NCBI GenBank assembly: GCA_018242585.1 | Contig: JAFEBQ010000012.1 | Span: 274,563 to 338,562, forward strand | From: Planctomycetota bacterium | Lineage (GTDB): Bacteria; Planctomycetota; Planctomycetia; Pirellulales; PNKZ01 | Reading direction: 5' to 3' | Length of the DNA stretch: 64,000 bases | Shown here: positions 1 through 64,000 of the stretch, one piece after another | Layout of the letters: each line of letters opens with the position of its first letter | Numbering within the stretch: position 1 is the first letter of the stretch | Made by a program: the position numbers and the translations under genes | Notes under the pieces: generated by a model | Database searches by the model: none | What the model was told of the DNA's origin: nothing | What the model saw: only the letters and a program-made list of their open reading frames with translations

Positions 1-624
1 ACACGCCAGCGGCCAGTTCTTCTCCCGCGCGAGCGTGGCCAATTCGGCGATCATCGCCGGCCCGACGGTGTAAGGAGCATGAGGGCTAAGCCCCGGTCGC
101 CAGTCGGGCTGCTCGCGCGCAACCTGTTCGCTGAACTCGGCCACCTCGCGGCGGGCTTGTTCGGCCCGGGCCTCGCTGGGGGCGAGAACTTCGTGAAACA
201 CCGTCACGTCGGCGCGCGGGCGGCGCGTGGTCGGCCAACTGCCGGGCGTGGCGATCTCGCCGATGCTGGTTACGCCGTGGCGCGCCGATTCCTGCAAGCC
301 GCGCTCGATGGCGCGATGGGCATCCTGCTTCGCGTCACGTCGCCAGGCAACGACCTCGCCGACCCAATCGGGCAACTCCATGCCGGCGCGCCCCAGCGGC
401 GCGTGGAGCGCACTGAACTCCAAGTGCGTGTGCGCGTTGACCAGCCCCGGCAGCAGCAACACATGGCCCAGGTTCAGGCACGGCTGCGGCGCCGGCCCGA
501 CGCCAACGTCAACGATCCGTCCCGAGGCGATCGCCACCCAGGCGTTTTCGAGCGGCGGACGATCGACCGGCGCGATCCATCGGGCCGCCAGGGCATACCG
601 CTCGGTGAAAGGAAAATCGAACAC
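1..624 (-). CDS. Amidohydrolase family protein (N-terminal half, cut by window edge)
   Basis: On the minus strand 208 codons stay open from a GTG at 624 to the left edge, so the C-terminal half is missing. Residues 61-71 read LVNAHTHLEFS, the HxH metal site (H65, H67) of the amidohydrolase superfamily. SPHAPYT with H182 matches the region giving the next metal-ligand histidine in ATZ/TRZ and guanine-deaminase-like enzymes. The first 55 residues look like the small beta-sandwich (composite) domain of these enzymes. An in-frame stop lies 15 nt before the GTG; a TTG at 631-633 is the only other close start. The likely role is hydrolytic deamination or dechlorination of a ring or amine substrate, but the substrate cannot be read from this half. 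Confidence 0.85.
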   Translation of the reverse strand, partial: MFDFPFTERYALAARWIAPVDRPPLENAWVAIASGRIVDVGVGPAPQPCLNLGHVLLLPGLVNAHTHLEFSALHAPLGRAGMELPDWVGEVVAWRRDAKQDAHRAIERGLQESARHGVTSIGEIATPGSWPTTRRPRADVTVFHEVLAPSEARAEQARREVAEFSEQVAREQPDWRPGLSPHAPYTVGPAMIAELATLAREKNWPLAC

Positions 625-717
625 GGGCCACAAACTCTACACGATTGGAATCAACGCCAACACGAAGACGCCAGTCTAGCAAGCGTTTCACCGCTGCGCA
701 GCTTCAATGCGTTGCAA

Positions 718-885
718 TTTTCACCGCAAAGACGCAAAGGGCGCAAAGGAATTGCGGAAGATTTCAGCGAAGGAGGCGCAGAGGGGCGCAGGTCAAAACC
801 CTAATACCTCTTCTCTGCGATACCCAGCGTCCTCTGCGATTCCAAATGTCTTCTTTGCGCTCTTTGCGTCTTTGCGGTTCAATCT
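718..885. repeat. Inverted repeat with tandem-heptamer arms (CGCAAAG word)
   Basis: The left arm (721-752) has three copies of CGCAAAG starting 0, 8 and 17 nt apart. The right arm (850-882) is its near-perfect reverse complement. The interior carries a second inverted pair built on a GCAGAGG/CCTCTGC word. The element fills most of the gap between the partial amidohydrolase and the DUF4139 gene. No open frame inside it looks like a gene. Related elements lie at 3507-3650, 4317-4499 and 41162-41344. Confidence 0.8.
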
Positions 886-913
886 CCCTCCATGCTTCGT
901 AGCGCACAAAGAC

Positions 914-943
914 AAAGCCCAGGGGAGCAGGCCCTCTGGGCTT
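914..943 (-). terminator. Probable rho-independent terminator of the DUF4139 gene
   Basis: On the minus strand AAGCCCAG and CTGGGCTT form a GC-rich stem, followed by TGTCTTTG. It lies 36 nt past the stop of the DUF4139 gene, in the right orientation. The T tract is interrupted, so strength is uncertain. Confidence 0.5.
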
Positions 944-978
944 GTGGAAGACAGCGTCACGACCTTTGCCGCGTGCGA

Positions 979-3144
979 CTAGGTCGCATCCATCATCAGC
1001 ATGAACTGATCGAGCGACACTTGCAGCTTTTGCAACTCCTCGCGCAGCTTGGTTTCGCTGATCCGCAACTGGGCGATCCGATCTTCCTGCTCGCTGAACA
1101 TCTTTACGTACCGGGCATAGACCGGCGATTGACGGTCGAGCTGCTGCATGTTCTGGCGAATCCGCGACTGCTCGCTGCCAATCGTCTGAATCTCGCCCGA
1201 CACCACTTGCAATTGGTGCGAGGCCTGGGCGATCGCTTGCTTCCGCTCGATCAACTCGGCCAGCTTCGCCTTGACGCTCTCGCTGATCACCTTGGCTTTC
1301 AAGTAGAACTGAATCGTGTTGTCATCGACGTTCGAGGCGGCGAAGTGCTGCTCCATGACCATTTCTTCGGTCACGGTCAGCTTGACAGGCACACCCGGCT
1401 CGGCCTTGACCGCGTACCGGTTCTTGTCCCGGGTCTGCTCGTCGGGCTTCGACGGAGTGATCAGCTTCCACTGATCGTCGCGCGGCTGCTCGATCAACAC
1501 CGTCTTGGTGCGCGCGCCGCTGTTCTTCACGGTGTAGATTTGCGTCCGCACGTACTTGCGGCCGGCGATGATCGTCCCCTTCACCAGTCGCACGCTGACC
1601 AACGCCTCGGGCGTGGCGGGCGTGTCGATGGCCACTTCGGTGTCCAAATCCATCGCATAGCTGATCAGCCGCTCGCTGCCGGGGGCAATGTCGTCGATCT
1701 GCGCATCGCCGGCGTAGGCGTTGCCGTCGAACACGGTGATCGGCCCTTGCATCAAATGGAGCTTGGTCGAGTTCTTCAGCCGCAGGCCGTTGAGCGGGTG
1801 CTTGGGGTGTACGCCGGCGTTGTAGATCGAGACCTTTTCCCCTTGCACGTCCTCCTGCACGATCGGCAGCATGGCCGACTGCTGCCGCGGCAGATTGACC
1901 GGTGTGTCGATGACGTACTGGAACAACTCTCCGACATTGCCCGCCGATGCGGCCGAATTCACGCTGTCACCAAGGTATGCAAAATAGCCCTGGTCTGCAT
2001 TCGGCTCGCGCCCTAAGGAATCGAGACTCAGTTCGCTGGCCGCACGCGCGTACGCTGGCGAAGCAGGTACCGCCCCCGCAGCCCCGGCGGGCTGTTTCTT
2101 CGCCGCCTGATTCTCGGCCAATCGTTCCATCCGCCGGCCATATGCGTCCTTATCTCGATTCCCGGCGTGCCGCGCCGCGAACTCCTGCTCGTTCTTCGCC
2201 AGATCCTGGCCATAGCGCTGCGGCCGGAGCGACGCGAACAGCTCTAGTTCCACGTTCGGCCGCGGCACGTACAGCGGCTGATACAGGTCCATCACAAACG
2301 AAATCGGCCGGCCGCTGACCAACGTCAGCGACACGTCCTTCCAGTCGGTCTCGGAGACGTTCTCGACCAGAGCCCAGCCTTGCAGGTAGGGCTTTTTCTG
2401 ATCGTCGAGGACCAGCCGGTAGCTGGTCTTCCAAATGGGCGACTGCTGGATGTAGCCGACCCGGACGGCTCGTTTGCCTTCACCGACGAAGTTGAGCGTG
2501 ACCGCCTTCTTGTCAGTCGAGTGTCCCATCGCCAGCACGACCAGCGCCTGGCGCAGTTCGCGATCGAGCGACTCGTTCAGCAACTTCACGCCGACGGCCG
2601 AGGCCAGGGGAAATGATTTCAGTCCCCGATCGGTAACCAGATTCAAATACTCGACTTCGATGACTTGTTTCTCTTGCGGCTGCTTGCGACGTTCGATGCC
2701 CAGGATCGTCCCTTGCACCGGCTCACCTCCGACGACTTCGATTTCGACCTTCTCGCCCCGGACCTGATCGAGCAGATTGGCCAACGTGGGGTTCGTGGTC
2801 AGGTCGATGGCAAACGTCTTCAACGTCCGTGTGATCGGATCGCGCGAGGCGTACGTGACGGTCGAAATCTTGCCGCCGTTCAGGTCGCGCAACACCAGGC
2901 TCTTGAGCAGATCGTTCACGTCGTCGACGTTGAACTTCAGCTCGACCTGCTTGGTCCCTTCGATCTGGCCGGCATGTTCATAGAAGCCGACGCCCGAGCT
3001 GAACATCACCACGCGCGACAGGGGCAGGGCCTCGGGCCCGGCCGGTTTGGGGTCGGCGGCGGTGACGGTTTGCGCAGCAAGCGCGCCCGTCACCGCGCCA
3101 ATGGTGAGAATCTTGCGAAGCCGGGAGCCGAGTGTGGTGTTCAT
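979..3144 (-). CDS. Secreted DUF4139 domain protein
   Basis: A 721-residue protein of unknown function. The ATG at 3144 is chosen because it opens a standard signal peptide (MNTTLGSRLRKILTIGAVTG, then ALAAQTVTA), whereas the longer frame upstream has low-complexity, non-family sequence. The mature protein starts with a beta-rich region containing SRVVMFSSGVGFYEHAG, typical of DUF4139/DUF4140 proteins. The DUF4139 part has WALVENVSETDWKDVSLTLVSGRPISF. The last 100 residues (from about SESVKAKLAELIERK) are predicted coiled coil. It stands alone, followed by a terminator-like hairpin. Export is inferred from the signal peptide; no catalytic residues are apparent and no function should be assigned. 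Confidence 0.85.
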   Translation of the reverse strand: MNTTLGSRLRKILTIGAVTGALAAQTVTAADPKPAGPEALPLSRVVMFSSGVGFYEHAGQIEGTKQVELKFNVDDVNDLLKSLVLRDLNGGKISTVTYASRDPITRTLKTFAIDLTTNPTLANLLDQVRGEKVEIEVVGGEPVQGTILGIERRKQPQEKQVIEVEYLNLVTDRGLKSFPLASAVGVKLLNESLDRELRQALVVLAMGHSTDKKAVTLNFVGEGKRAVRVGYIQQSPIWKTSYRLVLDDQKKPYLQGWALVENVSETDWKDVSLTLVSGRPISFVMDLYQPLYVPRPNVELELFASLRPQRYGQDLAKNEQEFAARHAGNRDKDAYGRRMERLAENQAAKKQPAGAAGAVPASPAYARAASELSLDSLGREPNADQGYFAYLGDSVNSAASAGNVGELFQYVIDTPVNLPRQQSAMLPIVQEDVQGEKVSIYNAGVHPKHPLNGLRLKNSTKLHLMQGPITVFDGNAYAGDAQIDDIAPGSERLISYAMDLDTEVAIDTPATPEALVSVRLVKGTIIAGRKYVRTQIYTVKNSGARTKTVLIEQPRDDQWKLITPSKPDEQTRDKNRYAVKAEPGVPVKLTVTEEMVMEQHFAASNVDDNTIQFYLKAKVISESVKAKLAELIERKQAIAQASHQLQVVSGEIQTIGSEQSRIRQNMQQLDRQSPVYARYVKMFSEQEDRIAQLRISETKLREELQKLQVSLDQFMLMMDAT

Positions 3145-3506
3145 CCGCGCGAGCCCTTTGAGAAAGGAAGAATTGCGTGGGCGCGAAGCCATCGCGGCAC
3201 AAAGCGACGCCGCCGACTGCGCGCTCGACTGAGGTTTTAACTGTTGAAGAGGCTTTCGCCTGTTCACGAACACGTTTGCGACGACCGCTTGCGACCTGCG
3301 CCCGGGAGACGCGGCCGCGGCAACCAGCGGTCGGTTACCCATTCGACGACGCCGGCCGCCGGTAAGTTCCCGCCGCCGGCCCGAAAAATTGCCGAGAACC
3401 CCGAGATTAGCTCACCCGCCGGCCGGGCTGAAACGCCCGTAGCGCTATGGTAACATGCCGGGCATCCGAACGACCACCACGCCCTCTAAGGTAAAAGCAG
3501 AAAGAA
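3145..3506. other. Non-coding gap upstream of the DUF4139 gene
   Basis: About 360 nt between the DUF4139 start and the next inverted repeat. The DUF4139 reading frame stays open here for another 66 codons, but that extension is not signal-peptide-like. The promoter of the minus-strand gene should lie here; no convincing -35/-10 pair was found. Confidence 0.4.
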
Positions 3507-3650
3507 TTTCACCGCAAAGACGCAAAGTTCGCAAAGGAAATGCCTTGAGAAGATGATTGGATCGCGAGCAGTAGGCTCGATAGTCGGCAACACTCATTTG
3601 GGAATTCCTTTGCCCTCTTCTTTGCGTCCTTTGCGTCTTTGCGGTGAAAA
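3507..3650. repeat. Inverted repeat with tandem-heptamer arms (CGCAAAG word)
   Basis: Left arm 3507-3544 has CGCAAAG at offsets 0, 8 and 17; right arm 3601-3650 is the reverse complement with one additional word copy. It is the same family as 718-885 but with an unrelated interior. It ends about 75 nt before the thioredoxin-like gene. Confidence 0.8.
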
Positions 3651-3724
3651 AACTTATTCCACGAGTTGCGATATTCGCGGGCTCAGAAGATTCACTGAAC
3701 AAATAAGAATACAGGAGTTGCTTT

Positions 3725-4306
3725 ATGGCTCGTACGCCAAGCACGATGTTGCCTTTGGGAACCGCGGCGCCCGATTTTGCGCTGCGCAATGTTGTCGACA
3801 ACCAGACGGTCTCGCTGGCCGATTACAAGCAGTCGCCGGCTTTGCTGGTGATGTTCATTTGCAACCACTGCCCGTTCGTCAAGCACGTGGCCGCCGAGTT
3901 GGCCAAGCTGGGGCGCGATTACCAATCGCGCGGCGTGGCGGTCGTGGCCATTCAATCGAACGACACCGAGAAGCATCCGGACGATGGCCCTGACAAGATG
4001 GCCGCCGAAGCCCGCGAGCGCGGCTACACCTTCCCTTACCTGTTCGACGAGACGCAATCGGCTGCCAAGGCGTATCGCGCGGCCTGCACGCCCGACTTCT
4101 TCCTGTTCGACAAGCAGCACAAGTTGGTCTATCGCGGCCAGTTGGACAGCAGCCGACCCGACAACGGCCAGCCGGTGACGGGCGCCGATCTGCGCGCGGC
4201 GCTCGACGCGGTCTTGGCGGGCAAGACCGTGGCGGCCGAGCAGCGCGCCAGCCTGGGCTGCAACATCAAGTGGAAGCCGGGCCAAGAGCCGGACTATTTC
4301 AAATAA
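3725..4306 (+). CDS. Thioredoxin-fold peroxiredoxin-like protein
   Basis: A 193-residue cytoplasmic protein of the AhpC/TSA-redoxin type. The N-terminus has LGTAAPDFALRNVVDNQTVSL, the usual entry to this fold. Residues 45-50 read ICNHCP, a CxxC motif in the place of the thioredoxin active site, followed by FVKHVAAELAKLG. The cis-Pro region is ACTPDFFLFD (about residues 122-131). The C-terminus has a further Cys in SLGCNIKWKPG, a hallmark of the 'thioredoxin family protein' group common in planctomycetes. A CAGGAG ribosome site lies before the ATG. A thiol oxidoreductase or peroxidase role is inferred from the family. There is no signal peptide, and the gene is alone between two inverted repeats. 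Confidence 0.88.
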   Translation: MARTPSTMLPLGTAAPDFALRNVVDNQTVSLADYKQSPALLVMFICNHCPFVKHVAAELAKLGRDYQSRGVAVVAIQSNDTEKHPDDGPDKMAAEARERGYTFPYLFDETQSAAKAYRAACTPDFFLFDKQHKLVYRGQLDSSRPDNGQPVTGADLRAALDAVLAGKTVAAEQRASLGCNIKWKPGQEPDYFK

Positions 4307-4316
4307 AGGCAGATTC

Positions 4317-4499
4317 GACCACGACGACACGACGGCCACGACGTAGGAGCGGAAGTGGGAATGTGGTGTGGCGACGTGAGGGATGCCTCGCGTATTCGCC
4401 GCTTGGCCATTGAGCTTTGGTTATCAGATCGTCGGCAATTCCTTCGTCATTCGGACTTCGTCATTTCCTACGTCGTGTCCGTCGTGTCGTCGTGGTCGG
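4317..4499. repeat. Inverted repeat with tandem-heptamer arms (CACGACG word)
   Basis: The left arm (4317-4348) has CACGACG at offsets 0, 8 and 17. The right arm (4467-4498) is its reverse complement with one mismatch over about 32 nt. Spacing is identical to the CGCAAAG elements although the word is different. The interior is unique sequence. It sits just past the thioredoxin-like gene. Confidence 0.8.
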
Positions 4500-4546
4500 T
4501 TTACTCCGCCGGATTTGCCGCGACGCAGACACGTCGCAAGCGGGCT

Positions 4547-4575
4547 TTGACAACGCGCGGCATCGTTCTTAGAAT
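4547..4575 (+). promoter_or_regulatory. Sigma-70 type promoter of tRNA-Ala
   Basis: TTGACA at 4547-4552, a 17-nt spacer and TAGAAT at 4570-4575 match the housekeeping consensus at 11 of 12 positions. Transcription should start near 4582, about 40 nt before the tRNA. Confidence 0.75.
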
Positions 4576-4622
4576 CGATGGTTCGTCGGTCGCACACCAC
4601 GTGTGATGTGACTGAACGGCAA

Positions 4623-4695
4623 GGGCCGGTAGCTCAGTTGGGAGAGCGCTGCGTTCGCAATGCAGAGGTCGAGGGTTCAACTCCCTTCCGGTCCA
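4623..4695 (+). tRNA. tRNA-Ala (anticodon CGC)
   Basis: A full cloverleaf is visible: acceptor GGGCCGG/CCGGTCC, D stem GCTC/GAGC, anticodon stem CTGCG/TGCAG with loop TTCGCAA (anticodon CGC, reads GCG), T arm GAGGG-TTCAACT-CCCTT, discriminator A. The acceptor stem holds the G3:U70 wobble pair, the alanine identity element. The 3' CCA is not encoded. It has its own promoter upstream and a terminator about 75 nt downstream, so it is a single-tRNA unit. Confidence 0.97.
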
Positions 4696-4771
4696 CTCGA
4701 ACAACGAGAAACGATGAACGCGAAACGATAATCGCCGTTTCGCGACGTGTTTCTCGATCGATCATCACAAG

Positions 4772-4799
4772 CCCAGGGGTTTCACCCCCTGGGTTTTTT
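4772..4799 (+). terminator. Rho-independent terminator after tRNA-Ala
   Basis: CCCAGGGG and CCCCTGGG pair around a TTTCAC loop and are followed directly by six T. A classic intrinsic terminator. Confidence 0.85.
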
Positions 4800-4944
4800 G
4801 TTGCGCGTGCATGATTCGTGCTTCTCATGCGGTTCGCTTCGCGACTTTGCTTGCTCCGACGCGCTGAAACATTTACGCTCGTTGATGGATTGGAAATGCG
4901 CCGTTCCTGGTCAGCCGCGCGCATATCTCAGGCGGGAGCAAGCG

Positions 4945-7404
4945 ATGCGAGGTCAACACTTCCTGGCATGGTTCCTGGCGACTTTCGCGCTTTGGCAAAC
5001 ATCGGCAAGCGCCCAAGACGTCCCCGCCACGCCGGTCGAGGGGCAGCCGCTGGCGGCTAATCTCGAACGATTGGCCCAGGCGCTCGATTACCTGGGCGCG
5101 CCGCTTGCGCCCGAAACAGCAATAGCACTTCGCGAAGCCGGCACCCAGCGCGACTCGCTTAAGCTGCAAAGCGCCATCGACCCGCACGTCTTGTTCGTCG
5201 TGCAGATCAATCCCGAGTCCCGGGTCAAGGTCGCCCGCGGCCCCGGCCCGGCCCGATTGCAACAGGCCGGTTATACGCCCGTGATCGTCAAGGTGATCAA
5301 CCAGGGGGACATTACCAAGCGGCTGCGCGTTCACAGTCCGCAATCGGGCACGCCGTACACCGGCGAGTACCTGAGCACGCTCGAACGGCAGCAACAGACC
5401 GCACTCCGTTCGGACCCGGGCGCGGTCGATCGGCAAGGACGGTTTCTACACCTCGAGATGTTCACCGCTCCGCCAATGACCACGCACCTGAGCGGGTTGG
5501 AAGTCGAGTACGCCGTCGCCCTGATCCATGCCAGCGAAGCCGGCCGCCGCGAAGCGACGATCGCCTTTGACGTCGACCAGGGGACGCAAGACCTGGGCTT
5601 CCGGGGCGAGACGCCGGTGCTGTTCAACATCCGCCGCGCCACGACGGTTCGCTTGAGCGTGCGCGAAGCCGACGGCACGCCGTCAACGGCGCGACTGACC
5701 TTTCGCGATCACACCGGCCGCGTTTTTCCGCCCCAGGCCAAGCGACTGGCCCCCGACTTTTTCTTTCAGCCGCAAATCTATCGCGCCGATGGCGAGACGG
5801 TGACGCTGCCGCCGGGCGAGCTGACCATGCAATCGAGCCGCGGGCCGGAGTACCGCCTGGAAGAGCGAACCGTCACCATTCCCGACGCGCCCGAGGCGAC
5901 GCTCGACGTACACCTGAAACGGTGGATCGATCCGCCGGCATTCGGCTACTTTGGCGGCGACCATCACATTCACTCGGCGGGCTGCGCGCACTACTCCTCG
6001 CCGACCGAAGGAGTCGTGGCGGCCGACATTTTTCGGCAAGTGAAGGGAGAAGGGCTCAACGTCGGCAACATCTTGAATTGGGGCTTCTGCTTCGAGTTCC
6101 AGCGGCAGTTTCACAGCCCCAAGGCCAGCGAAATCAGCGAGCCGCGCTGCGTCATTAAATACGACATCGAGATCAGCGGCTTTGGCTCGGCGGCGCTGGG
6201 GCACGTCTGTCTGTTGAACCTGACCGATCATGTCTACCCCGGCAGCGACGGCATCAAAGGTTGGCCCACTTGGGCCACACCGGCGCTGCGGTGGGCCAAG
6301 CAACAAGGGGCGTTCACCGGTTATCCCCACTCGGGCTCCGGCATGCAGATTGACCCGCCCGCCGCCAGCGCGCGGATGATGGCCGCGTATGACGCCGACA
6401 AGAACCAGGCGCTCTCGGTCGACGAAGCGGCCGCGGCCCTGCTTTCCGAGCCGTTCGCCAAGATCGACGTCAACCGCGACCAGGTCCTTAGCCTGGCGGA
6501 ACTCGAGCGGAGCCTCGACCGGATCGCCGAACAGTTGCCCAACCTGGGCGTGCCCGAAGCGCCGCTGGAAATCTGCGCGGCCACGGCCCTGGGCGTGTGC
6601 GACTTTATCAGCGCCATGGACACCCCGCGTGGGCGCGAGTGGAACACCTGGTATCACTTGATGAATTGTGGCTTTCCGTTGAAGACGGCGGGCGAGACCG
6701 ACTTCCCGTGTATGAGCGGCACGCGCGTCGGCCAGGGGCGCACCTACGTCCAGCTTGGCCCAGTCGAGCGGATTGACGTGCGCGACTGGTGCGCCGGCTT
6801 GGCCCAGGGGCGCTCGTACGTTTCGGACGGCTTTGCCCATGCCATCAACTTCGCGGTGAACGGCGTGCCTGCCGGGGGTGAAATCAAACTGGCGGCGCCA
6901 GGCAAAGTCGTTGCGACAGCCCGCGTGGCGTTCAGCTCGCAAACGCCGCGCGAAGTAGCCTATGGCTTGGCCACTCCGGCGGCCGGCAAGCCTTGGATCG
7001 GCGACACCGTCACGATCCACCCCTCGCAGCAGGTTCCTGATGAGGCCGTGCGCGAGCGGCTGGTCGAAGTGGTCGTCAACGGCCAGGTCGTGGCGCGGCA
7101 AAAGGTGCCAGCCGACGACCAGTTGCACGAGGTGAAGTTCAACGTCCCCATCGAGCGGAGCAGTTGGGTCACGCTGCGCCAGTTCCCCCAGTTGCACACC
7201 AACCCGGTGAACGTGTTGGTCGGCGAGCAGCCGATCCGCGCTTCGCGCGCGAGCGCTCGCTGGGGGGCCGAGGTGGTCGAACAACTCTGGCGCGCCCGCG
7301 AACGGAACATCGCCCCGGCCGAGCGCGAAGCAGCCAACCAGGCGTTCAACGAAGCGATCCAGGTCTTCCGCAGGATCGCGGAAGAATGCCCGGCAGGTAC
7401 GTAA
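4945..7404 (+). CDS. Secreted CehA/McbA-like (PHP-type) metallohydrolase with EF-hand loops
   Basis: An 819-residue exported protein. The ATG at 4945 has GGGAG 6 nt upstream and opens a signal peptide (MRGQHFLAWFLATFALWQ, cleaved near SASAQ). The long frame before it overlaps the tRNA terminator. The middle of the protein has FGGDHHIHSAGCAHY, the DHHxHS metal-binding start of the PHP-like domain in CehA/McbA proteins. Between the catalytic halves lies an EF-hand pair, DADKNQALSVDE and DVNRDQVLSLAE, which has the D-x-D/N-x-(N/D) calcium-loop spacing. The C-terminal third is beta-rich. Members of the family hydrolyse esters or carbamates, but the substrate here is unknown. A shorter paralogue is at 32585-34111. 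Convergent with the sulfatase gene. Confidence 0.8.
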   Translation: MRGQHFLAWFLATFALWQTSASAQDVPATPVEGQPLAANLERLAQALDYLGAPLAPETAIALREAGTQRDSLKLQSAIDPHVLFVVQINPESRVKVARGPGPARLQQAGYTPVIVKVINQGDITKRLRVHSPQSGTPYTGEYLSTLERQQQTALRSDPGAVDRQGRFLHLEMFTAPPMTTHLSGLEVEYAVALIHASEAGRREATIAFDVDQGTQDLGFRGETPVLFNIRRATTVRLSVREADGTPSTARLTFRDHTGRVFPPQAKRLAPDFFFQPQIYRADGETVTLPPGELTMQSSRGPEYRLEERTVTIPDAPEATLDVHLKRWIDPPAFGYFGGDHHIHSAGCAHYSSPTEGVVAADIFRQVKGEGLNVGNILNWGFCFEFQRQFHSPKASEISEPRCVIKYDIEISGFGSAALGHVCLLNLTDHVYPGSDGIKGWPTWATPALRWAKQQGAFTGYPHSGSGMQIDPPAASARMMAAYDADKNQALSVDEAAAALLSEPFAKIDVNRDQVLSLAELERSLDRIAEQLPNLGVPEAPLEICAATALGVCDFISAMDTPRGREWNTWYHLMNCGFPLKTAGETDFPCMSGTRVGQGRTYVQLGPVERIDVRDWCAGLAQGRSYVSDGFAHAINFAVNGVPAGGEIKLAAPGKVVATARVAFSSQTPREVAYGLATPAAGKPWIGDTVTIHPSQQVPDEAVRERLVEVVVNGQVVARQKVPADDQLHEVKFNVPIERSSWVTLRQFPQLHTNPVNVLVGEQPIRASRASARWGAEVVEQLWRARERNIAPAEREAANQAFNEAIQVFRRIAEECPAGT

Positions 7405-7431
7405 ACCGAATTGCGTCGAGTTCAAACGCCT

Positions 7432-7585
7432 TGGGTGGCACCGATGGCCCGGCCATCGGTGTTGCGCAGCAACAAGAAACTCGATGAACACGCGTAGCCG
7501 AGTGGAAAGTCGCCATTCGTGCCAGACGGCGCCCGAGGTTTCTTGCGGCCTTCGGCCGCCCAGGTGCAAGCACCTGGGCCACCCA
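7432..7585. repeat. Multibranched structured repeat element, copy A
   Basis: Outer arms TGGGTGGC and GCCACCCA enclose successive hairpins: CACCGATGGC/GCCATCGGTG, TTGC/GCAA, a long arm CAAGAAACTCG against CGAGGTTTCTTG capped by a smaller hairpin around AGTGG/CCATT, CGGCC/GGCCG with a TTC loop, and CCCAGGTG/CACCTGGG. It fills the gap between two convergent genes. Copy B at 13311-13467 has the same plan with different stem sequences. It may act as a bidirectional terminator, be a mobile palindrome, or be a structured RNA; orientation is unknown. Confidence 0.75.
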
Positions 7586-7608
7586 CTGCACACCGCCTAA
7601 GACTCTTC

Positions 7609-9435
7609 CTACCGGCTCGGGTTGTCATCAATGCGCCGTACGGTCGCGTAATATGCCCCGCGGGTTGTGCCGTTCGGGCTGTGGAACCAGGTTTCCATTT
7701 TGGTCGAGCCGGCCGGCAGCTTGACCTGGAACGTGACACCCTTGGCGTCCTTGGCCACCGGCTGCTGTTCATCGAACGTGCCGATTTTCAGGCGGGCCGA
7801 GTCGATGGGGATCGCCTTGCCGCCGTCGACCGCGCCGGCAATTGGCGCGTCGACTTCGGCCGGCCAGCGTCGGAGCGTGATCTTGTACGTGCCGGCCCGT
7901 TCGACCAAGAGCGACCAATGGCCGTTCCCCTCGAAGCCGCGCTTCACGGCCGGCTGCCACCACTGGGGCGAGTTGTACCACTCGAAGCAAGTCAGCTCGG
8001 TCGGATTCTGACGCTCGCTGCCGATCACAATCTCGGCCGGCCGCGCAAAGTCGCGAGCCATCTCTATCCACCAATCGTCATACGCAAAAAGCAGCGTCAC
8101 AAAGTCGTTATGGACTCCGGGCATGTTGCGATTCTGAGCAGGATCCTTCTGCACATCGTAAAGCTCAATAGTGTAACTTGGTGGCTCGGATTGATCGTTG
8201 CGCACAATCAAACGCCACGAACCTTGCATCACCGCGGCAAAGCGATACTTCTCGGGCTCGGCCAACTCTTGATGGTGCGTAATCAGAATCCGGTCGGCCG
8301 GCACTTTGGCCTCGCCACGAACCACCGCCGCCAGGTCGATGCCGTCGTACGCCACCTCGGCTTTCGGCTTCAGCCCACACAGATCAATCAACGTCGGCAA
8401 CAAATCGAAATGAGCCGTCAGCCCGCCGACGTCGCGACCGCCGGCCAGCTTTCCGGCCGGCCAGTGAATGAAACACGGTACGCGGTGCCCCCCTTCATAG
8501 GGCGAACCCTTGCGTCCGCGCATTCCGGCGTTGTAGCCGCTGGACAGTGGCACATCGTTGCCGCGGAAGTCGGCCCCTTTGCCCACGCCGAACGTCGCCC
8601 CGCGGGCAGTGCCGTTGTCGGTCATGAAGATCAGGATCGTGTTCTCGGCCAGCCCCAGCTCGTCGAGCCGTCGCCGCAAGCGGCCGACGTTGTGATCGAT
8701 GTTGGCGATCATGCCATAGAACTTGGCCAGTTCCTGGTCGCCGCCGACTTGCGACTCATACGGCGCGGACCATTCGTCGGCCACGCGGTATGGCCCGTGC
8801 GGCGCGTTGGTCGCCAGGTAGACAAAAAACGGCGTGTCGCGCTTCGACTCGATGTAGCGAATCGCTTCGCTGAAGAACACGTCGGTGCAATAGCCCGAGA
8901 ACTTCTCGGCCTTGCCGTTGCGAAAATACGTGTCGTCGAAGTAGTCGTTGTCCCAAGCGTCGGGAATCTGACCCGACCCGCCGCCGCCGTGCATCAGCAC
9001 GTCTTGAAAGCCACGATCCTGCGGGCGGAATGGATAGTTGTCCCCCAGGTGCCACTTGCCAAACATGGCCGTCGTGTAGCCGCTGTCGGCGAAGGCCTGG
9101 GGCATCATTCGTTCTTCGGCCCGCGGCATGTGCCGCCCCATGACCGTGTGCCAGACGCCGACGCGCGTCGAGTAGCGCCCGGTCATCAGGGCCGCTCGCG
9201 TGGGCGAGCAAGTCGGGTCGACGTGAAAGCTGGTCAGCCGCACGCTGTCGGCGTACAGCCGATCAATCTCGGGCGTTTTAAGGACCGGATTCCCCGTGCA
9301 GCCCAAGTCGCCGTACCCTTGGTCATCGGTGATGATCAGCACCACGTTGGGCGGGCGCTCCGCAGCCCGGGCGTTCAGCCCAATGAAAGCGAACAGCAAT
9401 CCCGTGAGGATGGGCTGGATCAACGCGCGAGTCAC
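7609..9435 (-). CDS. Arylsulfatase-type sulfatase (Cys-type), exported
   Basis: A 608-residue sulfatase of the alkaline-phosphatase superfamily. After a signal peptide (TRALIQPILTGLLFAFIGLN, cleaved near ARA) comes PPNVVLIITDDQGYGDLG, giving the metal-binding aspartates. CSPTRAALMTGRYSTRVG contains the CxPxR signature; the Cys is converted to formylglycine by a maturase. GKWHLG and the later FMTDNGTARGATF supply further active-site residues. The C-terminal 110 residues are a beta domain typical of planctomycete sulfatases. The GTG at 9435 is preferred, with GAGGC about 8 nt upstream; an ATG at 9474 in the same frame is the alternative. It likely desulfates polysaccharides or aryl esters in the periplasm. 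It lies downstream of the PQQ-like gene on the same strand, 55 nt away. Confidence 0.92.
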   Translation of the reverse strand: MTRALIQPILTGLLFAFIGLNARAAERPPNVVLIITDDQGYGDLGCTGNPVLKTPEIDRLYADSVRLTSFHVDPTCSPTRAALMTGRYSTRVGVWHTVMGRHMPRAEERMMPQAFADSGYTTAMFGKWHLGDNYPFRPQDRGFQDVLMHGGGGSGQIPDAWDNDYFDDTYFRNGKAEKFSGYCTDVFFSEAIRYIESKRDTPFFVYLATNAPHGPYRVADEWSAPYESQVGGDQELAKFYGMIANIDHNVGRLRRRLDELGLAENTILIFMTDNGTARGATFGVGKGADFRGNDVPLSSGYNAGMRGRKGSPYEGGHRVPCFIHWPAGKLAGGRDVGGLTAHFDLLPTLIDLCGLKPKAEVAYDGIDLAAVVRGEAKVPADRILITHHQELAEPEKYRFAAVMQGSWRLIVRNDQSEPPSYTIELYDVQKDPAQNRNMPGVHNDFVTLLFAYDDWWIEMARDFARPAEIVIGSERQNPTELTCFEWYNSPQWWQPAVKRGFEGNGHWSLLVERAGTYKITLRRWPAEVDAPIAGAVDGGKAIPIDSARLKIGTFDEQQPVAKDAKGVTFQVKLPAGSTKMETWFHSPNGTTRGAYYATVRRIDDNPSR

Positions 9436-9490
9436 AATGGGTGCCTCGAAGAATAGGCGACCGTAACCAGACACTGATTAAACGGCGATG

Positions 9491-10966
9491 TTACTTCGGG
9501 TCGGGAATCAGTTCCACGCACACCAGCCGGTCGGCGCCGCGAACGTACATCAGGCCGTGCGACAAGATCGGCGCACCCCAAGCCGGATAACGCAGCAGGC
9601 GCAGCTCTTCACCCGGTGGCTCGTCAGCCGGTGGCGTCTTCGCCTCGTCGGCAGCGCCCGATTTCACTTCGCTGGTTGCCGGGGCGCGCAACAAGGCGTG
9701 ACTCACCAGGTCGAACTTCTCGGGATTCGCTTTCAGCAGCATCAGCTCCCCCGACTCGGCCAGGCAGACCAGGTGACCATCGACGTACATCAAGCTGCAG
9801 CGGGTCAGGTCCGGCCGGCTCCATTTCACCTCGCCGGTCTTCAACTCGATGCAACGCAGTTCGGCCGTCTGGGTGTGACGCCCGCTCGAACCATATAAAA
9901 AGCCTTCGTGATAGACGGCCGTATTCCAGTGGGTTTGCATCCGCCGAAACCGCGCACGGGGTTCATCCTTCCAGATCAGTTCGTATTCGCCCGGCTTTGC
10001 CCGCACCAGCGCGCTGCCGGGCCCGTAGGTCTCGGAGATGAAGACCAGGTCGTCGACCACGACCGGCGTGCTGGCGTTCACGCTTTCGAGCGTCGGGCTG
10101 CGCCACGGGAAGAAGAAGTCTTGCTTGCCGGTCTTCGGTTCAAAGCCAATCAAGCCGCCACGGGCCAGGACAAACCCCCAGCGCCGACCAGCGATCGTGG
10201 CCATCCGCGGCGAGGCGTAGCTGGCCAACTCGTCGCTGAACCGATAGGCCACTTGTCCGGTGCGCTTGTCGAACGCCACCACGCCCGAGCCGTTGCCGCT
10301 GACCCGGTCGAGCGCGCCCGGCGGGAGGGACCGATCGTCGGCGGGGCTGCCGCCGATGTTGGCGATGAGCAGATCCCCCTCGATCACCGGCGCGCCACCG
10401 ACGCCGAAGAAATTTTGAATCACGCCGAACTGGGCCGCCGTGTCGACTTTCCACAGCAGCTTGCCGCTGGTGACGTCCAGGCAGTGGAGCATTCCCTCGG
10501 CGCCGAATGTGTAGACCCGGTCGTCGTCGACAATCGGCTGGCAACGCGGGCCGTTGTCATAGCCGTACATGTCGGCGTAGTCGCTGGCGTAGTCAAACGT
10601 CCACAAGGGCGCGCCGGTCTCGCTGCGCAAGCATTCCAGCCGCGTCTGGGCGCCAAAGCGAGAAAACTGGAACAGCCGGCCGCGGCTGATCGAGGGAATG
10701 CTATAGCCGGTGCCAACGCGCCGGTGCCAGACAACCCGCGGGCCGTTTTCAGGCCACGGCGCGGCGAGGCCCGTCTCGGACGATTTGCTATCGGCCGTGG
10801 GACCGAGAAAGGCGGGCCAATCGACGCCGACTTTGCGCGTGCCCAGGTCGGCGACCGCCGACGCCGGCTCGGCAGCCGCCACGCTCAGGCCATAGCCAAG
10901 TATCAAAGCGCCGCACATCGCGACAACCCGTCGAATCGCACAAGTTTTCGCCGCCAGCGTGAACAT
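9491..10966 (-). CDS. PQQ-binding-like beta-propeller repeat protein, exported
   Basis: A 491-residue protein. The ATG at 10966 opens a signal peptide (MFTLAAKTCAIRRVVAMCGA, cleaved near SVAAAEP); the longer frame would run through the start of arfB on the other strand. The mature part begins DWPAFLGPTADSKSSETG, the common start of 'outer membrane protein assembly factor BamB-like' propellers. Repeats such as LHCLDVTSGKLLWKVDT, VAFDKRTGQVAYRF and RCIELKTGEVKWSRPDLT are PQQ/WD-type blades. The family gives no reaction by itself; PQQ binding is not shown. It is likely co-transcribed with the sulfatase gene, and the arrangement suggests periplasmic carbohydrate use, by inference only. Confidence 0.85.
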   Translation of the reverse strand: MFTLAAKTCAIRRVVAMCGALILGYGLSVAAAEPASAVADLGTRKVGVDWPAFLGPTADSKSSETGLAAPWPENGPRVVWHRRVGTGYSIPSISRGRLFQFSRFGAQTRLECLRSETGAPLWTFDYASDYADMYGYDNGPRCQPIVDDDRVYTFGAEGMLHCLDVTSGKLLWKVDTAAQFGVIQNFFGVGGAPVIEGDLLIANIGGSPADDRSLPPGALDRVSGNGSGVVAFDKRTGQVAYRFSDELASYASPRMATIAGRRWGFVLARGGLIGFEPKTGKQDFFFPWRSPTLESVNASTPVVVDDLVFISETYGPGSALVRAKPGEYELIWKDEPRARFRRMQTHWNTAVYHEGFLYGSSGRHTQTAELRCIELKTGEVKWSRPDLTRCSLMYVDGHLVCLAESGELMLLKANPEKFDLVSHALLRAPATSEVKSGAADEAKTPPADEPPGEELRLLRYPAWGAPILSHGLMYVRGADRLVCVELIPDPK

Positions 10967-11058
10967 CCGGTACACCGCGAGTGTCGTTTGCTGTTCGAGC
11001 CCCGCCCCATCATACAATTTCTCCACCGCCCGGGGACATTCAGGATATACTGCCCCAT

Positions 11059-11487
11059 ATGGCCAGCGAATCATTGATTGTGAATGACCGTCTGTCGGTC
11101 CCGATGGAAGAGATTGAACTCAGCTTTGTGCGCAGCTCGGGCCCCGGCGGCCAGAACGTCAACAAGGTGAACAGCAAGGCGCAACTGCGCTGGTATCCGC
11201 GGGCCAATACCAGCTTGCCCCCGGACGTGCGCGACCGGTTCTTGGCGCGTTATGCCACCACGCTGACCGTCGAAGGGGCCGTCGTCCTTAGCAGCCAGCA
11301 ACACCGGGACCAGCCGAGCAATACGGCCGATTGCCTGGAAAAACTGCGGGCTATGATCGCGGCCGTGGCCCTGCCTCCAAGGCGGCGCAAGAAGACACGT
11401 CCGGGTCGCGGAGCGATCGAACGCCGGCTGGAACGCAAACGCGCCACTTCCGACAGGAAACGCGACCGCCGCCGGTCGTACGATTGA
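11059..11487 (+). CDS. arfB: Peptidyl-tRNA hydrolase ArfB (alternative ribosome rescue)
   Basis: A 142-residue protein that releases peptides from ribosomes stalled on mRNAs without a stop codon. The core is ELSFVRSSGPGGQNVNKVNSKAQLRW, holding the catalytic GGQ of class I release factors in the ICT1/YaeJ context. The C-terminal tail is very basic (RRRKKTRPGRGAIERRLERKRATSDRKRDRR), as needed for entry into the empty mRNA channel of the ribosome. The ATG at 11059 starts the conserved region at the right distance; the longer frame is proline-rich and not family-like. Divergent from the PQQ-like gene. Confidence 0.93.
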   Translation: MASESLIVNDRLSVPMEEIELSFVRSSGPGGQNVNKVNSKAQLRWYPRANTSLPPDVRDRFLARYATTLTVEGAVVLSSQQHRDQPSNTADCLEKLRAMIAAVALPPRRRKKTRPGRGAIERRLERKRATSDRKRDRRRSYD

Positions 11488-11506
11488 CGCAGCCGGGTAG
11501 TTTGCA

Positions 11507-11670
11507 GGGGCTTGTAGTTTTGTCGGGTGCATTCCATGCACCTTAGTTCGGCGGACCACATCTTAACGGTCTGGAAATACCGCCGATTCGAACGCCGAAG
11601 ATATCCTGTATCGTTCTTTGAGCTACGCACAAATAAGATGCACGGAGTGCATCCTACAGGGTTACGAGCC
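11507..11670. repeat. Paired hairpin repeat with GATGCAC/GTGCATC words
   Basis: Two hairpins, GGTGCAT-tcc-ATGCACC (11526-11542) and GATGCAC-gga-GTGCATC (11637-11653), lie about 95 nt apart. They are themselves flanked by inverted CTTGTAG and CTACAG arms. It lies right after arfB and may double as a terminator. The interior has no gene-like frame. Confidence 0.6.
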
Positions 11671-11677
11671 ACTTCGC

Positions 11678-11809
11678 ATGAATCAGATTCTTGACGACCC
11701 AACTCGCTGGGGCCAAGACCGTTGGGAGCCGTTCCGACTCTCGACTGTTTTGATCTGCGTTGTCATCGCTCTGGCCCTGTTGATCGCCAAAGGCTGCTTT
11801 GGCATGTAG
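11678..11809 (+). CDS. Small single-pass membrane protein (hypothetical)
   Basis: A 43-residue open frame: MNQILDDPTRWGQDRWEP followed by a strongly hydrophobic helix (STVLICVVIALALLIA) and KGCFGM. The frame continues upstream to 11618, but that part runs through the GTGCATC hairpin. A soluble N-terminus and a C-terminal helix would suit a small tail-anchored protein. No family is recognised and no clear ribosome site is seen, so it may be chance. Confidence 0.35.
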   Translation: MNQILDDPTRWGQDRWEPFRLSTVLICVVIALALLIAKGCFGM

Positions 11810-12024
11810 CTGCGGCACGTTGAAACGATTCTGCCGCCTCGTGTGTTTACCCCATGCGCCGGCCTGCCCTGTAGAAAATCGCTGGCCAGCGCGTTAAGGT
11901 GACGCCGCGCTGGGGGCGGGCCGAAAACTCGGCAAACTCCGGCTCTGCCAGCACGTGCTGGGCGTCATTTCTTACCCATCCTTTTTTCTGGCGAGGTGGC
12001 GGCAAAAAGTCAGAGAAATTCTGC

Positions 12025-12069
12025 TTGCTCGGCTTGGGTGAAACCGATATAGTGAACACGCATTCACTA
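12025..12069 (+). promoter_or_regulatory. recA promoter with overlapping LexA-like palindrome
   Basis: TTGCTC (12025-12030), a 17-nt spacer and TATAGT (12048-12053) form a sigma-70-type promoter. A palindrome with 7-nt arms, TAGTGAA-N6-TTCACTA (12050-12069), overlaps the -10 box and the expected start site. Its core GAAC-ACGC-ATTC resembles the Gram-positive LexA/DinR box (GAAC-N4-GTTC) with one mismatch. An SOS operator is the likely reading, by inference. Confidence 0.6.
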
Positions 12070-12140
12070 CCGTACGTAGATTCAGTATCGCCGGTTTTAC
12101 GCTGCATTTCCCGGCCATTTTGAGCAAGAAGGATGGAACC

Positions 12141-13274
12141 ATGACGGCTGTCGCTACCCCCAAGTTGAACCACCGTATGCCCAAGAAGGAAGCCGCTGCC
12201 CCAAAGCCGGCCAAGAACCAGTCGGCCGACGCCAAAGAGACGCTGCTGAGCGAAAATCCCGCGCTCAAGCACACCATCGCCCAAATCGAGAAGGAATTCG
12301 GCGAAGGGGCGATTATGCCCCTGGGCTCGGATCGGACGGCGCGGATCGAAGGTTTTTCGACCGGCTGTCTGTCGCTCGACCTGGCCCTGGGGGGCCAGGG
12401 GATCCCCAAGGGGCGCATCGCCGAAATCTACGGCCCCGAATCAAGCGGCAAGACGACGCTGGCCCTGCACGTGCTCGCTCGCGCCCAGAAGGCGGGTGGC
12501 ATCTGCGCGTTTATCGACGCCGAACACGCCCTCGACCCGACTTGGGCCAAAAAACTGGGCGTCGAGCTCGAAACCCTGCTGGTCAGCCAGCCGAGCAGTG
12601 GCGAAGAAGCGCTGAACATCACGGAAATGCTTGTCAAATCGAACGCGGTCGACGTGATTGTGGTCGACTCGGTGGCCGCTTTGGTGCCGCAAAAGGAACT
12701 AGACGGGGAAATGGGGGATTCGCACGTCGGCTTGCAGGCCCGGCTGATGAGCCAAGCGCTCCGCAAGCTGACCAGCACCATCGCCAAAAGCAAGACGGCC
12801 CTGATCTTCATCAACCAGATTCGCGAAAAGATCGGCGTCATGTTCGGCAGCCCCGAAACGACCCCCGGCGGTCGCGCGTTGAAGTTCTATGCGAGTTGCC
12901 GCATCGATGTTCGCCGCATCGGGCAGTTGAAGGAAGGGGAAGTCGTCGTCGGCCAGCGGGTCCGGACCAAGGTGGTCAAGAACAAGGTCGCCCCGCCATT
13001 CCGCGTGGCCGAGTTCGACATGATGCACAGCAACGGCATCAGCTACGCCGGCGATGTTCTCGATCTGGCCACGGCCCAGCGGTTGGTGGCCCGGGTGGGG
13101 GCCTGGTTCCGCTATGGCGACGTGCAATTGGGCCAGGGACGGGAAAAGACCCGGGCCTATCTGGAGCAGAATCCTCAGTTGCTCGAAGAGCTGAAGGAAA
13201 AGGTGCTGGCAGCCGGAGCAACCATTCCGACCGGCGGCGGTGAAGGTGGCGGGGACAGCAGCAGCGACGAGTAG
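12141..13274 (+). CDS. recA: Recombinase RecA
   Basis: A 377-residue RecA, the DNA-strand-exchange ATPase that also triggers LexA cleavage. [13 protein letters not shown] is the Walker A motif; [12 protein letters not shown] is Walker [11 protein letters not shown] and [21 protein letters not shown] (L2 region) follow the family. The ATG at 12141 has AAGGA upstream (12129-12133). The N-terminus has about 35 residues of Lys/Ala/Pro-rich extension ([20 protein letters not shown]) not found in E. coli RecA. The C-terminus is short and Gly/Ser/Asp-rich. It is transcribed alone from the promoter at 12025-12069, and a structured repeat lies downstream. Confidence 0.98.
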
Positions 13275-13310
13275 CCGGCAGTGCTGGGAAGTGGGCTTCA
13301 AAGTAACAGT

Positions 13311-13467
13311 TGGGTGGCCCCGACAACTTGTTGCCGGGGTTGCGAAGCAACAAGAAACCTCGAGCGCCGGACTGATTGCAGTGGCGACTCGCCACTTGCT
13401 GAAAGCGTCGATCGAGGTTTCTTGCGGGCTGTGCCCGCCCAGGTTGCTTTAGCAACCTGGGCCACCC
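13311..13467. repeat. Multibranched structured repeat element, copy B
   Basis: Outer arms TGGGTGGC/GCCACCC. Inside: CCCCGaCAAC/GTTGcCGGGG, TTGC/GCAA with a GAA loop, CAAGAAACCTCGA against TCGAGGTTTCTTG with an inner GTGGCGA/TCGCCAC hairpin, CGGGC/GCCCG, and CCCAGGTTGC/GCAACCTGGG. It lies 36 nt past recA. The architecture equals that of copy A at 7432-7585. No gene is seen in the rest of the recA to protease gap. Confidence 0.78.
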
Positions 13468-13648
13468 GAGGCAGGCGTTAAAACTGGGCGAAAGTGGCCG
13501 ATCGCCCTATTCCAACACCGGGTTTGCCTTCCGATCTGGTTTGTGCCGGGTAGAATAGTAAAGTTTCCCTGGCACTCACGTTCTGGGCCGATGGCGCGCT
13601 CGCTGCGCGGCCATCGTCGCAGGCGACCCGATCGGAGTTTTCTTAGTC

Positions 13649-15160
13649 ATGGTTGGCTCCTTCCCTGCGCGGCAAGTGCGTTTCCGCCGATTCGCTCGAC
13701 CGTTTGCCGTTTCATCAGGCGTCGCGTTGCTTATCTTTGGCTTTTTGGCCGCACGGCCAGCGGCGGCCCAGGAAGTCGACGGCCTGCAAGCCGCTGTGGC
13801 GATCGAAAAGGCGATGACCCAGGCGATTGCGTCGGCCGAACGCTCGGTCGTGGCGATCGCTCGCATCGGACCGCGCGACCAAGCGCCGGCAGTCGTGCAA
13901 AACGGCCCGCTGCAGTTCGGTCAGATCAACACGATCAAAGAAAACGATCCGACCAGCCCCGAGTTCGTGCCGACCGAGTTTGGCACCGGCGTGGTGATCG
14001 ATGAAGCAGGGCTGATCCTCACCTGCCACCATGTGGTCGATCCGCAACCAACGGCAGATCATTACATCACGACGGTCGACCGGCGGACGTTCGTGGCGCG
14101 GCTGTTGGCCAGCGACGCGAAGTGCGATCTTGCTATCCTGAAGGTCGAAGGCAAGCCGTCCGATTACAAGTTCTCGCCGATCAAACTGGGCGACGCCAAG
14201 ACCCTGAAGAAAGGGCAGATCGTCCTGGCCCTGGGGAATCCGTACGCCATCGCCCGCGACGGGCAGGTGAGCGCGAGTTGGGGAATCATCTCGAACCTGA
14301 CGCGCAAGGTGGTCGGCAACAACGAGCCGTCCCCTCAGCAGAAGACCCTGTATCAATTTGGCTCGCTGATTCAGACGGACGCCAAGCTGAACCTGGGTAC
14401 CAGCGGTGGGCCGCTGTTGAACCTGCGCGGCGAGATGATCGGGCTGACCACGGCTCTGGCCGCCTCGGTCGGGTTTGAACAGTCGGCGGGCTTCGCCATT
14501 CCGGTCGACGACACGTTCCGCCGCCTGCTCGAGCCATTGAAGCAAGGCCGCTCGGTTTCGTATGGCTACCTGGGCGTCCAGCCAAGCAATCTGGCTTATC
14601 AGCAGCGGATGCACGGCATGCAAGGAGTGGTCGTCGAGATGGTCTCGCCCCACACGCCGGCGGCGCGTTCGGACCTACGGCGTGGCGATCTGGTGACGGC
14701 CATCGACGGGGTGCCGGTTTACGACGCCGACGCCTTGCGATTGGCGATCGCCGCCCACGGCCCGCGGGCGGTGACATCGTTTCGGGTCAACCGTGACGGC
14801 CGGCAGATGGTGATCCCGATCCGGTTGTCCAAGTCGCCGAATCCGCTGCCCCAGGTGGTGACACAGCAAGAGCCATTGTGGCGCGGCATGCGGGTCGACT
14901 ACCCGGTCTCGATCATGCAGTTGATTCCGTTGTTCGGCGAAGAGCACGACGACAGCGGCGTGCGCGTGATCGACGTCGAGGCGAACAGCCCCGCAGCCAA
15001 GGCGGGTATCGTGCGCGGCATGCTGGTAACGCGCGTCAACGATCTGCCCGTTTACGATCCGGAAGAGTTTCACGAGCGGGTCGACACGATGCAGGGAGCC
15101 GTCGAATTAACCGCGTCGATCAACACCCGGCCTCAGCAACATATCGTCGAGCAGCAGTAA
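13649..15160 (+). CDS. HtrA/DegP-like serine protease with two PDZ domains
   Basis: A 503-residue exported trypsin-like protease. After a signal peptide (FAVSSGVALLIFGFLAARPA) the protease domain shows the triad: His in LTCHHVVD, Asp in AKCDLAILKV, Ser in LGTSGGPLLNLRG. The last differs from the usual GNSGGPL by Asn to Thr, which is tolerated in the family. PDZ1 starts at YGYLGVQPSNLAYQQR and has GVVVEMVSPHTPAARSDLRRGDLVTAIDG. PDZ2 has VRVIDVEANSPAAKAGIVRGMLVTRVND. The role is periplasmic protein quality control. It lies just before the SRP RNA gene on the same strand. Confidence 0.9.
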   Translation: MVGSFPARQVRFRRFARPFAVSSGVALLIFGFLAARPAAAQEVDGLQAAVAIEKAMTQAIASAERSVVAIARIGPRDQAPAVVQNGPLQFGQINTIKENDPTSPEFVPTEFGTGVVIDEAGLILTCHHVVDPQPTADHYITTVDRRTFVARLLASDAKCDLAILKVEGKPSDYKFSPIKLGDAKTLKKGQIVLALGNPYAIARDGQVSASWGIISNLTRKVVGNNEPSPQQKTLYQFGSLIQTDAKLNLGTSGGPLLNLRGEMIGLTTALAASVGFEQSAGFAIPVDDTFRRLLEPLKQGRSVSYGYLGVQPSNLAYQQRMHGMQGVVVEMVSPHTPAARSDLRRGDLVTAIDGVPVYDADALRLAIAAHGPRAVTSFRVNRDGRQMVIPIRLSKSPNPLPQVVTQQEPLWRGMRVDYPVSIMQLIPLFGEEHDDSGVRVIDVEANSPAAKAGIVRGMLVTRVNDLPVYDPEEFHERVDTMQGAVELTASINTRPQQHIVEQQ

Positions 15161-15189
15161 CATCGGCCTTCCCCAGGCGCGCAGGTACT

Positions 15190-15470
15190 GCTTCTCTCTG
15201 GTGGACAAGCCCGCCAGTGGCACCCTTGATGTGGGACAGTGGGCCAACAACCTGCGCCGGCGCAAGAACTTACCTGGTCCGTTGAACCTGACGCTTTGAC
15301 GACGCCCCCTTGGCCGAGTACAACGGAGCAGTCGGCGACACCACGCTCGGCGCGGCCCCGCATGAGGGGCCCCCGCAAAGGGGACCTGTGAATCTGGTCA
15401 GGGGAGAAATCCAGCAGCCATAAACAGTCAGCTTCTTGTGCGGCGGGTCTCTCATTCGCGGCCGCGCCAG
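15190..15470 (+). ncRNA. ffs: Signal recognition particle RNA (large bacterial type)
   Basis: Positions 15396-15419 match the SRP helix 8 (domain IV) motif base for base in spacing: GGTCAGG-GGA-GAAA-TCC-AGCAGCC. In E. coli the same place reads GGTCAGG-TCC-GGAA-GGA-AGCAGCC, so the closing stem covaries and the tetraloop is GAAA. A long-range helix GCCCGCC (15209-15215) with GGCGGGT (about 15443-15449) closes the molecule; a size near 270 nt suggests the long form with an Alu domain. It sits directly upstream of dnaX, the same order as scr-dnaX in Bacillus. Exact ends are estimated. It binds Ffh and targets membrane proteins to the Sec translocon. Confidence 0.78.
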
Positions 15471-15625
15471 CCATTTTGTAGATCATTCGCCCTCTCAATT
15501 GGGGCGTCACTCGCCCCCGGTCATTGACCGGGGGCTAATGACGGATTGCAAGTCGCTCACCAATTGCGGCTCAACTAACCGACCACAACGCTCAGTCATC
15601 CCTCACGGCAACGGACGGCACGCAG

Positions 15626-17473
15626 ATGGCTGAGACCTCGGGCGATTCGGACACCACGCAACACGACGCCTATGTGGTCGTCGCGCGTCGCTACCGGCCG
15701 CAAACCTTCTCGGAGTTGGTCGGCCAGGAACACATCGGCCAGGCCCTCGCCGGCGCCATCGCTTCGCAGCGCGTCGGACACGCTTATTTGTTCACCGGCG
15801 CCCGCGGCGTCGGCAAAACGTCGGCCGCGCGAATCTTTGCCAAAGCGCTGAACTGTGTCACGGGGCCAACGGCCACGCCTTGCAACCAGTGCGACATCTG
15901 CCGCAGCGTCAGCGCCGGCGACGACGTCGACGTGCTCGAAATCGACGGCGCCAGCAACCGCGGCATTGACGAGATTCGCCAACTGCGTCAGAACGTCAAC
16001 ATCCGGGCCAGCCGTTCGCGCTACAAGATTTACATCATCGACGAAGTTCACATGCTCACGCGCGAGGCGTTCAACGCCTTGCTAAAGACGCTGGAAGAGC
16101 CGCCGGAGCACGTGAAGTTCATCTTCTGCACGACCGAAGCGGAAAAGATTCCGATCACCATTCTGTCGCGCTGCCAGCGGTTCGATTTCGCCGGTATTCA
16201 GACGTCATCAATCGCCGGTCGTCTGAAACAGATCGTCGCGGCCGAAGGAGTCGAGGCCGAGCCCGAGGCGCTCGAAATGATCGCCCGCCGCGCGGCCGGT
16301 TCGATGCGCGACAGCCAGTCGCTGCTCGAACAATTGCTGGCCTGCTCGGGGCAAAAGCTGACGGCCGACGACGTGCATCGACTGCTCGGCACCGCGGCCG
16401 ACAAGCGGCTGGCAGCCTTGATGGGTCACCTGGTGGCTGGCGATGCCGGCGCGGCGCTGGCCGAGTTCGACGGCGCGTTGAACGAAGGGGTCGACGTCGC
16501 CCAGCTGCTCGACCAGTTGCTCGGCTATCTGCGCGATCTGATGGTGGCCGCGGCCGGCTGCTCGCCCGATACGTTTTTGTACGTGGGGCGCAACGATCAG
16601 TCGCAAGTCATCGCCTCGGCCCAGCAATTGGGGCTGGAAACGATTCTGGCCTGTATGCAAATCGTCGACGGGGCATTGGCCCGGATGCGTCACTCGACGC
16701 GGCCGCGTACCTTGGCCGAACTGGCGCTGGTGCGGATTGCACGGCTGGGCAACCTGGAAGAACTCGCCGGGCTGCTGACGCAACTGCGGCAATCGTCGGG
16801 CGATTTGACGCTGCCTGCGGCGACGCGAACCGCCGCGCCGCAGATCACGGCGGCATCGACAACAAGAACCAACGTGTCCGCGCCGGTCGAAGCTAAAAAA
16901 AAAGAACTGAGTGACGACGCGCCGGCCGCCGCGTCACGATCACTGTCCGAAGCGCGCCCTACGTCCGAAGTTCGACCGGCGCCTGAAGGGCAAATCCTGC
17001 GTGTCGATACGCCGACAGCCGCGGCGCGACAAAGTGACGCGGTCGCTGAAGACGAACCATCAGCGCCCGCCCCCGACGCCATCGAAATCACCAGCGACAA
17101 TGTCCTGGCTCTCTGGCAGCAAGCGATCGGCCAACTGGCCGGCATGGTCGTCGACCATGCCCTCTCGGCAGATCGTGTAGCAATTCTTGCGCCAAATCGA
17201 CTGGCCGTTCACTTTCCGGCCGGATATACTACCTCGAAGTCGTTCTGCGAGCGTCCCGAGCAGTTGGCGCAAATCGAGCGATCGCTTCAAGCCATTACGG
17301 GCCAAGCGGTTCGCGTCGAGTTCTCGGTTTCGACGGCCACGGCCGAACCGAAGCCCGAGGTTGAGCGAGCTCGCATAGTTTCGCCGCGGGAACGAATGTA
17401 CGAGAAGATGTCGAACCCGTTGGTCCAACGTGCGGCCGACTTGTTCGACATTCGCCCGTTACGCATCGACTGA
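15626..17473 (+). CDS. dnaX: DNA polymerase III subunit gamma/tau
   Basis: A 615-residue clamp-loader ATPase (tau form). VGQEHIGQALAGAIASQRVGHAYLFTGARGVGKTSAARIFAK holds the Walker A. CVTGPTATPCNQCDIC is the zinc-binding cluster. YIIDEVHMLTREAFNALLKTLEEPP is Walker B, and LSRCQRFDF the SRC motif. Domain III runs to about residue 390. Residues 400-480 are a low-complexity linker that contains the A9 tract described separately. The last 130 residues form the tau-specific C-terminus (from ITSDNVLALWQQAIGQL). No strong ribosome site precedes the ATG. It follows the SRP RNA and precedes recR, but the ybaB gene usually between them is absent. Confidence 0.95.
   Translation: MAETSGDSDTTQHDAYVVVARRYRPQTFSELVGQEHIGQALAGAIASQRVGHAYLFTGARGVGKTSAARIFAKALNCVTGPTATPCNQCDICRSVSAGDDVDVLEIDGASNRGIDEIRQLRQNVNIRASRSRYKIYIIDEVHMLTREAFNALLKTLEEPPEHVKFIFCTTEAEKIPITILSRCQRFDFAGIQTSSIAGRLKQIVAAEGVEAEPEALEMIARRAAGSMRDSQSLLEQLLACSGQKLTADDVHRLLGTAADKRLAALMGHLVAGDAGAALAEFDGALNEGVDVAQLLDQLLGYLRDLMVAAAGCSPDTFLYVGRNDQSQVIASAQQLGLETILACMQIVDGALARMRHSTRPRTLAELALVRIARLGNLEELAGLLTQLRQSSGDLTLPAATRTAAPQITAASTTRTNVSAPVEAKKKELSDDAPAAASRSLSEARPTSEVRPAPEGQILRVDTPTAAARQSDAVAEDEPSAPAPDAIEITSDNVLALWQQAIGQLAGMVVDHALSADRVAILAPNRLAVHFPAGYTTSKSFCERPEQLAQIERSLQAITGQAVRVEFSVSTATAEPKPEVERARIVSPRERMYEKMSNPLVQRAADLFDIRPLRID
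16895..16937 (+). promoter_or_regulatory. Probable frameshift/slippage cassette inside dnaX
   Basis: Nine A in a row (16895-16903) encode Lys424-426. Both shifted frames end at once: -1 gives AGA ACT GAG TGA, +1 gives AAC TGA. A GC-rich hairpin with GTGACG/CGTCAC ends (16911-16937) begins about 7 nt after the tract. This is the layout used by E. coli (ribosomal -1 shift) and Thermus (polymerase slippage) dnaX to make the short gamma subunit; here gamma would be about 427-429 residues. Confidence 0.65.
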
Positions 17474-17719
17474 GTTCGTCCCAAAGTGGCAGGTGGGCGA
17501 CGGATCAGTCCGCGTGGCGCTCGTCAGTTAGATAGACGCTTTTCTGCAAGTGGTCCACGCAGCTTACGCACTGGTTACATCCAGGCGGCTTGTCCCAGCG
17601 GCGCTTGTCACCGCAGCTACAAGGTTAGTACGGCGGACGGTCCAAGGGACTGGGGGCGATTGGCCCGAGATTGAACCAGGCGGCGTTTGAACGCTTGCCG
17701 ACCTGTGAGGATTGAGCCC

Positions 17720-18322
17720 GTGCCCGGCGTTACCGAATCGGTATCACAACTGATCGAACAGTTTTCCCGTCTGCCGGGAATCGGCAAGAAATCTGCCGAG
17801 CGTCTGACGTACCACGTGTTGCGCCAGAGCAAGACCGAGGCGCTGGCCTTGGCCGAGGCGATTCGCGGCGTCAAGGAAAACGTGCGCTACTGCAAGGTCT
17901 GCTACAACCTGGCCGAGGCCGAGTTGTGCGGCATTTGCACCGATCCACGCCGCGACCAGGCGGTGTTGTGCATTGTCGAACAGCCGCGCGATCTGATTGC
18001 GCTGGAAAATGCCGGCAACTACCGCGGGCTGTTTCACGTGCTGTTGGGTCGGATTGCGCCGTTGGAAGGAGTGGGGCCGGACCAACTGACGATCGACGCC
18101 CTGGTTGAACGGGTCCGCAATGGCTCGTTCCAGGAAGTGATCATGGCCACGAATCCGACCCTGGAAGGGGACGGAACCGCGCTATATATCTCCAATCGGC
18201 TGGCCGAGTTACCGGTCTCGATCAGCCGACTGGCCCGCGGGATTACCACGGGCAGTGTGCTAGAATTCGCTAACCGGGAAATCCTGGCCGACGCGATCGC
18301 CGGCCGTCAGAAGTTTAACTGA
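17720..18322 (+). CDS. recR: Recombination mediator protein RecR
   Basis: A 200-residue protein of the RecFOR pathway that loads RecA at gaps. The HhH region is LIEQFSRLPGIGKKSAERLTYHVLR. A zinc finger follows: CKVCYNLAEAELCGICTDPRRD. The Toprim domain has LCIVEQPRDLIALENAGNYRGLFHVLLGRIAPLEGVGP, and the C-terminus has the conserved SRLARGITTGSVLEFANREIL. The GTG at 17720 is chosen because GAGG lies 9 nt upstream and the family N-terminus begins there; a TTG at 17687 is in frame but has no ribosome site. It lies about 245 nt after dnaX, a gap too short for ybaB. Confidence 0.96.
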   Translation: MPGVTESVSQLIEQFSRLPGIGKKSAERLTYHVLRQSKTEALALAEAIRGVKENVRYCKVCYNLAEAELCGICTDPRRDQAVLCIVEQPRDLIALENAGNYRGLFHVLLGRIAPLEGVGPDQLTIDALVERVRNGSFQEVIMATNPTLEGDGTALYISNRLAELPVSISRLARGITTGSVLEFANREILADAIAGRQKFN

Positions 18323-18394
18323 GGCCGGGGCTGAACCAAGTTCGACTGGCCAGACAACTAAGACCAGTCGAACCGAGCAGAACGAGCAAGAGTC

Positions 18395-19870
18395 ATGCGA
18401 CTTTCCTTCGGACAAGAAATGCGAATGGCGCAAAAGCAGGTGCTTGCGCCGCGCATGATTCAGTCGATGGAAATCTTGCAGTTGCCGCTGCTGGCCCTGC
18501 AAGAGCGGATCGAGCAGGAACTGCAAGAGAACCCCGTGCTCGAAATGCAAGAGACCGATCCGGATCTGCCCGAAGAGTCGGAAGAGCGCGAAGACCCCGA
18601 CGCGCCGACCTCGGAAGAGCGCGAGCTGGTCATTGAGAACAACAAGAACAACGAAGCCGACTTTGAACGGCTGATGAACCTGGACCAGAACGAGTGGCCC
18701 GACTATGAAGAGCGGCCACGGATGTCGAGTTCTCGGCTGGAAGAAGAAGGGGACCGCAAGCACGACGCCATGGCCAACATGGAGTCGCGCCCGCCGACGC
18801 TGCACGATTACCTGATCGAACAGTTGGGCTGGTGGGCGCCCGATCCCGCGCTGCGGGCAATGGCCGAACGGATTATCTACAGCCTGGACGACGGCGGCTT
18901 CCTGCCGAACCGGCTCGAAGACCTGATCGACCCGAACGCTCCTCCCGAGGAGTTGGAGTTGGCCCGCAAGGCGTTGGCCTTGGTCCAAAAACTCGACCCG
19001 CCGGGCGTTGGTTCGCGCGATTTGAAAGAATGCCTGCTGCTGCAGTTGATGCCGGGCATGCTTTACTATGACGAGATCAAGACGCTGATCGTCAACCATC
19101 TGGAAGACCTCGAACACAATCGCTTGCCGGTGATCGAAAAGAAGACCGGCTTCTCGATCGACCACATCCGCGAACTGCTCAGCGAGATGCGGAAGCTGAA
19201 CCTGAAGCCCGGCGCACTGTTCACCGAGCAGCACGCGCCGACCGTTTCGCCCGACGTCTACCTGGACGTGGCCGAAGGGGGCAAGTACAAGGTCCGCCTC
19301 GAGGACGGCCGCACGCCGAGCCTGTTCATCAGCCCCTACTATCGCAAGCTATTGCAAGAAGGGCGGGCCAGCGAGCAGGAAAAGGAATGGATCAAGCGCA
19401 AGCTGACGTCGGCCCAATGGCTGATGGATTCGATCGAGCAGCGGCGAAGCACGCTGACCCGGGTGTCCCAGGCGATTGTCGATCACCAGACCGAGTTCCT
19501 GAACAAGGGGCCCGAGTTCATCGAGCCCCTCAAGATGCAGCAAATCGCCGACAAAGTCGGCGTTCACGTCACCACGGTCAGCCGGGCCGTGGACGACAAG
19601 TGGATTCAGACGCCGCGAGGCATCTTCCCGCTGAAGCGGTTCTTTGGCGGCGGCACCGTCAGCGCCGACGGCGAGGAAGTGGCCTGGGACGCCGTGCGAT
19701 TGAAGCTACAGGAAATCGTCGACCACGAGGACAAACAGAATCCATTGAGCGACGACGAACTGGTCAAGGAACTAGATAAGCACGGGCTGACCGTGGCCCG
19801 TCGCACCGTGACCAAGTATCGCAAGGCGATGAACATTCTTAGCTCGCGGCAGCGTCGGGTTTGGAAGTAA
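18395..19870 (+). CDS. rpoN: RNA polymerase factor sigma-54
   Basis: A 491-residue sigma-54. Region I is MRLSFGQEMRMAQKQVLAPRMIQSMEILQLPLLALQERIEQELQENPVLE, the Gln/Leu-rich activator-contact part. Region II is acidic (DPDLPEESEEREDPDAPTSEER). The core-binding part includes LVQKLDPPGVGSRDLKECLLLQL. The HTH is MQQIADKVGVHVTTVSRAVDDKWIQTPRGIFPLKRFF, and the RpoN box is ARRTVTKYRKAMNI near the C-terminus. It directs transcription from GG/GC promoters with AAA+ activators; a matching promoter is present before the flgF operon at 46409. Shortly downstream of recR on the same strand, spaced by 72 nt. Confidence 0.97.
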   Translation: MRLSFGQEMRMAQKQVLAPRMIQSMEILQLPLLALQERIEQELQENPVLEMQETDPDLPEESEEREDPDAPTSEERELVIENNKNNEADFERLMNLDQNEWPDYEERPRMSSSRLEEEGDRKHDAMANMESRPPTLHDYLIEQLGWWAPDPALRAMAERIIYSLDDGGFLPNRLEDLIDPNAPPEELELARKALALVQKLDPPGVGSRDLKECLLLQLMPGMLYYDEIKTLIVNHLEDLEHNRLPVIEKKTGFSIDHIRELLSEMRKLNLKPGALFTEQHAPTVSPDVYLDVAEGGKYKVRLEDGRTPSLFISPYYRKLLQEGRASEQEKEWIKRKLTSAQWLMDSIEQRRSTLTRVSQAIVDHQTEFLNKGPEFIEPLKMQQIADKVGVHVTTVSRAVDDKWIQTPRGIFPLKRFFGGGTVSADGEEVAWDAVRLKLQEIVDHEDKQNPLSDDELVKELDKHGLTVARRTVTKYRKAMNILSSRQRRVWK

Positions 19871-19917
19871 CATTCGACTCTTACCCTGGCGCGCCGGCGC
19901 CTGGGGAGTGACCGCCC

Positions 19918-20388
19918 ATGAATTGTCCGTTCTGCCGATTTGACAACGACCGTGTGATCGACTCGCGAGCCAGCGAAGACGGCTTTGCGATCCGGCGGCG
20001 GCGCGAGTGCTTGAACTGCAAGCGGCGGTACACCACCTACGAACGCCTGGAAGAGCCGGCGATTAAGGTCGTCAAGAAGGACGGTACCCGCACCCCGTTC
20101 GAGCGCGAAAAGATCAAGCGCGGACTGGAAAAGGCTTGTTGGAAGCGCCCGATCTCGGACGAGCAAATCGAATCGGTCGTCGCGGCCGTCGAAGCCGACG
20201 TCCATCAGAACTTCGAGACCGAAGTCCAAAGTGAATACCTGGGCGAGCTGGTGATGCAGCACCTCCGGCAGCTTGACCAGGTGGCCTTTGTTCGGTTCGC
20301 CAGCGTCTATCGCGAATTCAAGGACGTGCGCGACTTCGTCGACGAGCTGGAACCGATGCTCGAAGAACGCCCGCCGCAGCGGCCGTAA
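19918..20388 (+). CDS. nrdR: Transcriptional repressor NrdR
   Basis: A 156-residue regulator of ribonucleotide reductase genes. The N-terminus is the zinc ribbon CPFCRFDNDRVIDSRASEDGFAIRRRRECLNCKRRYTTYER. The rest is the ATP-cone (IKVVKKDGTRTPFEREKIKRGLEKACWKRPIS), which senses ATP/dATP. GGGGAGTG lies 7 nt upstream of the ATG. It is 47 nt after rpoN and probably co-transcribed. Confidence 0.97.
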   Translation: MNCPFCRFDNDRVIDSRASEDGFAIRRRRECLNCKRRYTTYERLEEPAIKVVKKDGTRTPFEREKIKRGLEKACWKRPISDEQIESVVAAVEADVHQNFETEVQSEYLGELVMQHLRQLDQVAFVRFASVYREFKDVRDFVDELEPMLEERPPQRP

Positions 20389-20418
20389 GGTTTCTCGATG
20401 TCGCCTGCCAACATCAGC

Positions 20419-20501
20419 GGGTGCCATGCTCAAGTCAGCAGACTTGAGCATGTTCGTACGCAATTCGCATGCTCAAGCTTGGGGGCTTGAGCATGGCACC
20501 C
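20419..20501. repeat. Nested palindrome with four CATGCTCAAG arms
   Basis: Outer arms GGGTGCC/GGCACCC enclose two perfect hairpins in a row: CATGCTCAAGTC-agca-GACTTGAGCATG and CATGCTCAAGC against GCTTGAGCATG. The result is a cruciform-like structure between the convergent nrdR and moaC genes. It may serve as a bidirectional terminator, but it has the look of a dispersed repeat. Confidence 0.75.
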
Positions 20502-20524
20502 GATACTCGACTTGTCGTTACGCC

Positions 20525-21004
20525 CTAGGTAGCGTCTCGCACGTAGTGCCCGCTCTTGCCACCTTGTTTCTCTTCGAGGTGGATCTGCTCGACGGTCATG
20601 CCGCGATCGATGGCCTTGCACATGTCATAGACTGTCAGGGCGGCGACGCTGGCGGCGGTGAGGGCTTCCATCTCGACGCCGGTGCGTGCCGTGGCCCGGG
20701 CCGTGGCTGCGATGAACAGGGTCGTGTCGTCCAGCGGGCGCAGCTCGAGCTCGACCGCGTCGAGTGGCAAGGGATGACACAGCGGGATCAGCTCCCAGGT
20801 CCGCTTGGCCGCCATGATGCCGGCCAGCCGGGCTACTTCGAGCACGTCGCCCTTGCTGATCTGGCGATCCAGAATCGCCCGCAACGTCTCGGGGAGCATC
20901 CGCACCCGAGCGCTGGCCCGCGCCGACCGGGCAGTGACGTCCTTGGCGCCGACGTCAACCATCCGGCTGCGCCCTTGCTCGTCGAAATGAGAAAGGTCTG
21001 GCAT
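20525..21004 (-). CDS. moaC: Cyclic pyranopterin monophosphate synthase MoaC
   Basis: A 159-residue enzyme of molybdenum cofactor synthesis that converts the MoaA product to cyclic pyranopterin monophosphate. The protein begins [27 protein letters not shown] and contains [46 protein letters not shown] (active-site region) and GKSGHYVR at the end, all conserved. The length is typical. No other moa gene is adjacent. Convergent with nrdR across the palindrome. Confidence 0.96.
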
Positions 21005-21079
21005 AAAGAGTAATCGCGGCCTATTGCGTGAAATGATAACCTATGCGTGATGCTATCGCTAACTTAGCCTACTTGCTCT

Positions 21080-22873
21080 ATGACGGTCAGCATCAGGCGC
21101 AGGTTTTTTGGGTCCCGCTGTGAATCTTGCGATGCCTTGGGCATGTTAACTGACTCGATCATTGTCAAAATCACCTGGCAAGCGATGAGGCACAATATCG
21201 CCGGTGCGCGAGTTGTGCTTAGAAAAATACCGCTTACTTGCTTTGCGATCCTTCTCGCCGTGATCGTATCCGCACTTTGGGTCTGGGAGACCGCTTCAGG
21301 CTGGTATTGGCGACCCATCGTCTTTGAAGCGCTCTTCGCGACTGCAATCATGTTGCCAAAGCTGCTACAGCGAGTCAGCTTGCGATCGCTTCTGCTTGTA
21401 CCGATCGGCGCCATTTCTGCCTTGGCGATGTACCACGCTTGGAACTTTATCAACCTTGAAAGCTTGTTTCCTCTAACACTTTGGTTACGTCCATTCTCGT
21501 TAATGCTCATGGTAGGGCTTTACGATTGGCTTTCCGTCCCCTATCGGAGCAATCGTCGTTTGTTTTTGCTTTGCACTGCTTTGGCAACGGGAGCAGCGAT
21601 ATTTGCAATTGTCCACGGTTCGCTGAATTACAGCGAAACACGGGTCACGATAGGCGACACGACGATGGGCTTGGCCTACCGTATGTTGTGGCCGCTGCTG
21701 ATCATCGTAACTTGGTCAGCGATACCTGCGTCTAAAGCCATTGCAACTCGTTTCCATCGTATTTCCGGATCGAAATGCGCATTCGTCGCCGGTCTTTCGA
21801 TTGCGGTGGTCTGGGCTTATTTCGGCCCATTCGCCACCGTACCCGCCAATTGGTCGTTGCGGGGGAATGGCCCGTTTTCTCGGAACTATGGAGTTTTGTT
21901 CTTGGACGAACACAACTCCGATTCAAATCGCGACCGCATTTGGCAAGCTGTGGAAGAGGCCGATTGGAAAGTAAAACCAACACTCGATTTTGACAGACGT
22001 GATTACCGCCAACTCTGCATCGTAATTCTGGAGAATCGAGAGGGTGCTCGAGCTGCCGAAAAACTGGCCGATCAACTATCGGCAAAGCCAAGCTACATGC
22101 TTGCCGAATACTCCGCCCGCGTGTTTTCCAAACACCAGCTAGTTCGGATTTCACCAGTTCTGCTCAAATACGCGTTACTCGACTCCGAGCCGTGCTGCAG
22201 TGCATTGGTTGACTTGGATATTCCTCAAGCGGCCTTAGCGGTTCTGCAGATCGAGCGGCACCACATGCAAATGGGAGACGATTTCGCCTCACGGAGCAGC
22301 CTGGGAATCAGCGATCGCCCGCTTGCCGATGCGTGCCAGAAAACGCTCGCGAAGCTGCTAGGGCCATGCGATGGAGTGAGTTACAACGACTGGGCAGCGC
22401 AGTATGACCTTGTTATCGACCAGCGTAGTGAACACTTACCCAAAGAGACAAACGAGCAACTCAATCGCACGGTGGTGCTGTTTCTCAATCACTGGCTAGA
22501 AACACGCAATGCGAATCGCGTTACGATTCTTCGTGGAAGCCGGCAAGCTCGACTTGACGCATTAGCTGCGGGGCGAGTTAATTTGGCCGGGCAATTGCAA
22601 AGCTTCTCGGAACGCTACAAAACGGCTGTCATCAACGGAGATCAATACTTGCCCGAATGGCAAGCCGTCATCTATCCCGCAGGCCAACTTGAACTTTGGA
22701 ACAATGCCGTAAACAGATTCAAAGAAGCGCGTCCTGATTACGACGCGCCAACACTGCAACTCCTCGAACAGCGATTCGATGAATTCCAAGAGCGAATCGA
22801 GCGGATTTACGACGAGGAGTTCCCGGGGGCGTTGGAGGAGCCTTTGCGGCAACGCCCGCTTCGAGCCATCTAG
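21080..22873 (+). CDS. Hypothetical multi-pass membrane protein
   Basis: Up to 597 residues; not recognised. The N-terminal 240 residues hold about six hydrophobic segments (for example FAILLAVIVSALWVW, LLVPIGAISALAMYHAW, LLIIVTWSAIPA). The rest is a soluble domain without an obvious motif, ending in an acidic helix (RIERIYDEEFPGALEEP). The start is uncertain: ATG at 21080, 21143 or 21185. Codon use is less GC-rich at third positions than in neighbours, which may indicate later acquisition or relaxed selection. No partner gene is adjacent. Confidence 0.6.
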   Translation: MTVSIRRRFFGSRCESCDALGMLTDSIIVKITWQAMRHNIAGARVVLRKIPLTCFAILLAVIVSALWVWETASGWYWRPIVFEALFATAIMLPKLLQRVSLRSLLLVPIGAISALAMYHAWNFINLESLFPLTLWLRPFSLMLMVGLYDWLSVPYRSNRRLFLLCTALATGAAIFAIVHGSLNYSETRVTIGDTTMGLAYRMLWPLLIIVTWSAIPASKAIATRFHRISGSKCAFVAGLSIAVVWAYFGPFATVPANWSLRGNGPFSRNYGVLFLDEHNSDSNRDRIWQAVEEADWKVKPTLDFDRRDYRQLCIVILENREGARAAEKLADQLSAKPSYMLAEYSARVFSKHQLVRISPVLLKYALLDSEPCCSALVDLDIPQAALAVLQIERHHMQMGDDFASRSSLGISDRPLADACQKTLAKLLGPCDGVSYNDWAAQYDLVIDQRSEHLPKETNEQLNRTVVLFLNHWLETRNANRVTILRGSRQARLDALAAGRVNLAGQLQSFSERYKTAVINGDQYLPEWQAVIYPAGQLELWNNAVNRFKEARPDYDAPTLQLLEQRFDEFQERIERIYDEEFPGALEEPLRQRPLRAI

Positions 22874-22990
22874 AAGCGAGGGAGCAATAAGTAGACCGCG
22901 TTGAGTGCAACGGGCCAGATGCCCCTGCGGGTCGAAGGCCGCCGGCACGATTGCCGGGCGGCATGAGTCATGGGAGGCCTGGTGGGCCGC

Positions 22991-23051
22991 GGCTGGGTCA
23001 CCGGGAGTTCACTACCCCCAGCCGCTGTCGGTTGCACCGGAGCAACCGACG
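22991..23051. repeat. Two adjacent strong hairpins in a gene-free gap
   Basis: CGGCTGGG/CCCAGCCG (22991-23025) and GTCGGTTGC-accgga-GCAACCGAC (23028-23051) follow each other directly. They lie between the 3' ends of the membrane protein and the HTH-receiver gene, which converge, so they may terminate both. The rest of 22874-23162 has no gene-like frame. Confidence 0.5.
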
Positions 23052-23162
23052 GCCCAGTTGAATGATCGTCACCGCGGGGGTCTGCCGCGGTTGACGTTAG
23101 GCACTAACCGGCGAACTGGTTAACCACTTACCGACGCTGATCGCGCTGCGTCGGGGCTGGTC

Positions 23163-23738
23163 CTAGCGGACCAGCTCCTTGCGGGCGCCAATCAACGTCT
23201 TCAGGCGTTCGGCCAACAAGGCGGCGTCGAACGGCTTCTTGAACGTCTCGTTGATGCTCGAGCGATCGAAGCTCGTCGTGTTGCCGTCATCCGGCAGCAA
23301 GGCGATCAGGATCGTTTCGGCGAACTCGACATTGCGGCGCAGGTTCTGGCAAATCTGCAGCGCTTCGGTCCGGCCGATCGAGAAGTCGACGATGATGCAG
23401 TCCGGGTGGAAGCTTTCGGCCTGGATACCAGCTTCGAAGCCGCTCGAGGCAACCGACAGCTTGAACGACCGTTCCAGCGGTAGTTCGCGCTTCAGGTTCT
23501 CGATCAGCACCTGGTCCTGGCCCACGACCAGCACCTTGGCCATTGCTTCATCTTCGAGATCGCCCAGCGGCATCCCGTGTTCCTTGAGGAACTTGATCAG
23601 GTATTCGCGAGGAATACGACGATCCTGCGAGCCAGGGATGCGATAACCCTTCAGCCGGCCGGAATCGAACCATTTACTTACGGTGCGGGGGGCCACCTTA
23701 CAAATCTTGGCGACCTGTCCCGTTGTGAAAACCTTCAT
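23163..23738 (-). CDS. HTH (excisionase/MerR-like) protein fused to a degenerate receiver domain
   Basis: A 191-residue two-domain protein. Residues 1-60 are a BldC/excisionase-type HTH: KVFTTGQVAKICKVAPRTVSKWFDSGRLKGYRIPGSQDRRIPREYLIKFLKEHG. The rest is a CheY-like receiver: VLVVGQDQVLIENL, IIVDFSIGR (Asp at the phosphorylation position) and FKKPFD (conserved Lys). The acidic pair after the first strand is reduced to GQD, so phosphorylation may be weak or lost. The second ATG (23738) is preferred because GGGAG lies 8 nt before it; the ATG at 23753 has none. No histidine kinase is adjacent. A DNA-binding regulator by inference. Confidence 0.82.
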   Translation of the reverse strand: MKVFTTGQVAKICKVAPRTVSKWFDSGRLKGYRIPGSQDRRIPREYLIKFLKEHGMPLGDLEDEAMAKVLVVGQDQVLIENLKRELPLERSFKLSVASSGFEAGIQAESFHPDCIIVDFSIGRTEALQICQNLRRNVEFAETILIALLPDDGNTTSFDRSSINETFKKPFDAALLAERLKTLIGARKELVR

Positions 23739-24484
23739 TGCAGGCTCTCCCATTCAATACGCTTGGTTTGACGTCTTACGTAGGCTGTGTCCGATCCGGT
23801 GAATCGGTCCCAGTCACGCGTTGTGTAGTTCCTTGTTGGGACGTCGCGGCTTTCGTCCTGGTCTGGCCGGCTGTGGGCGGGGTTAAGCCAGCGCGTCCGC
23901 AAACATCTGGGTCGGAACTAGTGGCAAAAATTGCTTCGTTACTCACGGCGTTGGTAACAGCTCCCTCTGTTCCACCACCGCTTTAACGCTCATCGGCTTC
24001 CCGATTCATTGGAAGTCAGCGAAAATCCGCATTCTTGGGAGCCTCCGCTCCCAGCCTTGCCGCGGACACGCGCCGACTGCCAAGAAAAACGGTCCAGACG
24101 CCACGGTCCAGACCGGCAGGAAAGATACGCGCTCACGGACCATCCCCCGCGGCTTGCGCCGAAGAGCATGGCTGCGCGTGGCGCCAACGGCAGATACCGT
24201 CGGCTAGCTCGTTTCCCCCCTGCGGCCAATCGTCCGTCGCGTTTTCCGCAAAGATCACGCGCCGACCGACTAACCTTCCGAAAGTTAGTTTCGAGTTTCC
24301 CTGGGGGATGACTTTAGAAAGTTTTTCCGCTCGTAGCGGCCAGACGCGTCGCAAGGCTCGCTCCGCGCTGGTAAGGTTGCGCGTCGACACCAGTTGCCCG
24401 GCCGCGCATTCGATACATTTGCCACGGTCGGAATCGCGCCGTGTCGACTTAAGTTTCACCTTGAGTAACGTGCGTCCCGACGCT
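23739..24484. other. Long gene-free region upstream of the HTH-receiver gene
   Basis: About 750 nt with no convincing coding frame on either strand; open frames lack ribosome sites and have shadow-like composition. The promoter of the HTH-receiver gene should lie near 23760-23850. Possible regulatory RNA content cannot be excluded. Confidence 0.4.
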
Positions 24485-24506
24485 GAAAACGCGGCAATTG
24501 CCGCGT
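24485..24506 (-). terminator. Candidate terminator after smc (18-nt perfect palindrome)
   Basis: ACGCGGCAATTGCCGCGT at 24489-24506 is a perfect palindrome; read on the minus strand it is followed by TTTC. It lies about 130 nt past the smc stop. It could also be a protein-binding site. Confidence 0.4.
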
Positions 24507-24638
24507 CAGGCTGACCGCTAGCGAAATCACGCTGGCGCAATGCGCCGCGGCGTGTTTCGGGCCGCGCGGCATCGATCTGCTGTCACTCCCCCAAGGCAAT
24601 CGTACGCCAGCGATGCCGGCAGTGAAGGCGCGCGGAAA

Positions 24639-27600
24639 TTATGCCGCTTGCGTCGTGTCGGTGGAACCCGACTCTTGGATGTGGCCGCCTTCGCTCACAT
24701 CTTCAAAGCGAACCGAGACCCGCTTGCTGACCCCGGACTCCTGCATGGTCACGCCATACAGCGTGGTGGCGCAAGTCATCGTCTTCTTCGAGTGGGTGAC
24801 GACGATAAACTGGGTCCAGGTCAAAAACTCTTGCAGCACCGCGACAAACCGCTCGATGTTCGCTTCGTCCAGCGCCGCGTCGACTTCGTCGAGCACACAG
24901 AATGGGCTCGGCCGGTACTGGAAGATCGCTAGCAGCAGCGCCACGCAGGTCATCGTCTTTTCGCCGCCGCTCAACAGCGAAATGTTGCGCGGCTCTTTGC
25001 CCGGCGGTCGAGCGACGATCTCGATGCCACTTTCGAGCATGTCGACCCCTTCTTCCAGCACGATGTCCGCCTGGCCGCCGCCGAACAGCTTGCGGAACAA
25101 GGTCTGGAAGTAGACCCGCACCTGGTCCAACGTGGCGGCAAATAGCCGCCGACTGTCGGCGTTGATCTTTTCGATGATTTGCGCCAGCGAACGTCGGGCC
25201 TCGTCCATGTCCTCGTACTGAGCTTTTAGTCCCGTGTACCGGACTTCCAGCTCGTCGAGCTCGCCGAGCGCCTCAAGGTTGACGTTTCCTAGCTGGCTTA
25301 ACTTGCGGCGCAGGTCGGCGATTTCCTGATCGACCGCCTCGCGTTCCTTCAACTCGTCCTCGCTCGGCGTGTGCTCGAGCGTCGCCAGATCGATGCCGTA
25401 ATCATCTCGCAGTCGGTCGGCCAGTGATTGCCGTTGCAGTTCGATCTGGCTGGCTTCGAGTTGGCGGGCGTGTAAATGTTCTTCCAACTTGCGCACTTCC
25501 GCGCGGGCGGCCTGGGCGTCGGCGGTGCCTTGGGCGCGGCGCCAGCGGGCGTCGTCACGCGCCGCTTGCATGGCCACGATCTCCGCCACCAGTCCATCGA
25601 GCGCCAGATACAACTCGGCCAGTTCCGACTCGGCTTCCAGAATGGCCAACTCGCCGCTGGTGTGCCGGTTGGCAATCTGAACCAACTGATTGCGCAGCGT
25701 TTCAAGCGTATGTTGGCGTTCGTGCCGGTCTTGCTCGAACTGTTGCTGGCGCGCGCGCAGGGCGTTGAATCGCTCCTCGCTGGCGGCCAATTCCACACGT
25801 GCCAGCGTCGCTTGCCGCTGCACTTCCAGCCGTTGCTCGGCGATCTGGGCCGATTTGTTCAGTGCGCGGCTTGCCGCTTGCTCGGCCTCGACCGCGATCC
25901 CTTCGGCCTCGACCAGGGCGCGACGCTGGGCTTCAAGGCGCCGATCCGCCTCGGTCAACTGGGCCAGCGTGCTATTCAACTCGGTGTTCGCGCCCGCGAC
26001 CTGCGCGTTCAGTTTTTCCAGTTGAGCTTGGACGGCTTGCAGCCGCGCCCGATGTTCCCCCAGCGTGGCGATGGCCTGGGCCCGCTCGGCCGACAGAGCC
26101 TCGGTTCGCCGATCTTCGGCGGCAATCCGCAATTCCATCGCCTGCTGGGCCGCGGAGGTCGCTTCGATTTCCCGTTCCAGGTCCAGCAGCACCAGCCGCA
26201 ACGAACGGAGCTCGCTCCGCCGCGATAGCAACCCGCTGCCGGCATGACGCGGCCCGACCGTGATCGTCCCGTCGGCGGCGACATATTCCGCGGCCAACGT
26301 CACGAACGACGCCGCCCCCTGGGCCGTCTTTGCCAGCCGCTGGGCATCGGCAAGCTGGCGAACGATCCACGTCTGGCCCAGTAGCCGCTCGGCCAGTTCA
26401 GCAAAGGCCGGATCAGTTTCGACGTGCCGATCGGCGCGGCCGACGACGCCCGGCTCGTGGGAAAAGTCGATTGCAGCCGGCGATGGCGGGACGCTCGCGT
26501 CACCCAGTCGGAGGAAGCTAACGCGGCCTTTAAACCGGTATGGCTCCTCGGCCAGGTAGTTCCACAAGGACTGACCATCGGACACGACCAGGTGCTGAGC
26601 CCGATCCCCCAGCGCCGCGTCGATCACCGGGGCGGTTTCGACGTTCACCCGTAGCAGGTCCGCCACCATGCCGCGCACGCCCTTCAACGGCGCGTCGGCC
26701 CCGCGGGCAGCCATCAGCACCGCCTTGACGCCGGCGCCGACCCCTTCGAGCCGGCTTTCCAGTTCGTCGAGCAATGCCGCCCGCTCGCGGGCGCCGCTGT
26801 GACGCTGCTGCAATTGGTTCAAGTCGGCGATGTGGGCGCTTAGTTGCTGACGCAATTCGACTAGCCGAGCGCTCGCGCGCGATAGCTCGGCCTGCTTTTG
26901 CTCGGCCGCTTCGCCGGCGGCGCGAAAGGATGATTGATCTTGTGCCCGTCGCTGTTCGATCGCTTGTCGCTCGGCTTCCAGTTCGGACAATCGCTGGCGG
27001 TGGCGAATCTCGGTCTGTTGAGTTGCGGCCTGCAGCGACTCGATCGAACCGATGTCGCCAGCCACCGCGGCGGCCTGGCGCAGCGTCGTGACGTGGGCCG
27101 CGCGCAGGCGTTCCGCCTCGGCGCGGGCTTGCTCGAGCACCTGCCCCAGCCGGGTCAGTTCGTCGTCGAACTGGGAGACTTGCGATTGATTCTCGCGAAA
27201 GCGCCGCTCGGCGTCGGCCGTGGCGGCGGCGGTTTCGTCGATCAATTGGCGCAGGTCGTCGGTTCGCGTACCCATCGCCAGCAATTGCGCCCGGACGCGC
27301 TCGGCTTCGCCGTCGAGTTCCACGAGCCGCAGGCGTTGATGGTCGATGCCGGCTTCGAGCGCCGCCATCCGTTGCCGATTCTGGGTCAGTCGGCCTTCGC
27401 GCTGACGGAACTCCTGTTCGGAGTTGGCGAGCAGTTCTTCCAACTGAGTTGCTTCGGCTTCCAACGCCTCGGTCTTGGCCAGCCAGCCGTCGCGCGCCTC
27501 GCGCCGCGTCGCGACGTCGGCTTCGATCGCGTGCAGCCGCGCGGTCAGATCGCGCCAATCGGCCGCCGCGATGTTCGTGCGCAACTGTTGCAGTCGATCG

Positions 27601-28253
27601 GCCAGTTCCTGGTAGCGCCGCGCCTTGGTGGCTTGTAGCCGGATCGACTTCAACCGGCTTTCGACCTCGTTGACGATGTCCGACAGCCGCAGCAGGTTTT
27701 GCTCGACGCGCTCGAGCCGGCGGAGCGATTCGATCTTCTTGGCCTTGAAGCGGCTGATGCCGGCCGCCTCTTCAAAGATCATCCGGCGGTCACGCGCCGA
27801 CGATTGCAACAGCACGTCGACTTTGCCTTGCTCGATGATCCCATAGGCTTCCGAACCGACCCCCGTGCCCGAGAACAAGTCGCGAATGTCGCGCAGCCGG
27901 GCGGGCTGATGATTGATCAGGTATTCCCCCTCGCCGCTCCGGTAGACCCGGCGCGTGATGGCGACCTCGGGGGTGTCGATGGCCAGACGGCGCTGCGAAT
28001 TGTCGAACACCAGCGTCGTCTCGGCGGTGTTCACGGCCGACCGCGTAGCCGAGCCATTGAAGATGCAGTCGGCCATTTCCTTGCCGCGCAGGCTCTTCAC
28101 GCTCTGCTCGCCGAGCACCCACTTGATGGCGTCGACGACGTTCGACTTGCCCGAGCCGTTGGGGCCGACGACGGCCGTGATCCCGCGCGGAAACTCAAAG
28201 CGCGTCCGGTCGGCGAAGCTCTTGAAACCGACGAGTTCGAGCGCTTTAAGCAT
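24639..28253 (-). CDS. smc: Chromosome segregation protein SMC
   Basis: A 1204-residue condensin ATPase. The ATG at 28253 gives MLKALELVGFKSFADRTRFEFPRGITAVVGPNGSGKSNVVDAIKWVLGEQ with Walker A; the 30 residues before it in the longer frame are not family-like. Long coiled coils run from about residue 170 to 500 and from 680 to 1020. The hinge is near residues 520-660 (LEGVGAGVKAVLMAARGADAPLKGVRGMVADLLRV). The C-terminal head has LLSGGEKTMTCVALLLAIFQYRPSPFCVLDEVDAALDEAN (signature and Walker B). It organises and segregates the chromosome with ScpA/ScpB, which are not in this window. It lies 86 nt downstream of the FlgI-like gene on the same strand. Confidence 0.97.
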   Translation of the reverse strand: MLKALELVGFKSFADRTRFEFPRGITAVVGPNGSGKSNVVDAIKWVLGEQSVKSLRGKEMADCIFNGSATRSAVNTAETTLVFDNSQRRLAIDTPEVAITRRVYRSGEGEYLINHQPARLRDIRDLFSGTGVGSEAYGIIEQGKVDVLLQSSARDRRMIFEEAAGISRFKAKKIESLRRLERVEQNLLRLSDIVNEVESRLKSIRLQATKARRYQELADRLQQLRTNIAAADWRDLTARLHAIEADVATRREARDGWLAKTEALEAEATQLEELLANSEQEFRQREGRLTQNRQRMAALEAGIDHQRLRLVELDGEAERVRAQLLAMGTRTDDLRQLIDETAAATADAERRFRENQSQVSQFDDELTRLGQVLEQARAEAERLRAAHVTTLRQAAAVAGDIGSIESLQAATQQTEIRHRQRLSELEAERQAIEQRRAQDQSSFRAAGEAAEQKQAELSRASARLVELRQQLSAHIADLNQLQQRHSGARERAALLDELESRLEGVGAGVKAVLMAARGADAPLKGVRGMVADLLRVNVETAPVIDAALGDRAQHLVVSDGQSLWNYLAEEPYRFKGRVSFLRLGDASVPPSPAAIDFSHEPGVVGRADRHVETDPAFAELAERLLGQTWIVRQLADAQRLAKTAQGAASFVTLAAEYVAADGTITVGPRHAGSGLLSRRSELRSLRLVLLDLEREIEATSAAQQAMELRIAAEDRRTEALSAERAQAIATLGEHRARLQAVQAQLEKLNAQVAGANTELNSTLAQLTEADRRLEAQRRALVEAEGIAVEAEQAASRALNKSAQIAEQRLEVQRQATLARVELAASEERFNALRARQQQFEQDRHERQHTLETLRNQLVQIANRHTSGELAILEAESELAELYLALDGLVAEIVAMQAARDDARWRRAQGTADAQAARAEVRKLEEHLHARQLEASQIELQRQSLADRLRDDYGIDLATLEHTPSEDELKEREAVDQEIADLRRKLSQLGNVNLEALGELDELEVRYTGLKAQYEDMDEARRSLAQIIEKINADSRRLFAATLDQVRVYFQTLFRKLFGGGQADIVLEEGVDMLESGIEIVARPPGKEPRNISLLSGGEKTMTCVALLLAIFQYRPSPFCVLDEVDAALDEANIERFVAVLQEFLTWTQFIVVTHSKKTMTCATTLYGVTMQESGVSKRVSVRFEDVSEGGHIQESGSTDTTQAA

Positions 28254-28339
28254 GGTGGGCCGGGATAGATCAACACACGTCCGATTCGGTTGCGGCGACT
28301 CGCGGCGATTGCCAGCGAGCTCGTGTTTTCGCCGGCGTC

Positions 28340-30205
28340 TCAATCGTCGCGCGAACCCGAGTCGTTACTAACCATTTTACCAAGTCGAGCGGGCCACCAA
28401 CGGGCTTTTTCTTCGGTCTTTTCCGACTTTTTGACCTCGGGGCGGTGCTTGCGCGCCGGTTCGAGCGCCTGGACTTCGCGCTTCGAGAACAAGTCGGGCA
28501 ACGGGTTTCCGACGACCACGTCGGAGCCCTTTTCCACCTCTTCGCCGGCCTCGGGGTCATCGGGCGTTTCGTCACTCTTGCGCTGATAAGTCCGGCCCCC
28601 TTGCGGCAGGGCGTCAATCTGGAACCGGCCGACCAGCGCGCCGCTCCGCTTGGCTTGCTGCAGGGCTTGCACCACGTCGGGGTAAGTGCCACTCAGGTCG
28701 ACGATCGCGCGAATCAATTCATCGAGGCTGTTCGAGACGACTCGCTTCTGGTCCGGCTCGTCGATGCTGAACCGCGCCACCGTCAACCGCTCGTCATCCA
28801 ACGTGGTCACGACGATGTTCTTGCCGGCTTCCAAGGTGACGGGTAGCTTCAGCCGCTGGTCGCGCCCGAACAGCACCACTTCGGGTCGGAAGCAGCGCGT
28901 GACGTGAACCATGTCGCTGCCCGTCGTGTCGAGCACGTGGTAGCTGAATTGATTGCCAAGCATCTCGCCGCGGACTAGTGGATCGCGCGCGTTCATTGCC
29001 CACAAGGCGCGGAAGGCGCCATAGCGCGTCTCGGCGCTGCTGGTGTGAAGCAGTTCGCGCAGCGCCTCGTAAGCCGCGTAGTCGTCCATGGCGCTCAAGG
29101 CCGTCAAGGCATAGGCCCGGAACGCCGGCACGTCGCGCGCCAACTGTCCCAGTGGTTCGGCCGCCGAGCGGTCGTCCAGGTAGGCCAGCCCTTCGGCGGC
29201 GTAGAACTTTACTTCCTCGGTCGGCGATTGCAGTCCCTTGCGCAGAATCTCGACGGCCGTTGGGCCGATGGCTTCCAGTCGCAAGGACGCCTGGGCCGCC
29301 GTAATCGGGTCGAGCAGTTGTCGCTCGAGCAATTGCATCCGGGCTTGTTGCTGGACCGGCGATTCGCGCAGGGCCAGCGATCGAATCACGCGGGTGTAGC
29401 GCTCGGCGTTGTCCTTGTAGCGGGGATGGAGTTTTAGTTCGACGAACTCGTCGGTCTTGGGCTTGGCGACCCCTTGTTTGAGGCCACCTTCGTAGATGTG
29501 GAAGCGGCGGTTGATGACGTTGCCGATCTGCGTCGAGTTCAACACGTTGCGAGCGTCGGGCTTGAGCACCAGGCCCATCTGCCGCGAGACCTGAGAGACG
29601 CCGCCACTCAGCACGCGGCCGCGGCACTGCAACACTTTGTCGTCGCTGGTGGCCGAAGGGTCGACCAGAATCGCCCCTTCGGCCAAGGCCATCATCGAAC
29701 CTTCGCGGACGGCGTTGCCCAACACGGCCATCTCGCGCAGCCGGCATTCCATCAACCAACCGTCGCGCAAACTCTGGCATTCGCTCTTGCCGAGCACGCG
29801 AACCTCGATGTCGAACGGATCTCCTTTTTGAATGCCCGGACGCAAGAAGCCGCGGACCATCACCATTTCGGTGTTGGGCGAAGAGAGCAGTTGATGCGGG
29901 CTTTGCACGCCGCGGGTTTGCATATCGGCCAACAACGCCGCTCGTTGCGGCGACGGCGCCGGATCGCTGCCCGTGCCGGGCAGTCCCGTAACCAGGCCCA
30001 CCGACTCGATGGCGATGTAGCTCATGCCGAACGGCACCGCCAGGTCGCCCACCAACTTCACCTGCGAACCTAGCGTCTCGACCGGATCTTCGGGACTTTG
30101 CGAGCGCACGGCGAAGCCGGTGCAGCCCGTGAGCAGCGCACCGCCCAGCGGCCAGCCGAGCGACATCAGGAACGCGCGACGCGAAACGAAATCCAGCGGC
30201 TTCAT
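28340..30205 (-). CDS. FlgI-like Tat lipoprotein with HEAT repeats
   Basis: A 621-residue protein. The N-terminus is VSRRAFLMSLGWPLGGALLTGC: an SRRxFL twin-arginine motif followed by a lipobox (LTGC, Cys28), so export as a Tat lipoprotein is likely. Residues 50-290 resemble the flagellar P-ring protein FlgI (AIESVGLVTGLPGTGSDP, then FDIEVRVLGKSECQSLRDGWLMECRLREM), but at low similarity. About residues 295-415 are HEAT-like repeats (ILRKGLQSPTEEVKFYAAEGLAYLDDRSAAEPLGQLARD and two more). The tail is charged. A canonical FlgI is encoded at 49945-51006, so this is not the only P-ring gene. Its role is unknown. Smc lies directly downstream. Confidence 0.72.
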   Translation of the reverse strand: MKPLDFVSRRAFLMSLGWPLGGALLTGCTGFAVRSQSPEDPVETLGSQVKLVGDLAVPFGMSYIAIESVGLVTGLPGTGSDPAPSPQRAALLADMQTRGVQSPHQLLSSPNTEMVMVRGFLRPGIQKGDPFDIEVRVLGKSECQSLRDGWLMECRLREMAVLGNAVREGSMMALAEGAILVDPSATSDDKVLQCRGRVLSGGVSQVSRQMGLVLKPDARNVLNSTQIGNVINRRFHIYEGGLKQGVAKPKTDEFVELKLHPRYKDNAERYTRVIRSLALRESPVQQQARMQLLERQLLDPITAAQASLRLEAIGPTAVEILRKGLQSPTEEVKFYAAEGLAYLDDRSAAEPLGQLARDVPAFRAYALTALSAMDDYAAYEALRELLHTSSAETRYGAFRALWAMNARDPLVRGEMLGNQFSYHVLDTTGSDMVHVTRCFRPEVVLFGRDQRLKLPVTLEAGKNIVVTTLDDERLTVARFSIDEPDQKRVVSNSLDELIRAIVDLSGTYPDVVQALQQAKRSGALVGRFQIDALPQGGRTYQRKSDETPDDPEAGEEVEKGSDVVVGNPLPDLFSKREVQALEPARKHRPEVKKSEKTEEKARWWPARLGKMVSNDSGSRDD

Positions 30206-30429
30206 GCCTCACGACTCCGAACTGGTCTGCACGCTCGGCAAGCCAGTGACCCTGCCGGCGAGACGAAACTCGCGGCAGTCAAAACGAATCCGGGGAAGAG
30301 CGAACGAAAAAGATTGCCACGGAAGGGGATGAGACCGTAGCTGGGCCAGTGATAGTGGTCAAGGTCAGTTGGCCGTCGGCGGTACTAGCACGTGCGCTAA
30401 TCGCAGATTAGGCAATTAGCCGCTAGCAC

Positions 30430-30669
30430 TCATGGCGGGTCGTAGCCACCGGGGTTCCAAGGGTGACAGCGGCAGATGCGCCCCACGCCCCGAAACGCCC
30501 CGCGTACCGGCCCGTACTTGTTGACGGCCCCGATGAAGTATTCGCTGCACCCGGGCTGAAACCGGCACAGCGGCGGCAACAGCGGTCGAATGGTCCACTG
30601 GTACGTTCGGACCAGACCGATCAGCACCAGCGACAGGCTGCGCCGCGGATAATAGAGGAATCGTTTCAT
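30430..30669 (-). CDS. yidD: Membrane protein insertion efficiency factor YidD
   Basis: A 79-residue protein with the family core LVRTYQWTIRPLLPPLCRFQPGCSEYFIGAVNKYGPVRGAFRGVGRICRCHPWNPGGYDPP, including the three conserved cysteines. The N-terminus has an amphipathic/hydrophobic stretch (RRSLSLVLIGLVRTYQW). It helps YidC insert inner-membrane proteins. Its start overlaps the end of rnpA by 4 nt, the usual rnpA-yidD coupling. Confidence 0.96.
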   Translation of the reverse strand: MKRFLYYPRRSLSLVLIGLVRTYQWTIRPLLPPLCRFQPGCSEYFIGAVNKYGPVRGAFRGVGRICRCHPWNPGGYDPP

Positions 30670-31040
30670 CGTCGACTCGACCGGCGGGGCGTGACTGCTT
30701 GCGCCGCTAGCGTGAGCAGCACCGCCTGCATCACGCCCAGACTCGGCGGCTCGGGCGCGCGCGGCACCAGCACATAATCATATCCTGCCGGCAGCCGATC
30801 GCGACCGGTTCGGAACGCTTCGCGGGCGACGCGCTTCCAGCGGTTCCGCGCCACCGCGCCACCCACGCGGCGCGAAACACTGACGCCCAGTCGCGAACGG
30901 TTCGATTCATTGGCCACCAGGTACAGCTTCATCTGCCCGTCACTGGCCGAACGGCCGCGACGATAGGCGCGTTGATAGTCGGCCGGGGCGCGGACTCGAT
31001 CCTGGGGGCCAAATCGCTGGTCTGTCATGGTCTGAATCAA
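30666..31040 (-). CDS. rnpA: Ribonuclease P protein component
   Basis: A 124-residue basic protein that binds RNase P RNA and helps mature tRNA 5' ends. RVRAPADYQRAYRRGRSASDGQMKLYLVAN is the N-terminal part; RLGVSVSRRVGGAVARNRWKRVAREAFR is the RNR signature region. The start could be the ATG at 31040 or one four codons later. The usual upstream partner rpmH is not here; instead a small membrane-protein gene and a dnaJ-type gene precede it. Confidence 0.95.
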   Translation of the reverse strand: MIQTMTDQRFGPQDRVRAPADYQRAYRRGRSASDGQMKLYLVANESNRSRLGVSVSRRVGGAVARNRWKRVAREAFRTGRDRLPAGYDYVLVPRAPEPPSLGVMQAVLLTLAAQAVTPRRSSRR

Positions 31041-31080
31041 TTGCCCATCCGGCCCGGTTCAGGCTCGCGATGCGAGTTGG

Positions 31081-31431
31081 TCATTCTTCGGCGGTTTCGT
31101 CCGTCTCGGCGCTCTTGGCCCGGCGATAGCGATCAAACTTCAAAAAGCGCTTGGCGGCCCAGTTATCCGGTCCCATCCGACTGGGCGAGGGGCGCGGCCC
31201 AATTCGTTTGCGCGTGAATCGAGCCCCCCAATCAACAAGCCAGATCAACAACCCGAACAGCACGCCCACACACACCAACACGATCAACAAGCGTTTTCGT
31301 TCGTGGTTCCAGCCGTCGGCCGCGGGCTCGGCTTGCTCTTGAGCCCAGGCCACGGCGGGCGACGCAACGCTTGACACGACGGTGGTCGTGCTGCCTAGCC
31401 AGCGCCGCAAGCCACGGCCAAACCTTACCAT
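31081..31431 (-). CDS. Small membrane protein (hypothetical)
   Basis: A 116-residue protein not recognised as a family. It has a possible signal peptide ([18 protein letters not shown]), then a spacer with NHERKR, then one strong transmembrane helix ([19 protein letters not shown]) and a basic cytoplasmic tail ([17 protein letters not shown]) ending in an acidic stretch. It overlaps the end of the DnaJ gene by 7 nt and lies 40 nt before rnpA, so it is probably co-transcribed with them. Confidence 0.65.
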
Positions 31432-32396
31432 CTTAGGTTCTCGCGCGGATTGGGCGTGGGCTGGTGTTCATCGAACTTACGAACCAGCGACACCGCTTCG
31501 TCATCAAGCTGCTTGGGCAACACAATCTGCACTTCGGCCAGCAGATCCCCGGCCGGCTTCCCCTTGGGCGACACGCCGTGACCTTTGACGCGCAGCTTGG
31601 CGCCGCTCGATGTTCTCGGCGGCACACGCAGCGAAACCGTGCCGTTGGGGGTCGGCACGTCGACCTTGGACCCTTCGACCGCTTCGCGCAGCGTCACTGG
31701 TAAGCGGACGATCAGGTCGTTGCCGCGCCGCGAGAAGGACGGATGCTGGGCAACATGCACCCGCAGGAACAAATCACCCGCTGGCCCTCCGCTTGGCGAA
31801 GGTTCCCCCTGGCCGCGGAGTCGAATCTTGGCCCCGTCGGTCACGCCGGCGGGAATCTTGACGGTCAAGGTTTCGAGCTGGTCGCCGGGGCGCTGCAATC
31901 GCAGTTGCACCTCGCCGCCGGCCACCGCCACCTGGAAAGGAATCTCGGTCTCGGACTCGACATCGCCGCCGGGCTGCGCCGCCGCGCGACGGCCGCGTCG
32001 GCCGCGCCCCGACGAGGTGTGCGACGCGCCAAATTGCTTGAATAGGTCCGCGAACCCGCCGTCGCCATCTTCGGCTCCGCCGTAGCGCTCGCCGAAGAAT
32101 TGCGAGAAGTCGAAATCCTCGGCCCCGGCCGTGCCGCCGGCTCCCCGCTGCGGCCCGTGCGCGCCGGCCGCGCTTCCCTGGAACGAACTGCCGTAGCGGT
32201 CGTACAACTCGCGTTTGCTGGCGTCGCCCAAGACATCGAACGCCGACTGGACCTCTTGAAACTTCTTCTTGGCCGTCTTGTCGTCAGGGTTCATGTCGGG
32301 GTGGTACTTGCGCGCCAGGGCCCGATAGGCCTTTTGAATCTCCTCCTGGGTGGCGTTCCGTTCGACCCCCAGAATCTTGTAATAGTCGTCAGCCAT
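31425..32396 (-). CDS. DnaJ C-terminal domain co-chaperone (CbpA type)
   Basis: A 323-residue Hsp40. Residues 1-70 are the J domain: [67 protein letters not shown], with the HPD motif. A Gly-rich and low-complexity linker follows ([18 protein letters not shown]). There is no zinc-finger domain, so it is CbpA-like rather than DnaJ. The two C-terminal beta domains have [37 protein letters not shown] and [18 protein letters not shown]. It stimulates DnaK. Head of the minus-strand group that includes rnpA and yidD. Confidence 0.93.
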
Positions 32397-32584
32397 CTGC
32401 CTTTGCCACGCAATACGAGCCTGGATGCAACCTCAAGCCAGCGTTCATTGTACGGGCGTTTGAGCCGACGCTTCAAGCGGCAACCGCACGGCCTGGAAAA
32501 AGCTAAGCTTAACTGCCGTGCGTACTGGACTGGTGCGACCTCCCGTGCGGCCCGACGTCGCCCTACCATTGGGAGCCAACCGCA

Positions 32585-34111
32585 GTGCAGCGAGCAGCCT
32601 GGCAACAATTCGCGCTAGCCGTGACGGCGGCCCTGGCGTTCACCACTTCGGCAGCGGCCCAAAAGGCGACCGAGGGGAAGCTGATGCTCGTCGTCACCGA
32701 CGGTGACGGCGGCAAGCCGATGCCCTGTCGCGTACACATCAAGAACCAGGCCGGCGTGCCCCAGAAGCTCGTCAAGATGCCCTTCTGGGGCGACCACTTC
32801 GTCACGCCAGGCGAGGCCGAGTTGGTGTACCGCAAAGGGAACTACACGTTCACAATCGAACGCGGCCCCGAGTACTCGTTCCAGTCGGGCTACTTCATCA
32901 TGCAGGCGTTCTCAAAGGACACCAAGACCGTCCCGTTGCACCGGGCGGTGAACATGGCGGGCGAAAACTGGTGGTCGGGCGATTTGCATGTCGTGCGGTT
33001 CGAGCGCGACATCGAACCGGCCATGCTGGCCGACGACCTGCACGTGGCCCCGCTGGTGATGTGGAACTATCGTCCGGGTGGGATAAAGGCGAACGAGCCA
33101 GTCGACGCCCATCGCAAAGACAAGCAAGTCTCCTTCGACGACAATCGCGTCTATGATCGGATGTGTGCGCGAATTGCAGGTCCGGCCGGCACGCTGTTGA
33201 TGTTCAATCTTGAGAAGCAGCTTGACCTACCCGTCGACGCGAAAGAGCTGACATCGCTCGACGCCTTGCGCGCCGCTCGGCAACAACAGGGCGCCTGGGT
33301 TGACGGCGAGAAGATCTATGCCTGGGATTTGCCGGTCTGGCTGGCCGCGGGCATCGATTCGGTCGAGGTGATTCATTCGCAATTTGGTCGCGAGAAGCTG
33401 CTCGGCGGCAAGCTCGACGGGCGCGCCCCCCCCAAGTCGTCGATTGCCGACGTGGCGAAATCGGCCGGTGAAGTGGGCGAATGGTCGCAGCGCATCTATT
33501 GGCAACTGTTGAACTGTGGCCTGCGCGTGCCCCCGTCGGCGGGTAGCGGCACGGGGGACTCGGCGAATCCGCTCGGCTACAACCGGCTCTACGCCTGGGT
33601 CGACAAAGGGGAGTTCAGCTACCCGAACTGGCTCGGCGCCATCCGCGCCGGTCGAGTCACGGTCACCAACGGCCCGCTGCTGCAACCGCTGGCCAACGGC
33701 GAGCCACCCGGCGAAGTGTTTCAACTGGGAAGCGATGGCACGCTGGAGATCGACATGGCCATGAATCTGGCCGTGCGCGAGAAGGTGAGCTACATGGAAG
33801 TGATTCGCAACGGGCAACTGGCCCAGAGCATCCGCTTGGACGAATGGGCCAAGACCGGTCGCTTCCCGCCACTGCGGATCAAGGAGCCCGGTTGGTTCCT
33901 CGTGCGCGTGGTGACCGACACGCCGGACAATTACCGCTTTGGCATGACCGCCCCCTGGTTCGTCGAGACGGCCGACGGCCACAGCTACATCAGCCGCAAG
34001 AGCGTGCAGTTTTTTCTCGACTGGCTGGCCGACCGCGAGCAGAAGTTTCACGTCGTGCCCGAGGCCAACGCCTTTTGGCATGCGCTGCTTGAAAAGGCGA
34101 ATGCTGAGTGA
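32585..34111 (+). CDS. Secreted CehA/McbA-family-like protein
   Basis: A 508-residue exported protein that starts with GTG at 32585 and a signal peptide (MQRAAWQQFALAVTAALAFTTSAAAQ). It opens with a beta-sandwich that has MLVVTDGDGGKPMPCRVHIKNQAG, then WWSGDLHV. The first His of the usual DHHxH is replaced: here GDLHVVR keeps a single Asp and His. The rest follows the CehA/McbA pattern (AGIDSVEVIHSQFGREKLL, LNCGLRVPPSAGSGTGD, RAGRVTVTNGPLL). Compared with the 4945-7404 paralogue, the EF hands and parts of the metal site are missing, so activity is uncertain. Convergent with ppk, 13 nt apart. Confidence 0.72.
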   Translation: MQRAAWQQFALAVTAALAFTTSAAAQKATEGKLMLVVTDGDGGKPMPCRVHIKNQAGVPQKLVKMPFWGDHFVTPGEAELVYRKGNYTFTIERGPEYSFQSGYFIMQAFSKDTKTVPLHRAVNMAGENWWSGDLHVVRFERDIEPAMLADDLHVAPLVMWNYRPGGIKANEPVDAHRKDKQVSFDDNRVYDRMCARIAGPAGTLLMFNLEKQLDLPVDAKELTSLDALRAARQQQGAWVDGEKIYAWDLPVWLAAGIDSVEVIHSQFGREKLLGGKLDGRAPPKSSIADVAKSAGEVGEWSQRIYWQLLNCGLRVPPSAGSGTGDSANPLGYNRLYAWVDKGEFSYPNWLGAIRAGRVTVTNGPLLQPLANGEPPGEVFQLGSDGTLEIDMAMNLAVREKVSYMEVIRNGQLAQSIRLDEWAKTGRFPPLRIKEPGWFLVRVVTDTPDNYRFGMTAPWFVETADGHSYISRKSVQFFLDWLADREQKFHVVPEANAFWHALLEKANAE

Positions 34112-34124
34112 GCAGCGCCGGCGA

Positions 34125-36353
34125 CTACGGCAACGTCATTCCGCCCGCGGCGCCGGTGGCATAACTGCCGATGCTGGCGTTTCCGTTGCTGCCGTTGCCG
34201 TTGTGAGTCGATGCCAACTCGCCATTGGCGGGCGTGGCTTCGGCCGTCGCCGTGGCGGTGACCGGCCGCAGGGCCAGCAATTCTTCCTGGCAACGATGGC
34301 GCACACCGTCCGGACCAATCTGGGCCCGCACGTCGGTCCCGTCGGCCTGCAGAATGCGGGCCTTGACGTTGTCTTCCAGGTAACGCGGAATGACCTCACG
34401 CAGAATCCGCCGCCGCAGGTCCGGCGCTTCGACCGGGAACATCACCTCGACACGGCGATAGAAGTTGCGTGGCATCCAGTCGGCGCTGGCCAAGTAGATT
34501 TCCGCCTCTTCGTCGGGGCTGAAGACATAAATGCGCGAGTGCTCCAAGAACCGGTCGACAATGCTGCGGACGCGGATGTTTTCCGAGATGCCCGGCAGCC
34601 CGGGGCGCAGGCAGCAAATACCACGGATGATCAGATCGATCGGCACGCCGGCCTGGCTGGCGCGGTACAGAGCCTCGATCACCCGGTAGTCAACCAATGC
34701 GTTCAGCTTGGCGAAGATGCGCGCGGGACGTCCCTGGCGGGCACGCTCGGCCTGGGCGTCGATCATCTCGACGACGCGGCGATGCATGTCGGCCGGCGCC
34801 ACGATCAGCTTCCGCCACAGGTGCCCTTGCGAGTAACCGGTCAACAGATTGAACAACGCCGAGGCGTCGGCCACGACGTCCTCGTTGGCCGTGAACAACC
34901 CCATGTCAGTGTAGATCAGCGCCGTGTTCGGGTTGTAGTTGCCCGTCCCCAAGTGAACATAGCGGCGGACGACCCCCTGCTCTTGTCGCATCACCAGCGA
35001 CACCTTGCAGTGAGTCTTCAGGTCCAAAAAGCCGAACACCACGTGAACGCCGGCCCTTTCCAGTTGCCGCGCCCAACTGACGTTGTTCTCTTCATCGAAG
35101 CGAGCCTTCAACTCGACCAGCGCCGTGACGTGCTTGCCGTTTTCGGCGGCTTGAATCAGCGCGCGGGTGATCGGCGAGTCGAGGCTGGTGCGATACAGCG
35201 TCTGCTTGATGGCCAACACGTGCGGGTCTTTGGCCGCCCGGCTGATGAACTCGACCACCGGGTCGAACGAATCGTACGGGTGGTGCAGCAGCAAGTCCTG
35301 ACGCCGGATGGCGGCGAACAAGTCCTCGGTGCCGCGCTGGCCGCGGCCACGCAACGGCTGGGGAATGAACGGCGCGTCGCGGAGCATTTCGCGCCCCGGA
35401 ATCTTCAACAGCTCCATCATCGACGTCAGGTCGACCGGCCCGTTGACCCGGTAGATTTCACTGTACGAATCCGCCGAATCGTCGCCGACGTGCAACCCTT
35501 CGGTCTCGATGATTTCCTCGACCAGGCTGTCATCGCCATAGGCCGCAATCTCCAGTCGGACGGCCTGGCCGCGCTGGCGGGCCTTGAGCCGGTCTTCAAT
35601 GACCTGGAGCATGTCGTCCGATTCTTGTTCCAACAGCTCGATGTCGCTGTCGCGCGTAATACGAAAGCAGGTCCGGCCGATCACCTCGAAGCCGCCAAAC
35701 AAGTCTGGCAGGCGATCCGCGACGACGTCCTCGAGCAGGACAAAGTTCTGTTCATCGGCCGGCCCCACCGGTACCAATCGCGGCAACACCGGCGGCAACT
35801 GCACCACGGCGAACATCGTCTTGGGCCCCAGGCCGTGCTGCCGACGCAAGGTCGTGGCCAGGTATAGCGCGCGATTGTGATAACGCGGGCTCGGGTGGGC
35901 CGGGTCGATGGCCATCGGCGTCAGAATCGGGAACGCCCGCTGCATGAAGAACTTGTCGAGCACTTCACGCTGCTCGGGCGAGAGTTGTTCCGGCGCGAGG
36001 ATGCGAATCTTCTGCTCGGCAAGCTGCGGAACGACGTGCTCGTTCCAGCAGCGGTACTGGGCCGCGACCAGTTCCTTGGTGCGGGCGGCCACGCGTTGCA
36101 ACTGGGTGAGCGGACGCATGCCGTCGGGCGAATAATCCTGGGGCGCGCCGTCCTCGAAGGCCTGCTCGCGCAAGCCCGAGACGCGAACCATGAAGAACTC
36201 GTCCAGGTTCGAACTGAAGATCGCCAGGAACTTCACGCGGTCGAGCAACGGGGTGGTCGGATCAACGGCTTCTTCCAACACCCGATTGTTGAACTGCAAC
36301 CAGCTCAACTCGCGATTGAAAAAATGTTCGGCTTGGAAAAATTGCTCCGTCAC
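34125..36353 (-). CDS. ppk: Polyphosphate kinase 1
   Basis: A 742-residue enzyme that makes polyphosphate from ATP. FFNRELSWLQFNNRVLEEAVDPTTPLLDRVKFLAIFSSNLDEFFMVRVSGLREQ is the N domain. YVHLGTGNYNPNTALIYTDMGLFTAN contains the autophosphorylated His and the ATP site. HHPYDSF and KQTLYRTS are further conserved blocks. The GTG at 36353 is chosen because the family N-terminus begins there (TEQFFQAEHFFNRELSW); the frame stays open to an ATG at 36467 over a non-family, Gly/Arg-rich stretch. The last 35 residues are low-complexity (TATATAEATPANGELASTHN) and not part of the enzyme. Confidence 0.94.
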   Translation of the reverse strand: MTEQFFQAEHFFNRELSWLQFNNRVLEEAVDPTTPLLDRVKFLAIFSSNLDEFFMVRVSGLREQAFEDGAPQDYSPDGMRPLTQLQRVAARTKELVAAQYRCWNEHVVPQLAEQKIRILAPEQLSPEQREVLDKFFMQRAFPILTPMAIDPAHPSPRYHNRALYLATTLRRQHGLGPKTMFAVVQLPPVLPRLVPVGPADEQNFVLLEDVVADRLPDLFGGFEVIGRTCFRITRDSDIELLEQESDDMLQVIEDRLKARQRGQAVRLEIAAYGDDSLVEEIIETEGLHVGDDSADSYSEIYRVNGPVDLTSMMELLKIPGREMLRDAPFIPQPLRGRGQRGTEDLFAAIRRQDLLLHHPYDSFDPVVEFISRAAKDPHVLAIKQTLYRTSLDSPITRALIQAAENGKHVTALVELKARFDEENNVSWARQLERAGVHVVFGFLDLKTHCKVSLVMRQEQGVVRRYVHLGTGNYNPNTALIYTDMGLFTANEDVVADASALFNLLTGYSQGHLWRKLIVAPADMHRRVVEMIDAQAERARQGRPARIFAKLNALVDYRVIEALYRASQAGVPIDLIIRGICCLRPGLPGISENIRVRSIVDRFLEHSRIYVFSPDEEAEIYLASADWMPRNFYRRVEVMFPVEAPDLRRRILREVIPRYLEDNVKARILQADGTDVRAQIGPDGVRHRCQEELLALRPVTATATAEATPANGELASTHNGNGSNGNASIGSYATGAAGGMTLP

Positions 36354-36651
36354 CGGTGCGCCTTTCGCTTCGAAGAGTCCGCCGCGTTCGTGCCTGGCCT
36401 GTTTGCCTGAAATGGCTGAGCGCCGTCTGGGCAGACGGATACCGCCCCCGCCGCGCTGGCCATCCATCTACTATTCTGCCCCCTAACTAGGCCAAGGGAA
36501 AGTCAGGATTCAATTAGACTTAACGCAACCATTGATGGGCGGCCAGCTTATCGGCGACAAAGCCGGTACGACTTGCGCGACCGCCCGGGGACCGGTACAC
36601 TGCGACAAGTTCCACCAATCACGTGAAAAAAGTCGACCGCTCAACACGCTT

Positions 36652-37560
36652 GTGACCCAGCCCCCTGATTCCACCGACTGGCGAGCCCTTTATCCGTTCG
36701 AGTCCCATTGGCTCGACCTGGGGGGCGTGCGCTACCATTACCTGGACGAAGGCTCGGGGCCGCCGCTGCTGCTGGTCCACGGCAACCCGACCTGGTCGTT
36801 CTACTGGCGCGAGTTGGTGACCGCGCTGCGCGGGCAGTACCGGCTGATTGTGCCGGACCATGTGGGCTGCGGCCTTTCGGACAAGCCGGCTGATTACCGA
36901 TACCAACTCGCGCAACATGTTCAAAACTTGCGTCAGTTGATCGGCGCGCTCGATCTGCGTGACGTGACACTATTGGCGCACGATTGGGGCGGAGCGATCG
37001 GACTGGGGGCGGCCGTGGCCGAGCCCGAGCGCTTTGCCCGGCTGGTGTTGTTCAACACCGGGGCGTTCCGCGCGCCGACGATACCGCTGAGGATTCGTGT
37101 CTGTCGCACGCCCGTGTTGGGTCCGTTGGCGGTGCGTGGAGCGAATGCTTTTGCCAGGGCGGCGCTGTTCATGGCCTCAGAACATCGCGAGCGGCTGACG
37201 CCGGCTGTCCAGGCCGGTTTGCTCGCACCCTATGACAATTGGGAGCATCGGGTTGCGATCCAGCGCTTTGTCGAAGACATCCCGATGACGCCGGCTCATC
37301 CCAGCTACGCGACGCTGGCCGAAATCGAGCAAGGGCTGTCGCGGCTGCGGGACCGGCCGACGATGTTCTGTTGGGGAATGCGCGACTGGTGTTTTACCCC
37401 CTGGTTCCTGGAACGATTCTTGGAGTTCTTTCCAGGGGCCGAAGTCCACCGCTACGACGACGCGGGACACTACGTCGTCATTGACGCGATCGAACGCATC
37501 GTCCCGGCGGTCGAACAGTTTCTCAGCCGGCATCCGCTGCCGGCTCACGCCGGCGCTTAA
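36652..37560 (+). CDS. Alpha/beta hydrolase, haloalkane dehalogenase/OleB-like
   Basis: A 302-residue alpha/beta hydrolase if started at the GTG at 36652 (an ATG at 36532 gives 342). HGNPTWSFYWR is the oxyanion region of haloalkane dehalogenases. AHDWGGAIG holds an Asp nucleophile followed by the halide-contacting Trp. The acid is Asp in MRDWCFTPWF and the base His in DDAGHYVVID. The set HDW, RDWCFTP and GHYV also fits OleB, the beta-lactone decarboxylase of long-chain olefin synthesis; oleA, oleC and oleD are not in the window. The next gene begins 19 nt downstream. Confidence 0.82.
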   Translation: MTQPPDSTDWRALYPFESHWLDLGGVRYHYLDEGSGPPLLLVHGNPTWSFYWRELVTALRGQYRLIVPDHVGCGLSDKPADYRYQLAQHVQNLRQLIGALDLRDVTLLAHDWGGAIGLGAAVAEPERFARLVLFNTGAFRAPTIPLRIRVCRTPVLGPLAVRGANAFARAALFMASEHRERLTPAVQAGLLAPYDNWEHRVAIQRFVEDIPMTPAHPSYATLAEIEQGLSRLRDRPTMFCWGMRDWCFTPWFLERFLEFFPGAEVHRYDDAGHYVVIDAIERIVPAVEQFLSRHPLPAHAGA

Positions 37561-37579
37561 CTCACAAGGGCTGCCGCCG

Positions 37580-38440
37580 ATGGCTAACGCTCCGCTTTCG
37601 ATCGGTCAGTGCGCCACGCTGGCTTGCTTGCTCGAAGCCACGGCCGCGAAGCCAGGCAACGTCCATCGCGGCGCCGATTTCGATGACGTGACGTTTGCCG
37701 ATTTCGCACTCAGCGCGGTGGCCATTGGCCCCGTGTTCGATCGGGCGGGCGAGTTGCGACTGGGGCAGCTTGTCTTGTCGGCCGTGCAGGCAACCCGGCA
37801 GTTTGTATCGACCAATACAAACCTGGGGATGCTGCTACTGCTGGGCCCGCTGGCCTTGGCGCCGCGCGATTTGCCATGGCCCGACGGAGTTGGCGCGGTG
37901 CTCGACGGCCTGACCACTAACGATGCGCGCGACGTGTACGAGGCGATTCGGCTGGTCCAGCCCGGCGGCATGGGACACGTCAACGAAGCCGACGTTGCCG
38001 GCCCGGCCCCAGAGAGCCTAATGGCGGCCATGCAACTGGCTGCTGATCGCGACCTGGTGGCGCGGCAATACACCAATCGATTTAAGCAAGTCCTCGATCA
38101 AGTCGTGCCGGCGCTGATGATCGGCGTGAATCAAGATTGGCCGCTGCAACGGACGATCGTTTACGCCTTCTTGAAGACACTGGCCGCTCATCCCGATAGT
38201 TTGATCGTCCGCAAATGTGGCACCGCGCTGGCGGATCGGGCCTCGGATATGGCGGGGCAAATCCTGGCCGAGTTCGACCCGGCCGAGGAGGCCTACGCCG
38301 ACGCGCTGGCCGAGTTCGACTTTTGGCTCCGCAGCGACGGCCACCGGCGCAACCCGGGCACGACGGCCGATCTGGTGACCGCCGGTTTGTTTGTGTTGCT
38401 CCGCGACGGCATAATCAAGGGACCATTCAAGTTTTATTAA
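37580..38440 (+). CDS. Triphosphoribosyl-dephospho-CoA synthase-like (CitG family) protein
   Basis: A 286-residue protein. LACLLEATAAKPGNVHRGADFDDVTFADFALSAVAIGPVFD and TNTNLGMLLLLGPLAL are CitG/MdcB-family blocks; HRRNPGTTADLVTAGLFVLLRDG is the conserved C-terminus. The ATG at 37580 is preferred, since the longer frame runs back into the upstream hydrolase gene. No citrate lyase or malonate decarboxylase genes are near. CitG-like proteins next to PTPS-like ones occur in tetrahydromethanopterin-linked C1 gene sets of planctomycetes and methylotrophs, so a cofactor-synthesis role is more likely. This is an inference from context. Confidence 0.85.
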   Translation: MANAPLSIGQCATLACLLEATAAKPGNVHRGADFDDVTFADFALSAVAIGPVFDRAGELRLGQLVLSAVQATRQFVSTNTNLGMLLLLGPLALAPRDLPWPDGVGAVLDGLTTNDARDVYEAIRLVQPGGMGHVNEADVAGPAPESLMAAMQLAADRDLVARQYTNRFKQVLDQVVPALMIGVNQDWPLQRTIVYAFLKTLAAHPDSLIVRKCGTALADRASDMAGQILAEFDPAEEAYADALAEFDFWLRSDGHRRNPGTTADLVTAGLFVLLRDGIIKGPFKFY

Positions 38441-38486
38441 TTCTGACGCCCCCACTCCCCCACCCCGCAACTCCCCCACCTCTGCT

Positions 38487-38981
38487 ATGTCCGAGTCATA
38501 CAGCGTCCGCGTCACGAAAGATTACCTGGTCTTCAGCGCGGCCCACTTCATCACGTTTGGCGACGACATTTGCGAACGGCTGCACGGGCACAACTACCGT
38601 GTCACGGCCGAGGTCGTGGGGCCGCTGAACCATCAGCACTACGTCGTCGATTTCATCCTGCTGCGCGATACGCTGCAGAAGCTCTGCCTGGAACTCGACC
38701 ACTATGTGCTGTTGCCGACCCAGCATCCCAGGATTCGCGTCGCGCCCAACGACCAGGAAGTGGTCGCCACGTTCGACGAGCGTCGCTGGGTATTTCCGCG
38801 GGGCGATTGCGTGTTGCTGCCGGTGCCGAATACCACGGCCGAGTTGCTAGCCCGGCATCTCGCCGGCCGGCTGGTGGCCGAGTTACAACGGGCCAAGGAC
38901 GTCCGCCTTACTTCGGTGTCGGTCGAAGTCGACGAGTGCAACGGCCAGGCCGGCCGCTTTGTGCAGACCTTCCCGGCCTGA
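38487..38981 (+). CDS. 6-pyruvoyl-tetrahydropterin synthase (PTPS/QueD) family protein
   Basis: A 164-residue protein. FSAAHFITFGDDICERLHGHNYRVTAEVVGP has the zinc-ligand histidines (AHF, HGH); VVDFILLRDTLQKLCLELDHYVLLP is the second conserved block; TSVSVEVDECNGQAGRF holds the C-terminal Glu. The catalytic Cys of classical PTPS is not at its usual place (ICERLHGH has Cys three residues before the HGH), so a variant reaction such as in pterin-cofactor routes is possible. It follows the CitG-like gene by 46 nt and is probably in the same transcript. Confidence 0.87.
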   Translation: MSESYSVRVTKDYLVFSAAHFITFGDDICERLHGHNYRVTAEVVGPLNHQHYVVDFILLRDTLQKLCLELDHYVLLPTQHPRIRVAPNDQEVVATFDERRWVFPRGDCVLLPVPNTTAELLARHLAGRLVAELQRAKDVRLTSVSVEVDECNGQAGRFVQTFPA

Positions 38982-39200
38982 CCCCGCCACCCCGCCGTGC
39001 ATATCAGAACGGCAAAGAAACAATGCTAGTTGGAAACAGCGGGCTTACTGGACGCATGATTACTTGGCCGGGAACGACGGGAAGACAGGTAAAGGTAGAA
39101 GCGGATTCCACGCTTTGGAATCCATCGCTGTACACGGAACGGACGTGGGGATCGAAGAAGTGAACCTTTTAATAGAGTTTTTCAACGAAAGCTGAGTGTC

Positions 39201-39878
39201 GTGAAGAGAGGCACAAACAAGAATTGTCGTCGGGGTTCTCAAGCAAAGGGACGCGTTCCAGTTCTAGCTATTTTTTTCACATTTCTTCCGGTTCTACATG
39301 GGAGTATTGGGTGCCAACAGTCGACTGCAACCCAGGCTTCTGTTGATAAGAACGACCGCGCTCAGAAGCTTCTGGTCCACCTCGCGAAAGCGCACTGCGG
39401 TATTGATTTCGACGAAACCATTCCTTCGCGAGCGAACTCGACTGAGACTGTTCATTTGCCTGATGACTGGCCACTCCATGTGGTAGGCATTCAGTTCTCG
39501 GGCATAGGCTTGACGCCCTTGACCGACGATGACCTTGATGGCATTGAAGAGTTCAAAAACTTGAAGATGCTCCGGCTACGTCATTCAGCGATTACCGATA
39601 AGACGCTCGCATCTCTTTCCAGATTAAAACATCTTGAAAACATAAGTCTCTTTAATTCACGCGTTTCAAATCGGGGTATGCAGTATTTGGCACAATGCCA
39701 CTCTTTGGAGTCGATAAACCTTCAAAAAACATCCGTAACCGACGAAGGACTCCTGCAATTGATCGAATTACCGCAACTCAAATATGTTGCTGTCGATCAA
39801 GGGCAGGTGTCAGATACAGCACGTGACAGCATTCTTGAAAAACTGGGAAAAGGAGCTCTGAAGGAAATGGCGAGGTAA
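39201..39878 (+). CDS. Leucine-rich repeat lipoprotein (hypothetical)
   Basis: A 225-residue protein with an N-terminal hydrophobic segment (VPVLAIFFTFLPVLHGSIGC) that ends in a possible lipobox (SIGC). About residues 100-205 hold four or five LRRs of the ribonuclease-inhibitor-like, cysteine-poor type: LTPLTDDDLDGIEEFKNLKMLRLRHSAITDKTLASLSRLKHLENISLFNSRVSNRGMQYLAQ. Such LRR proteins are common in planctomycetes; their partners are unknown. The gene is clearly AT-richer than its neighbours, which may mean recent acquisition or low expression. The start is taken at the first in-frame start codon of the frame; one or two codons later is possible. Confidence 0.7.
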   Translation: MKRGTNKNCRRGSQAKGRVPVLAIFFTFLPVLHGSIGCQQSTATQASVDKNDRAQKLLVHLAKAHCGIDFDETIPSRANSTETVHLPDDWPLHVVGIQFSGIGLTPLTDDDLDGIEEFKNLKMLRLRHSAITDKTLASLSRLKHLENISLFNSRVSNRGMQYLAQCHSLESINLQKTSVTDEGLLQLIELPQLKYVAVDQGQVSDTARDSILEKLGKGALKEMAR

Positions 39879-40044
39879 ATGCGGCGTGCGATAGACCAAC
39901 ACTTTCGGATAGTGGCGAGGACCGGATGGTGGTTCTCCACGATGTTTGAACGATGAGCGATCCGAAGCCCGAGGCGCCTGGCGATATGAGGTACCAGCAG
40001 ACACCTCGTTTTTCGACGACTGAACCGGTGCTAGCGCAAGCGAT

Positions 40045-40073
40045 TCAAGTTCCCTAACCGTCACGGCCGATGA
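40045..40073 (+). promoter_or_regulatory. Possible sigma-28-like promoter of fliG
   Basis: TCAAG (40045-40049), 16 nt, GCCGATGA (40066-40073). The -10-like part matches the FliA box GCCGATAA at 7 of 8 positions. The same TCAAG-N16 spacing occurs before fliC. The spacer is 2 nt longer than in enterobacteria, so this is tentative. Confidence 0.35.
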
Positions 40074-40163
40074 CGATCGATACAGGGGAACATTCTTGCC
40101 CGGCCCGGACGGCCTGCGCAGCGGCGCGGAGCGTGGGGTCGACCTTGCCACGCTGGTTGCACC

Positions 40164-41159
40164 ATGGCCGGAAACGACATTCGCAAAGCGGCGCTGCTGC
40201 TGCTGAGTCTGCCCGAGGAGGAAGCGGCTAAGCTGCTCTCCAAGTTGGGGCCCAAGCAGGTCGAATCGGTCAGCGTCGAGATCGCCAAGATCGGCAACGT
40301 GGCGGCCGACGAGCAAGAACAGGCCATCAAGGAATTCGCCGACGTCAATCCAACGTCGCTGTCGGTGGGCGCCGGCGGGTTGGACCTGGCCAAGAATCTG
40401 GTCGAAAAGGCCTTCGGCAAAGGGGGCGCGAGCACCCTCGAAGTCGTCCGCCAGCAGATCGAAGCCCTGCCGTTCGGCTTCCTGCAGCGCATCGACAGCC
40501 AGCACCTGCTGACATTCATCATCGACGAACATCCCCAGACCATCGCGCTGATCCTGTCGCATCTGCCTTCGCAAAAGGCGGCTGAAGTGATCGGCGGCTT
40601 GCCCAGCGAGCGGCAGTTGGCCGTGATCCGTCGCGTGGCCCACATGGGTCAAACCAATCCTGAGATCATTCAGGAAGTCGAGCGCGGGCTCAGCCACCGC
40701 ATGTCGAGCGTGATGAGCCAGCAGTTCGAAACCGCCGGCGGCGTCGAAACCGTGGCCGAAATCCTGAACGTGACCGATCGGGCGACCGAGCGCTCGCTGC
40801 TCGAGAACCTGGCCCAGGAAGATCCGGACCTGGTCGAGGACATTCGCCGCCTGATGTTCGTCTTTGAAGACATCTCGAAGTTCTCGAACAAGGACATCCA
40901 GATGGTCCTCAAGAACGTGGAAAGCTCGCAATGGGCGATGGCCTTGAAGACGGCCAGCGAAGACTTGAAGCAGAAGGTCATGAGCAACATGTCGACGCGC
41001 GCCGCCGAATTGTTGCGCGAGGAGATGGAATACCTGGGCCCCGTTCGCCGCAGCGCCGTCGAGCAGACGCAACAGCAAATCGTCGACGTGGTCCGCCGTC
41101 TGGAGGACAGCGGCGAAATCACCATCTCGAACAACGACGAAGCGGAAGAGCTGGTCTAA
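40164..41159 (+). CDS. fliG: Flagellar motor switch protein FliG
   Basis: A 331-residue switch protein of the C ring. The N domain is DIRKAALLLLSLPEEEAAKLLSKLGPKQVESVSVEIAKI; the EHPQTIALILSHLPSQKAAEVIGGLP block is the conserved middle domain; the C domain holds DIRRLMFVFEDISKFSNKDIQMVLKNVESSQWAMALKTASEDLKQKVMSNMSTRAAELLREEMEYLGPVRRSAVEQTQQQIV, with the charged residues that contact MotA. The length is normal. It stands apart from other flagellar genes, between an LRR gene and mutS, but may share a sigma-28-like promoter with fliC. Confidence 0.97.
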   Translation: MAGNDIRKAALLLLSLPEEEAAKLLSKLGPKQVESVSVEIAKIGNVAADEQEQAIKEFADVNPTSLSVGAGGLDLAKNLVEKAFGKGGASTLEVVRQQIEALPFGFLQRIDSQHLLTFIIDEHPQTIALILSHLPSQKAAEVIGGLPSERQLAVIRRVAHMGQTNPEIIQEVERGLSHRMSSVMSQQFETAGGVETVAEILNVTDRATERSLLENLAQEDPDLVEDIRRLMFVFEDISKFSNKDIQMVLKNVESSQWAMALKTASEDLKQKVMSNMSTRAAELLREEMEYLGPVRRSAVEQTQQQIVDVVRRLEDSGEITISNNDEAEELV

Positions 41160-41161
41160 GG

Positions 41162-41344
41162 ATTTGCCACGGAGGCACGGAGACACGGAGGTTAACACGG
41201 AGGGGAACCAGGAATGACCAAGCGTTACTGACCAATGTCCAATGCTGAACCGCCGCGTATCTCCGTCCCCCCCTGCCCCGTCGTTGCCCCACTTAGTTTT
41301 TTTCTCCGTGCAAATCTCCGCGCCTCCGTGACTCCGTGGCAAAT
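41162..41344. repeat. Inverted repeat with tandem-heptamer arms (CACGGAG word)
   Basis: The left arm (41162-41202) has CACGGAG at offsets 0, 8 and 16, plus a fourth copy after GTTAA. The right arm (41300-41344) is the reverse complement with gaps. It lies between fliG and mutS, and the mutS frame stays open into it, which is why a GTG at 41336 is not a credible start. Confidence 0.8.
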
Positions 41345-41383
41345 CATGCCCGGCACTTGGGAGAGCGCCGCAAAACTGCTAGC

Positions 41384-44020
41384 ATGGGCCGCATGAACGT
41401 CAGCCCCATGATGCAGCAGTATTTCGACGCCAAGGCCGCCTGTCCCGACGCGCTGCTGCTGTTCCGGATGGGGGACTTTTACGAGCTGTTTCACGACGAC
41501 GCGAAAGCGGCGTCGCAGCTCTTGGGCCTTACGCTGACCAGCCGCGACAAAGGGGAAAACCCGGTCCCCATGGCCGGCTTTCCCTATCATCAGCTCGACG
41601 GTTACCTGGCCAAGATTGTGTCGTCGGGCCTGCGTGCCGCCATCTGTGAACAGGTCGAAGACCCGCGCCAGGCCAAAGGAATCGTCAAGCGCGAAGTGAC
41701 TCGAATCGTCACCCCCGGCACGGTCACCGACGACGCGCTGTTGGACCCGTGCCAGAGCAACTACCTGGCCGCCTTGGTGCCGACCGGCCCCAGCGACGGC
41801 GACACGGTCGGACTCGCTTGGGTCGAGCTATCGACCGGCCAGTTTTATGCCGCCCAGTTCGCCGCCGCGCGCTTGCCCGACGAGCTGGCCCGTATTACGC
41901 CGGTCGAGTGCCTCTTGCCCGACGAGGTGACGATGCCGCCGGCGGTGTTCACCTCGATGCTGCATACGCGCCGCCCGGTCTGGGCGTTTGGCGAGCGCTC
42001 GTCCCGCGAACTGCTGGCCAAGCATTTCGGCAGCCACGCGGTCGAAGGGTTTGGCTTCGGCGAGGCCGACGGCCCGAGCTTGCGCGCGGCCGGCGCGCTG
42101 CTCGAATACCTGACCGAGACGCAAAAAAGTTCGCTCGCCCACATCGATCGACTGGTCCCCTACCGCACCGGGGCGACGCTAGAAATCGACGAAGCGACCC
42201 GCCGCAGTTTGGAAGTCAGCCGAACCTTGCGCGACGGGCGGCGCGACGGCTCGGTGCTGGGTGTACTCGACCGAACGGCAACGGCCCTCGGCGCGCGATT
42301 GCTCGCCGAATGGTTGGTGAACCCGCTGACCGATGTAGTGGCGATCGACCAGCGCTTGGACGCCGTCGAAGAGTTCCGTTCTGGCGCAACTTGGTGCGAG
42401 GATGTGCGCGAGCTGTTGCGCGGGGTGCATGACCTGGAACGCTTGCTCGCCCGTGTGACGACCTGCCGGGCGACGCCGCGCGACTTGGGGGGCGTGGTCC
42501 GCACGTTGCGATTGTTGCCCGCCTTGAAGGCCAAGTTGACCGCGCGGCGCAGTGCGCTGTTGAACGGACTCGAAGCGCGGCTTGACCTATGCGAAGATTT
42601 GCGCGCCAAGCTTGACAAGGCCCTGGTCGATGAATGCCCGCTGGTGTCGAACGAAGGGGGAATCATCCAGCCTGGCTATCATACCGAGCTGGACAATCTG
42701 CGCGATCTGGCCAGTGGCGGCAAGCAGTGGATCGCCCAGTATCAGACTGACGAAGCGGCCCGCACCGGTATTCCCAGCCTGAAGGTCGGCTTCAACTCGG
42801 TCTTTGGCTACTTCCTCGAAGTCACGCACACGCATCGGGACAAGGTGCCGGCCCATTATCACCGCAAGCAGACGGTGAAGAACGCCGAGCGGTACATCAC
42901 GCCCGAGTTGAAGGAATACGAAGAGCGGGTGCTGAAAGCCGACGAGCAGGCGCGCGGGCTGGAACAGTCGCTGTTCTTCGAGCTGCGCAACGAGGTGGCG
43001 AGCGCGGCGCGGCGGTTGCGCGCGACGGCCGATGTGTTGGCCCATGTCGACGTGCTGGCTGGCTTGGCGCAATTGGCGCGCGAGCGGAACTATTGCCGGC
43101 CCAAGCTGGTCGAGGAATCGGTGCTCGAACTGGTCGGCAGCCGGCATCCGGTGCTCGACGCGCTGAGGCCCGACGGCACGATCGTTCCCAACGACATTCG
43201 GGCCGACGCTGAACATGGCACGATGCTCCTGATCACCGGCCCGAACATGGCCGGCAAAAGCACCTACATTCGCCAAGCGGCGCTGCTGGTGCTGATGGCC
43301 CAGATCGGCAGCTTTGTTCCGGCCGAGTCGGCCACCGTCGGAATCGCCGACCGGATATTCGCGCGCGTCGGCGCGAGCGACGAACTGGCCCGCGGCCAAA
43401 GCACGTTCATGGTCGAAATGATCGAGACGTCGCGGATCTTGAACACCGCGACGCCGCGCAGCCTGGTGATCCTCGACGAAATCGGGCGCGGCACGAGCAC
43501 CTATGACGGCGTATCGTTGGCCTGGGCGATTGTCGAATACCTGCACGACCAGATCGGCTGCCGGACGCTGTTTGCCACGCACTACCATGAATTGACCGAC
43601 CTGCAGACGACACTCCCCCGATTGCGAAATCTGAACGTGGCGGTTCGCGAATGGAAAGACGAGTTGGTCTTCCTGCACAAGATCGTCGAAGGGGCGGCCG
43701 ACAAAAGCTACGGCATTCACGTGGCGCGCTTGGCCGGGGTGCCGCGCGAAGTATTGACCCGCGCTCGCAAGATTCTCGGTCAACTCGAACAGGACCATCT
43801 CGACGAGCAAGGGCGTCCCAAGTGGACCAAGGCGAAACCGGCGGCCGGTGGGCAAATGCAACTGACGCTATTCGGCCCTCCGGAACACCCCGTGGCCGAT
43901 GAGCTGGCCCAGTTGGATGTCGACCAGTTGACACCGTTGGCGGCATTGACGTTGATGGCCGAGTGGAAGCGTCGCTTCGACCGAACCGGTAACGAGGAAG
44001 CGTCGCCCCATCCCCGCTAA
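41384..44020 (+). CDS. mutS: DNA mismatch repair protein MutS
   Basis: An 878-residue mismatch-recognition ATPase. [35 protein letters not shown] has the Phe-x-Glu (FYE) that stacks on the mismatch. The clamp and lever region includes [59 protein letters not shown] is Walker [27 protein letters not shown] is Walker [11 protein letters not shown] follows. The ATG at 41384 (or 41393) places the family start correctly. No mutL is adjacent. The next gene comF begins 30 nt downstream and is probably co-transcribed. Confidence 0.97.
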
Positions 44021-44050
44021 GGTTTTCCCGCGTCAGTGCGAGAGGCTCGC

Positions 44051-44866
44051 ATGTCAGCCCTGGTGGACCGCACGATCTCGGCCGGCTCGCTGATGAACTT
44101 CTTGACCGGCACCTGGTCGCGGGCACGCGCGGCCACGCGGCGCGCGATGAGTGGCGGTATCGATCTGGTATTTCCGCCTGAATGCGCGTTATGCCAAGCG
44201 CCGTTCGAGGCGGCTCGGTCGCCGATGTTGTGCGGCGACTGCCTGGTTTCGCTTCTGGGACGCGCGGTGCCGCGGTGTGGTCGCTGTGGCGCGCAAACGG
44301 CGATCGCCACGCCCGTCGAACTGGGGTGTGGCAAATGCCAGCGGCCGCTGTTGCACTTTGACGGAGCGGTGGTCCTGGGGAGCTACGAAGCGGCGCTGCG
44401 CGATGCTGTCCTGCGTTGCAAAGGGAAACACCACCAGTTGCTGGCCCGGGCGCTCGGCGAGCTGCTGGCCGAGCAACAGTTGGCCGAGTTTTCGTATTGG
44501 CGACTCGGCGCGGTCGTGCCGATCCCCATGCACTGGCGACGTCGGCTGGTGCGCGGCGCGAATAGCCCTGACTCCTTGGCCGAAGCGGTCTCGCGCCGGC
44601 TCGGCACGCGGTGTATCGTCCACGGCGTATCGCGCCGGCGGGCCACGCTGCCTCAGTCGCGCGTCAACGCCGACCAGCGGCGTAAGAATGTCCAAGGAGC
44701 CTTTCGCGCGAGCGCGTCGTACGATTGGCGCGGCGCGCGGGTGCTATTGGTCGATGACATTCTGACCACCGGGCACACCTGCAACGAAGTGGGCCGCGTG
44801 CTGCGCGACGCCGGCGCCGAGGCGATCTTCGTCGCGATCATGGCTCGCGCGCAGGGAAACGTCTAA
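44051..44866 (+). CDS. ComF family phosphoribosyltransferase-like protein
   Basis: A 271-residue protein of the ComF/GntX family. Paired cysteines in CALCQAPF, CGDC, CGRCGAQ and CGKCQ form a zinc ribbon. The C-terminal phosphoribosyltransferase fold has the PRPP loop VLLVDDILTTGHT. In competent bacteria ComF helps DNA uptake; in planctomycetes the role is not known. The ATG at 44051 follows mutS closely; a GTG five codons earlier is possible. Confidence 0.9.
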   Translation: MSALVDRTISAGSLMNFLTGTWSRARAATRRAMSGGIDLVFPPECALCQAPFEAARSPMLCGDCLVSLLGRAVPRCGRCGAQTAIATPVELGCGKCQRPLLHFDGAVVLGSYEAALRDAVLRCKGKHHQLLARALGELLAEQQLAEFSYWRLGAVVPIPMHWRRRLVRGANSPDSLAEAVSRRLGTRCIVHGVSRRRATLPQSRVNADQRRKNVQGAFRASASYDWRGARVLLVDDILTTGHTCNEVGRVLRDAGAEAIFVAIMARAQGNV

Positions 44867-44940
44867 CGCCATTTGCGTATCAGATCGAGTGCTAATACAC
44901 TCGATGTTTTCCGGCTTGCCTAAACGCGAGGGGCTTTCCT

Positions 44941-45264
44941 TTGTTCGGTCTGATCACGACTATTGTCGGGATAGTTTTGTACGCCTGCTTCGCTAAGGGA
45001 TTCTTAGGACAGGACGGACCGAACTGGGCTCATATGTTTCTCGTAAGCGCGGCCATTGCCGTTGCAAATGTGATCTGTGGTATCGTAGTTTTTCCCTTTT
45101 TGGGAGGTTGGACATTTTTCGTCATTGCACCGCTCGATATTGCGATCCTCAAATATGGCTGTCGCGTCGTGTGGTGGCGTGCAGCCGTAGTTTTTGTCGG
45201 TGTCTTGATTTGCCAGATTCTGTTGATGGTCTTGCTTGCATGGATGAATGGGACTCCCTTCTGA
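44941..45264 (+). CDS. Small multi-pass membrane protein (hypothetical)
   Basis: A 107-residue protein with a TTG start at 44941 and GAGGGG about 7 nt upstream. It has three hydrophobic segments (LITTIVGIVLYACFA, FLVSAAIAVANVICGIVVFPFL, VVFVGVLICQILLMVLLAWM) and an overall membrane-protein composition. No family is recognised. It is AT-richer than mutS and hemC around it. Confidence 0.55.
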   Translation: MFGLITTIVGIVLYACFAKGFLGQDGPNWAHMFLVSAAIAVANVICGIVVFPFLGGWTFFVIAPLDIAILKYGCRVVWWRAAVVFVGVLICQILLMVLLAWMNGTPF

Positions 45265-45307
45265 CCCCACCATTTGCCTTGACCTCTTGCGAGGCGGTTG
45301 GATTTGA

Positions 45308-46225
45308 ATGGCATTGAAAATTGGCACGCGCGGCAGCCCTTTGGCCCGCTGGCAATCCGACTGGGTCGCCGATCAACTTCGCGCCGCCGGGCACGAGGTC
45401 GAGTTGGTGGTCATCGCCACTCGCGGCGACAAGGCGCAAGCCGGCCCCATCTCGGCCATTGCCGGCGGCGACGGAGTGTTTACCAAGGAATTGCAACGGG
45501 CCTTGCTCGACCACGAAATCGACCTGGCGGTCCACAGCCTCAAGGATTTGCCAACCGCGCCGGTCGCGGGCCTGGCCCTGATGGCCGTGCCACCGCGGGC
45601 GTCATCTTGCGATGCCTTGCTATCGCGGGAAAGTTTGCCCTTCGATCAGTTGCCACAAGGAGCGACCATCGGCACCGGCAGCCTGCGTCGCCGGGCGCAA
45701 CTGTTGAACGCTCGGCCCGATTTGAAAATGGCTGACCTGCGCGGCAACATCGACACGCGGCTTCGCAAGTTGCGCGAGGGGCAATACGACGCTATCTGCC
45801 TGGCCGAAGCGGGGCTTGATCGGCTGAGACTGGCGGAACATGTCACGCAAGTCTTCCCGCGCAGCTTGATGCTCCCCGCCGTCGGGCAAGGGGCGCTGGG
45901 CGTCGAAGGTCGCGGCGACGACGAAGCGACGCGACGCGCGGTCTCGACGCTCGACGACCTGGTGACCCATGCCGCCGTGCTAGCGGAACGAAGCATGCTG
46001 GCCACGTTGTGCGGCGGCTGTTTGGCGCCAATTGGAGCCTGGGGACGTGTCAGCGGCGATCAACTGAAACTCGACGGGGTCGTGCTATCGGCCGACGGGC
46101 GCAGACGACTGTATGCCGCTGGGCAGGCCGACACGTCCGATCCCAAGAAGCTCGGTAAGCAGGTGGCCGAGCAACTACTGGCCCAAGGCGCGGCTGAGCT
46201 GATCGAGCAATGCCGAGCGAGTTGA
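45308..46225 (+). CDS. hemC: Hydroxymethylbilane synthase (porphobilinogen deaminase)
   Basis: A 305-residue heme-pathway enzyme that joins four porphobilinogens. KIGTRGSPLARWQSDWVADQL opens the fold. LDHEIDLAVHSLKDLPT has conserved Asp/Lys residues; ADLRGNIDTRLRKLREGQYDAICLAEAGLDRL holds substrate-binding arginines; AVGQGALGVE is the next motif. LCGGCLAPIGAWG has the Cys that carries the dipyrromethane cofactor. Length typical. No other hem gene is adjacent. Confidence 0.97.
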   Translation: MALKIGTRGSPLARWQSDWVADQLRAAGHEVELVVIATRGDKAQAGPISAIAGGDGVFTKELQRALLDHEIDLAVHSLKDLPTAPVAGLALMAVPPRASSCDALLSRESLPFDQLPQGATIGTGSLRRRAQLLNARPDLKMADLRGNIDTRLRKLREGQYDAICLAEAGLDRLRLAEHVTQVFPRSLMLPAVGQGALGVEGRGDDEATRRAVSTLDDLVTHAAVLAERSMLATLCGGCLAPIGAWGRVSGDQLKLDGVVLSADGRRRLYAAGQADTSDPKKLGKQVAEQLLAQGAAELIEQCRAS

Positions 46226-46408
46226 CGCTTGGGCTGACTTGATGCTGTCAGCGGAGATTGCGCTCGTCGACCGGCAAACTCTGCCGGTTGCGCAAACTTT
46301 GCCGCGCGGCACGCATCTGCAATTTCCCACGGCGCGACCATTCGTAACTCGCGATTTCTTCGCATCTTGCGCGCCGCAACGTAATTCGATTTCGCTTCTC
46401 CACGCGTC

Positions 46409-46424
46409 TTGGCACATCGGTTGC
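46409..46424 (+). promoter_or_regulatory. Sigma-54 promoter of the flgF operon
   Basis: TTGGCAC-ATCGG-TTGC: the -24 GG and -12 GC are separated by exactly 10 nt, and TGGCAC-N5-TTGC is the textbook consensus. Transcription should start near 46435, about 80 nt before flgF. RpoN is encoded at 18395. The needed activator is not in the window. Confidence 0.75.
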
Positions 46425-46445
46425 TAAGAGAGGCGTCACGCAATA

Positions 46446-46491
46446 GCTCGTCGCTACCGGCGCGTTAAATCCAACGCGCCGCGCGACGAGC
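46446..46491 (+). promoter_or_regulatory. Large leader hairpin before flgF
   Basis: GCTCGTCG/CGACGAGC and GGCGCGTT/AACGCGCC form a two-part stem of 16 pairs with an internal loop and a 6-nt apical loop. It lies just past the predicted start of transcription and 26 nt before the flgF ATG, so it is in the mRNA leader. It may stabilise the transcript or be a chance dispersed palindrome. Confidence 0.55.
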
Positions 46492-46517
46492 CCAATGAAC
46501 AATGGATAGCGTTCGCG

Positions 46518-47273
46518 ATGCCCTACGGGTTGTACATCTCGGCCGAAGGCGCCCAGGCGCAAAGCACGCGGCTCGAAGTGTTGAGCAATAACATTGCCAA
46601 CGCCTCGACGCCCGGCTTCAAGCGCACGCTAGCGATCTTCCAGGCGCGCTACGCCGAGGAGACGCAACGGGGCCAGGACGTGCCCGGCTCGCGCTCGATC
46701 AACGACATGGGCGGCGGCGTGATCGGCTTTGAGACCAGCACCGACTACTCGACTGGGCCGCTGAAAGAGACTGGTCAGTTAAACGATCTGGCCATTCCTG
46801 GCGAGGGCTTCTTCATGGTCCGCCGCGGCGAACAGGATCTGCTGACGCGAGCCGGTAACTTCAGAATCAATCCCGAGGGCTTTTTGCAAACGCCCGAGGG
46901 GGACTTGCTGCTGGCGTCGGACACGCGGCCCATGTTCGTCAATCCGAATGGTCCGCCGTATTCGTTCAATCAGCGGGGCGAATTGACGCAAGACGGCGTC
47001 ACGACCCAATTGGCGATCGTTCGTCCCAATTCGCTGGGCGATCTGGCCAAGATGGGCGACAACTTGTTCCGACCACTGGCGCCGGTCGAGCCCGTGCCCG
47101 TCGAGGATCGAAACGTCCTGACGGGTCACTTGGAACTGTCCACGGTGCGGCCGGCCGAGGAAATGATGGAACTGATTGAAGCCTCGCGCGTGTTCGAGGC
47201 CAATACGAACATGGTCCGTTTTCAAGATCAGATGATGGGCAGCTTGCTCGATCGGTTGATGAAAGTCAGCTAA
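46518..47273 (+). CDS. flgF: Flagellar rod/hook basal-body protein, FlgF type
   Basis: A 251-residue rod protein. GLYISAEGAQAQSTRLEVLSNNIANASTPGFKRTLAIFQ is the Flg_bb_rod N-terminus with the ANxxTPGFKR motif. GPLKETGQLNDLAIPGEGFFMVRRGEQDLLTRAGNFRINPEGFLQTPEG is the core. VRPAEEMMELIEASRVFEANTNMVRFQDQMMGSLLDRLMKV is the C-terminal helix. It forms the proximal part of the distal rod. Assigned as FlgF because FlgG follows; both are related. First gene of the sigma-54 operon. Confidence 0.88.
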   Translation: MPYGLYISAEGAQAQSTRLEVLSNNIANASTPGFKRTLAIFQARYAEETQRGQDVPGSRSINDMGGGVIGFETSTDYSTGPLKETGQLNDLAIPGEGFFMVRRGEQDLLTRAGNFRINPEGFLQTPEGDLLLASDTRPMFVNPNGPPYSFNQRGELTQDGVTTQLAIVRPNSLGDLAKMGDNLFRPLAPVEPVPVEDRNVLTGHLELSTVRPAEEMMELIEASRVFEANTNMVRFQDQMMGSLLDRLMKVS

Positions 47274-47330
47274 GCGGGCGACCCACGAAACAATGTTGAT
47301 TCCCTAACGCAAGTAATTGGTTGAGAAACG

Positions 47331-48137
47331 ATGAGCGTACAAACACTGTACACCGCCGCGACGGGCATGCGGGCGCTGGAAACCAAATTGGACGTGATCG
47401 CCAACAATCTGGCCAACGTCAACACCACGTCCTACAAGCGTGATCGCTGCAACTTTGAAGACTTGTTCTACAAAGAGATCAAGTTGCCTGGCACGATCGA
47501 CGCCCAGCAGAACTACACCCCCGTCGGCATCCAAGTGGGCCTGGGCACACGCGTGCAGGGGATTCAGACCGACTACAGCCAAGGCGCATTCTCGACCACC
47601 AACAATCCGACGGACGTGGCCATTAACGGCCCCGGCTTTTTCGTCGTGGTTGATCCGGCTTCGGGGCAACAGGTCTTTACTCGAGCCGGCAACTTCTCGG
47701 TCAACTCGCAGAATCAGATGGTGATCGGCTCGGCCCAAACCGGCCGGCAGTTGTTCCCCGCCATTCAGTTGCCCCAGGACTGGATGAATATGACCATCGG
47801 TCCCGATGGCACCGTCCAGGTGCAACAAGCCAACAACACGCAATTCACCACGGCCGGCCAGATTCAGTTGGCCCGTTTTTTCAACCCGCAAGGCTTGCTG
47901 AAGAACGGCGAGAACCTGTACTCGGACACGTTGTCGAGCGGGCCGGCGCAGATCGCCACGCCCGGCACCATTGGCCTGGGCTCGCTGGTGCAGAACACGT
48001 TGGAATTGTCGAACGTCGACCCGGTGAACGAACTGGTCGACCTGATCACCACGCAGCGGTCGTTCGAGTTGAACTCCCAAGTCGTGCAAGCCGGCGACCA
48101 GATGTTGCAGCTGATCAGCAATTTGCGCCGATTCTAA
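47331..48137 (+). CDS. flgG: Flagellar distal rod protein FlgG
   Basis: A 268-residue rod protein. SVQTLYTAATGMRALETKLDVIANNLANVNTTSYKRDRCNFEDLFYKEIKLPG is the highly conserved N-terminus. DYSQGAFSTTNNPTDVAINGPGFFVVVDPASGQQVFTRAGNFSVNSQNQMV follows. NTLELSNVDPVNELVDLITTQRSFELNSQVVQAGDQMLQLISNLRR is the C-terminal helix. All features are typical. Located 57 nt after flgF. Confidence 0.97.
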   Translation: MSVQTLYTAATGMRALETKLDVIANNLANVNTTSYKRDRCNFEDLFYKEIKLPGTIDAQQNYTPVGIQVGLGTRVQGIQTDYSQGAFSTTNNPTDVAINGPGFFVVVDPASGQQVFTRAGNFSVNSQNQMVIGSAQTGRQLFPAIQLPQDWMNMTIGPDGTVQVQQANNTQFTTAGQIQLARFFNPQGLLKNGENLYSDTLSSGPAQIATPGTIGLGSLVQNTLELSNVDPVNELVDLITTQRSFELNSQVVQAGDQMLQLISNLRRF

Positions 48138-48152
48138 TCGCGAGCGTTTAAC

Positions 48153-49244
48153 ATGAAGCAACTCCACAACATTCTCGCTCGTTGCGTCGTGCTGCTGACC
48201 GCCTTGGTCATCGGCGCCGCGGTCGTCACACCGGCCGACGCTGCCGAGTTGGTTCTGCGCGGCTCGATCAAAACCACCGACGTGCTGGTCCACCTGGGGG
48301 ACGTGGCCGACATTTACACCGACGATGCGCAACTGCTGCACGCCCTGCGCGGCGTCGAGCTGTTCCCGGCGCCGCAACCTGGCGCCAAGCGGCAACTGCG
48401 GATTCGCGAGTTGCAAGACCTGCTGGTGCAGCGCGGCGTGAACATGCTCGAGCACCGTCTGGCCGGCGCTAGCCAAATTGAAATCATCAACGCCACCGTC
48501 GATGAAGCGTCCCAGGCCGTTGCCCCGCCCAATCCGGCGCAACTCCGCCGCGCGAACGATGCCGTCCGCGCAGCCGTGGCGGGCTACCTAAATGGCCGGG
48601 CCGGGCATGAAGAACAATGGAACTTGGAACTGAACCTGACCGGCGACCAGGGCAATGTGGTGCTGGCGGCCAACACGCAAGTGCAAATCAGCGGTGGCAA
48701 GGCCCCGTGGCTGGGCGCCCAGAAAATGACTGTCGCGCCGCGCAGCCCGAATGCCTCGACGTTTGAAATCGAAGTTCGCGTGTCGCTGCCGCCAGCGGTG
48801 GTAATGTTGAACAAAGCCTTGCCTCGCGGGGGAGTGATTCGCTCAGGCGATGTGACCCTGGAACGAGGCGTGAAGTTTGACTCCAAAGGGGCCGCGCCGT
48901 TCACGCGATTGGAAGACGTGATCGGCATGGAAACCACTCAAGTGCTGGCCGCCGGTCAGTACCTCGACGCCGACGACGTGCGAGCGCCGATCGTGATTCG
49001 CCGCGGCGACGTGGTGACGGTTTATGTGCGGAGCGCTGGCCTCTTGGTGCGAACGACGGGCCGGGCCCGCGAGGACGCCAGCCAGGGGGACTTGATTTCG
49101 ATCGAGTCGCTGCTGAATCGCCAGACGTTCTTTGCCCGCTGCACGGGGATTCAAGAAGTCGAAGTGTTCGCCCACGCGGCCGGCGGAGGCATGGCCCCGG
49201 CCGGCGCAGTGGCGGCGGCCCAGGGTGAGGGAGGTTCACGATGA
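48153..49244 (+). CDS. flgA: Flagellar P-ring assembly chaperone FlgA
   Basis: A 363-residue periplasmic chaperone, longer than enterobacterial FlgA (about 220). A signal peptide comes first (CVVLLTALVIGAAVVTPADAAE). The middle has a beta domain. The SAF domain with VVMLNKALPRGGVIRSGDVTLERGVKF and IGMETTQVLAAGQYLDADDVRAPIVIRRGDVVTVYVRSAGLLVRTTGRAREDASQGDLISIESLLNRQTFFARCTG is the FlgA C-terminal core. It ends in an Ala/Gly-rich tail and overlaps flgH by 4 nt (ATGA), a sign of translational coupling. Confidence 0.92.
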   Translation: MKQLHNILARCVVLLTALVIGAAVVTPADAAELVLRGSIKTTDVLVHLGDVADIYTDDAQLLHALRGVELFPAPQPGAKRQLRIRELQDLLVQRGVNMLEHRLAGASQIEIINATVDEASQAVAPPNPAQLRRANDAVRAAVAGYLNGRAGHEEQWNLELNLTGDQGNVVLAANTQVQISGGKAPWLGAQKMTVAPRSPNASTFEIEVRVSLPPAVVMLNKALPRGGVIRSGDVTLERGVKFDSKGAAPFTRLEDVIGMETTQVLAAGQYLDADDVRAPIVIRRGDVVTVYVRSAGLLVRTTGRAREDASQGDLISIESLLNRQTFFARCTGIQEVEVFAHAAGGGMAPAGAVAAAQGEGGSR

Positions 49245-49906
49245 AACGACGTTTGATCGCCTGTGCCACGGTCGGCTGTCTGGCCTGGTGCGTGGAAAGC
49301 AAAGTGTTCGCCCAAAGCAGCAGCTTGTACGGAGCGCCCGAGGCTCGCGCGCCGCTGTCGCTGGAAGGGAACTCCTGGACCTACTTGAAGGTCGACGCGC
49401 CGCGCGAAATGCAACTGAACGACATCATTACCGTCATCGTTAGCGAAAACTCGCAAGTGTTGGCCGAAGGAGCGGTGCAACGTCGAGCCCAAAACAACGC
49501 CGACTTGAATCTGCAAAACTGGATCGGGCTCGACGGCTTCGGCATCTTTGGCACCACGCCAGCCAATGACCCGCGCGTCCGCGGCCAGGTAAACAGCCAA
49601 TACCGGACCACGATGTCGATGGACACCAAGGAATCGGTCAAGTTCACCATCGCGGCCCGCGTGGTCGACGTGCGTCCGAACGGCACGTTGGTGATCGAGG
49701 CTCACGATCGGTACCAAAGCAACCACGAAGTCTGGGAGCAATCGTTGTCGGGCATCATCCGCCGCGAAGACATCCTGCCCAACAACACCGTGATGAGCGA
49801 AGACATCAACGAGTTGAGCATTTACAAGCGCGAGAAAGGGCACGTCCGCGACGCTTATCGCCGCGGCTGGCTGCTGAAGATTCTGGACCAGGTCAAGCCG
49901 TTCTAG
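49241..49906 (+). CDS. flgH: Flagellar L-ring protein FlgH
   Basis: A 221-residue L-ring protein. After a signal peptide ending near VFAQSSS comes the family core: LNDIITVIVSENSQVLAEGAVQRRAQNNADLNLQNWIG, RTTMSMDTKESVKFTIAARVVDVRPNGTLVIEAHDRYQSNHEVWEQSLSGIIRREDILPNNTVMSEDINELSIYKREKGHVRDAYRRGWLLKILDQVKPF. The usual lipobox cysteine is not at the cleavage site (candidates TVGC and LAWC are poor), so it may not be a lipoprotein here. Overlaps flgA by 4 nt. Confidence 0.93.
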   Translation: MKRRLIACATVGCLAWCVESKVFAQSSSLYGAPEARAPLSLEGNSWTYLKVDAPREMQLNDIITVIVSENSQVLAEGAVQRRAQNNADLNLQNWIGLDGFGIFGTTPANDPRVRGQVNSQYRTTMSMDTKESVKFTIAARVVDVRPNGTLVIEAHDRYQSNHEVWEQSLSGIIRREDILPNNTVMSEDINELSIYKREKGHVRDAYRRGWLLKILDQVKPF

Positions 49907-49944
49907 TCGCGTCGCCGGTTGGCAAGCTCATCGAGACGCAGCAT

Positions 49945-51006
49945 ATGAAGATTCATCAACAAATCATCGCCGCGGTTGCCGTCGCCTGGCTCGGGCTCGC
50001 TGCCTCGCCAGCTTTCGCGACCACGCGGCTCAAAGACATCTGCCGGGTCAAGGGTCAGGAATCCAACACCTTGCACGGTCTGGGCATTGTCGTGGGGTTG
50101 CCGGGGACTGGGGACGGCGGCACGTTCTTGCCGACGATTCGCAGTCTGGCCACCGCAATGGACCTGATGAAGAACCCCATTGGCAAGTCGGGCGCGGCCG
50201 AATTGAAAGAATCGCGGAACGTCGCGTTGGTGACGGTCACCGCCACGATTCCCCCCGGCGGCGCTCGCCAGGGTGACGAGTTGGACTGCGTCGTCAGCTC
50301 GATCGGCGCGGCCAAGAGTCTGGCTGGCGGCGAGTTGTTCCTGACCGCCATGCAAGGTCCGCAGGTCGACAGCGAGCGCGTCTTTGCCTTCGCCCAAGGC
50401 CAACTGCACGTCGACGATCCCAAAATGGCCACGCGAGCCAAGGTGCATCGCGGGTGCCGCTTGGAAGAAGATTTCATCAACGTCTTCGCCAAGGACAACA
50501 AGATCACGCTGGTGCTCGACGAACATCACGCCGATTTTGAAGTGGCCCAGGAAGTCGCCGACGTCATCAACAGCCAGCTCAGCATTCAGAGCAACGACGG
50601 CCCGTTGGCCCGGGCACAGACGGCGGTCAACGTCGAAGTGCGAGTGCCGGCTCAGTATCAATCGGAACCGGTGGCGTTCATTAGCCAGGTGCTGGCCCTG
50701 ACGATCCAGGAACCCCAGACCGAGGCCCGCGTCGTCGTCAATGAAAAGACCGGCAGCATCGTGATCGGCGCCGACGTGACCATGGGGGCGGTCGTCGTCA
50801 CCCACAAGAACGTGGTCGTCGAAACCGGCGACAACCTGCCGGCCAATCGCTTTGTGCCGATCGACACCGAACGGGGCCAGACCACCAAGCTCAAGGCCCT
50901 GGTCGAGGCGCTCAACGCCTTGAAGGTGCCGCAACCCGACGTGATTGACATCATCAAGAGCCTGGAACGGAACGGCAAGCTGCACGGCAAACTGATCGTT
51001 GAGTAA
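49945..51006 (+). CDS. flgI: Flagellar P-ring protein FlgI
   Basis: A 353-residue periplasmic ring protein. Signal peptide AAVAVAWLGLAASPAFA, then TRLKDICRVKGQESNTLHGLGIVVGLPGTGDGG, the conserved opening of FlgI, and VALVTVTATIPPGGARQGDELDCVVSSIGAAKSLAGGELFLTAMQG. The end is KLKALVEALNALKVPQPDVIDIIKSLERNGKLHGKLIVE. Length and motifs are typical. A second, divergent FlgI-like lipoprotein is at 28340-30205. Confidence 0.97.
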   Translation: MKIHQQIIAAVAVAWLGLAASPAFATTRLKDICRVKGQESNTLHGLGIVVGLPGTGDGGTFLPTIRSLATAMDLMKNPIGKSGAAELKESRNVALVTVTATIPPGGARQGDELDCVVSSIGAAKSLAGGELFLTAMQGPQVDSERVFAFAQGQLHVDDPKMATRAKVHRGCRLEEDFINVFAKDNKITLVLDEHHADFEVAQEVADVINSQLSIQSNDGPLARAQTAVNVEVRVPAQYQSEPVAFISQVLALTIQEPQTEARVVVNEKTGSIVIGADVTMGAVVVTHKNVVVETGDNLPANRFVPIDTERGQTTKLKALVEALNALKVPQPDVIDIIKSLERNGKLHGKLIVE

Positions 51007-51045
51007 TCGTCCACCGGATCGAACCCTTCTCACGGAATCAACGCG

Positions 51046-51345
51046 ATGAACATCAGCTCGATCATGTCGAACCCATCGATGCCAGCGGCCAGCGTGGCCC
51101 CGCGGGCCGCCAAGCAGCCCGAGTTGCGCGAGGCGTTCGACAACTTTGTCGGCGAAACATTCTTCAGCCAGATGCTGTCGTCGATGCGGACCTCGGTGGG
51201 CAAGCCGGCCTACTTTCACGGCGGCCGCGCCGAGGAGATTTTCCAGGGGCAGCTCGACCAGATCTTGTCCCAAGAATTCACCAAGGCCGATGGCCATTCG
51301 CTGACCGGCGACATGTTCCAACTGTTCAACGCGCCGCGGCGATAA
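51046..51345 (+). CDS. flgJ: Rod-binding protein, FlgJ N-terminal domain only
   Basis: A 99-residue protein. ELREAFDNFVGETFFSQMLSSMRTSVGKPAYFHGGRAEEIFQGQLDQILSQEFTKADGHSL is the rod-binding domain of FlgJ. The C-terminal muramidase domain of enterobacterial FlgJ is absent, so peptidoglycan cutting, if needed, must come from another protein. This short form is common outside the gammaproteobacteria. Confidence 0.88.
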   Translation: MNISSIMSNPSMPAASVAPRAAKQPELREAFDNFVGETFFSQMLSSMRTSVGKPAYFHGGRAEEIFQGQLDQILSQEFTKADGHSLTGDMFQLFNAPRR

Positions 51346-51430
51346 CCGACGCAGCCACGATCGATAGCCCGACTTCAACGAGTAACCACCGCCGCACCGA
51401 TTTGCAAATCACCCCCTGGCACAGGCCACT

Positions 51431-51916
51431 ATGAACGACTCCTGGGAACCGGAACTGGTCGAACTGCTCAACAATCTGTCGTCGACTCAGGACGAGTTGT
51501 TCGCGGCGCTGACGCGCAAGCGCGATTGTCTGGCCCAGAGCGATCTGGCCGGGCTGGCCGAGGTGCAAGCCGTGGAACAGTCGCTGATCGAGCGATTGCA
51601 GCGCTGCCACGAACAGCGCCAGCAACTACTGGCACGCGCCTCGCGCCAAGGATTGCCGAGCGACAGCATCCGCACGCTGGTGACAGCAGCGCCAGGCATC
51701 GACCGCCAGCAGCTATCGCAGCGCGTCGCCGAAACGACTCAGCGGACACGCTTGCTACACCAGCAGAATCTGGCCAACTGGGTGGTAGCACAGCGGACGC
51801 TGATACATCTGTCACAATTGCTAGAAATTATCGCGACCCGAGGTCGCATGCGGCCGACGTATGAAAAAGGAGACGTCGCGGGCGATCAAGGCGCATTGGT
51901 CGACCAGGCCGCCTAG
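51431..51916 (+). CDS. flgN: FlgN-like flagellar export chaperone
   Basis: A 161-residue, mostly helical protein. ELVELLNNLSSTQDELFAALTRKRDCLAQSDLAGLAEVQAVEQSLIERLQRCHEQRQQLLARAS resembles FlgN, and the place directly before flgK and flgL is the usual one. FlgN holds FlgK and FlgL before export. Sequence identity in this family is low, so assignment relies on helical pattern and position. Confidence 0.75.
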   Translation: MNDSWEPELVELLNNLSSTQDELFAALTRKRDCLAQSDLAGLAEVQAVEQSLIERLQRCHEQRQQLLARASRQGLPSDSIRTLVTAAPGIDRQQLSQRVAETTQRTRLLHQQNLANWVVAQRTLIHLSQLLEIIATRGRMRPTYEKGDVAGDQGALVDQAA

Positions 51917-52012
51917 CGACAACGCACAGCTAGCTGCGCGGCGATCGCTCTTCTGTTTTCGATCGCCCTCCACTGTCGATTTCCCGCCTCGCGTCGAGTC
52001 CTCGGTGCGCTG

Positions 52013-53713
52013 ATGAGTTTGTTCGGCTCAATCCAGGTCGCCAACAATGCGCTGATGGCGGCGCAGCTTGGATTACAGGTCGTCGGCGAAAACGTCGCCA
52101 ACGCCAACACACCGGGCTATAGCCGCGCGCAGCTGGTCCAGGTTCCCGCCACCACGGAAAAGGTGGGGAACGTGTTGATGGGCCTGGGCGTCGAGGTCAC
52201 CGGCGTCAGGCAGCAGATTGACCAGTTCCTGAATCAACGCTTGCGAACCGCGAACGGCGACCAGGCCAGCGCGCAAACTCAGCTAACCACGTATCAAAAC
52301 CTGGAAGGGGCGCTCAACAGCCTGGGCTCGACCAACATCACCTCGTCGCTGACCAAATTCTTTGGCAGCCTGCAGGATGTCGTCAATCAGCCTGAGGATG
52401 TTTCGGTTCGCAACACGGCGGTTCTCAATGGCCAGGCGTTGACGCGGACGATCAACAGCCTGGCGCAACAAGTCACCCAGATGCGTTCTGACGCCGACTC
52501 ACAGCTCAAAGGGGACGTGCAACAAGCCAATAGCCTGGTCCACCAGATCGCCGGCCTGAACCTCCAGGTCAGCAACTTGACGGGATCGCAAGGGGGGAGC
52601 AGCAGCGCCGTCGGCCTGGTCGATCAGCGCAACGCGGCGCTCGACAGCTTGTCGAAGCTGGTCAACGTCAAAGTGAACTTCGACCAGCAAGGCAATGCCA
52701 ACGTCTTTGTCGGCAACGACTATTTGGTCTATCAGGGAACCGAGCGCCAACTCGACACGACCAACGGCGCCGACCGGGGACAGGTGGTCACGAACATCGT
52801 GCTCAAGGACACCCAGGCCCCATTGGACATGAGCGGCGGCGAGATGTACGGCCTGGTCCAATCGCGCGACACGATTCTGGGGGGCTTCACCGACCAACTG
52901 AACGGCGTCGCCTCGACGCTGGCCAGCGAGTTCAACAAGATTTACACCAGCGGCCAGGGACAGACGGGCTATTCGACGCTAACCAGCTTGAACAGCGTGT
53001 CGAGCAACAGCCGGCCTTTGGACGCCGCCGGCCTGAGCGTGACGCCGACCAGCGGTTCGTTCCAGGTGCAGGTCTACAACACCCAGACCCAGCAGACAAC
53101 GACCTCGGTCGTCAACGTCGACTTGTCGGGGCTGAACAATCACGACACAACCCTGTCGAGCCTGGCATCGCAGTTAAACGGCATCTCGGGCATCTCGGCG
53201 TCGGTCAACGGTCAAGGGCAATTGACGATCAATAGCGCCTCGCCGAACTTGCAATTCACCTTCGGCAACGACACCAGCGGCGCGCTCTCGGCGCTGGGGC
53301 TCAACACGTTCTTCACCGGCAGCGACGCCTCGACCATCGGCGTCAACTCGACCGTGTTGAATGATCCGACCAAGTTCGCGGCCAGCACCGCAGGCATCGG
53401 CAACGATGTCAGCAATGCCGTAACGATGTCGGGTTTTCTTGACCAGCCGCTCGATTCGCACCCGGGCCAGACGTTCAGCCAGTTGAACGCCGCGCTGACG
53501 ACCGACACGGCCCAAGCATCCGCCAATTCCCAAGCGGTCTCGGATGGCGCCACCTCGTACCAAAGCACGCTAGCCGCCCAGCAAAACGCCGTCAGCGGCG
53601 TGAACGTGGACGAGGAAGCGGTCAACATGATTACCTACCAGCGAGCCTACCAGGCCTCGGCCAAGATCATCTCGACGATCAACGAGATGCTTAACACGTT
53701 GATGCAGATCTAG
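52013..53713 (+). CDS. flgK: Flagellar hook-associated protein 1, FlgK
   Basis: A 566-residue hook-filament junction protein. SLFGSIQVANNALMAAQLGLQVVGENVANANTPGYSRAQLVQ is the family N-terminus. The QVTQMRSDADSQLKGDVQQANSLVHQIAGLNLQVSNL helix and GQALTRTINSLAQQ are conserved. GVNVDEEAVNMITYQRAYQASAKIISTINEMLNTLMQI ends the protein in typical form. Length is normal. flgL follows with a 13-nt gap, so the two are co-translated. Confidence 0.97.
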   Translation: MSLFGSIQVANNALMAAQLGLQVVGENVANANTPGYSRAQLVQVPATTEKVGNVLMGLGVEVTGVRQQIDQFLNQRLRTANGDQASAQTQLTTYQNLEGALNSLGSTNITSSLTKFFGSLQDVVNQPEDVSVRNTAVLNGQALTRTINSLAQQVTQMRSDADSQLKGDVQQANSLVHQIAGLNLQVSNLTGSQGGSSSAVGLVDQRNAALDSLSKLVNVKVNFDQQGNANVFVGNDYLVYQGTERQLDTTNGADRGQVVTNIVLKDTQAPLDMSGGEMYGLVQSRDTILGGFTDQLNGVASTLASEFNKIYTSGQGQTGYSTLTSLNSVSSNSRPLDAAGLSVTPTSGSFQVQVYNTQTQQTTTSVVNVDLSGLNNHDTTLSSLASQLNGISGISASVNGQGQLTINSASPNLQFTFGNDTSGALSALGLNTFFTGSDASTIGVNSTVLNDPTKFAASTAGIGNDVSNAVTMSGFLDQPLDSHPGQTFSQLNAALTTDTAQASANSQAVSDGATSYQSTLAAQQNAVSGVNVDEEAVNMITYQRAYQASAKIISTINEMLNTLMQI

Positions 53714-53726
53714 CGAGCTATTGGCC

Positions 53727-56700
53727 ATGTCGCGCATCAATTCCATTCCGATCCCGCGCATCAGCAACGACTACGAGCGCACCCAGCTCTTGGCGCAGCT
53801 GCAGAACAATCAGCTGCAACTGGCCAAGCTCGAAACTCAGGTCAGCACTGGCCAGAAATACGCGCTGCCTAGCGACGATCCCAACGCGGCGCTGCGCGGC
53901 ATTGCCATGCAGACGGCCCTGTCACGGAACGGCCAACTGCAGACGAATATCAACATGACGAACGCATTCCTGGGGGCCACGGACAGCGCGCTGTCGAGCG
54001 TCAGCGACGCCTTGAACCAGGCCCTGACCCAGGCGCTGCAGGCCACCGGTTCAACGGCCAGCGACAGCCAGCGCGCGATCGCCGCCCAGTCGGTTAGCCA
54101 ACTGTTGAACCAGGTGCTGGCTTCGGCGAATCAAACCTTCAACGGCCGGTCCCTGTTCGCCGGCACGGCCACCGGGACCACGGCCTTCACGCGCACCACC
54201 GCCGGCGTGGTCTACAACGGCAACGATCAATCGCTGCAAACTTTCCAGTCGCTCAATGCCCTGATGCCAACGAACATTGACGGCAACACGGCATTTGGCG
54301 CAATGACGTCGGCGTTGAGCAGCGGCGCGTTTACCCCGTCGCTGTCGCTGACCACGCAGTTGTCCCAGCTCAACAGCGGCCAAGGTGTGAGCCCGGGAAG
54401 CATCATCGTCTCGGACGGCACGCACTCGAGCACGATCGATCTGAGCAGCGCTTCGACCCTGGGGGACGTGGCGCAATTGATCGAGCGCAACCCTCCGGCG
54501 GGTCGCACGGTGACCGCCCATGTGACGCCTACGGGGCTGACGATTCAACTCGACTCGGCTGGCGGCGGCAATCTTAGCATTACCGACGTCGGCAGCGGCC
54601 ACACGGCCGAACAGCTCGGTATTGCCAACACGGCGGCCATCGGTACCGGCCCGCTGGTGGGATTGCCCCTGCAGCCGGCGCTGCTGGCGACCACGCCGTT
54701 GGCCGACTTGCTGGGCACGCGAGCCAGCGCCAACATGTCGTCCCAAGGGCCGAACAATGATTTGTTGATCACCGCGCCGCAAAACGGAACGGACTACAAC
54801 GGCGTGACGGTCAGGTATGTCGATAGCTCGCACCTGCAAGCGGGCCCCGGTTTGACCGCTGGGCACGAGCGCGCATTCTACTCGGCGGCCCCGTTGTCGG
54901 CCACGGCGGCCTTGATGCTGCCCGGCGCGGCAAACGATCTCGTCCTTACAGCCACGACGGCCGGTACGGCGTACAACAACGCCCACATCAATATTGTGAA
55001 TGGCGGCGCCATCGGCGACAACGCCACCGCCTCTTGGAATGCCGGCACCAACACGCTCACGCTATCGGTCGATAGCACGGGCCAGACCTCAACGCAGACG
55101 CTGATTAACGCCATCAATGCCGAGGGGCATTTCAATGCCGCCCGCGATTCCAGCGGCGAAGCCAACAGCAGCGGCGGCGTGATTCCCGCCTCGGCCATCG
55201 GACTGTCCGGCAGCACTTACAACACCGGCGCCGACGCCAACACGCTGACCGTGATCATTCAATCAGGAAGCTCGACAGCCAACCAGATTGCCGCGGCGAT
55301 CAATTCACAGACTTCGTTTACTGCTCAGCTTGACCCGGCTGAACTCAACAACGACGGCACCGGGGCGGTGCAAGATTCATACGGCCAGCCGTTGAACGTA
55401 GCGGTCACCGCGAATGGCAGCGGCACGATTCTGGACCAGGTCTCGGGCCTGCAAGTGACCAACGGCGGGCAGAGTTCGGTGATCGACCTGAGCGGCGCCA
55501 AAACGGTGCAGGATCTGCTCAATTCGATCAACGGCAGCGGCGCTTACCTGTACGCGCGCATCAACAGCGCCGGCACCGGCATTGAAGTTCAATCGCGGCT
55601 CAGCGGTTCAGCGCTGTCGATCGGCGAAAACGGCGGCACCACGGCTACCCAGTTGGGCATTCGCACGTTTACGGACACCACGCCGTTGTCCGCACTGAAC
55701 AATGGCAACGGGATCACCGTCACGCCGGGCACTTCGTTTTCCATCACACGCATGGATGGTGTTTCGTTCAACGTCGATGTGAACAGCGCCACGACCATCG
55801 GCGACGTGCTGGGCGCCATTAACAACAACGCCACCAACCTGGGGAGCGGCATCCCGGTGGTCGCGTCGCTAAACAAGTATGGCAACGGCATCCAACTGAG
55901 CGAGGACGGCCCGCCGAATCCTGGCTCGGGCTCGATTCAGGTCACGCCTGGCACCGCCGGCGCACTGGTGACGCAACTGGGGCTGGTTCCGGTCGGCGCT
56001 ACCATCAGCGCGACGCCCAACGCCGGCGCGACCGCTTCGGCCACGGTCGCGAGCGCCGGGGCGAACAATGACCTGCTCTTTAACGCAACAGGCGTCGGTT
56101 CGGCGGTGAACGGCGCGACGATTAGCTTTGTCGACACCGGCGCCAACCCGCCGTCGGTCAATTATAACCCGGCAACCAAGCAACTGGTGTTCGGCGTCCA
56201 GTCGGGCGTCACGACCGCCAATACCATCATCAGCACGCTGGCGGCCGACCCGACGGCCAGTCAGTACTTCACCGCCAGCTTGGACCCGGCGGACGGCTCG
56301 CCCAATGACGGCACGGGCGCGGTCGACGTAACGGCCACCGCCACCGCCAACGGCGGCGCGCCGCAGACCCTGTCGGGCGACGACGTCAACCCGCAACAGA
56401 CCGCGGGCGTGTTCACCGCGCTATTGAACTTGCAGTCGGCGCTAGAAAGCAACGACACCGCGGCAATTGGCTCGGCGACGGACATGCTGAAGTCCAGCAT
56501 TGTCTCGGTGAACGCGGCCCGAGCCGAAATCGGCGTCTGGCAGCAGGGGATGGACGCGCTGCAGACCCAGTTGAACTCGACGAATACCAATCTGCAGACC
56601 GGCATCTCGAACACGATGGACATCGACATGGCGGCGGTGATTTCGCAGTTGATGTCCCAGCAGACCGCCTATGAAGCGACGTTGCGGACGGCCGGCTCGA

Positions 56701-56732
56701 TCTCGCAGTTGACGCTGCTGAACTTCATTTAG
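53727..56732 (+). CDS. flgL: Flagellar hook-associated protein 3 FlgL, strongly expanded
   Basis: A 1001-residue junction protein, about three times the usual length (near 300). RISNDYERTQLLAQLQNNQLQLAKLETQVSTGQKYALPSDDPNAALRGIAMQ is the FlgL N-terminus; the C-terminus has AVFTALLNLQSALESNDTAAIGSATDMLKSSIVSVNAARAEIGVWQQGMDALQTQLNSTNTNLQ and ends in a flagellin-type helix. Between them are modules with NDLLITAPQNGTDYNGVTVRYVD (about residue 343), NDLVLTATTAGTAYNNAHINIVN (403) and NDLLFNATGVGSAVNGATISFVD (780). Flagellin_IN-like units near 225, 575 and 675 carry xTIDLSxAxTxxDVxxxIN. The ATG at 53727 is preferred over a TTG two codons earlier. Confidence 0.92.
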   Translation: MSRINSIPIPRISNDYERTQLLAQLQNNQLQLAKLETQVSTGQKYALPSDDPNAALRGIAMQTALSRNGQLQTNINMTNAFLGATDSALSSVSDALNQALTQALQATGSTASDSQRAIAAQSVSQLLNQVLASANQTFNGRSLFAGTATGTTAFTRTTAGVVYNGNDQSLQTFQSLNALMPTNIDGNTAFGAMTSALSSGAFTPSLSLTTQLSQLNSGQGVSPGSIIVSDGTHSSTIDLSSASTLGDVAQLIERNPPAGRTVTAHVTPTGLTIQLDSAGGGNLSITDVGSGHTAEQLGIANTAAIGTGPLVGLPLQPALLATTPLADLLGTRASANMSSQGPNNDLLITAPQNGTDYNGVTVRYVDSSHLQAGPGLTAGHERAFYSAAPLSATAALMLPGAANDLVLTATTAGTAYNNAHINIVNGGAIGDNATASWNAGTNTLTLSVDSTGQTSTQTLINAINAEGHFNAARDSSGEANSSGGVIPASAIGLSGSTYNTGADANTLTVIIQSGSSTANQIAAAINSQTSFTAQLDPAELNNDGTGAVQDSYGQPLNVAVTANGSGTILDQVSGLQVTNGGQSSVIDLSGAKTVQDLLNSINGSGAYLYARINSAGTGIEVQSRLSGSALSIGENGGTTATQLGIRTFTDTTPLSALNNGNGITVTPGTSFSITRMDGVSFNVDVNSATTIGDVLGAINNNATNLGSGIPVVASLNKYGNGIQLSEDGPPNPGSGSIQVTPGTAGALVTQLGLVPVGATISATPNAGATASATVASAGANNDLLFNATGVGSAVNGATISFVDTGANPPSVNYNPATKQLVFGVQSGVTTANTIISTLAADPTASQYFTASLDPADGSPNDGTGAVDVTATATANGGAPQTLSGDDVNPQQTAGVFTALLNLQSALESNDTAAIGSATDMLKSSIVSVNAARAEIGVWQQGMDALQTQLNSTNTNLQTGISNTMDIDMAAVISQLMSQQTAYEATLRTAGSISQLTLLNFI

Positions 56733-56937
56733 CAGGCGGCGTCCGAGCGCCAGTCGCTGTCATTGGTAGCAATCCGCCTTCGCTGACAGCGGCGCTCACT
56801 GTTGGCCGCGCGGCGACTGACAGTTCCACGCCCAACTTTTTTGTTGTGCGCAATTCTCCGTTTGTACCGATAGTTCCAAAGAAGCGCCCTCGGTGCGCCC
56901 GGAAACTGCTCGATACCTAGCGGAAGGCAGAGATTCC

Positions 56938-57378
56938 ATGCTGTTGAAAACGACACGATTTGGCTCGGTATCGGTCGAACCAGGGGACGTGCTGACGTTC
57001 AACAGCGGCCTGCTGGGGCTGGAAGCCTGCCGGCAATGGGTGCTCTTGGCCGATGCGCACAACGACGCGCTGGGCTGGCTGCAATGTCTTTCACAGCCCG
57101 AGGTCGCGCTGGCGCTGGTCAGCCCGCGGCGATTCGTGCCCGATTACCAGTTTCGGGTCTATCGCAGCGAGCTCGCCCCGCTGGAGTTGGAACAAGTGAG
57201 CGCGGCCCAGGTGCTGGTCATCTTGGGTCGCAACGAATCGGGTTTGACGCTTAATCTGAAGGCGCCGATCGTGATCAACTTGCCGCGCCGGCTGGGACGC
57301 CAGGTGATCGCCAACGGCGAATTGGCCGTGCAACACCTGCTGGACGGCGCGACGACCAAATTGCGGAAGTCGGCTTAG
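56938..57378 (+). CDS. fliW: Flagellar assembly factor FliW
   Basis: A 146-residue protein that binds CsrA and flagellin and thereby couples flagellin translation to export. TTRFGSVSVEPGDVLTFNSGLLGLEACRQWVLL is the family start, then WLQCLSQPEVALALVSPRRFVPDYQF, LVILGRNESGLTLNLKAPIVINLPRRLGRQVIANG. The ATG at 56938 is chosen by family alignment. It is followed by csrA, the usual pair, about 125 nt away. Confidence 0.95.
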   Translation: MLLKTTRFGSVSVEPGDVLTFNSGLLGLEACRQWVLLADAHNDALGWLQCLSQPEVALALVSPRRFVPDYQFRVYRSELAPLELEQVSAAQVLVILGRNESGLTLNLKAPIVINLPRRLGRQVIANGELAVQHLLDGATTKLRKSA

Positions 57379-57503
57379 ATTTTTTCGGCACGGCACAAAA
57401 CACGTGTCACACTTGAGAGTGTCGAACCAGACCGGAACATCCCAGCAAACGGCCGCTGCACGGAATCAAACGCGGCAGGCCTTAACGAACCAAGGAGCAG
57501 AAG

Positions 57504-57770
57504 ATGCTTGTATTGTCGAGGCAACGCGACGAAAGCATCATCATTGGTGATAACATTGTGATCACGATTGTTGATATTCGTGGTGACAAAGTGCGATTGG
57601 GTATCGAGGCGCCGACCGAGATTCCCGTCCATCGCCAAGAGGTTTACGAGGCGATTCAGCGTGAGAATCTGAAGGCCAGCCAATTGGACCCGAACGTGGC
57701 GCGAACGGTGGGCCGCCCGCAAGGCCCCCGCCCAAGTGCGGGCAAGAACACGCCTCCCGATCGCCGCTAG
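57504..57770 (+). CDS. csrA: Carbon storage regulator CsrA
   Basis: An 88-residue RNA-binding translational regulator. [55 protein letters not shown] is the whole CsrA core; Leu4 and Arg44 (in VHRQEV) are the RNA-binding residues. The C-terminal 28 residues are an extra, Pro/Arg-rich tail. AAGGAG lies 8 nt upstream. In Bacillus CsrA blocks the flagellin ribosome site and is released by FliW; both genes and a flagellin gene are adjacent here. Confidence 0.97.
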
Positions 57771-58161
57771 ACTGGCCGCCGCCAGAACCCGCTCAGTCGC
57801 GCGGCTGCCAGCGCCTTCAAAGCACTGAAGTTCCGATGGGCGGGCTGCCAATCGTGAGTTTCTCGCCATTTTCTCCCGCCAGGCGTCGGTTGCGTGACAC
57901 CGCGCGCTGGCAGTTCGCCCCGCGCCGGTCATTGACGCTGACATCTATATCCTGCGCGATTCGTGAAGCACCCATTGGGGCCACCGGTCGCTAGCGGCTT
58001 GCCCCGCGCCGCGGATTGCGCGAATCCGATGCGCCTCGCCGGAAAGCCCTCTCAACAAGTTCATGTTTAACGACTGTACGTGCTCTGTCGATCGCGCAGT
58101 TCAAGGCAGCCTTGGCAAGAGATTTCTTTAGTCAAAGCTTCCGGGGCCACCTGAGTTTTTC
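57771..58161. other. Gene-free region between csrA and fliC
   Basis: About 390 nt with no coding frame of gene-like quality before the putative fliC promoter. The region past it, 58191-58439, is the likely fliC leader. No terminator for csrA was recognised. Confidence 0.4.
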
Positions 58162-58190
58162 TCAAGCGTATAAAAATGGGGCGACGATAA
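58162..58190 (+). promoter_or_regulatory. Possible sigma-28-like promoter of fliC
   Basis: TCAAG (58162-58166), 16 nt, GACGATAA (58183-58190). The -10-like box matches GCCGATAA at 7 of 8 positions, and the spacing equals that before fliG. Transcription from here would give a leader near 240 nt. Confidence 0.4.
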
Positions 58191-58384
58191 CGCCTGCATT
58201 GTGATAGCGAGGCGTCGCAGGTCGGATCGATTGGTCCGTGGCGAAGCGAAAAAAACATTCCACCTGCACCCCGCGCTCACAAAACACAACCTACAGTTCA
58301 ACGTTCCAGACACTACGAGCCAAAGCGTTCGGAACAAACTAGCGTCGCACGCAACAGCGTTGGCCGGTAAGCAGAACTTCCTGC

Positions 58385-58432
58385 GGGTCCGGTGAAGCTG
58401 AACCAGATTTGGACCCAAACTTGAGAAGGGGT
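58385..58432 (+). promoter_or_regulatory. fliC leader hairpin and ribosome site, possible CsrA target
   Basis: GGGTCC (58385-58390) pairs with GGACCC (58411-58416). The GGA in the 3' arm and the GAGAAGGGG ribosome site (58423-58431) before the ATG at 58440 are the kind of sites CsrA blocks. The match to a full CsrA consensus is weak. Confidence 0.35.
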
Positions 58433-58439
58433 TTCGCGA

Positions 58440-61400
58440 ATGACCCGCATTAACACGAACCTGACCTCGCTCACCGCTCAGATCAATCTGACGCAATCGC
58501 AGTCGAAGTTGCAGCAAGCCTTGACGCGGTTGTCAACCGGTTTGCAAATCAACAGCGGCAAGGACAACCCGGGTGGTTTGATTGCCAGCCAGATTCTGGG
58601 CTCGGAAATCACCTCGGTTAACGCCTCGATCAGCAACAGCCAGCAAGCCAACAACATGCTGGCCACCGCTGATTCGGCGTTGTCGCAAGTCAGCTCGTTG
58701 TTGAACGACGTGCGTGGTCTGGTTCAACAATCGGCCAACAGCGGGGCCATCACCCCGGCCCAGATTTCGGCCAACCAGGTCCAGGTCGACTCGGACCTGC
58801 AAAGCATCCTGCGTATCGGCCAGACCACGGTGTTCGGTGGCAGCTACCTGTTGAACGGCAGCAAGGCCTTTAACGTCACCAGCAGCAGCATCGCCGGTCT
58901 GTTCAGCAGCACCTCGGACATCAACGTCTCGTCGTTCAACCCCAGCGCCAAGCAAGCCGGCGCCAGCAACGACGTGACCCTCAATCTGACTCAATCGGCT
59001 ACTCAGAAGACCGTCAGCCTAGCGGGCGACAGCCAAGTGGTCGGTGGCAGCTCCAGCTTGCGTAACCTTTCGCTGGGCAGCAGCACTCGCACCACCACGA
59101 CCATCAACGGCACCGCCCTGCAAAGCTTGTCGTCGAACACGCGCGCCTCGCGCACGATCACGATGGCCAGCCTGAGCGGTTTGACCGGCGGCGCGGCGAC
59201 CGTCACGCTCAATGTCACCGGCAACGCCGGCAGCCAGAGCGTCACCGCCACCCAATCGTCGCTGCTGGCTGGCAGCGGCGCGGGTGCGACCTATCTGGCC
59301 GGTCTAGTCAACGGCACGACCGCCAGCACGGGCGTCACCGCCAGCGTGGTCTCGGGCAACGTCGTACTGAACTCGGTTGGCAGTGGCACGGGCGCCCTGG
59401 CGAGTGTCACCGCGACGGCCGCTTCGACCGACTCGACGAAGTCGACGTTGGCCGCCACCAGCGGCACCACGACCGACGCCGGCAAGACGGTGACCTTCTC
59501 GATCACCAATAGCGGCGGCACCGACAACTTCACGGTTGACACCTCGACTTTCGCCACCGCCTCCGACGTCGCGACGGCGATTGTCACCGCAATTACCGGC
59601 AACGCCACCAACACGGGCGTCACGGCCGCGGTGGGCGCCGGCAACACGGTGGTCATCACCAATGCCGCGGGGAACAGCAGCGCGATCAGCTATGGCGCCG
59701 CGGGCGGCACCAGCACCGTCGGCAACAAGGCCGCCGTGCAGACCGTCCTGACTGGCGCCACCGCCGGTACGGCCTCGCCGGACAGCACGGCCTTTGCCGC
59801 GGGTGTCGGCTCGCTAACCGCGGGCACCAACGGCACCTCGGGCAATCTGAGCGGCCGCACCACCACCTTCACCATCACTGGCAACAAGGGTTCGGCCACG
59901 ATTTCGACCGCCGAGTTGAACGACGGCACCCTGACCGGCAACGACGTGATCACCACCGATGGCGCGTCGGGCCTGAACGCCCTGCGTGACCTGATCAACT
60001 CGCGAACCGGCACCACGGGTGTCTCGGCCGCGGTCTCGTCGGGGAACATCGTGTTGACTTCGGGCGGCGTCGGCTCGACCTCGCTGGCCACCTTCGGTGG
60101 CGCGGCGGGAAATGCCTCGGGTGACAATACCCTGATCGGCGCCACGACCACCCAGTCCACGGCCACGGGCGTGGACGGCACGTCGAACCAGGTCACGCTG
60201 CAAATCACCGGCAGCCTGGGCAGCGCGACGATCACGGTCAACAATGATCAGATCATCAACGACAGCTCGACGCTGTCGTCGGCCATCAACCGCGTCTCGG
60301 CCCAGACGGGTGTCACCGCTTCGACCAACGGCGGCAACCTGGCCGACGTGAGCTTGAAGACGAACGACTACGGCTCGGCCGCCGTGCTGACCGTCAGCGC
60401 CATCTCGGCCACCAACGCGGCTGACGTGACCTTGCTGAACGGCACTGGCACCCAGTCGTCGATCGCTGGCAAGGACGTGGCTGGCACGGTCTCCACGAGT
60501 TTGGGCACCGACAGCTTCACCGGCACGGGCGCCATGATCAACTACAACGGCTCGGCCATCACCTTCACCGCCAACACCAACGCCCCGAGCACCCAGCCGA
60601 CCCAGGCCACCACCACCCTCGTCGGCACCAGCTCGACCGCGGGCGCTGGCATCAACCACTTGACCGGCGCGGGGAGCGACACGATCGCCTTCACGCTGCA
60701 TGGCAACTTGGGTGGTGTCGCCACTTCGACCTCGATCACGGGGGTCAACGTGGCGGCCCTGCAAGGCGACAGCCGCGTGTTGGTCGACGCGATCAACAAG
60801 ACATCGCAGACCAGCGGCGTGCATGCCGCGATCGATCCGGCCGCCGTCTCGAACGCCGGCGCGAATATCATCCTGACCTCGACAACGCCAGGCTCGGTCG
60901 GCTCGGCCAGCCTGGTCGCGGTTTCGTCGGGCACGACCCAGGCGGGCGACGTTGGCGTCTTCAACGCCGCCGGCAGCTCCACCAGCACGAACCCGGGCCT
61001 GAACGCTCCGGCGTCGGCCACGTCGAGCTTCGATGTCAGCGGTGGCGCGTTGTTCCAGATTGGACCGACCGTCAACTTCACCAACCAGGTGACCGCCAAC
61101 ATCCAGGGTCTGGACCTGACGACCTTGGGCCGCAACGTGCTGACCACCGGCCAGTCGGGCATCAGCTCGCTGCTGACCGGTGGCTCCAACTCGCTGAGCG
61201 CTTCGGACCTGAGCACGGCGGCCACGCTGGTCGACCAGGCCATTAGCCAGATCGCCACGCTCCGCGGTACGCTGGGCGCCTTGCAGAAGAACGTGCTGGA
61301 CAGCAACATCACCGCCCAGCAATCGACCTTGGAACAGTTGACGCAAACTCAGAGCGACATCCAGGACGCCGACTTCGCCGCTGAAACCGCGAACTTGACC

Positions 61401-61493
61401 CGGGCACAAATTCTGGTGCAAGCCGGTACCTCGGTGCTGTCGATTGCGAACAGCCAGCCCCAGCAAGTGCTGGCGCTGCTGCCGCACGGCTAA
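58440..61493 (+). CDS. fliC: Giant flagellin FliC
   Basis: A 1017-residue filament protein, about twice the usual length. The first 150 residues are flagellin D0/D1 (TRINTNLTSLTAQINLTQSQSKLQQALTRLSTGLQINSGKDNPGGLIASQILGSE). The last 120 are the matching C-terminal D1/D0, ending ETANLTRAQILVQAGTSVLSIANSQPQQVLALLPHG. The middle is five modules of about 90-110 residues that begin near 257, 350, 474, 584 and 748, each with VTLxITGNxGS or a variant, then an Asn/Ser helix turn and VVLTSxxxGS. It is Thr/Ser/Gly-rich and suited to surface exposure. AAGGGG lies 9 nt upstream. FliW and CsrA genes precede it. Confidence 0.95.
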   Translation: MTRINTNLTSLTAQINLTQSQSKLQQALTRLSTGLQINSGKDNPGGLIASQILGSEITSVNASISNSQQANNMLATADSALSQVSSLLNDVRGLVQQSANSGAITPAQISANQVQVDSDLQSILRIGQTTVFGGSYLLNGSKAFNVTSSSIAGLFSSTSDINVSSFNPSAKQAGASNDVTLNLTQSATQKTVSLAGDSQVVGGSSSLRNLSLGSSTRTTTTINGTALQSLSSNTRASRTITMASLSGLTGGAATVTLNVTGNAGSQSVTATQSSLLAGSGAGATYLAGLVNGTTASTGVTASVVSGNVVLNSVGSGTGALASVTATAASTDSTKSTLAATSGTTTDAGKTVTFSITNSGGTDNFTVDTSTFATASDVATAIVTAITGNATNTGVTAAVGAGNTVVITNAAGNSSAISYGAAGGTSTVGNKAAVQTVLTGATAGTASPDSTAFAAGVGSLTAGTNGTSGNLSGRTTTFTITGNKGSATISTAELNDGTLTGNDVITTDGASGLNALRDLINSRTGTTGVSAAVSSGNIVLTSGGVGSTSLATFGGAAGNASGDNTLIGATTTQSTATGVDGTSNQVTLQITGSLGSATITVNNDQIINDSSTLSSAINRVSAQTGVTASTNGGNLADVSLKTNDYGSAAVLTVSAISATNAADVTLLNGTGTQSSIAGKDVAGTVSTSLGTDSFTGTGAMINYNGSAITFTANTNAPSTQPTQATTTLVGTSSTAGAGINHLTGAGSDTIAFTLHGNLGGVATSTSITGVNVAALQGDSRVLVDAINKTSQTSGVHAAIDPAAVSNAGANIILTSTTPGSVGSASLVAVSSGTTQAGDVGVFNAAGSSTSTNPGLNAPASATSSFDVSGGALFQIGPTVNFTNQVTANIQGLDLTTLGRNVLTTGQSGISSLLTGGSNSLSASDLSTAATLVDQAISQIATLRGTLGALQKNVLDSNITAQQSTLEQLTQTQSDIQDADFAAETANLTRAQILVQAGTSVLSIANSQPQQVLALLPHG

Positions 61494-61517
61494 TAAACTC
61501 TGACTAAGCTACCCAAT

Positions 61518-61550
61518 ATCGCCCGGCCAGATGACCTCTGGCCGGGCGAT
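61518..61550 (+). terminator. Terminator after fliC
   Basis: ATCGCCCGGCCAG and CTGGCCGGGCGAT form a perfect 13-bp stem with a 7-nt loop, 24 nt past the fliC stop, followed by TGCATTTT. Strong stem, modest T tract. Confidence 0.8.
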
Positions 61551-61759
61551 TGCATTTTGGTGGGTAGGTCCAGTCGGTCCTGCCGATAGAAGCTATTAGA
61601 GAAACTCTGCGTGCGCGCCCGCGCATGCCGTGCTGCAGCGCCGCTCGCGTTCTCGCCGCGGACAGTTCGCCACCTGGGCATTCCGACGCTGATCGCCAGC
61701 GAGGATCCAGCGCGCTGCCAACAGGACCAGGCAGTCGTCCACGACTGCGGAGGCGATTC

Positions 61760-64000
61760 GTGGCTCGTATCTCATCCAGCGTCGGTCTGATCAGCGGGAT
61801 CAACACCAGCCAGTTGATCTCGTCGATGCTGCAAATTGAAGGGCAGCCGATCACCGATCTGCAGAACAGGGTCACGACGGAACAGAAGCAAAAATCGGCG
61901 CTGTCGACGCTGCAGACCCAGATCCAGGCGCTGAACAGCACCGCCAGTCAACTCAAAAGCTTCGACACGATTTCGGCACGCACGGTCAACAGCTCGAATG
62001 CCAGCCTGGTGACCGCTACCGCGTCGACTGGCGCGGCGCTGGGCACCTATAACGTCACGCCGGTTCGATTGGCCTCCACCCAGCAATCGATCTCGAACGG
62101 CTTTGCCGACGCCAGCACCGCCAAGGTCGGCGCCGGTACCTTGGTGATCAAGCAAGGGGGCTACCTGGCCGCCGATACCTCGCTGGCCCAATTAAATGGC
62201 GGCGCGGGGGTCTCGCGCGGACGGATCAGCATCACCGACCGGAGCGGCGCTTCGGCCACGATCGATCTGACCGCGGCCCAGACCACCACCGACGTTGTCA
62301 GCGCGATTAACAACACCTCAAGCATCCGCGTCCACGCCACGCTGCAGGACGACCGGATCGTGCTGACCGATCAGACGGGGCTGACGACCGGCACCTTCTC
62401 GGTACAAGACCTGGGGACCGGTTCGACGGCCAAAGACTTGGGCATTGTCCAGTCGGTCAGCAATTCGACCATCACGGGGAGCAACATCAACCGACTGGCC
62501 CCCAACCTGCAACTGAGCTACCTGAACGACGGGCTGGGCGTGCAACGCCAAGGTTCGGTGGCCGACTTCCGCGTGACGGCCAAGGACGGCTCGACGTTCG
62601 ACGTGACCTTGGGCTCGGCCAGCACCGTGCAGAACGTGCTCGACGCCGTCAACAACGCGACGGGCAACTCGGGCAAAGTCACCGCCTCGATCGCGGCCAA
62701 TGGCAACAGCCTGGTGCTCACCGACAATTCCGGCGGCGGAGGCACGCTGAATGTCAGCGCGCTCAACGCCAGCCAGGCTGCCAACGATCTGGGCATTGCC
62801 GGCGATGAACAAGGCTCGGGGATCCTGACGGGCCAGCGCGTGCTGGCCGGCATGGGGAGCACGCTGCTCAAGGATTTGAACGGCGGCACGGGAGCCTGCA
62901 CGCTGGGGAACGTGCAGTTGACCGATCGCGCGGGTGCCTCGGCGACGATCGATCTATCCGGCGCTACCTCGGTAGCCGACGTCATCAACGCGATCAATGG
63001 CGCGGGCATTGGCCTGACGGCCTCGGTCAATGCGGCCGGCGACGGCATTTCGGTCACCGACACCACGACCGGCACCAGCAACCTGCAGATCTCCGACGTC
63101 ACGGGCAACGCGGCTAGCACGCTGGGTCTGGCCGTGAACTCGGCGACTAACTCGGTCGACTCGGGCGATTTGAAGCTGCGCTACATCAGCACCAATACCA
63201 CGCTGGCCTCGCTGAACAGCGGCCAGGGAATTCCAGCCGGTAAGTTCACGATCATCAACACAGCCGGCAACTCGGCCACGGTCGACCTGTCGGGCTCGAA
63301 CATCAAAACGATCGGCGACGTGATCCAGGCGATCAACACCACGGGCATTCACGTCACCGCCAGCATCAACAGCACCGGCGACGGCATCCTACTCAGCGAT
63401 AGCGCCGGCGGCAGCAGCCAGGTGCAGGTCGTCGACCTGAGCGGCGGCGCCACCGCGGCTAAGCTGCACCTGGCCGGCAGCGGCACGACGCAAATCGACG
63501 GCTCGCTCGGCTACAAGATCTCAATCGGCGCCAACGACACGCTGAACACGGTCATGGCGGCGATCAAGGCGTCGGGCGCGCCGGTCTCGGCCAATCTGGT
63601 TAACGACGGTTCGGCCAATCCCTATCGGCTGGTGCTGACCAGCTCGCAATCGGGCGCCCAGGGAAAGATGCTGATCGACACCGGGGTCAGCGGCCTGCAA
63701 CTGCAACAAGTGGCCCAGGCGTCGGACGCGGTGCTGGGGCTGGGCACCAATACGAACAACGCGCCTGCTTTGTTGTTCAGCTCGTCGACCAACACGTTCA
63801 CGCAAGTCGCGTCGGGCGTCAGCGTGACGATCTCGGGGACCAGTACCGCGACGGTCTCGCTGAGCGTCGTCGGCGACAACTCGCAACTGGTCAATCAAAT
63901 CAGCAACTTCGTCTCGCAGTTCAACGCGGCGAGCAGCTCGCTGACGACCGACCTGGCCTATGATCCGTCGGGCACGAACACCGGGCCGCTGCAAGGGGAC
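61760..64000 (+). CDS. fliD: Flagellar filament cap protein FliD (C-terminus cut by window edge)
   Basis: A GTG at 61760 with CGGAGG 6 nt upstream opens a frame that stays open for 747 codons to the right edge. ARISSSVGLISGINTSQLISSMLQIEGQPITDLQNRVTTEQKQKSALSTLQTQIQALN is the FliD N-terminal domain. Five or more flagellin_IN-type units follow, for example ITDRSGASATIDLTAAQTTTDVVSAINNTS and LTDRAGASATIDLSGATSVADVINAINGAG. The last residues here, SLTTDLAYDPSGTNTGPLQGD, match the start of the FliD C-terminal domain, so roughly 200-250 residues are missing. FliD is usually 450-650 residues, so this one is enlarged. It caps the growing filament. Confidence 0.93.
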   Translation, partial: MARISSSVGLISGINTSQLISSMLQIEGQPITDLQNRVTTEQKQKSALSTLQTQIQALNSTASQLKSFDTISARTVNSSNASLVTATASTGAALGTYNVTPVRLASTQQSISNGFADASTAKVGAGTLVIKQGGYLAADTSLAQLNGGAGVSRGRISITDRSGASATIDLTAAQTTTDVVSAINNTSSIRVHATLQDDRIVLTDQTGLTTGTFSVQDLGTGSTAKDLGIVQSVSNSTITGSNINRLAPNLQLSYLNDGLGVQRQGSVADFRVTAKDGSTFDVTLGSASTVQNVLDAVNNATGNSGKVTASIAANGNSLVLTDNSGGGGTLNVSALNASQAANDLGIAGDEQGSGILTGQRVLAGMGSTLLKDLNGGTGACTLGNVQLTDRAGASATIDLSGATSVADVINAINGAGIGLTASVNAAGDGISVTDTTTGTSNLQISDVTGNAASTLGLAVNSATNSVDSGDLKLRYISTNTTLASLNSGQGIPAGKFTIINTAGNSATVDLSGSNIKTIGDVIQAINTTGIHVTASINSTGDGILLSDSAGGSSQVQVVDLSGGATAAKLHLAGSGTTQIDGSLGYKISIGANDTLNTVMAAIKASGAPVSANLVNDGSANPYRLVLTSSQSGAQGKMLIDTGVSGLQLQQVAQASDAVLGLGTNTNNAPALLFSSSTNTFTQVASGVSVTISGTSTATVSLSVVGDNSQLVNQISNFVSQFNAASSSLTTDLAYDPSGTNTGPLQGD

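Follow-up and report, generated by a model that had tools for sequence, protein, structure and literature searches.

REPIN-RAYT systems are made of short, dispersed, intergenic repeats that occur as inverted pairs around a variable loop, have a separate gene-carrying form and show no target-site duplication (PMC3116915, PMC2817692). A MITE of a DDE insertion sequence is likewise a discrete, dispersed unit bounded by terminal inverted repeats. In TIRtrons and TIRYTs, a small gene lies between long terminal inverted repeats, but TIRYTs encode tyrosine transposases and lack heptamer words (PMC3733652). CGTC REPs have been reported without a dedicated enzyme (PMC3733652). Among long simple repeats, heptamers are the most frequent kind in many bacterial genomes, as quoted in PMC4679880 and PMC4692102. 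The TAACTGA repeats of Beggiatoaceae are intergenic tandem heptamers of patchy distribution, but they are direct and almost never inverted, and an enclosed gene is unreported (PMC4679880). Tandem heptamers also form the GGGAATC arrays of Xanthomonas, with about 70 inverted close heptamer pairs per genome, and the GGGGATT arrays of Nostoc (Rehm et al. 2015, PMC4692102). The GxxExxY family (NCBIfam TIGR04256, Pfam PF13366 PDDEXK_3) has no assigned function, and the literature searched holds two passing mentions of it and nothing on flanking heptamer arms or mobility. Here, we analysed four inverted repeats with arms of tandem heptamers in a stretch of 64,000 nucleotides (the window), and we followed their families through the host genome and through other bacteria. 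Like the REPIN and MITE units, they are short, paired and dispersed; they are probably gene-deleted copies of small elements that encode a GxxExxY protein.

Results

The four inverted repeats listed in the initial annotation were recovered at their positions (Table 1), and the word starts, 0, 8 and 17 in the first three elements and 0, 8 and 16 in the fourth, are as it gave them. In the first element, the word CGCAAAG starts at 725, 733 and 742, and an inner shell of the CGCAGAG type (B) is nested at about 772-792 and 812-841. The element is homologous over its whole length to other dispersed copies, with 68-80% identity and edges that coincide with the arms. The third element begins about 10 bp past a TAA stop codon. 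The fourth has words at 0, 8, 16 and 28, a layout identical to that of a GxxExxY element on another contig (C47); the stop codon of its upstream gene is at 41159, and the downstream gene is, by eye, a MutS-like reading frame. The fourth word at +28 is a fixed trait of the CACGGAG family, found in 35 of 36 arms. A strict search, which required one 7-mer repeated at a spacing of 7-10 and its reverse complement likewise at most 400 bp away, returned just these four in the window, against 2 in sixty 64-kb Markov-3 surrogates (0.03 each); over 1.21 Mb of the host genome it gave 60 matches, against 1 in a Markov-2 surrogate. Rfam matches within the window comprise tRNA and SRP only and leave the heptamer elements unmatched. 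A DNA search of phage and plasmid collections gave no relatives of the short elements, and a literature search with the literal arm sequences gave nothing relevant.

Table 1 Heptamer inverted repeats of the window.
Element	Positions	Strand	Left arm	Right arm	Remark
CGCAAAG-family (A) short element, gene-less	718..885	.	718-748	853-882	
CGCAAAG-family (A) short element, gene-less	3507..3649	.	3507-3536	3620-3649	TTTCACC arm-end variant
CACGACG-family (C) short element, gene-less	4316..4498	.	4316-4348	4466-4498	
CACGGAG-family (D) short element, gene-less	41161..41345	.	41161-41202	41304-41345	

The host genome, which is planctomycete-like, measures 5.57 Mb in 56 contigs, and the window lies on contig C12. 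Each of the three families has about 100 arms genome-wide, divided about equally between the strands. The pattern CGCAAAGNCGCAAAG (CGCAAAG) occurs 62 times on the plus and 56 times on the minus strand, CACGACGNCACGACG (CACGACG) 49 and 47 times, which makes 96 tandem pairs, and CCACGGAGNCACNGAG (CACGGAG-type) 62 and 50 times; the corresponding reversed-pattern controls gave 0/0, 0/0 and 0/1. Two outcomes would have spoken against the initial annotation, a mere handful of copies genome-wide or all copies at orthologous sites; for this genome, both are ruled out. Inverted repeats were also catalogued without preset words in about 1.2 Mb of the genome, and the arms were then mapped per family; copy densities from this sample are biased, since many of its stretches were picked around known copies. 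The heptamer arms fall into two groups. In the first, class I, the words lie 1-2 bases apart and are CGCAAAG, CGCAGAG, CACGACG, CACGGAG and CACAGAG, all of which fit CRCNNMG. In the second, the heptamers are contiguous and include GTTGCTA, GTCAGTG/GTCCGTT, GTGATGA, AATGACC and others. The same genome also has classical GTAG REPs, which are a group apart.

A CGCAAAG unit spans about 170 bp, and its arm can be written as TTTGAACC-GCAAAG-R-CGCAAAG-NN-CGCNAAG. Arms start with TTTGAACC, TTTCACC, TTCGACC or TTNGCC, followed by the heptamers. From end to end, the copies share about 68-87% identity, and this similarity is lost at most a few bases from the ends of the arms. A CGCAGAG shell is often nested inside the CGCAAAG unit, an arrangement written A> B> <B <A and seen in 14 chains. 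Where complete class I elements of different families lie near each other, 29 cases are nested, 2 interleaved and 0 side by side; 21 of the 29 nested cases are the single composite in which A contains B. Interleaved arms in the order C> A> <C <A occur at L048 3448-3718 and L081 15945-16330; this order cannot be attained by an intact element that inserts into the loop of another. CGCAAAG elements in CACGACG loops were considered as exact empty sites and were not counted, because the arms align while the loops are not clearly homologous.

That both arms use one word, as had been stated for each of the four elements of the window, is true of most elements, while some chains have differing words on the two sides (for example, L016 and L030). 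The suggestion that one arm is copied from the other did not hold. In the CGCAAAG family, two spacer bases separate the second and the third word and are equal in both arms in 7 of 38 elements, against 7.1 expected from random re-pairing. Apart from one CC, these spacers use only seven of the 16 possible dinucleotides (GG, GA, AT, GT, TT, AG and AA), so that C is almost absent, and the third word is unconstrained at its fourth base. Since the spacers are uncorrelated between arms, the arms of this family are independent once formed, and they carry one word because both belong to one element family and arrived together. In the CACGACG family, the one-base spacer, A or G, matches between arms in 12 of 13 elements (7.0 expected, p 0.006), which was taken as a sign of two subfamilies.

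The host genome has two GxxExxY (TIGR04256/PF13366) genes, and each is the sole gene between heptamer arms. One of them, of 132 codons, lies in the 431-bp loop of L047 9666-10174, which has 39-bp arms and is the longest inverted repeat in the CGCAAAG family. The second gene, on contig C47 (L101), lies between CACGGAG arms with the 0-8-16-28 layout of family D. The two proteins are clear members of the family, with E-values of 1.6e-42 and 3.3e-41, and a score of 144.6 bits stands above the curated TIGR04256 cut-off of 35. A full-length element is about 430-530 bp long and consists of 3-4 heptamers at fixed spacing, a gene for a compact GxxExxY protein of about 130 residues and the same array inverted. 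No GxxExxY partner of the CACGACG family was found in this assembly; a GxxExxY locus elsewhere in the phylum (L261) has CRCRACG words that resemble this family.

GxxExxY genes often lie near such heptamer sequences. The scan of named bacterial genomes comprised 80 GxxExxY loci from many phyla, including the two of the host. A flanking inverted repeat with a score of at least 14 was found at 49 of these 80 loci, against 2 of 417 displaced controls, which were sites shifted along the same contigs. The 31 loci without a strong flanking repeat may be decayed or may have another setting. In an independent set from the phylum, the flanking repeat is present at 19 of 24 loci (1 of 144 displaced), and the same tandem CRCNNMG word occurs in both flanks at 66 of 106 GxxExxY loci (1 of 421 controls). 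Words around these genes include CGCAGAG, CACAGAG, CGCAAAG, CACGGAG, CACCAAG, CGCCGAG, CGCGAAG and CGCGACG; further examples are in Gemmatirosa (NZ_CP007129.1) and Bernardetia (NZ_CP147018.1). GxxExxY is present in 112 of 246 sampled genomes of the phylum. At least 3 matches to CRCARAGRCRCARAG were found in 61 of the 112 genomes with the gene and in 8 of the 134 without it, counts that are uncorrected for phylogeny, and 7 of these 134 hold at least 5 repeat matches. In Sphingomonas (NZ_CP155749.1, L291), a GxxExxY gene lies between fabD and fabG with one recognisable arm left, of the CGCGAAG type, as if it had been inserted in the operon and had later decayed.

A model of the GxxExxY protein was made with AlphaFold2 on 80 sequences (pLDDT 94.5). 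The top ranks of a Foldseek search were LHK exonuclease, the Cas4 protein SSO0001 and lambda exonuclease. Because the E-values are near 1e-3 and the TM-scores are modest, the predicted fold is assigned to the lambda-exonuclease/Cas4 branch of PD-(D/E)XK and to no close relative. Among the 80 GxxExxY sequences, E33, D73, Q97 and Y101 are invariant and E83 and K85 are conserved in at least 90%. The catalytic residues of PD-(D/E)XK are present, and nuclease activity is predicted from them. On the tree of GxxExxY proteins, the words change 31 times, against a mean of 38.1 after shuffling (0/300; 2/300 with shuffling within phyla). Linked inheritance explains this match between word and tree as well as recognition does.

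Eleven congeneric genomes were searched for the GxxExxY element L263, which comes from another genus of the phylum, and for its flanks. The site is a gene junction, where one gene ends with its stop codon and the following one begins with its start codon. In G303, this junction is empty and the two genes abut directly. In four genomes (G270, G299, G177 and G105), the insert measures 426-457 bp, has CGCAGAG arms and encodes one GxxExxY protein. In three (G300, G301 and G304), it measures 531-538 bp, has CACAGATT arms and encodes a GxxExxY-like protein that is clearly different; between G270 and G300, which hold different elements, the left flank is 96% identical. In G302, the CACAGATT arms surround 742 bp, with a further insert nested within. 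G208 has perfect 30-bp CACAGATT arms with the gene reduced to about 80 codons, and G126 has the arms but lacks a gene. The junction shows presence and absence of the element, word differences that accompany a different protein, and short forms that arise by internal deletion. Since an insertion at any other point in this region would disrupt a gene, no preference for a target is needed to explain the shared position. The mobility implied by the initial annotation is thus supported, by the dispersed units of about 170 bp whose homology ends at the arms and by empty and filled sites of gene-carrying relatives; this orthologous presence and absence was seen for the relatives, and no exact empty site was recovered for the four elements of the window.

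The families of period 7 pair with a different gene, PF05635, the 23S rRNA intervening-sequence protein, which is a four-helix bundle. In the host genome, 4 of 5 PF05635 genes are inside heptamer inverted repeats (L050 634-1131, L183, L184 and L185). In a set drawn mainly from the whole phylum (including loci L188-L216), a flanking inverted repeat with a score of at least 14 is present at 27 of 31 PF05635 loci, against 3 of 186 displaced sites. The words of these elements are very diverse, and the loci whose neighbours were read are at protein genes. Examples are found on a plasmid of Pseudanabaena galeata (NZ_CP112875.1, between cas6 and cas4), in Trichormus variabilis (NC_007412.1) and in Nostoc (NZ_CP046704.1). 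At the L188 site, in the genus used for the L263 search, four genomes (G270, G301, G302 and G105) carry a four-helix element, two with arms of the AGTTTTT type and two with arms of the AGTGGTT type; the word differs in both arms, through either turnover in place or independent insertion. The 23S rRNA intervening sequences (S23/IVP, for example in Coxiella, PMC4990558) are comparable to this second class as small selfish elements with one PF05635-type gene, but they sit in 23S rRNA helices, whereas the elements described here have heptamer arrays and, at the loci whose neighbours were read, lie at protein genes. The Xanthomonas and Nostoc arrays differ from the window elements in that they are described as quadruplex-forming and as enclosing no gene; their contiguous units place them nearer to the four-helix-bundle class.

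Discussion

We consider it about 75% probable that the four elements of the window derive, by loss of the gene, from small selfish elements that encode GxxExxY, a predicted nuclease proposed to read the word and to mobilise them, and that they are themselves non-autonomous and MITE-like. The units are dispersed and sharp-ended, they enclose one gene, they are present or absent at an orthologous junction, gene-deleted intermediates exist, and gene and repeat co-occur. The mobile and gene-deleted nature of short forms was seen in relatives from another genus, and for the window it is suggested by the identical arm architecture and by dispersal. Each word is a separate element lineage. The idea that a protein reads the repeated word is plausible, and GxxExxY is the candidate.

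In the proposed mechanism, the GxxExxY nuclease, alone or with host repair, would recognise the array of words in the paired arms and would process the element as a hairpin or cruciform. Host repair would then insert the element, with no duplication of the target site, at gene junctions and in other elements' loops, and internal deletions would yield short copies, which would be moved in trans. We infer that GxxExxY is the mover, that it reads its word and that insertion takes this course. We know of no nuclease of this fold that transposes DNA by itself, and an unlinked recombinase could do the work instead.

The strongest alternative, which we nevertheless regard as unlikely, is that the heptamer elements are REPIN- or MITE-like and are moved in trans by Y1 (RAYT) or another transposase, with GxxExxY as a mere passenger in a few copies. 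Ten Y1_Tnp genes are present in the genome, and target-site duplications are lacking as in REPs, with no convincing excess of matching flanks at offsets 0-15 and lengths 2-10 in families A, C, D, F and G. This lack sets the elements apart from a MITE of a DDE insertion sequence, and no DDE transposase was found inside heptamer arms, where GxxExxY and PF05635 were the only genes. The linked TnpA-Y1 gene that had been suggested was sought within 1.5 kb, and no heptamer inverted repeat is that near to any of the 10 Y1_Tnp genes; where inverted repeats do flank such a gene, they are palindromes of the GTAG type or of other types, with no heptamer arms nearby, and at one locus (L040) GTAG-type REPs flank the gene on both sides. 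In contrast to REPIN-RAYT, the heptamer elements have no GTAG tag and no linked Y1 transposase, their arms are not hairpins in themselves, and the enclosed gene is a predicted PD-(D/E)XK nuclease. Moreover, GxxExxY is repeatedly the enclosed gene in unrelated phyla and with different words, unlike a chance passenger.

It is very improbable that the repeats are selected, immobile host structures in RNA or DNA, such as bidirectional terminators or mRNA-stability hairpins. Their intergenic position, just past stop codons in 2 of the 4 window elements, and the long hairpins that could form would suit such a role, but the orthologous gene junction is empty in one species and holds different elements in others, most relatives in the order have few or no copies, and the full-length forms carry their own nuclease gene. 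Least probable, and already disfavoured, are neutral repeat dynamics without any protein, in which slippage evens the words within an arm and hairpin template switching copies arm to arm: tandem words and inverted arms are substrates of both processes, and heptamers prevail among long simple repeats in many bacterial genomes (PMC4679880, PMC4692102), but spacers (7/38 identical, 7.1 expected) and the third word vary independently between arms, words stay constant while spacers vary at fixed positions, and the dispersed copies have sharp ends.

Returning to GxxExxY as the mobiliser, we give slightly better than even odds to a wider proposal, in which GxxExxY proteins mobilise a large, unrecognised class of mobile elements, each protein reading its own word three to four times, with the four-helix-bundle elements as a parallel class; DUF559 and GIY-YIG proteins may serve other orphan repeats. 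No report that joins heptamer arms to GxxExxY was found in the literature searched, a scope with most subscription papers and preprints outside it. The link between GxxExxY and the repeats gives a testable function to a common gene, a source for repeats noted in many bacteria and, for a kind of bacterial repeat that previously had no enzyme, a candidate. The natural pairs of protein and word could allow the specificity to be decoded. If it is true that one nuclease of about 130 residues spreads the element, the system would rank with the smallest known that move DNA autonomously.

Other repeat families

The palindrome near 4768-4796 of the window, after a tRNA gene, is a relative of the inverted CAAGCCCAGGGGTTTCACCCCCTGGGTT repeats at L056 11174-11764, which surround a 191-codon frame with an HVH motif and no Pfam match. 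At L079 9386-9875, a palindromic repeat family of the form CCCTTCTCCC...GGGAGAAGG surrounds a gene that resembles DUF559 endonucleases (PF04480, E 2e-34); repeat and gene may be another pair of repeat and nuclease. In G302, inside the insert at the L263 junction, a CGTC-REP-like inverted repeat, GTCATTCCCGC...GCGGGAATGAC, encloses a GIY-YIG nuclease gene (L272, one example).

Follow-up and report, generated by a model that had tools for sequence, protein, structure and literature searches.

The window (the whole 64,000-nt stretch of Planctomycetota DNA analysed here) holds two intergenic repeats, copies A and B, that share a multibranched fold and differ in the sequence of its stems, raising the question of what kind of element keeps a structure while letting its letters change. 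The sequence-only reading described them as a two-copy family and offered two origins, a selected RNA fold or the copying of an element in folded, single-stranded form. Comparison of the sequences across the home genome and related genomes leads us to conclude that A and B are very probably non-autonomous, parasitic miniature mobile elements of the REPIN/MITE type, which a REP-associated tyrosine transposase (RAYT) moves in the form of a folded single strand.

Copy A (7432-7584, + strand) is a complete type-I element of 153 nt, quasi-palindromic and non-autonomous, and is matched by covariance model R1 at 7433-7584 with 154 bits. It had been given as 7432-7585; the added A at 7585 could pair with T7432. 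The 5' side of its outer stem, GGGTGG (7433-7438), holds a GTGG tag and pairs with the 3' side, CCACCC (7579-7584), which holds the inverted tag CCAC. Next to the 5' side lie the REP-like hairpin H1 (CACCGATGGC/GCCATCGGTG, 7439-7461), with two-sided changes at 5 of 10 pairs, the hairpin H2 (TTGC-GCA-GCAA, 7462-7472), and a left arm, CAAGAAAC (7473-7480), that pairs with the right arm GTTTCTTG (7538-7545) across a variable core (7481-7537), the position held by the RAYT gene in autonomous units. On the right, hairpin H4 (CGGCC/GGCCG, 7546-7558), in which 4 of 5 pairs have two-sided changes, mirrors H2, and the inverted REP-like hairpin H5 (CCCAGGTGC/GCACCTGGG, 7559-7578) mirrors H1.

Copy B (13311-13467, + strand) is likewise complete, at 157 nt, and is matched by R1 at 13312-13467 with 131 bits. 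Within the outer clamp GGGTGGC/GCCACCC that it shares with A, it carries H1 (CCCCGACAAC..GTTGCCGGGG, 13318-13339), H2 (TTGC-GAA-GCAA, 13340-13350), the left arm CAAGAAAC (13351-13358), the right arm GTTTCTTG (13417-13424), H4 (CGGGC/GCCCG, 13425-13437) and H5 (CCCAGGTTGC/GCAACCTGGG, 13438-13461), and all of the stems named by the sequence-only reading are present in both copies at the places it gave. B is a mosaic in which a type-II-like H1 is joined to type-I arms and a type-I right end; over positions 1-48 it shares 96% identity with a type-II-like copy. Both copies are indeed intergenic and lie at gene ends. A is flanked by the end of an 885-aa reading frame without a Pfam match and by a convergent sulfatase gene, and B starts 36 nt past the recA stop codon and is followed by a gene for a trypsin-like/PDZ protease. 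A and B are the sole members of their family within the window. A different dispersed repeat, CACCGCAAAGACGCAAAG..GCAAAGG with the inverted partner TCTTTGCGTCTTTGCGGT, occurs at 719-878 and 3507-3645 with 92-93% identity between the two places, and looks like a second miniature inverted-repeat family.

Far from having two members, the family is represented in the window's own genome by at least 106 distinct copies. A DNA search of this genome returned some 50 matches, and a scan with a covariance model built from 36 copies (A2, R1) gave 148 strand-specific matches among the best 150 candidates scored; removal of opposite-strand duplicates left the 106 elements, a lower bound since only those 150 candidates were scored. 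Some related genomes also contain copies. The common plan comprises two inverted ends, each combining a GT[AG]G tag with two successive hairpins and an arm, and the arms (CAAGAAAC or CAAGAGG) pair with their partners across the variable core. The tag is present in 97 of 106 left ends and, inverted, in 101 of 106 right ends, and this layout of tag and hairpin is that of inverted REP pairs. Four subtypes can be told apart by arm and H1: type I, with arm CAAGAAAC and a length of about 153 nt, which includes A and B; type II, with arm CAAGAGG and about 137 nt; a third subtype of 115 nt; and a longer type IV, with GGTTGC. Arms match within an element (37 AAAC/AAAC and 45 AGG/AGG pairs against 1 clear mixed case). 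The hybrid L014:681-816 (G000:C15) has the type-I left arm CAAGAAAC, the type-II right arm CCTCTTG and a partly broken central stem, which suggests that ends have been exchanged between subtypes. A 209-nt composite type-II element at L030:720-928 (G000:C12), with an extra internal segment resembling a right end, is a nested or recombined copy.

The six-helix structure is beyond chance. In 36 copies and over 39 pairs, standard pairs fill 97.9% of cells and 17 of the 39 pairs show two-sided changes. The covariation score is 0.339, compared with 0.149 ± 0.008 for shuffled alignments (0 of 500), and does not exceed 0.089 when the partners are slid; an unconstrained RNAalifold run recovers the identical six helices. 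Fold energies point the same way (mean RNA-fold z = -6.8 over 44 complete copies); the B strand reaches z = -5.6 / -6.6, and A alone folds more weakly (z = -2.6 / -1.5). The compensating stem changes first seen between A and B are therefore borne out across the family, and further copies with compensated stems exist in abundance. These tests of fold and covariation do not separate RNA from single-stranded DNA, and DNA hairpins recognised as single strands yield covariation equally.

A link to a transposase comes from RAYT genes that lie inside the same ends. The home genome has ten matches to Y1_Tnp (Pfam). Three of these are RAYT genes that group as a single clade, located at G000:C27, C19 and C22 and with 51-60% identity to the first. 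Their proteins score 105-111 bits against NCBIfam REP_Tyr_transpos (cutoff 80) and 24-44 bits against the NCBIfam IS200 family, under its cutoff of 55; their best PDB match is the E. coli TnpA-REP structure 4er8 (E 1.9e-7). All of 24 related proteins keep the HUH motif unchanged, and nearly all keep the tyrosine. At L050 the left end reads GGGTAGC-ACCGGTTGC..GCAACCGGT-TCGC..GCGA-CAAGAGGCA and is followed by the open reading frame, after which the right end reads TGCCTCTTG-TGGC..GCCA-ACCGG..CCGGT-GCTACCC. L049 has the order of L050 with the arms CAAGAAAC / GTTTCTTG of A and B, and L051 retains a left end with a CGACAAC hairpin and a CAAGAGG arm. Since the RAYT gene sits between the same ends, A and B have a core of roughly 50 nt where these units have the gene. 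The three units have diverged from one another, and the partner RAYT of type I is unproven because they differ from A and B in the sequence of H1 and H2. At the genes for the other Y1 proteins of this genome that we list as L045-L048, L053 and L054, compound ends were not found. A decayed RAYT fragment with an in-frame stop, L194 (G000:C8:67742-68081), adjoins an element match and is a dead unit.

The association between gene and ends extends to other genomes. A scan of named genomes retrieved 52 RAYT relatives in Planctomycetota, Desulfarculales-type bacteria and one verrucomicrobium, and in most of them two-hairpin-plus-arm ends can be seen by eye around the gene. With a strict end-module pattern, RAYT loci of this clade have a left end in 32 of 51 cases, a right end in 32 of 51 and both in 23 of 51, which are low estimates because the pattern misses ends visible by eye, as at L051 and L086. 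The corresponding figures for RAYTs of other clades are 1/23, 2/23 and 0/23, and the rate in shuffled DNA is 0.075 per 300 nt. In genome G018, element copies are clustered on either side of the RAYT gene. When 24 genomes were compared, the three with a close RAYT were all element-rich, and most of those without one have no elements. The exceptions, with elements and no close A1-type RAYT, are 6 of 23 relatives, namely G020 and five genomes of the same family; in these, either the RAYT must have been lost or another RAYT clade must act on the elements.

The ends themselves vary among these genomes. In G020, elements of about 184 nt (e.g., L227 and L235) start with GGTTAGCC and have arms CAGGAAGC; no close RAYT of the A1 clade was found there, and its five more distant RAYTs have none of the listed matches nearby. 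RAYT units and miniatures at L081, L084, L088, L089, L091 and L233 have a much longer H1/H5 with large internal loops, and their ends are a different subtype. L086 and L092, otherwise 96% identical, differ at the H5 tip by a compensated block (AAATCGAAGATTT and AAACCTTCGGTTT, respectively), which suggests a higher rate of change at hairpin tips than elsewhere in the unit.

Several observations bear on movement. No target-site duplication was found across 88 complete copies, in which 2-nt matches number 3 against 5.5 expected; Y1 enzymes are expected to leave none. Six same-family relatives have recA followed by the same protease gene, and the element of copy B was not found in any of these six spacers, which do not align with that of the home genome; the relatives belong to other genera, so that the comparison gives the absence of B only and does not resolve the exact junction. 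In H5_PLA8, two RAYT units of 662 bp, extending from CGCGGGTGGC to GCCACCCGCG, are 96% identical and lie on different contigs with unrelated flanks, and in UBA696 two units are 97% identical over their readable part, one being broken by an N gap. As judged from sequence, these near-identical pairs suggest that whole RAYT units can move, and they would speak against a single-copy, non-self-mobile RAYT for this clade.

Of the two origins first proposed for A and B, the folded single-stranded element is thus the one that gains support, through the dispersed copies, the ends shared with Y1/HUH RAYT units, the lack of target duplication and the absence of B from the corresponding site in six relatives. 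The other origin, a structured non-coding RNA or an RNA regulatory element (terminator, mRNA stabiliser or attenuator) selected for its fold at these loci, we regard as highly unlikely. The strong compensatory change and stable folds would suit it, as would the position of B just past recA and of A between two convergent genes, and REP-type hairpins at such gene-end places are known to affect transcripts. Yet position is not conserved, the element following recA in 0 of 6 relatives, and the copies form a dispersed family whose ends follow the plan of transposase units. On the modelled strand G-T wobbles outnumber A-C (24 against 12), as an RNA would lead one to expect, but the count is not decisive because the excess is concentrated largely in two alignment columns; moreover, the element is quasi-symmetric and both of its strands fold. 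The Rfam 15 covariance models, applied to the window at the gathering score, matched neither A nor B. Their only matches in the window were a tRNA gene (4623-4695) and a bacterial small SRP RNA (15361-15459). A fold selected as RNA at these loci is left without specific support, and we rejected it on the lack of an Rfam match and of a conserved position after recA.

An RNA-level role acquired later is a different matter, as it would add to the mobile-element explanation instead of opposing it. Elements spread by a RAYT could have been co-opted, with copies such as B after recA acting as terminators or mRNA 3' ends. A and B are both intergenic and at gene ends in the window, and REPs downstream of genes are reported to act at the RNA level (PMC3733652), but we found no conservation of particular insertions and consider co-option rather unlikely. 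It is exceedingly improbable that the copies are sites of some other single-strand system (integron attC-like or filamentous-phage attP-like) or relics of an unrelated DDE transposon, that is, a classical MITE. In general, such systems have in common folded single-strand sites and inverted terminal repeats; here, however, the ends match those of Y1 RAYT units. A DDE MITE usually leaves a target duplication, and a DDE element was rejected on the lack of any in the 88 complete copies.

The mobile element preferred here has much in common with REPINs and BIMEs (PMC3116915), which consist of two inverted REP-like GT[AG]G hairpins around a spacer, measure 100-160 nt, occur in many copies, and are RAYT-linked and non-autonomous. 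In the 36 aligned copies, H1 and H5 are inverted REP hairpins and the outer stem and arms are paired, and a cognate RAYT flanked by the same REPs is present at L049, L050 and L051. Unlike REPINs, which have one REP hairpin per end, these elements have two hairpins and a pairing arm, a compound variant, and these ends are also found around the RAYT gene, with which they form a single unit. REPtrons, in which an HUH/Y1 REP_Tyr_transpos protein is flanked by inverted GT[AG]G hairpins (TnpA-REP; PMC2817692, PMC6006769), resemble the gene-bearing units. REPtrons are described as not transposing as a unit (PMC2817692; PMC6006769), and RAYTs are reported to be single-copy and not self-mobile (PMC3116915, PMC6006769); here, in contrast, the gene is located where the miniatures have their core, and two genomes each contain a pair of units with 96-97% identity.

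Other likenesses are partial. IS200/IS605 elements (IS608, ISDra2) and their miniatures share the Y1 transposase, subterminal hairpins, a single-strand mechanism, the lack of target duplication and the coexistence of autonomous and miniature forms; they differ from the present units, which have inverted GT[AG]G compound hairpin ends and a protein under the NCBIfam IS200 cutoff. TIRtrons, as described in PMC3733652, are RAYT-like genes with long, partly self-complementary terminal repeats that also form dispersed families; those with double palindromic terminal repeats have in common with our units a RAYT-like gene between terminal repeats. The same paper reports GTAG repeats in Planctomycetes and mentions R. 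baltica, and some overlap with the double palindromic repeats is possible. In its text and legends we found no description of a plan of six helices in which arms pair across the core and the compound ends bear GT[AG]G tags. REP pairs, RAYTs and double palindromic terminal repeats beside RAYT-like genes are accordingly already known; what is new, as far as the readable text of that source goes, is the compound, arm-locked end common to gene-bearing and gene-less forms, together with the indication of self-mobility.

A and B each consist of two inverted compound ends around a short core without coding function. We hypothesize that the arms would zip both ends into a six-helix structure of single-stranded DNA, bringing them together with the help of H2 and H4. 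TnpA-REP cleaves REPs in single-stranded form, and the GTAG tag determines which CT or CA sites it uses (PMC8266576). By analogy, we infer that binding would involve recognition of the tag and H1 on the folded strand, that cutting would fall near the tag, that excision of the folded strand would be followed by reinsertion elsewhere without target duplication, that particular RAYTs would be paired with particular end subtypes, and that movement may continue at present. Activity today is uncertain because the copies have diverged. An enzyme that depends more on shape and tag than on the letters of the stems would explain why the stems drift with their pairing kept. Autonomous units carry these ends around a RAYT gene instead of the core. 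We tentatively extend this proposal to the whole RAYT clade of Planctomycetota and some other phyla, which may be a still-working insertion sequence, a possibility that we place a little short of even: gene and ends would move jointly as a single-stranded unit, and miniatures with a replaced core, A and B among them, would ride along.

REPINs and RAYTs are widely described as domesticated, with a gene that stays put and small repeats that spread. The family described here explains a set of structured intergenic repeats of these genomes that could otherwise be mistaken for non-coding RNAs. With gene-bearing and gene-less forms sharing one detailed end architecture, it offers a system for testing the origin of REPINs from insertion sequences and for asking what single-strand transposition gains from a compound, arm-locked end. 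If the clade is indeed a working insertion sequence, it would represent the self-mobile ancestor type that has been proposed for domesticated REPtrons and REPINs.
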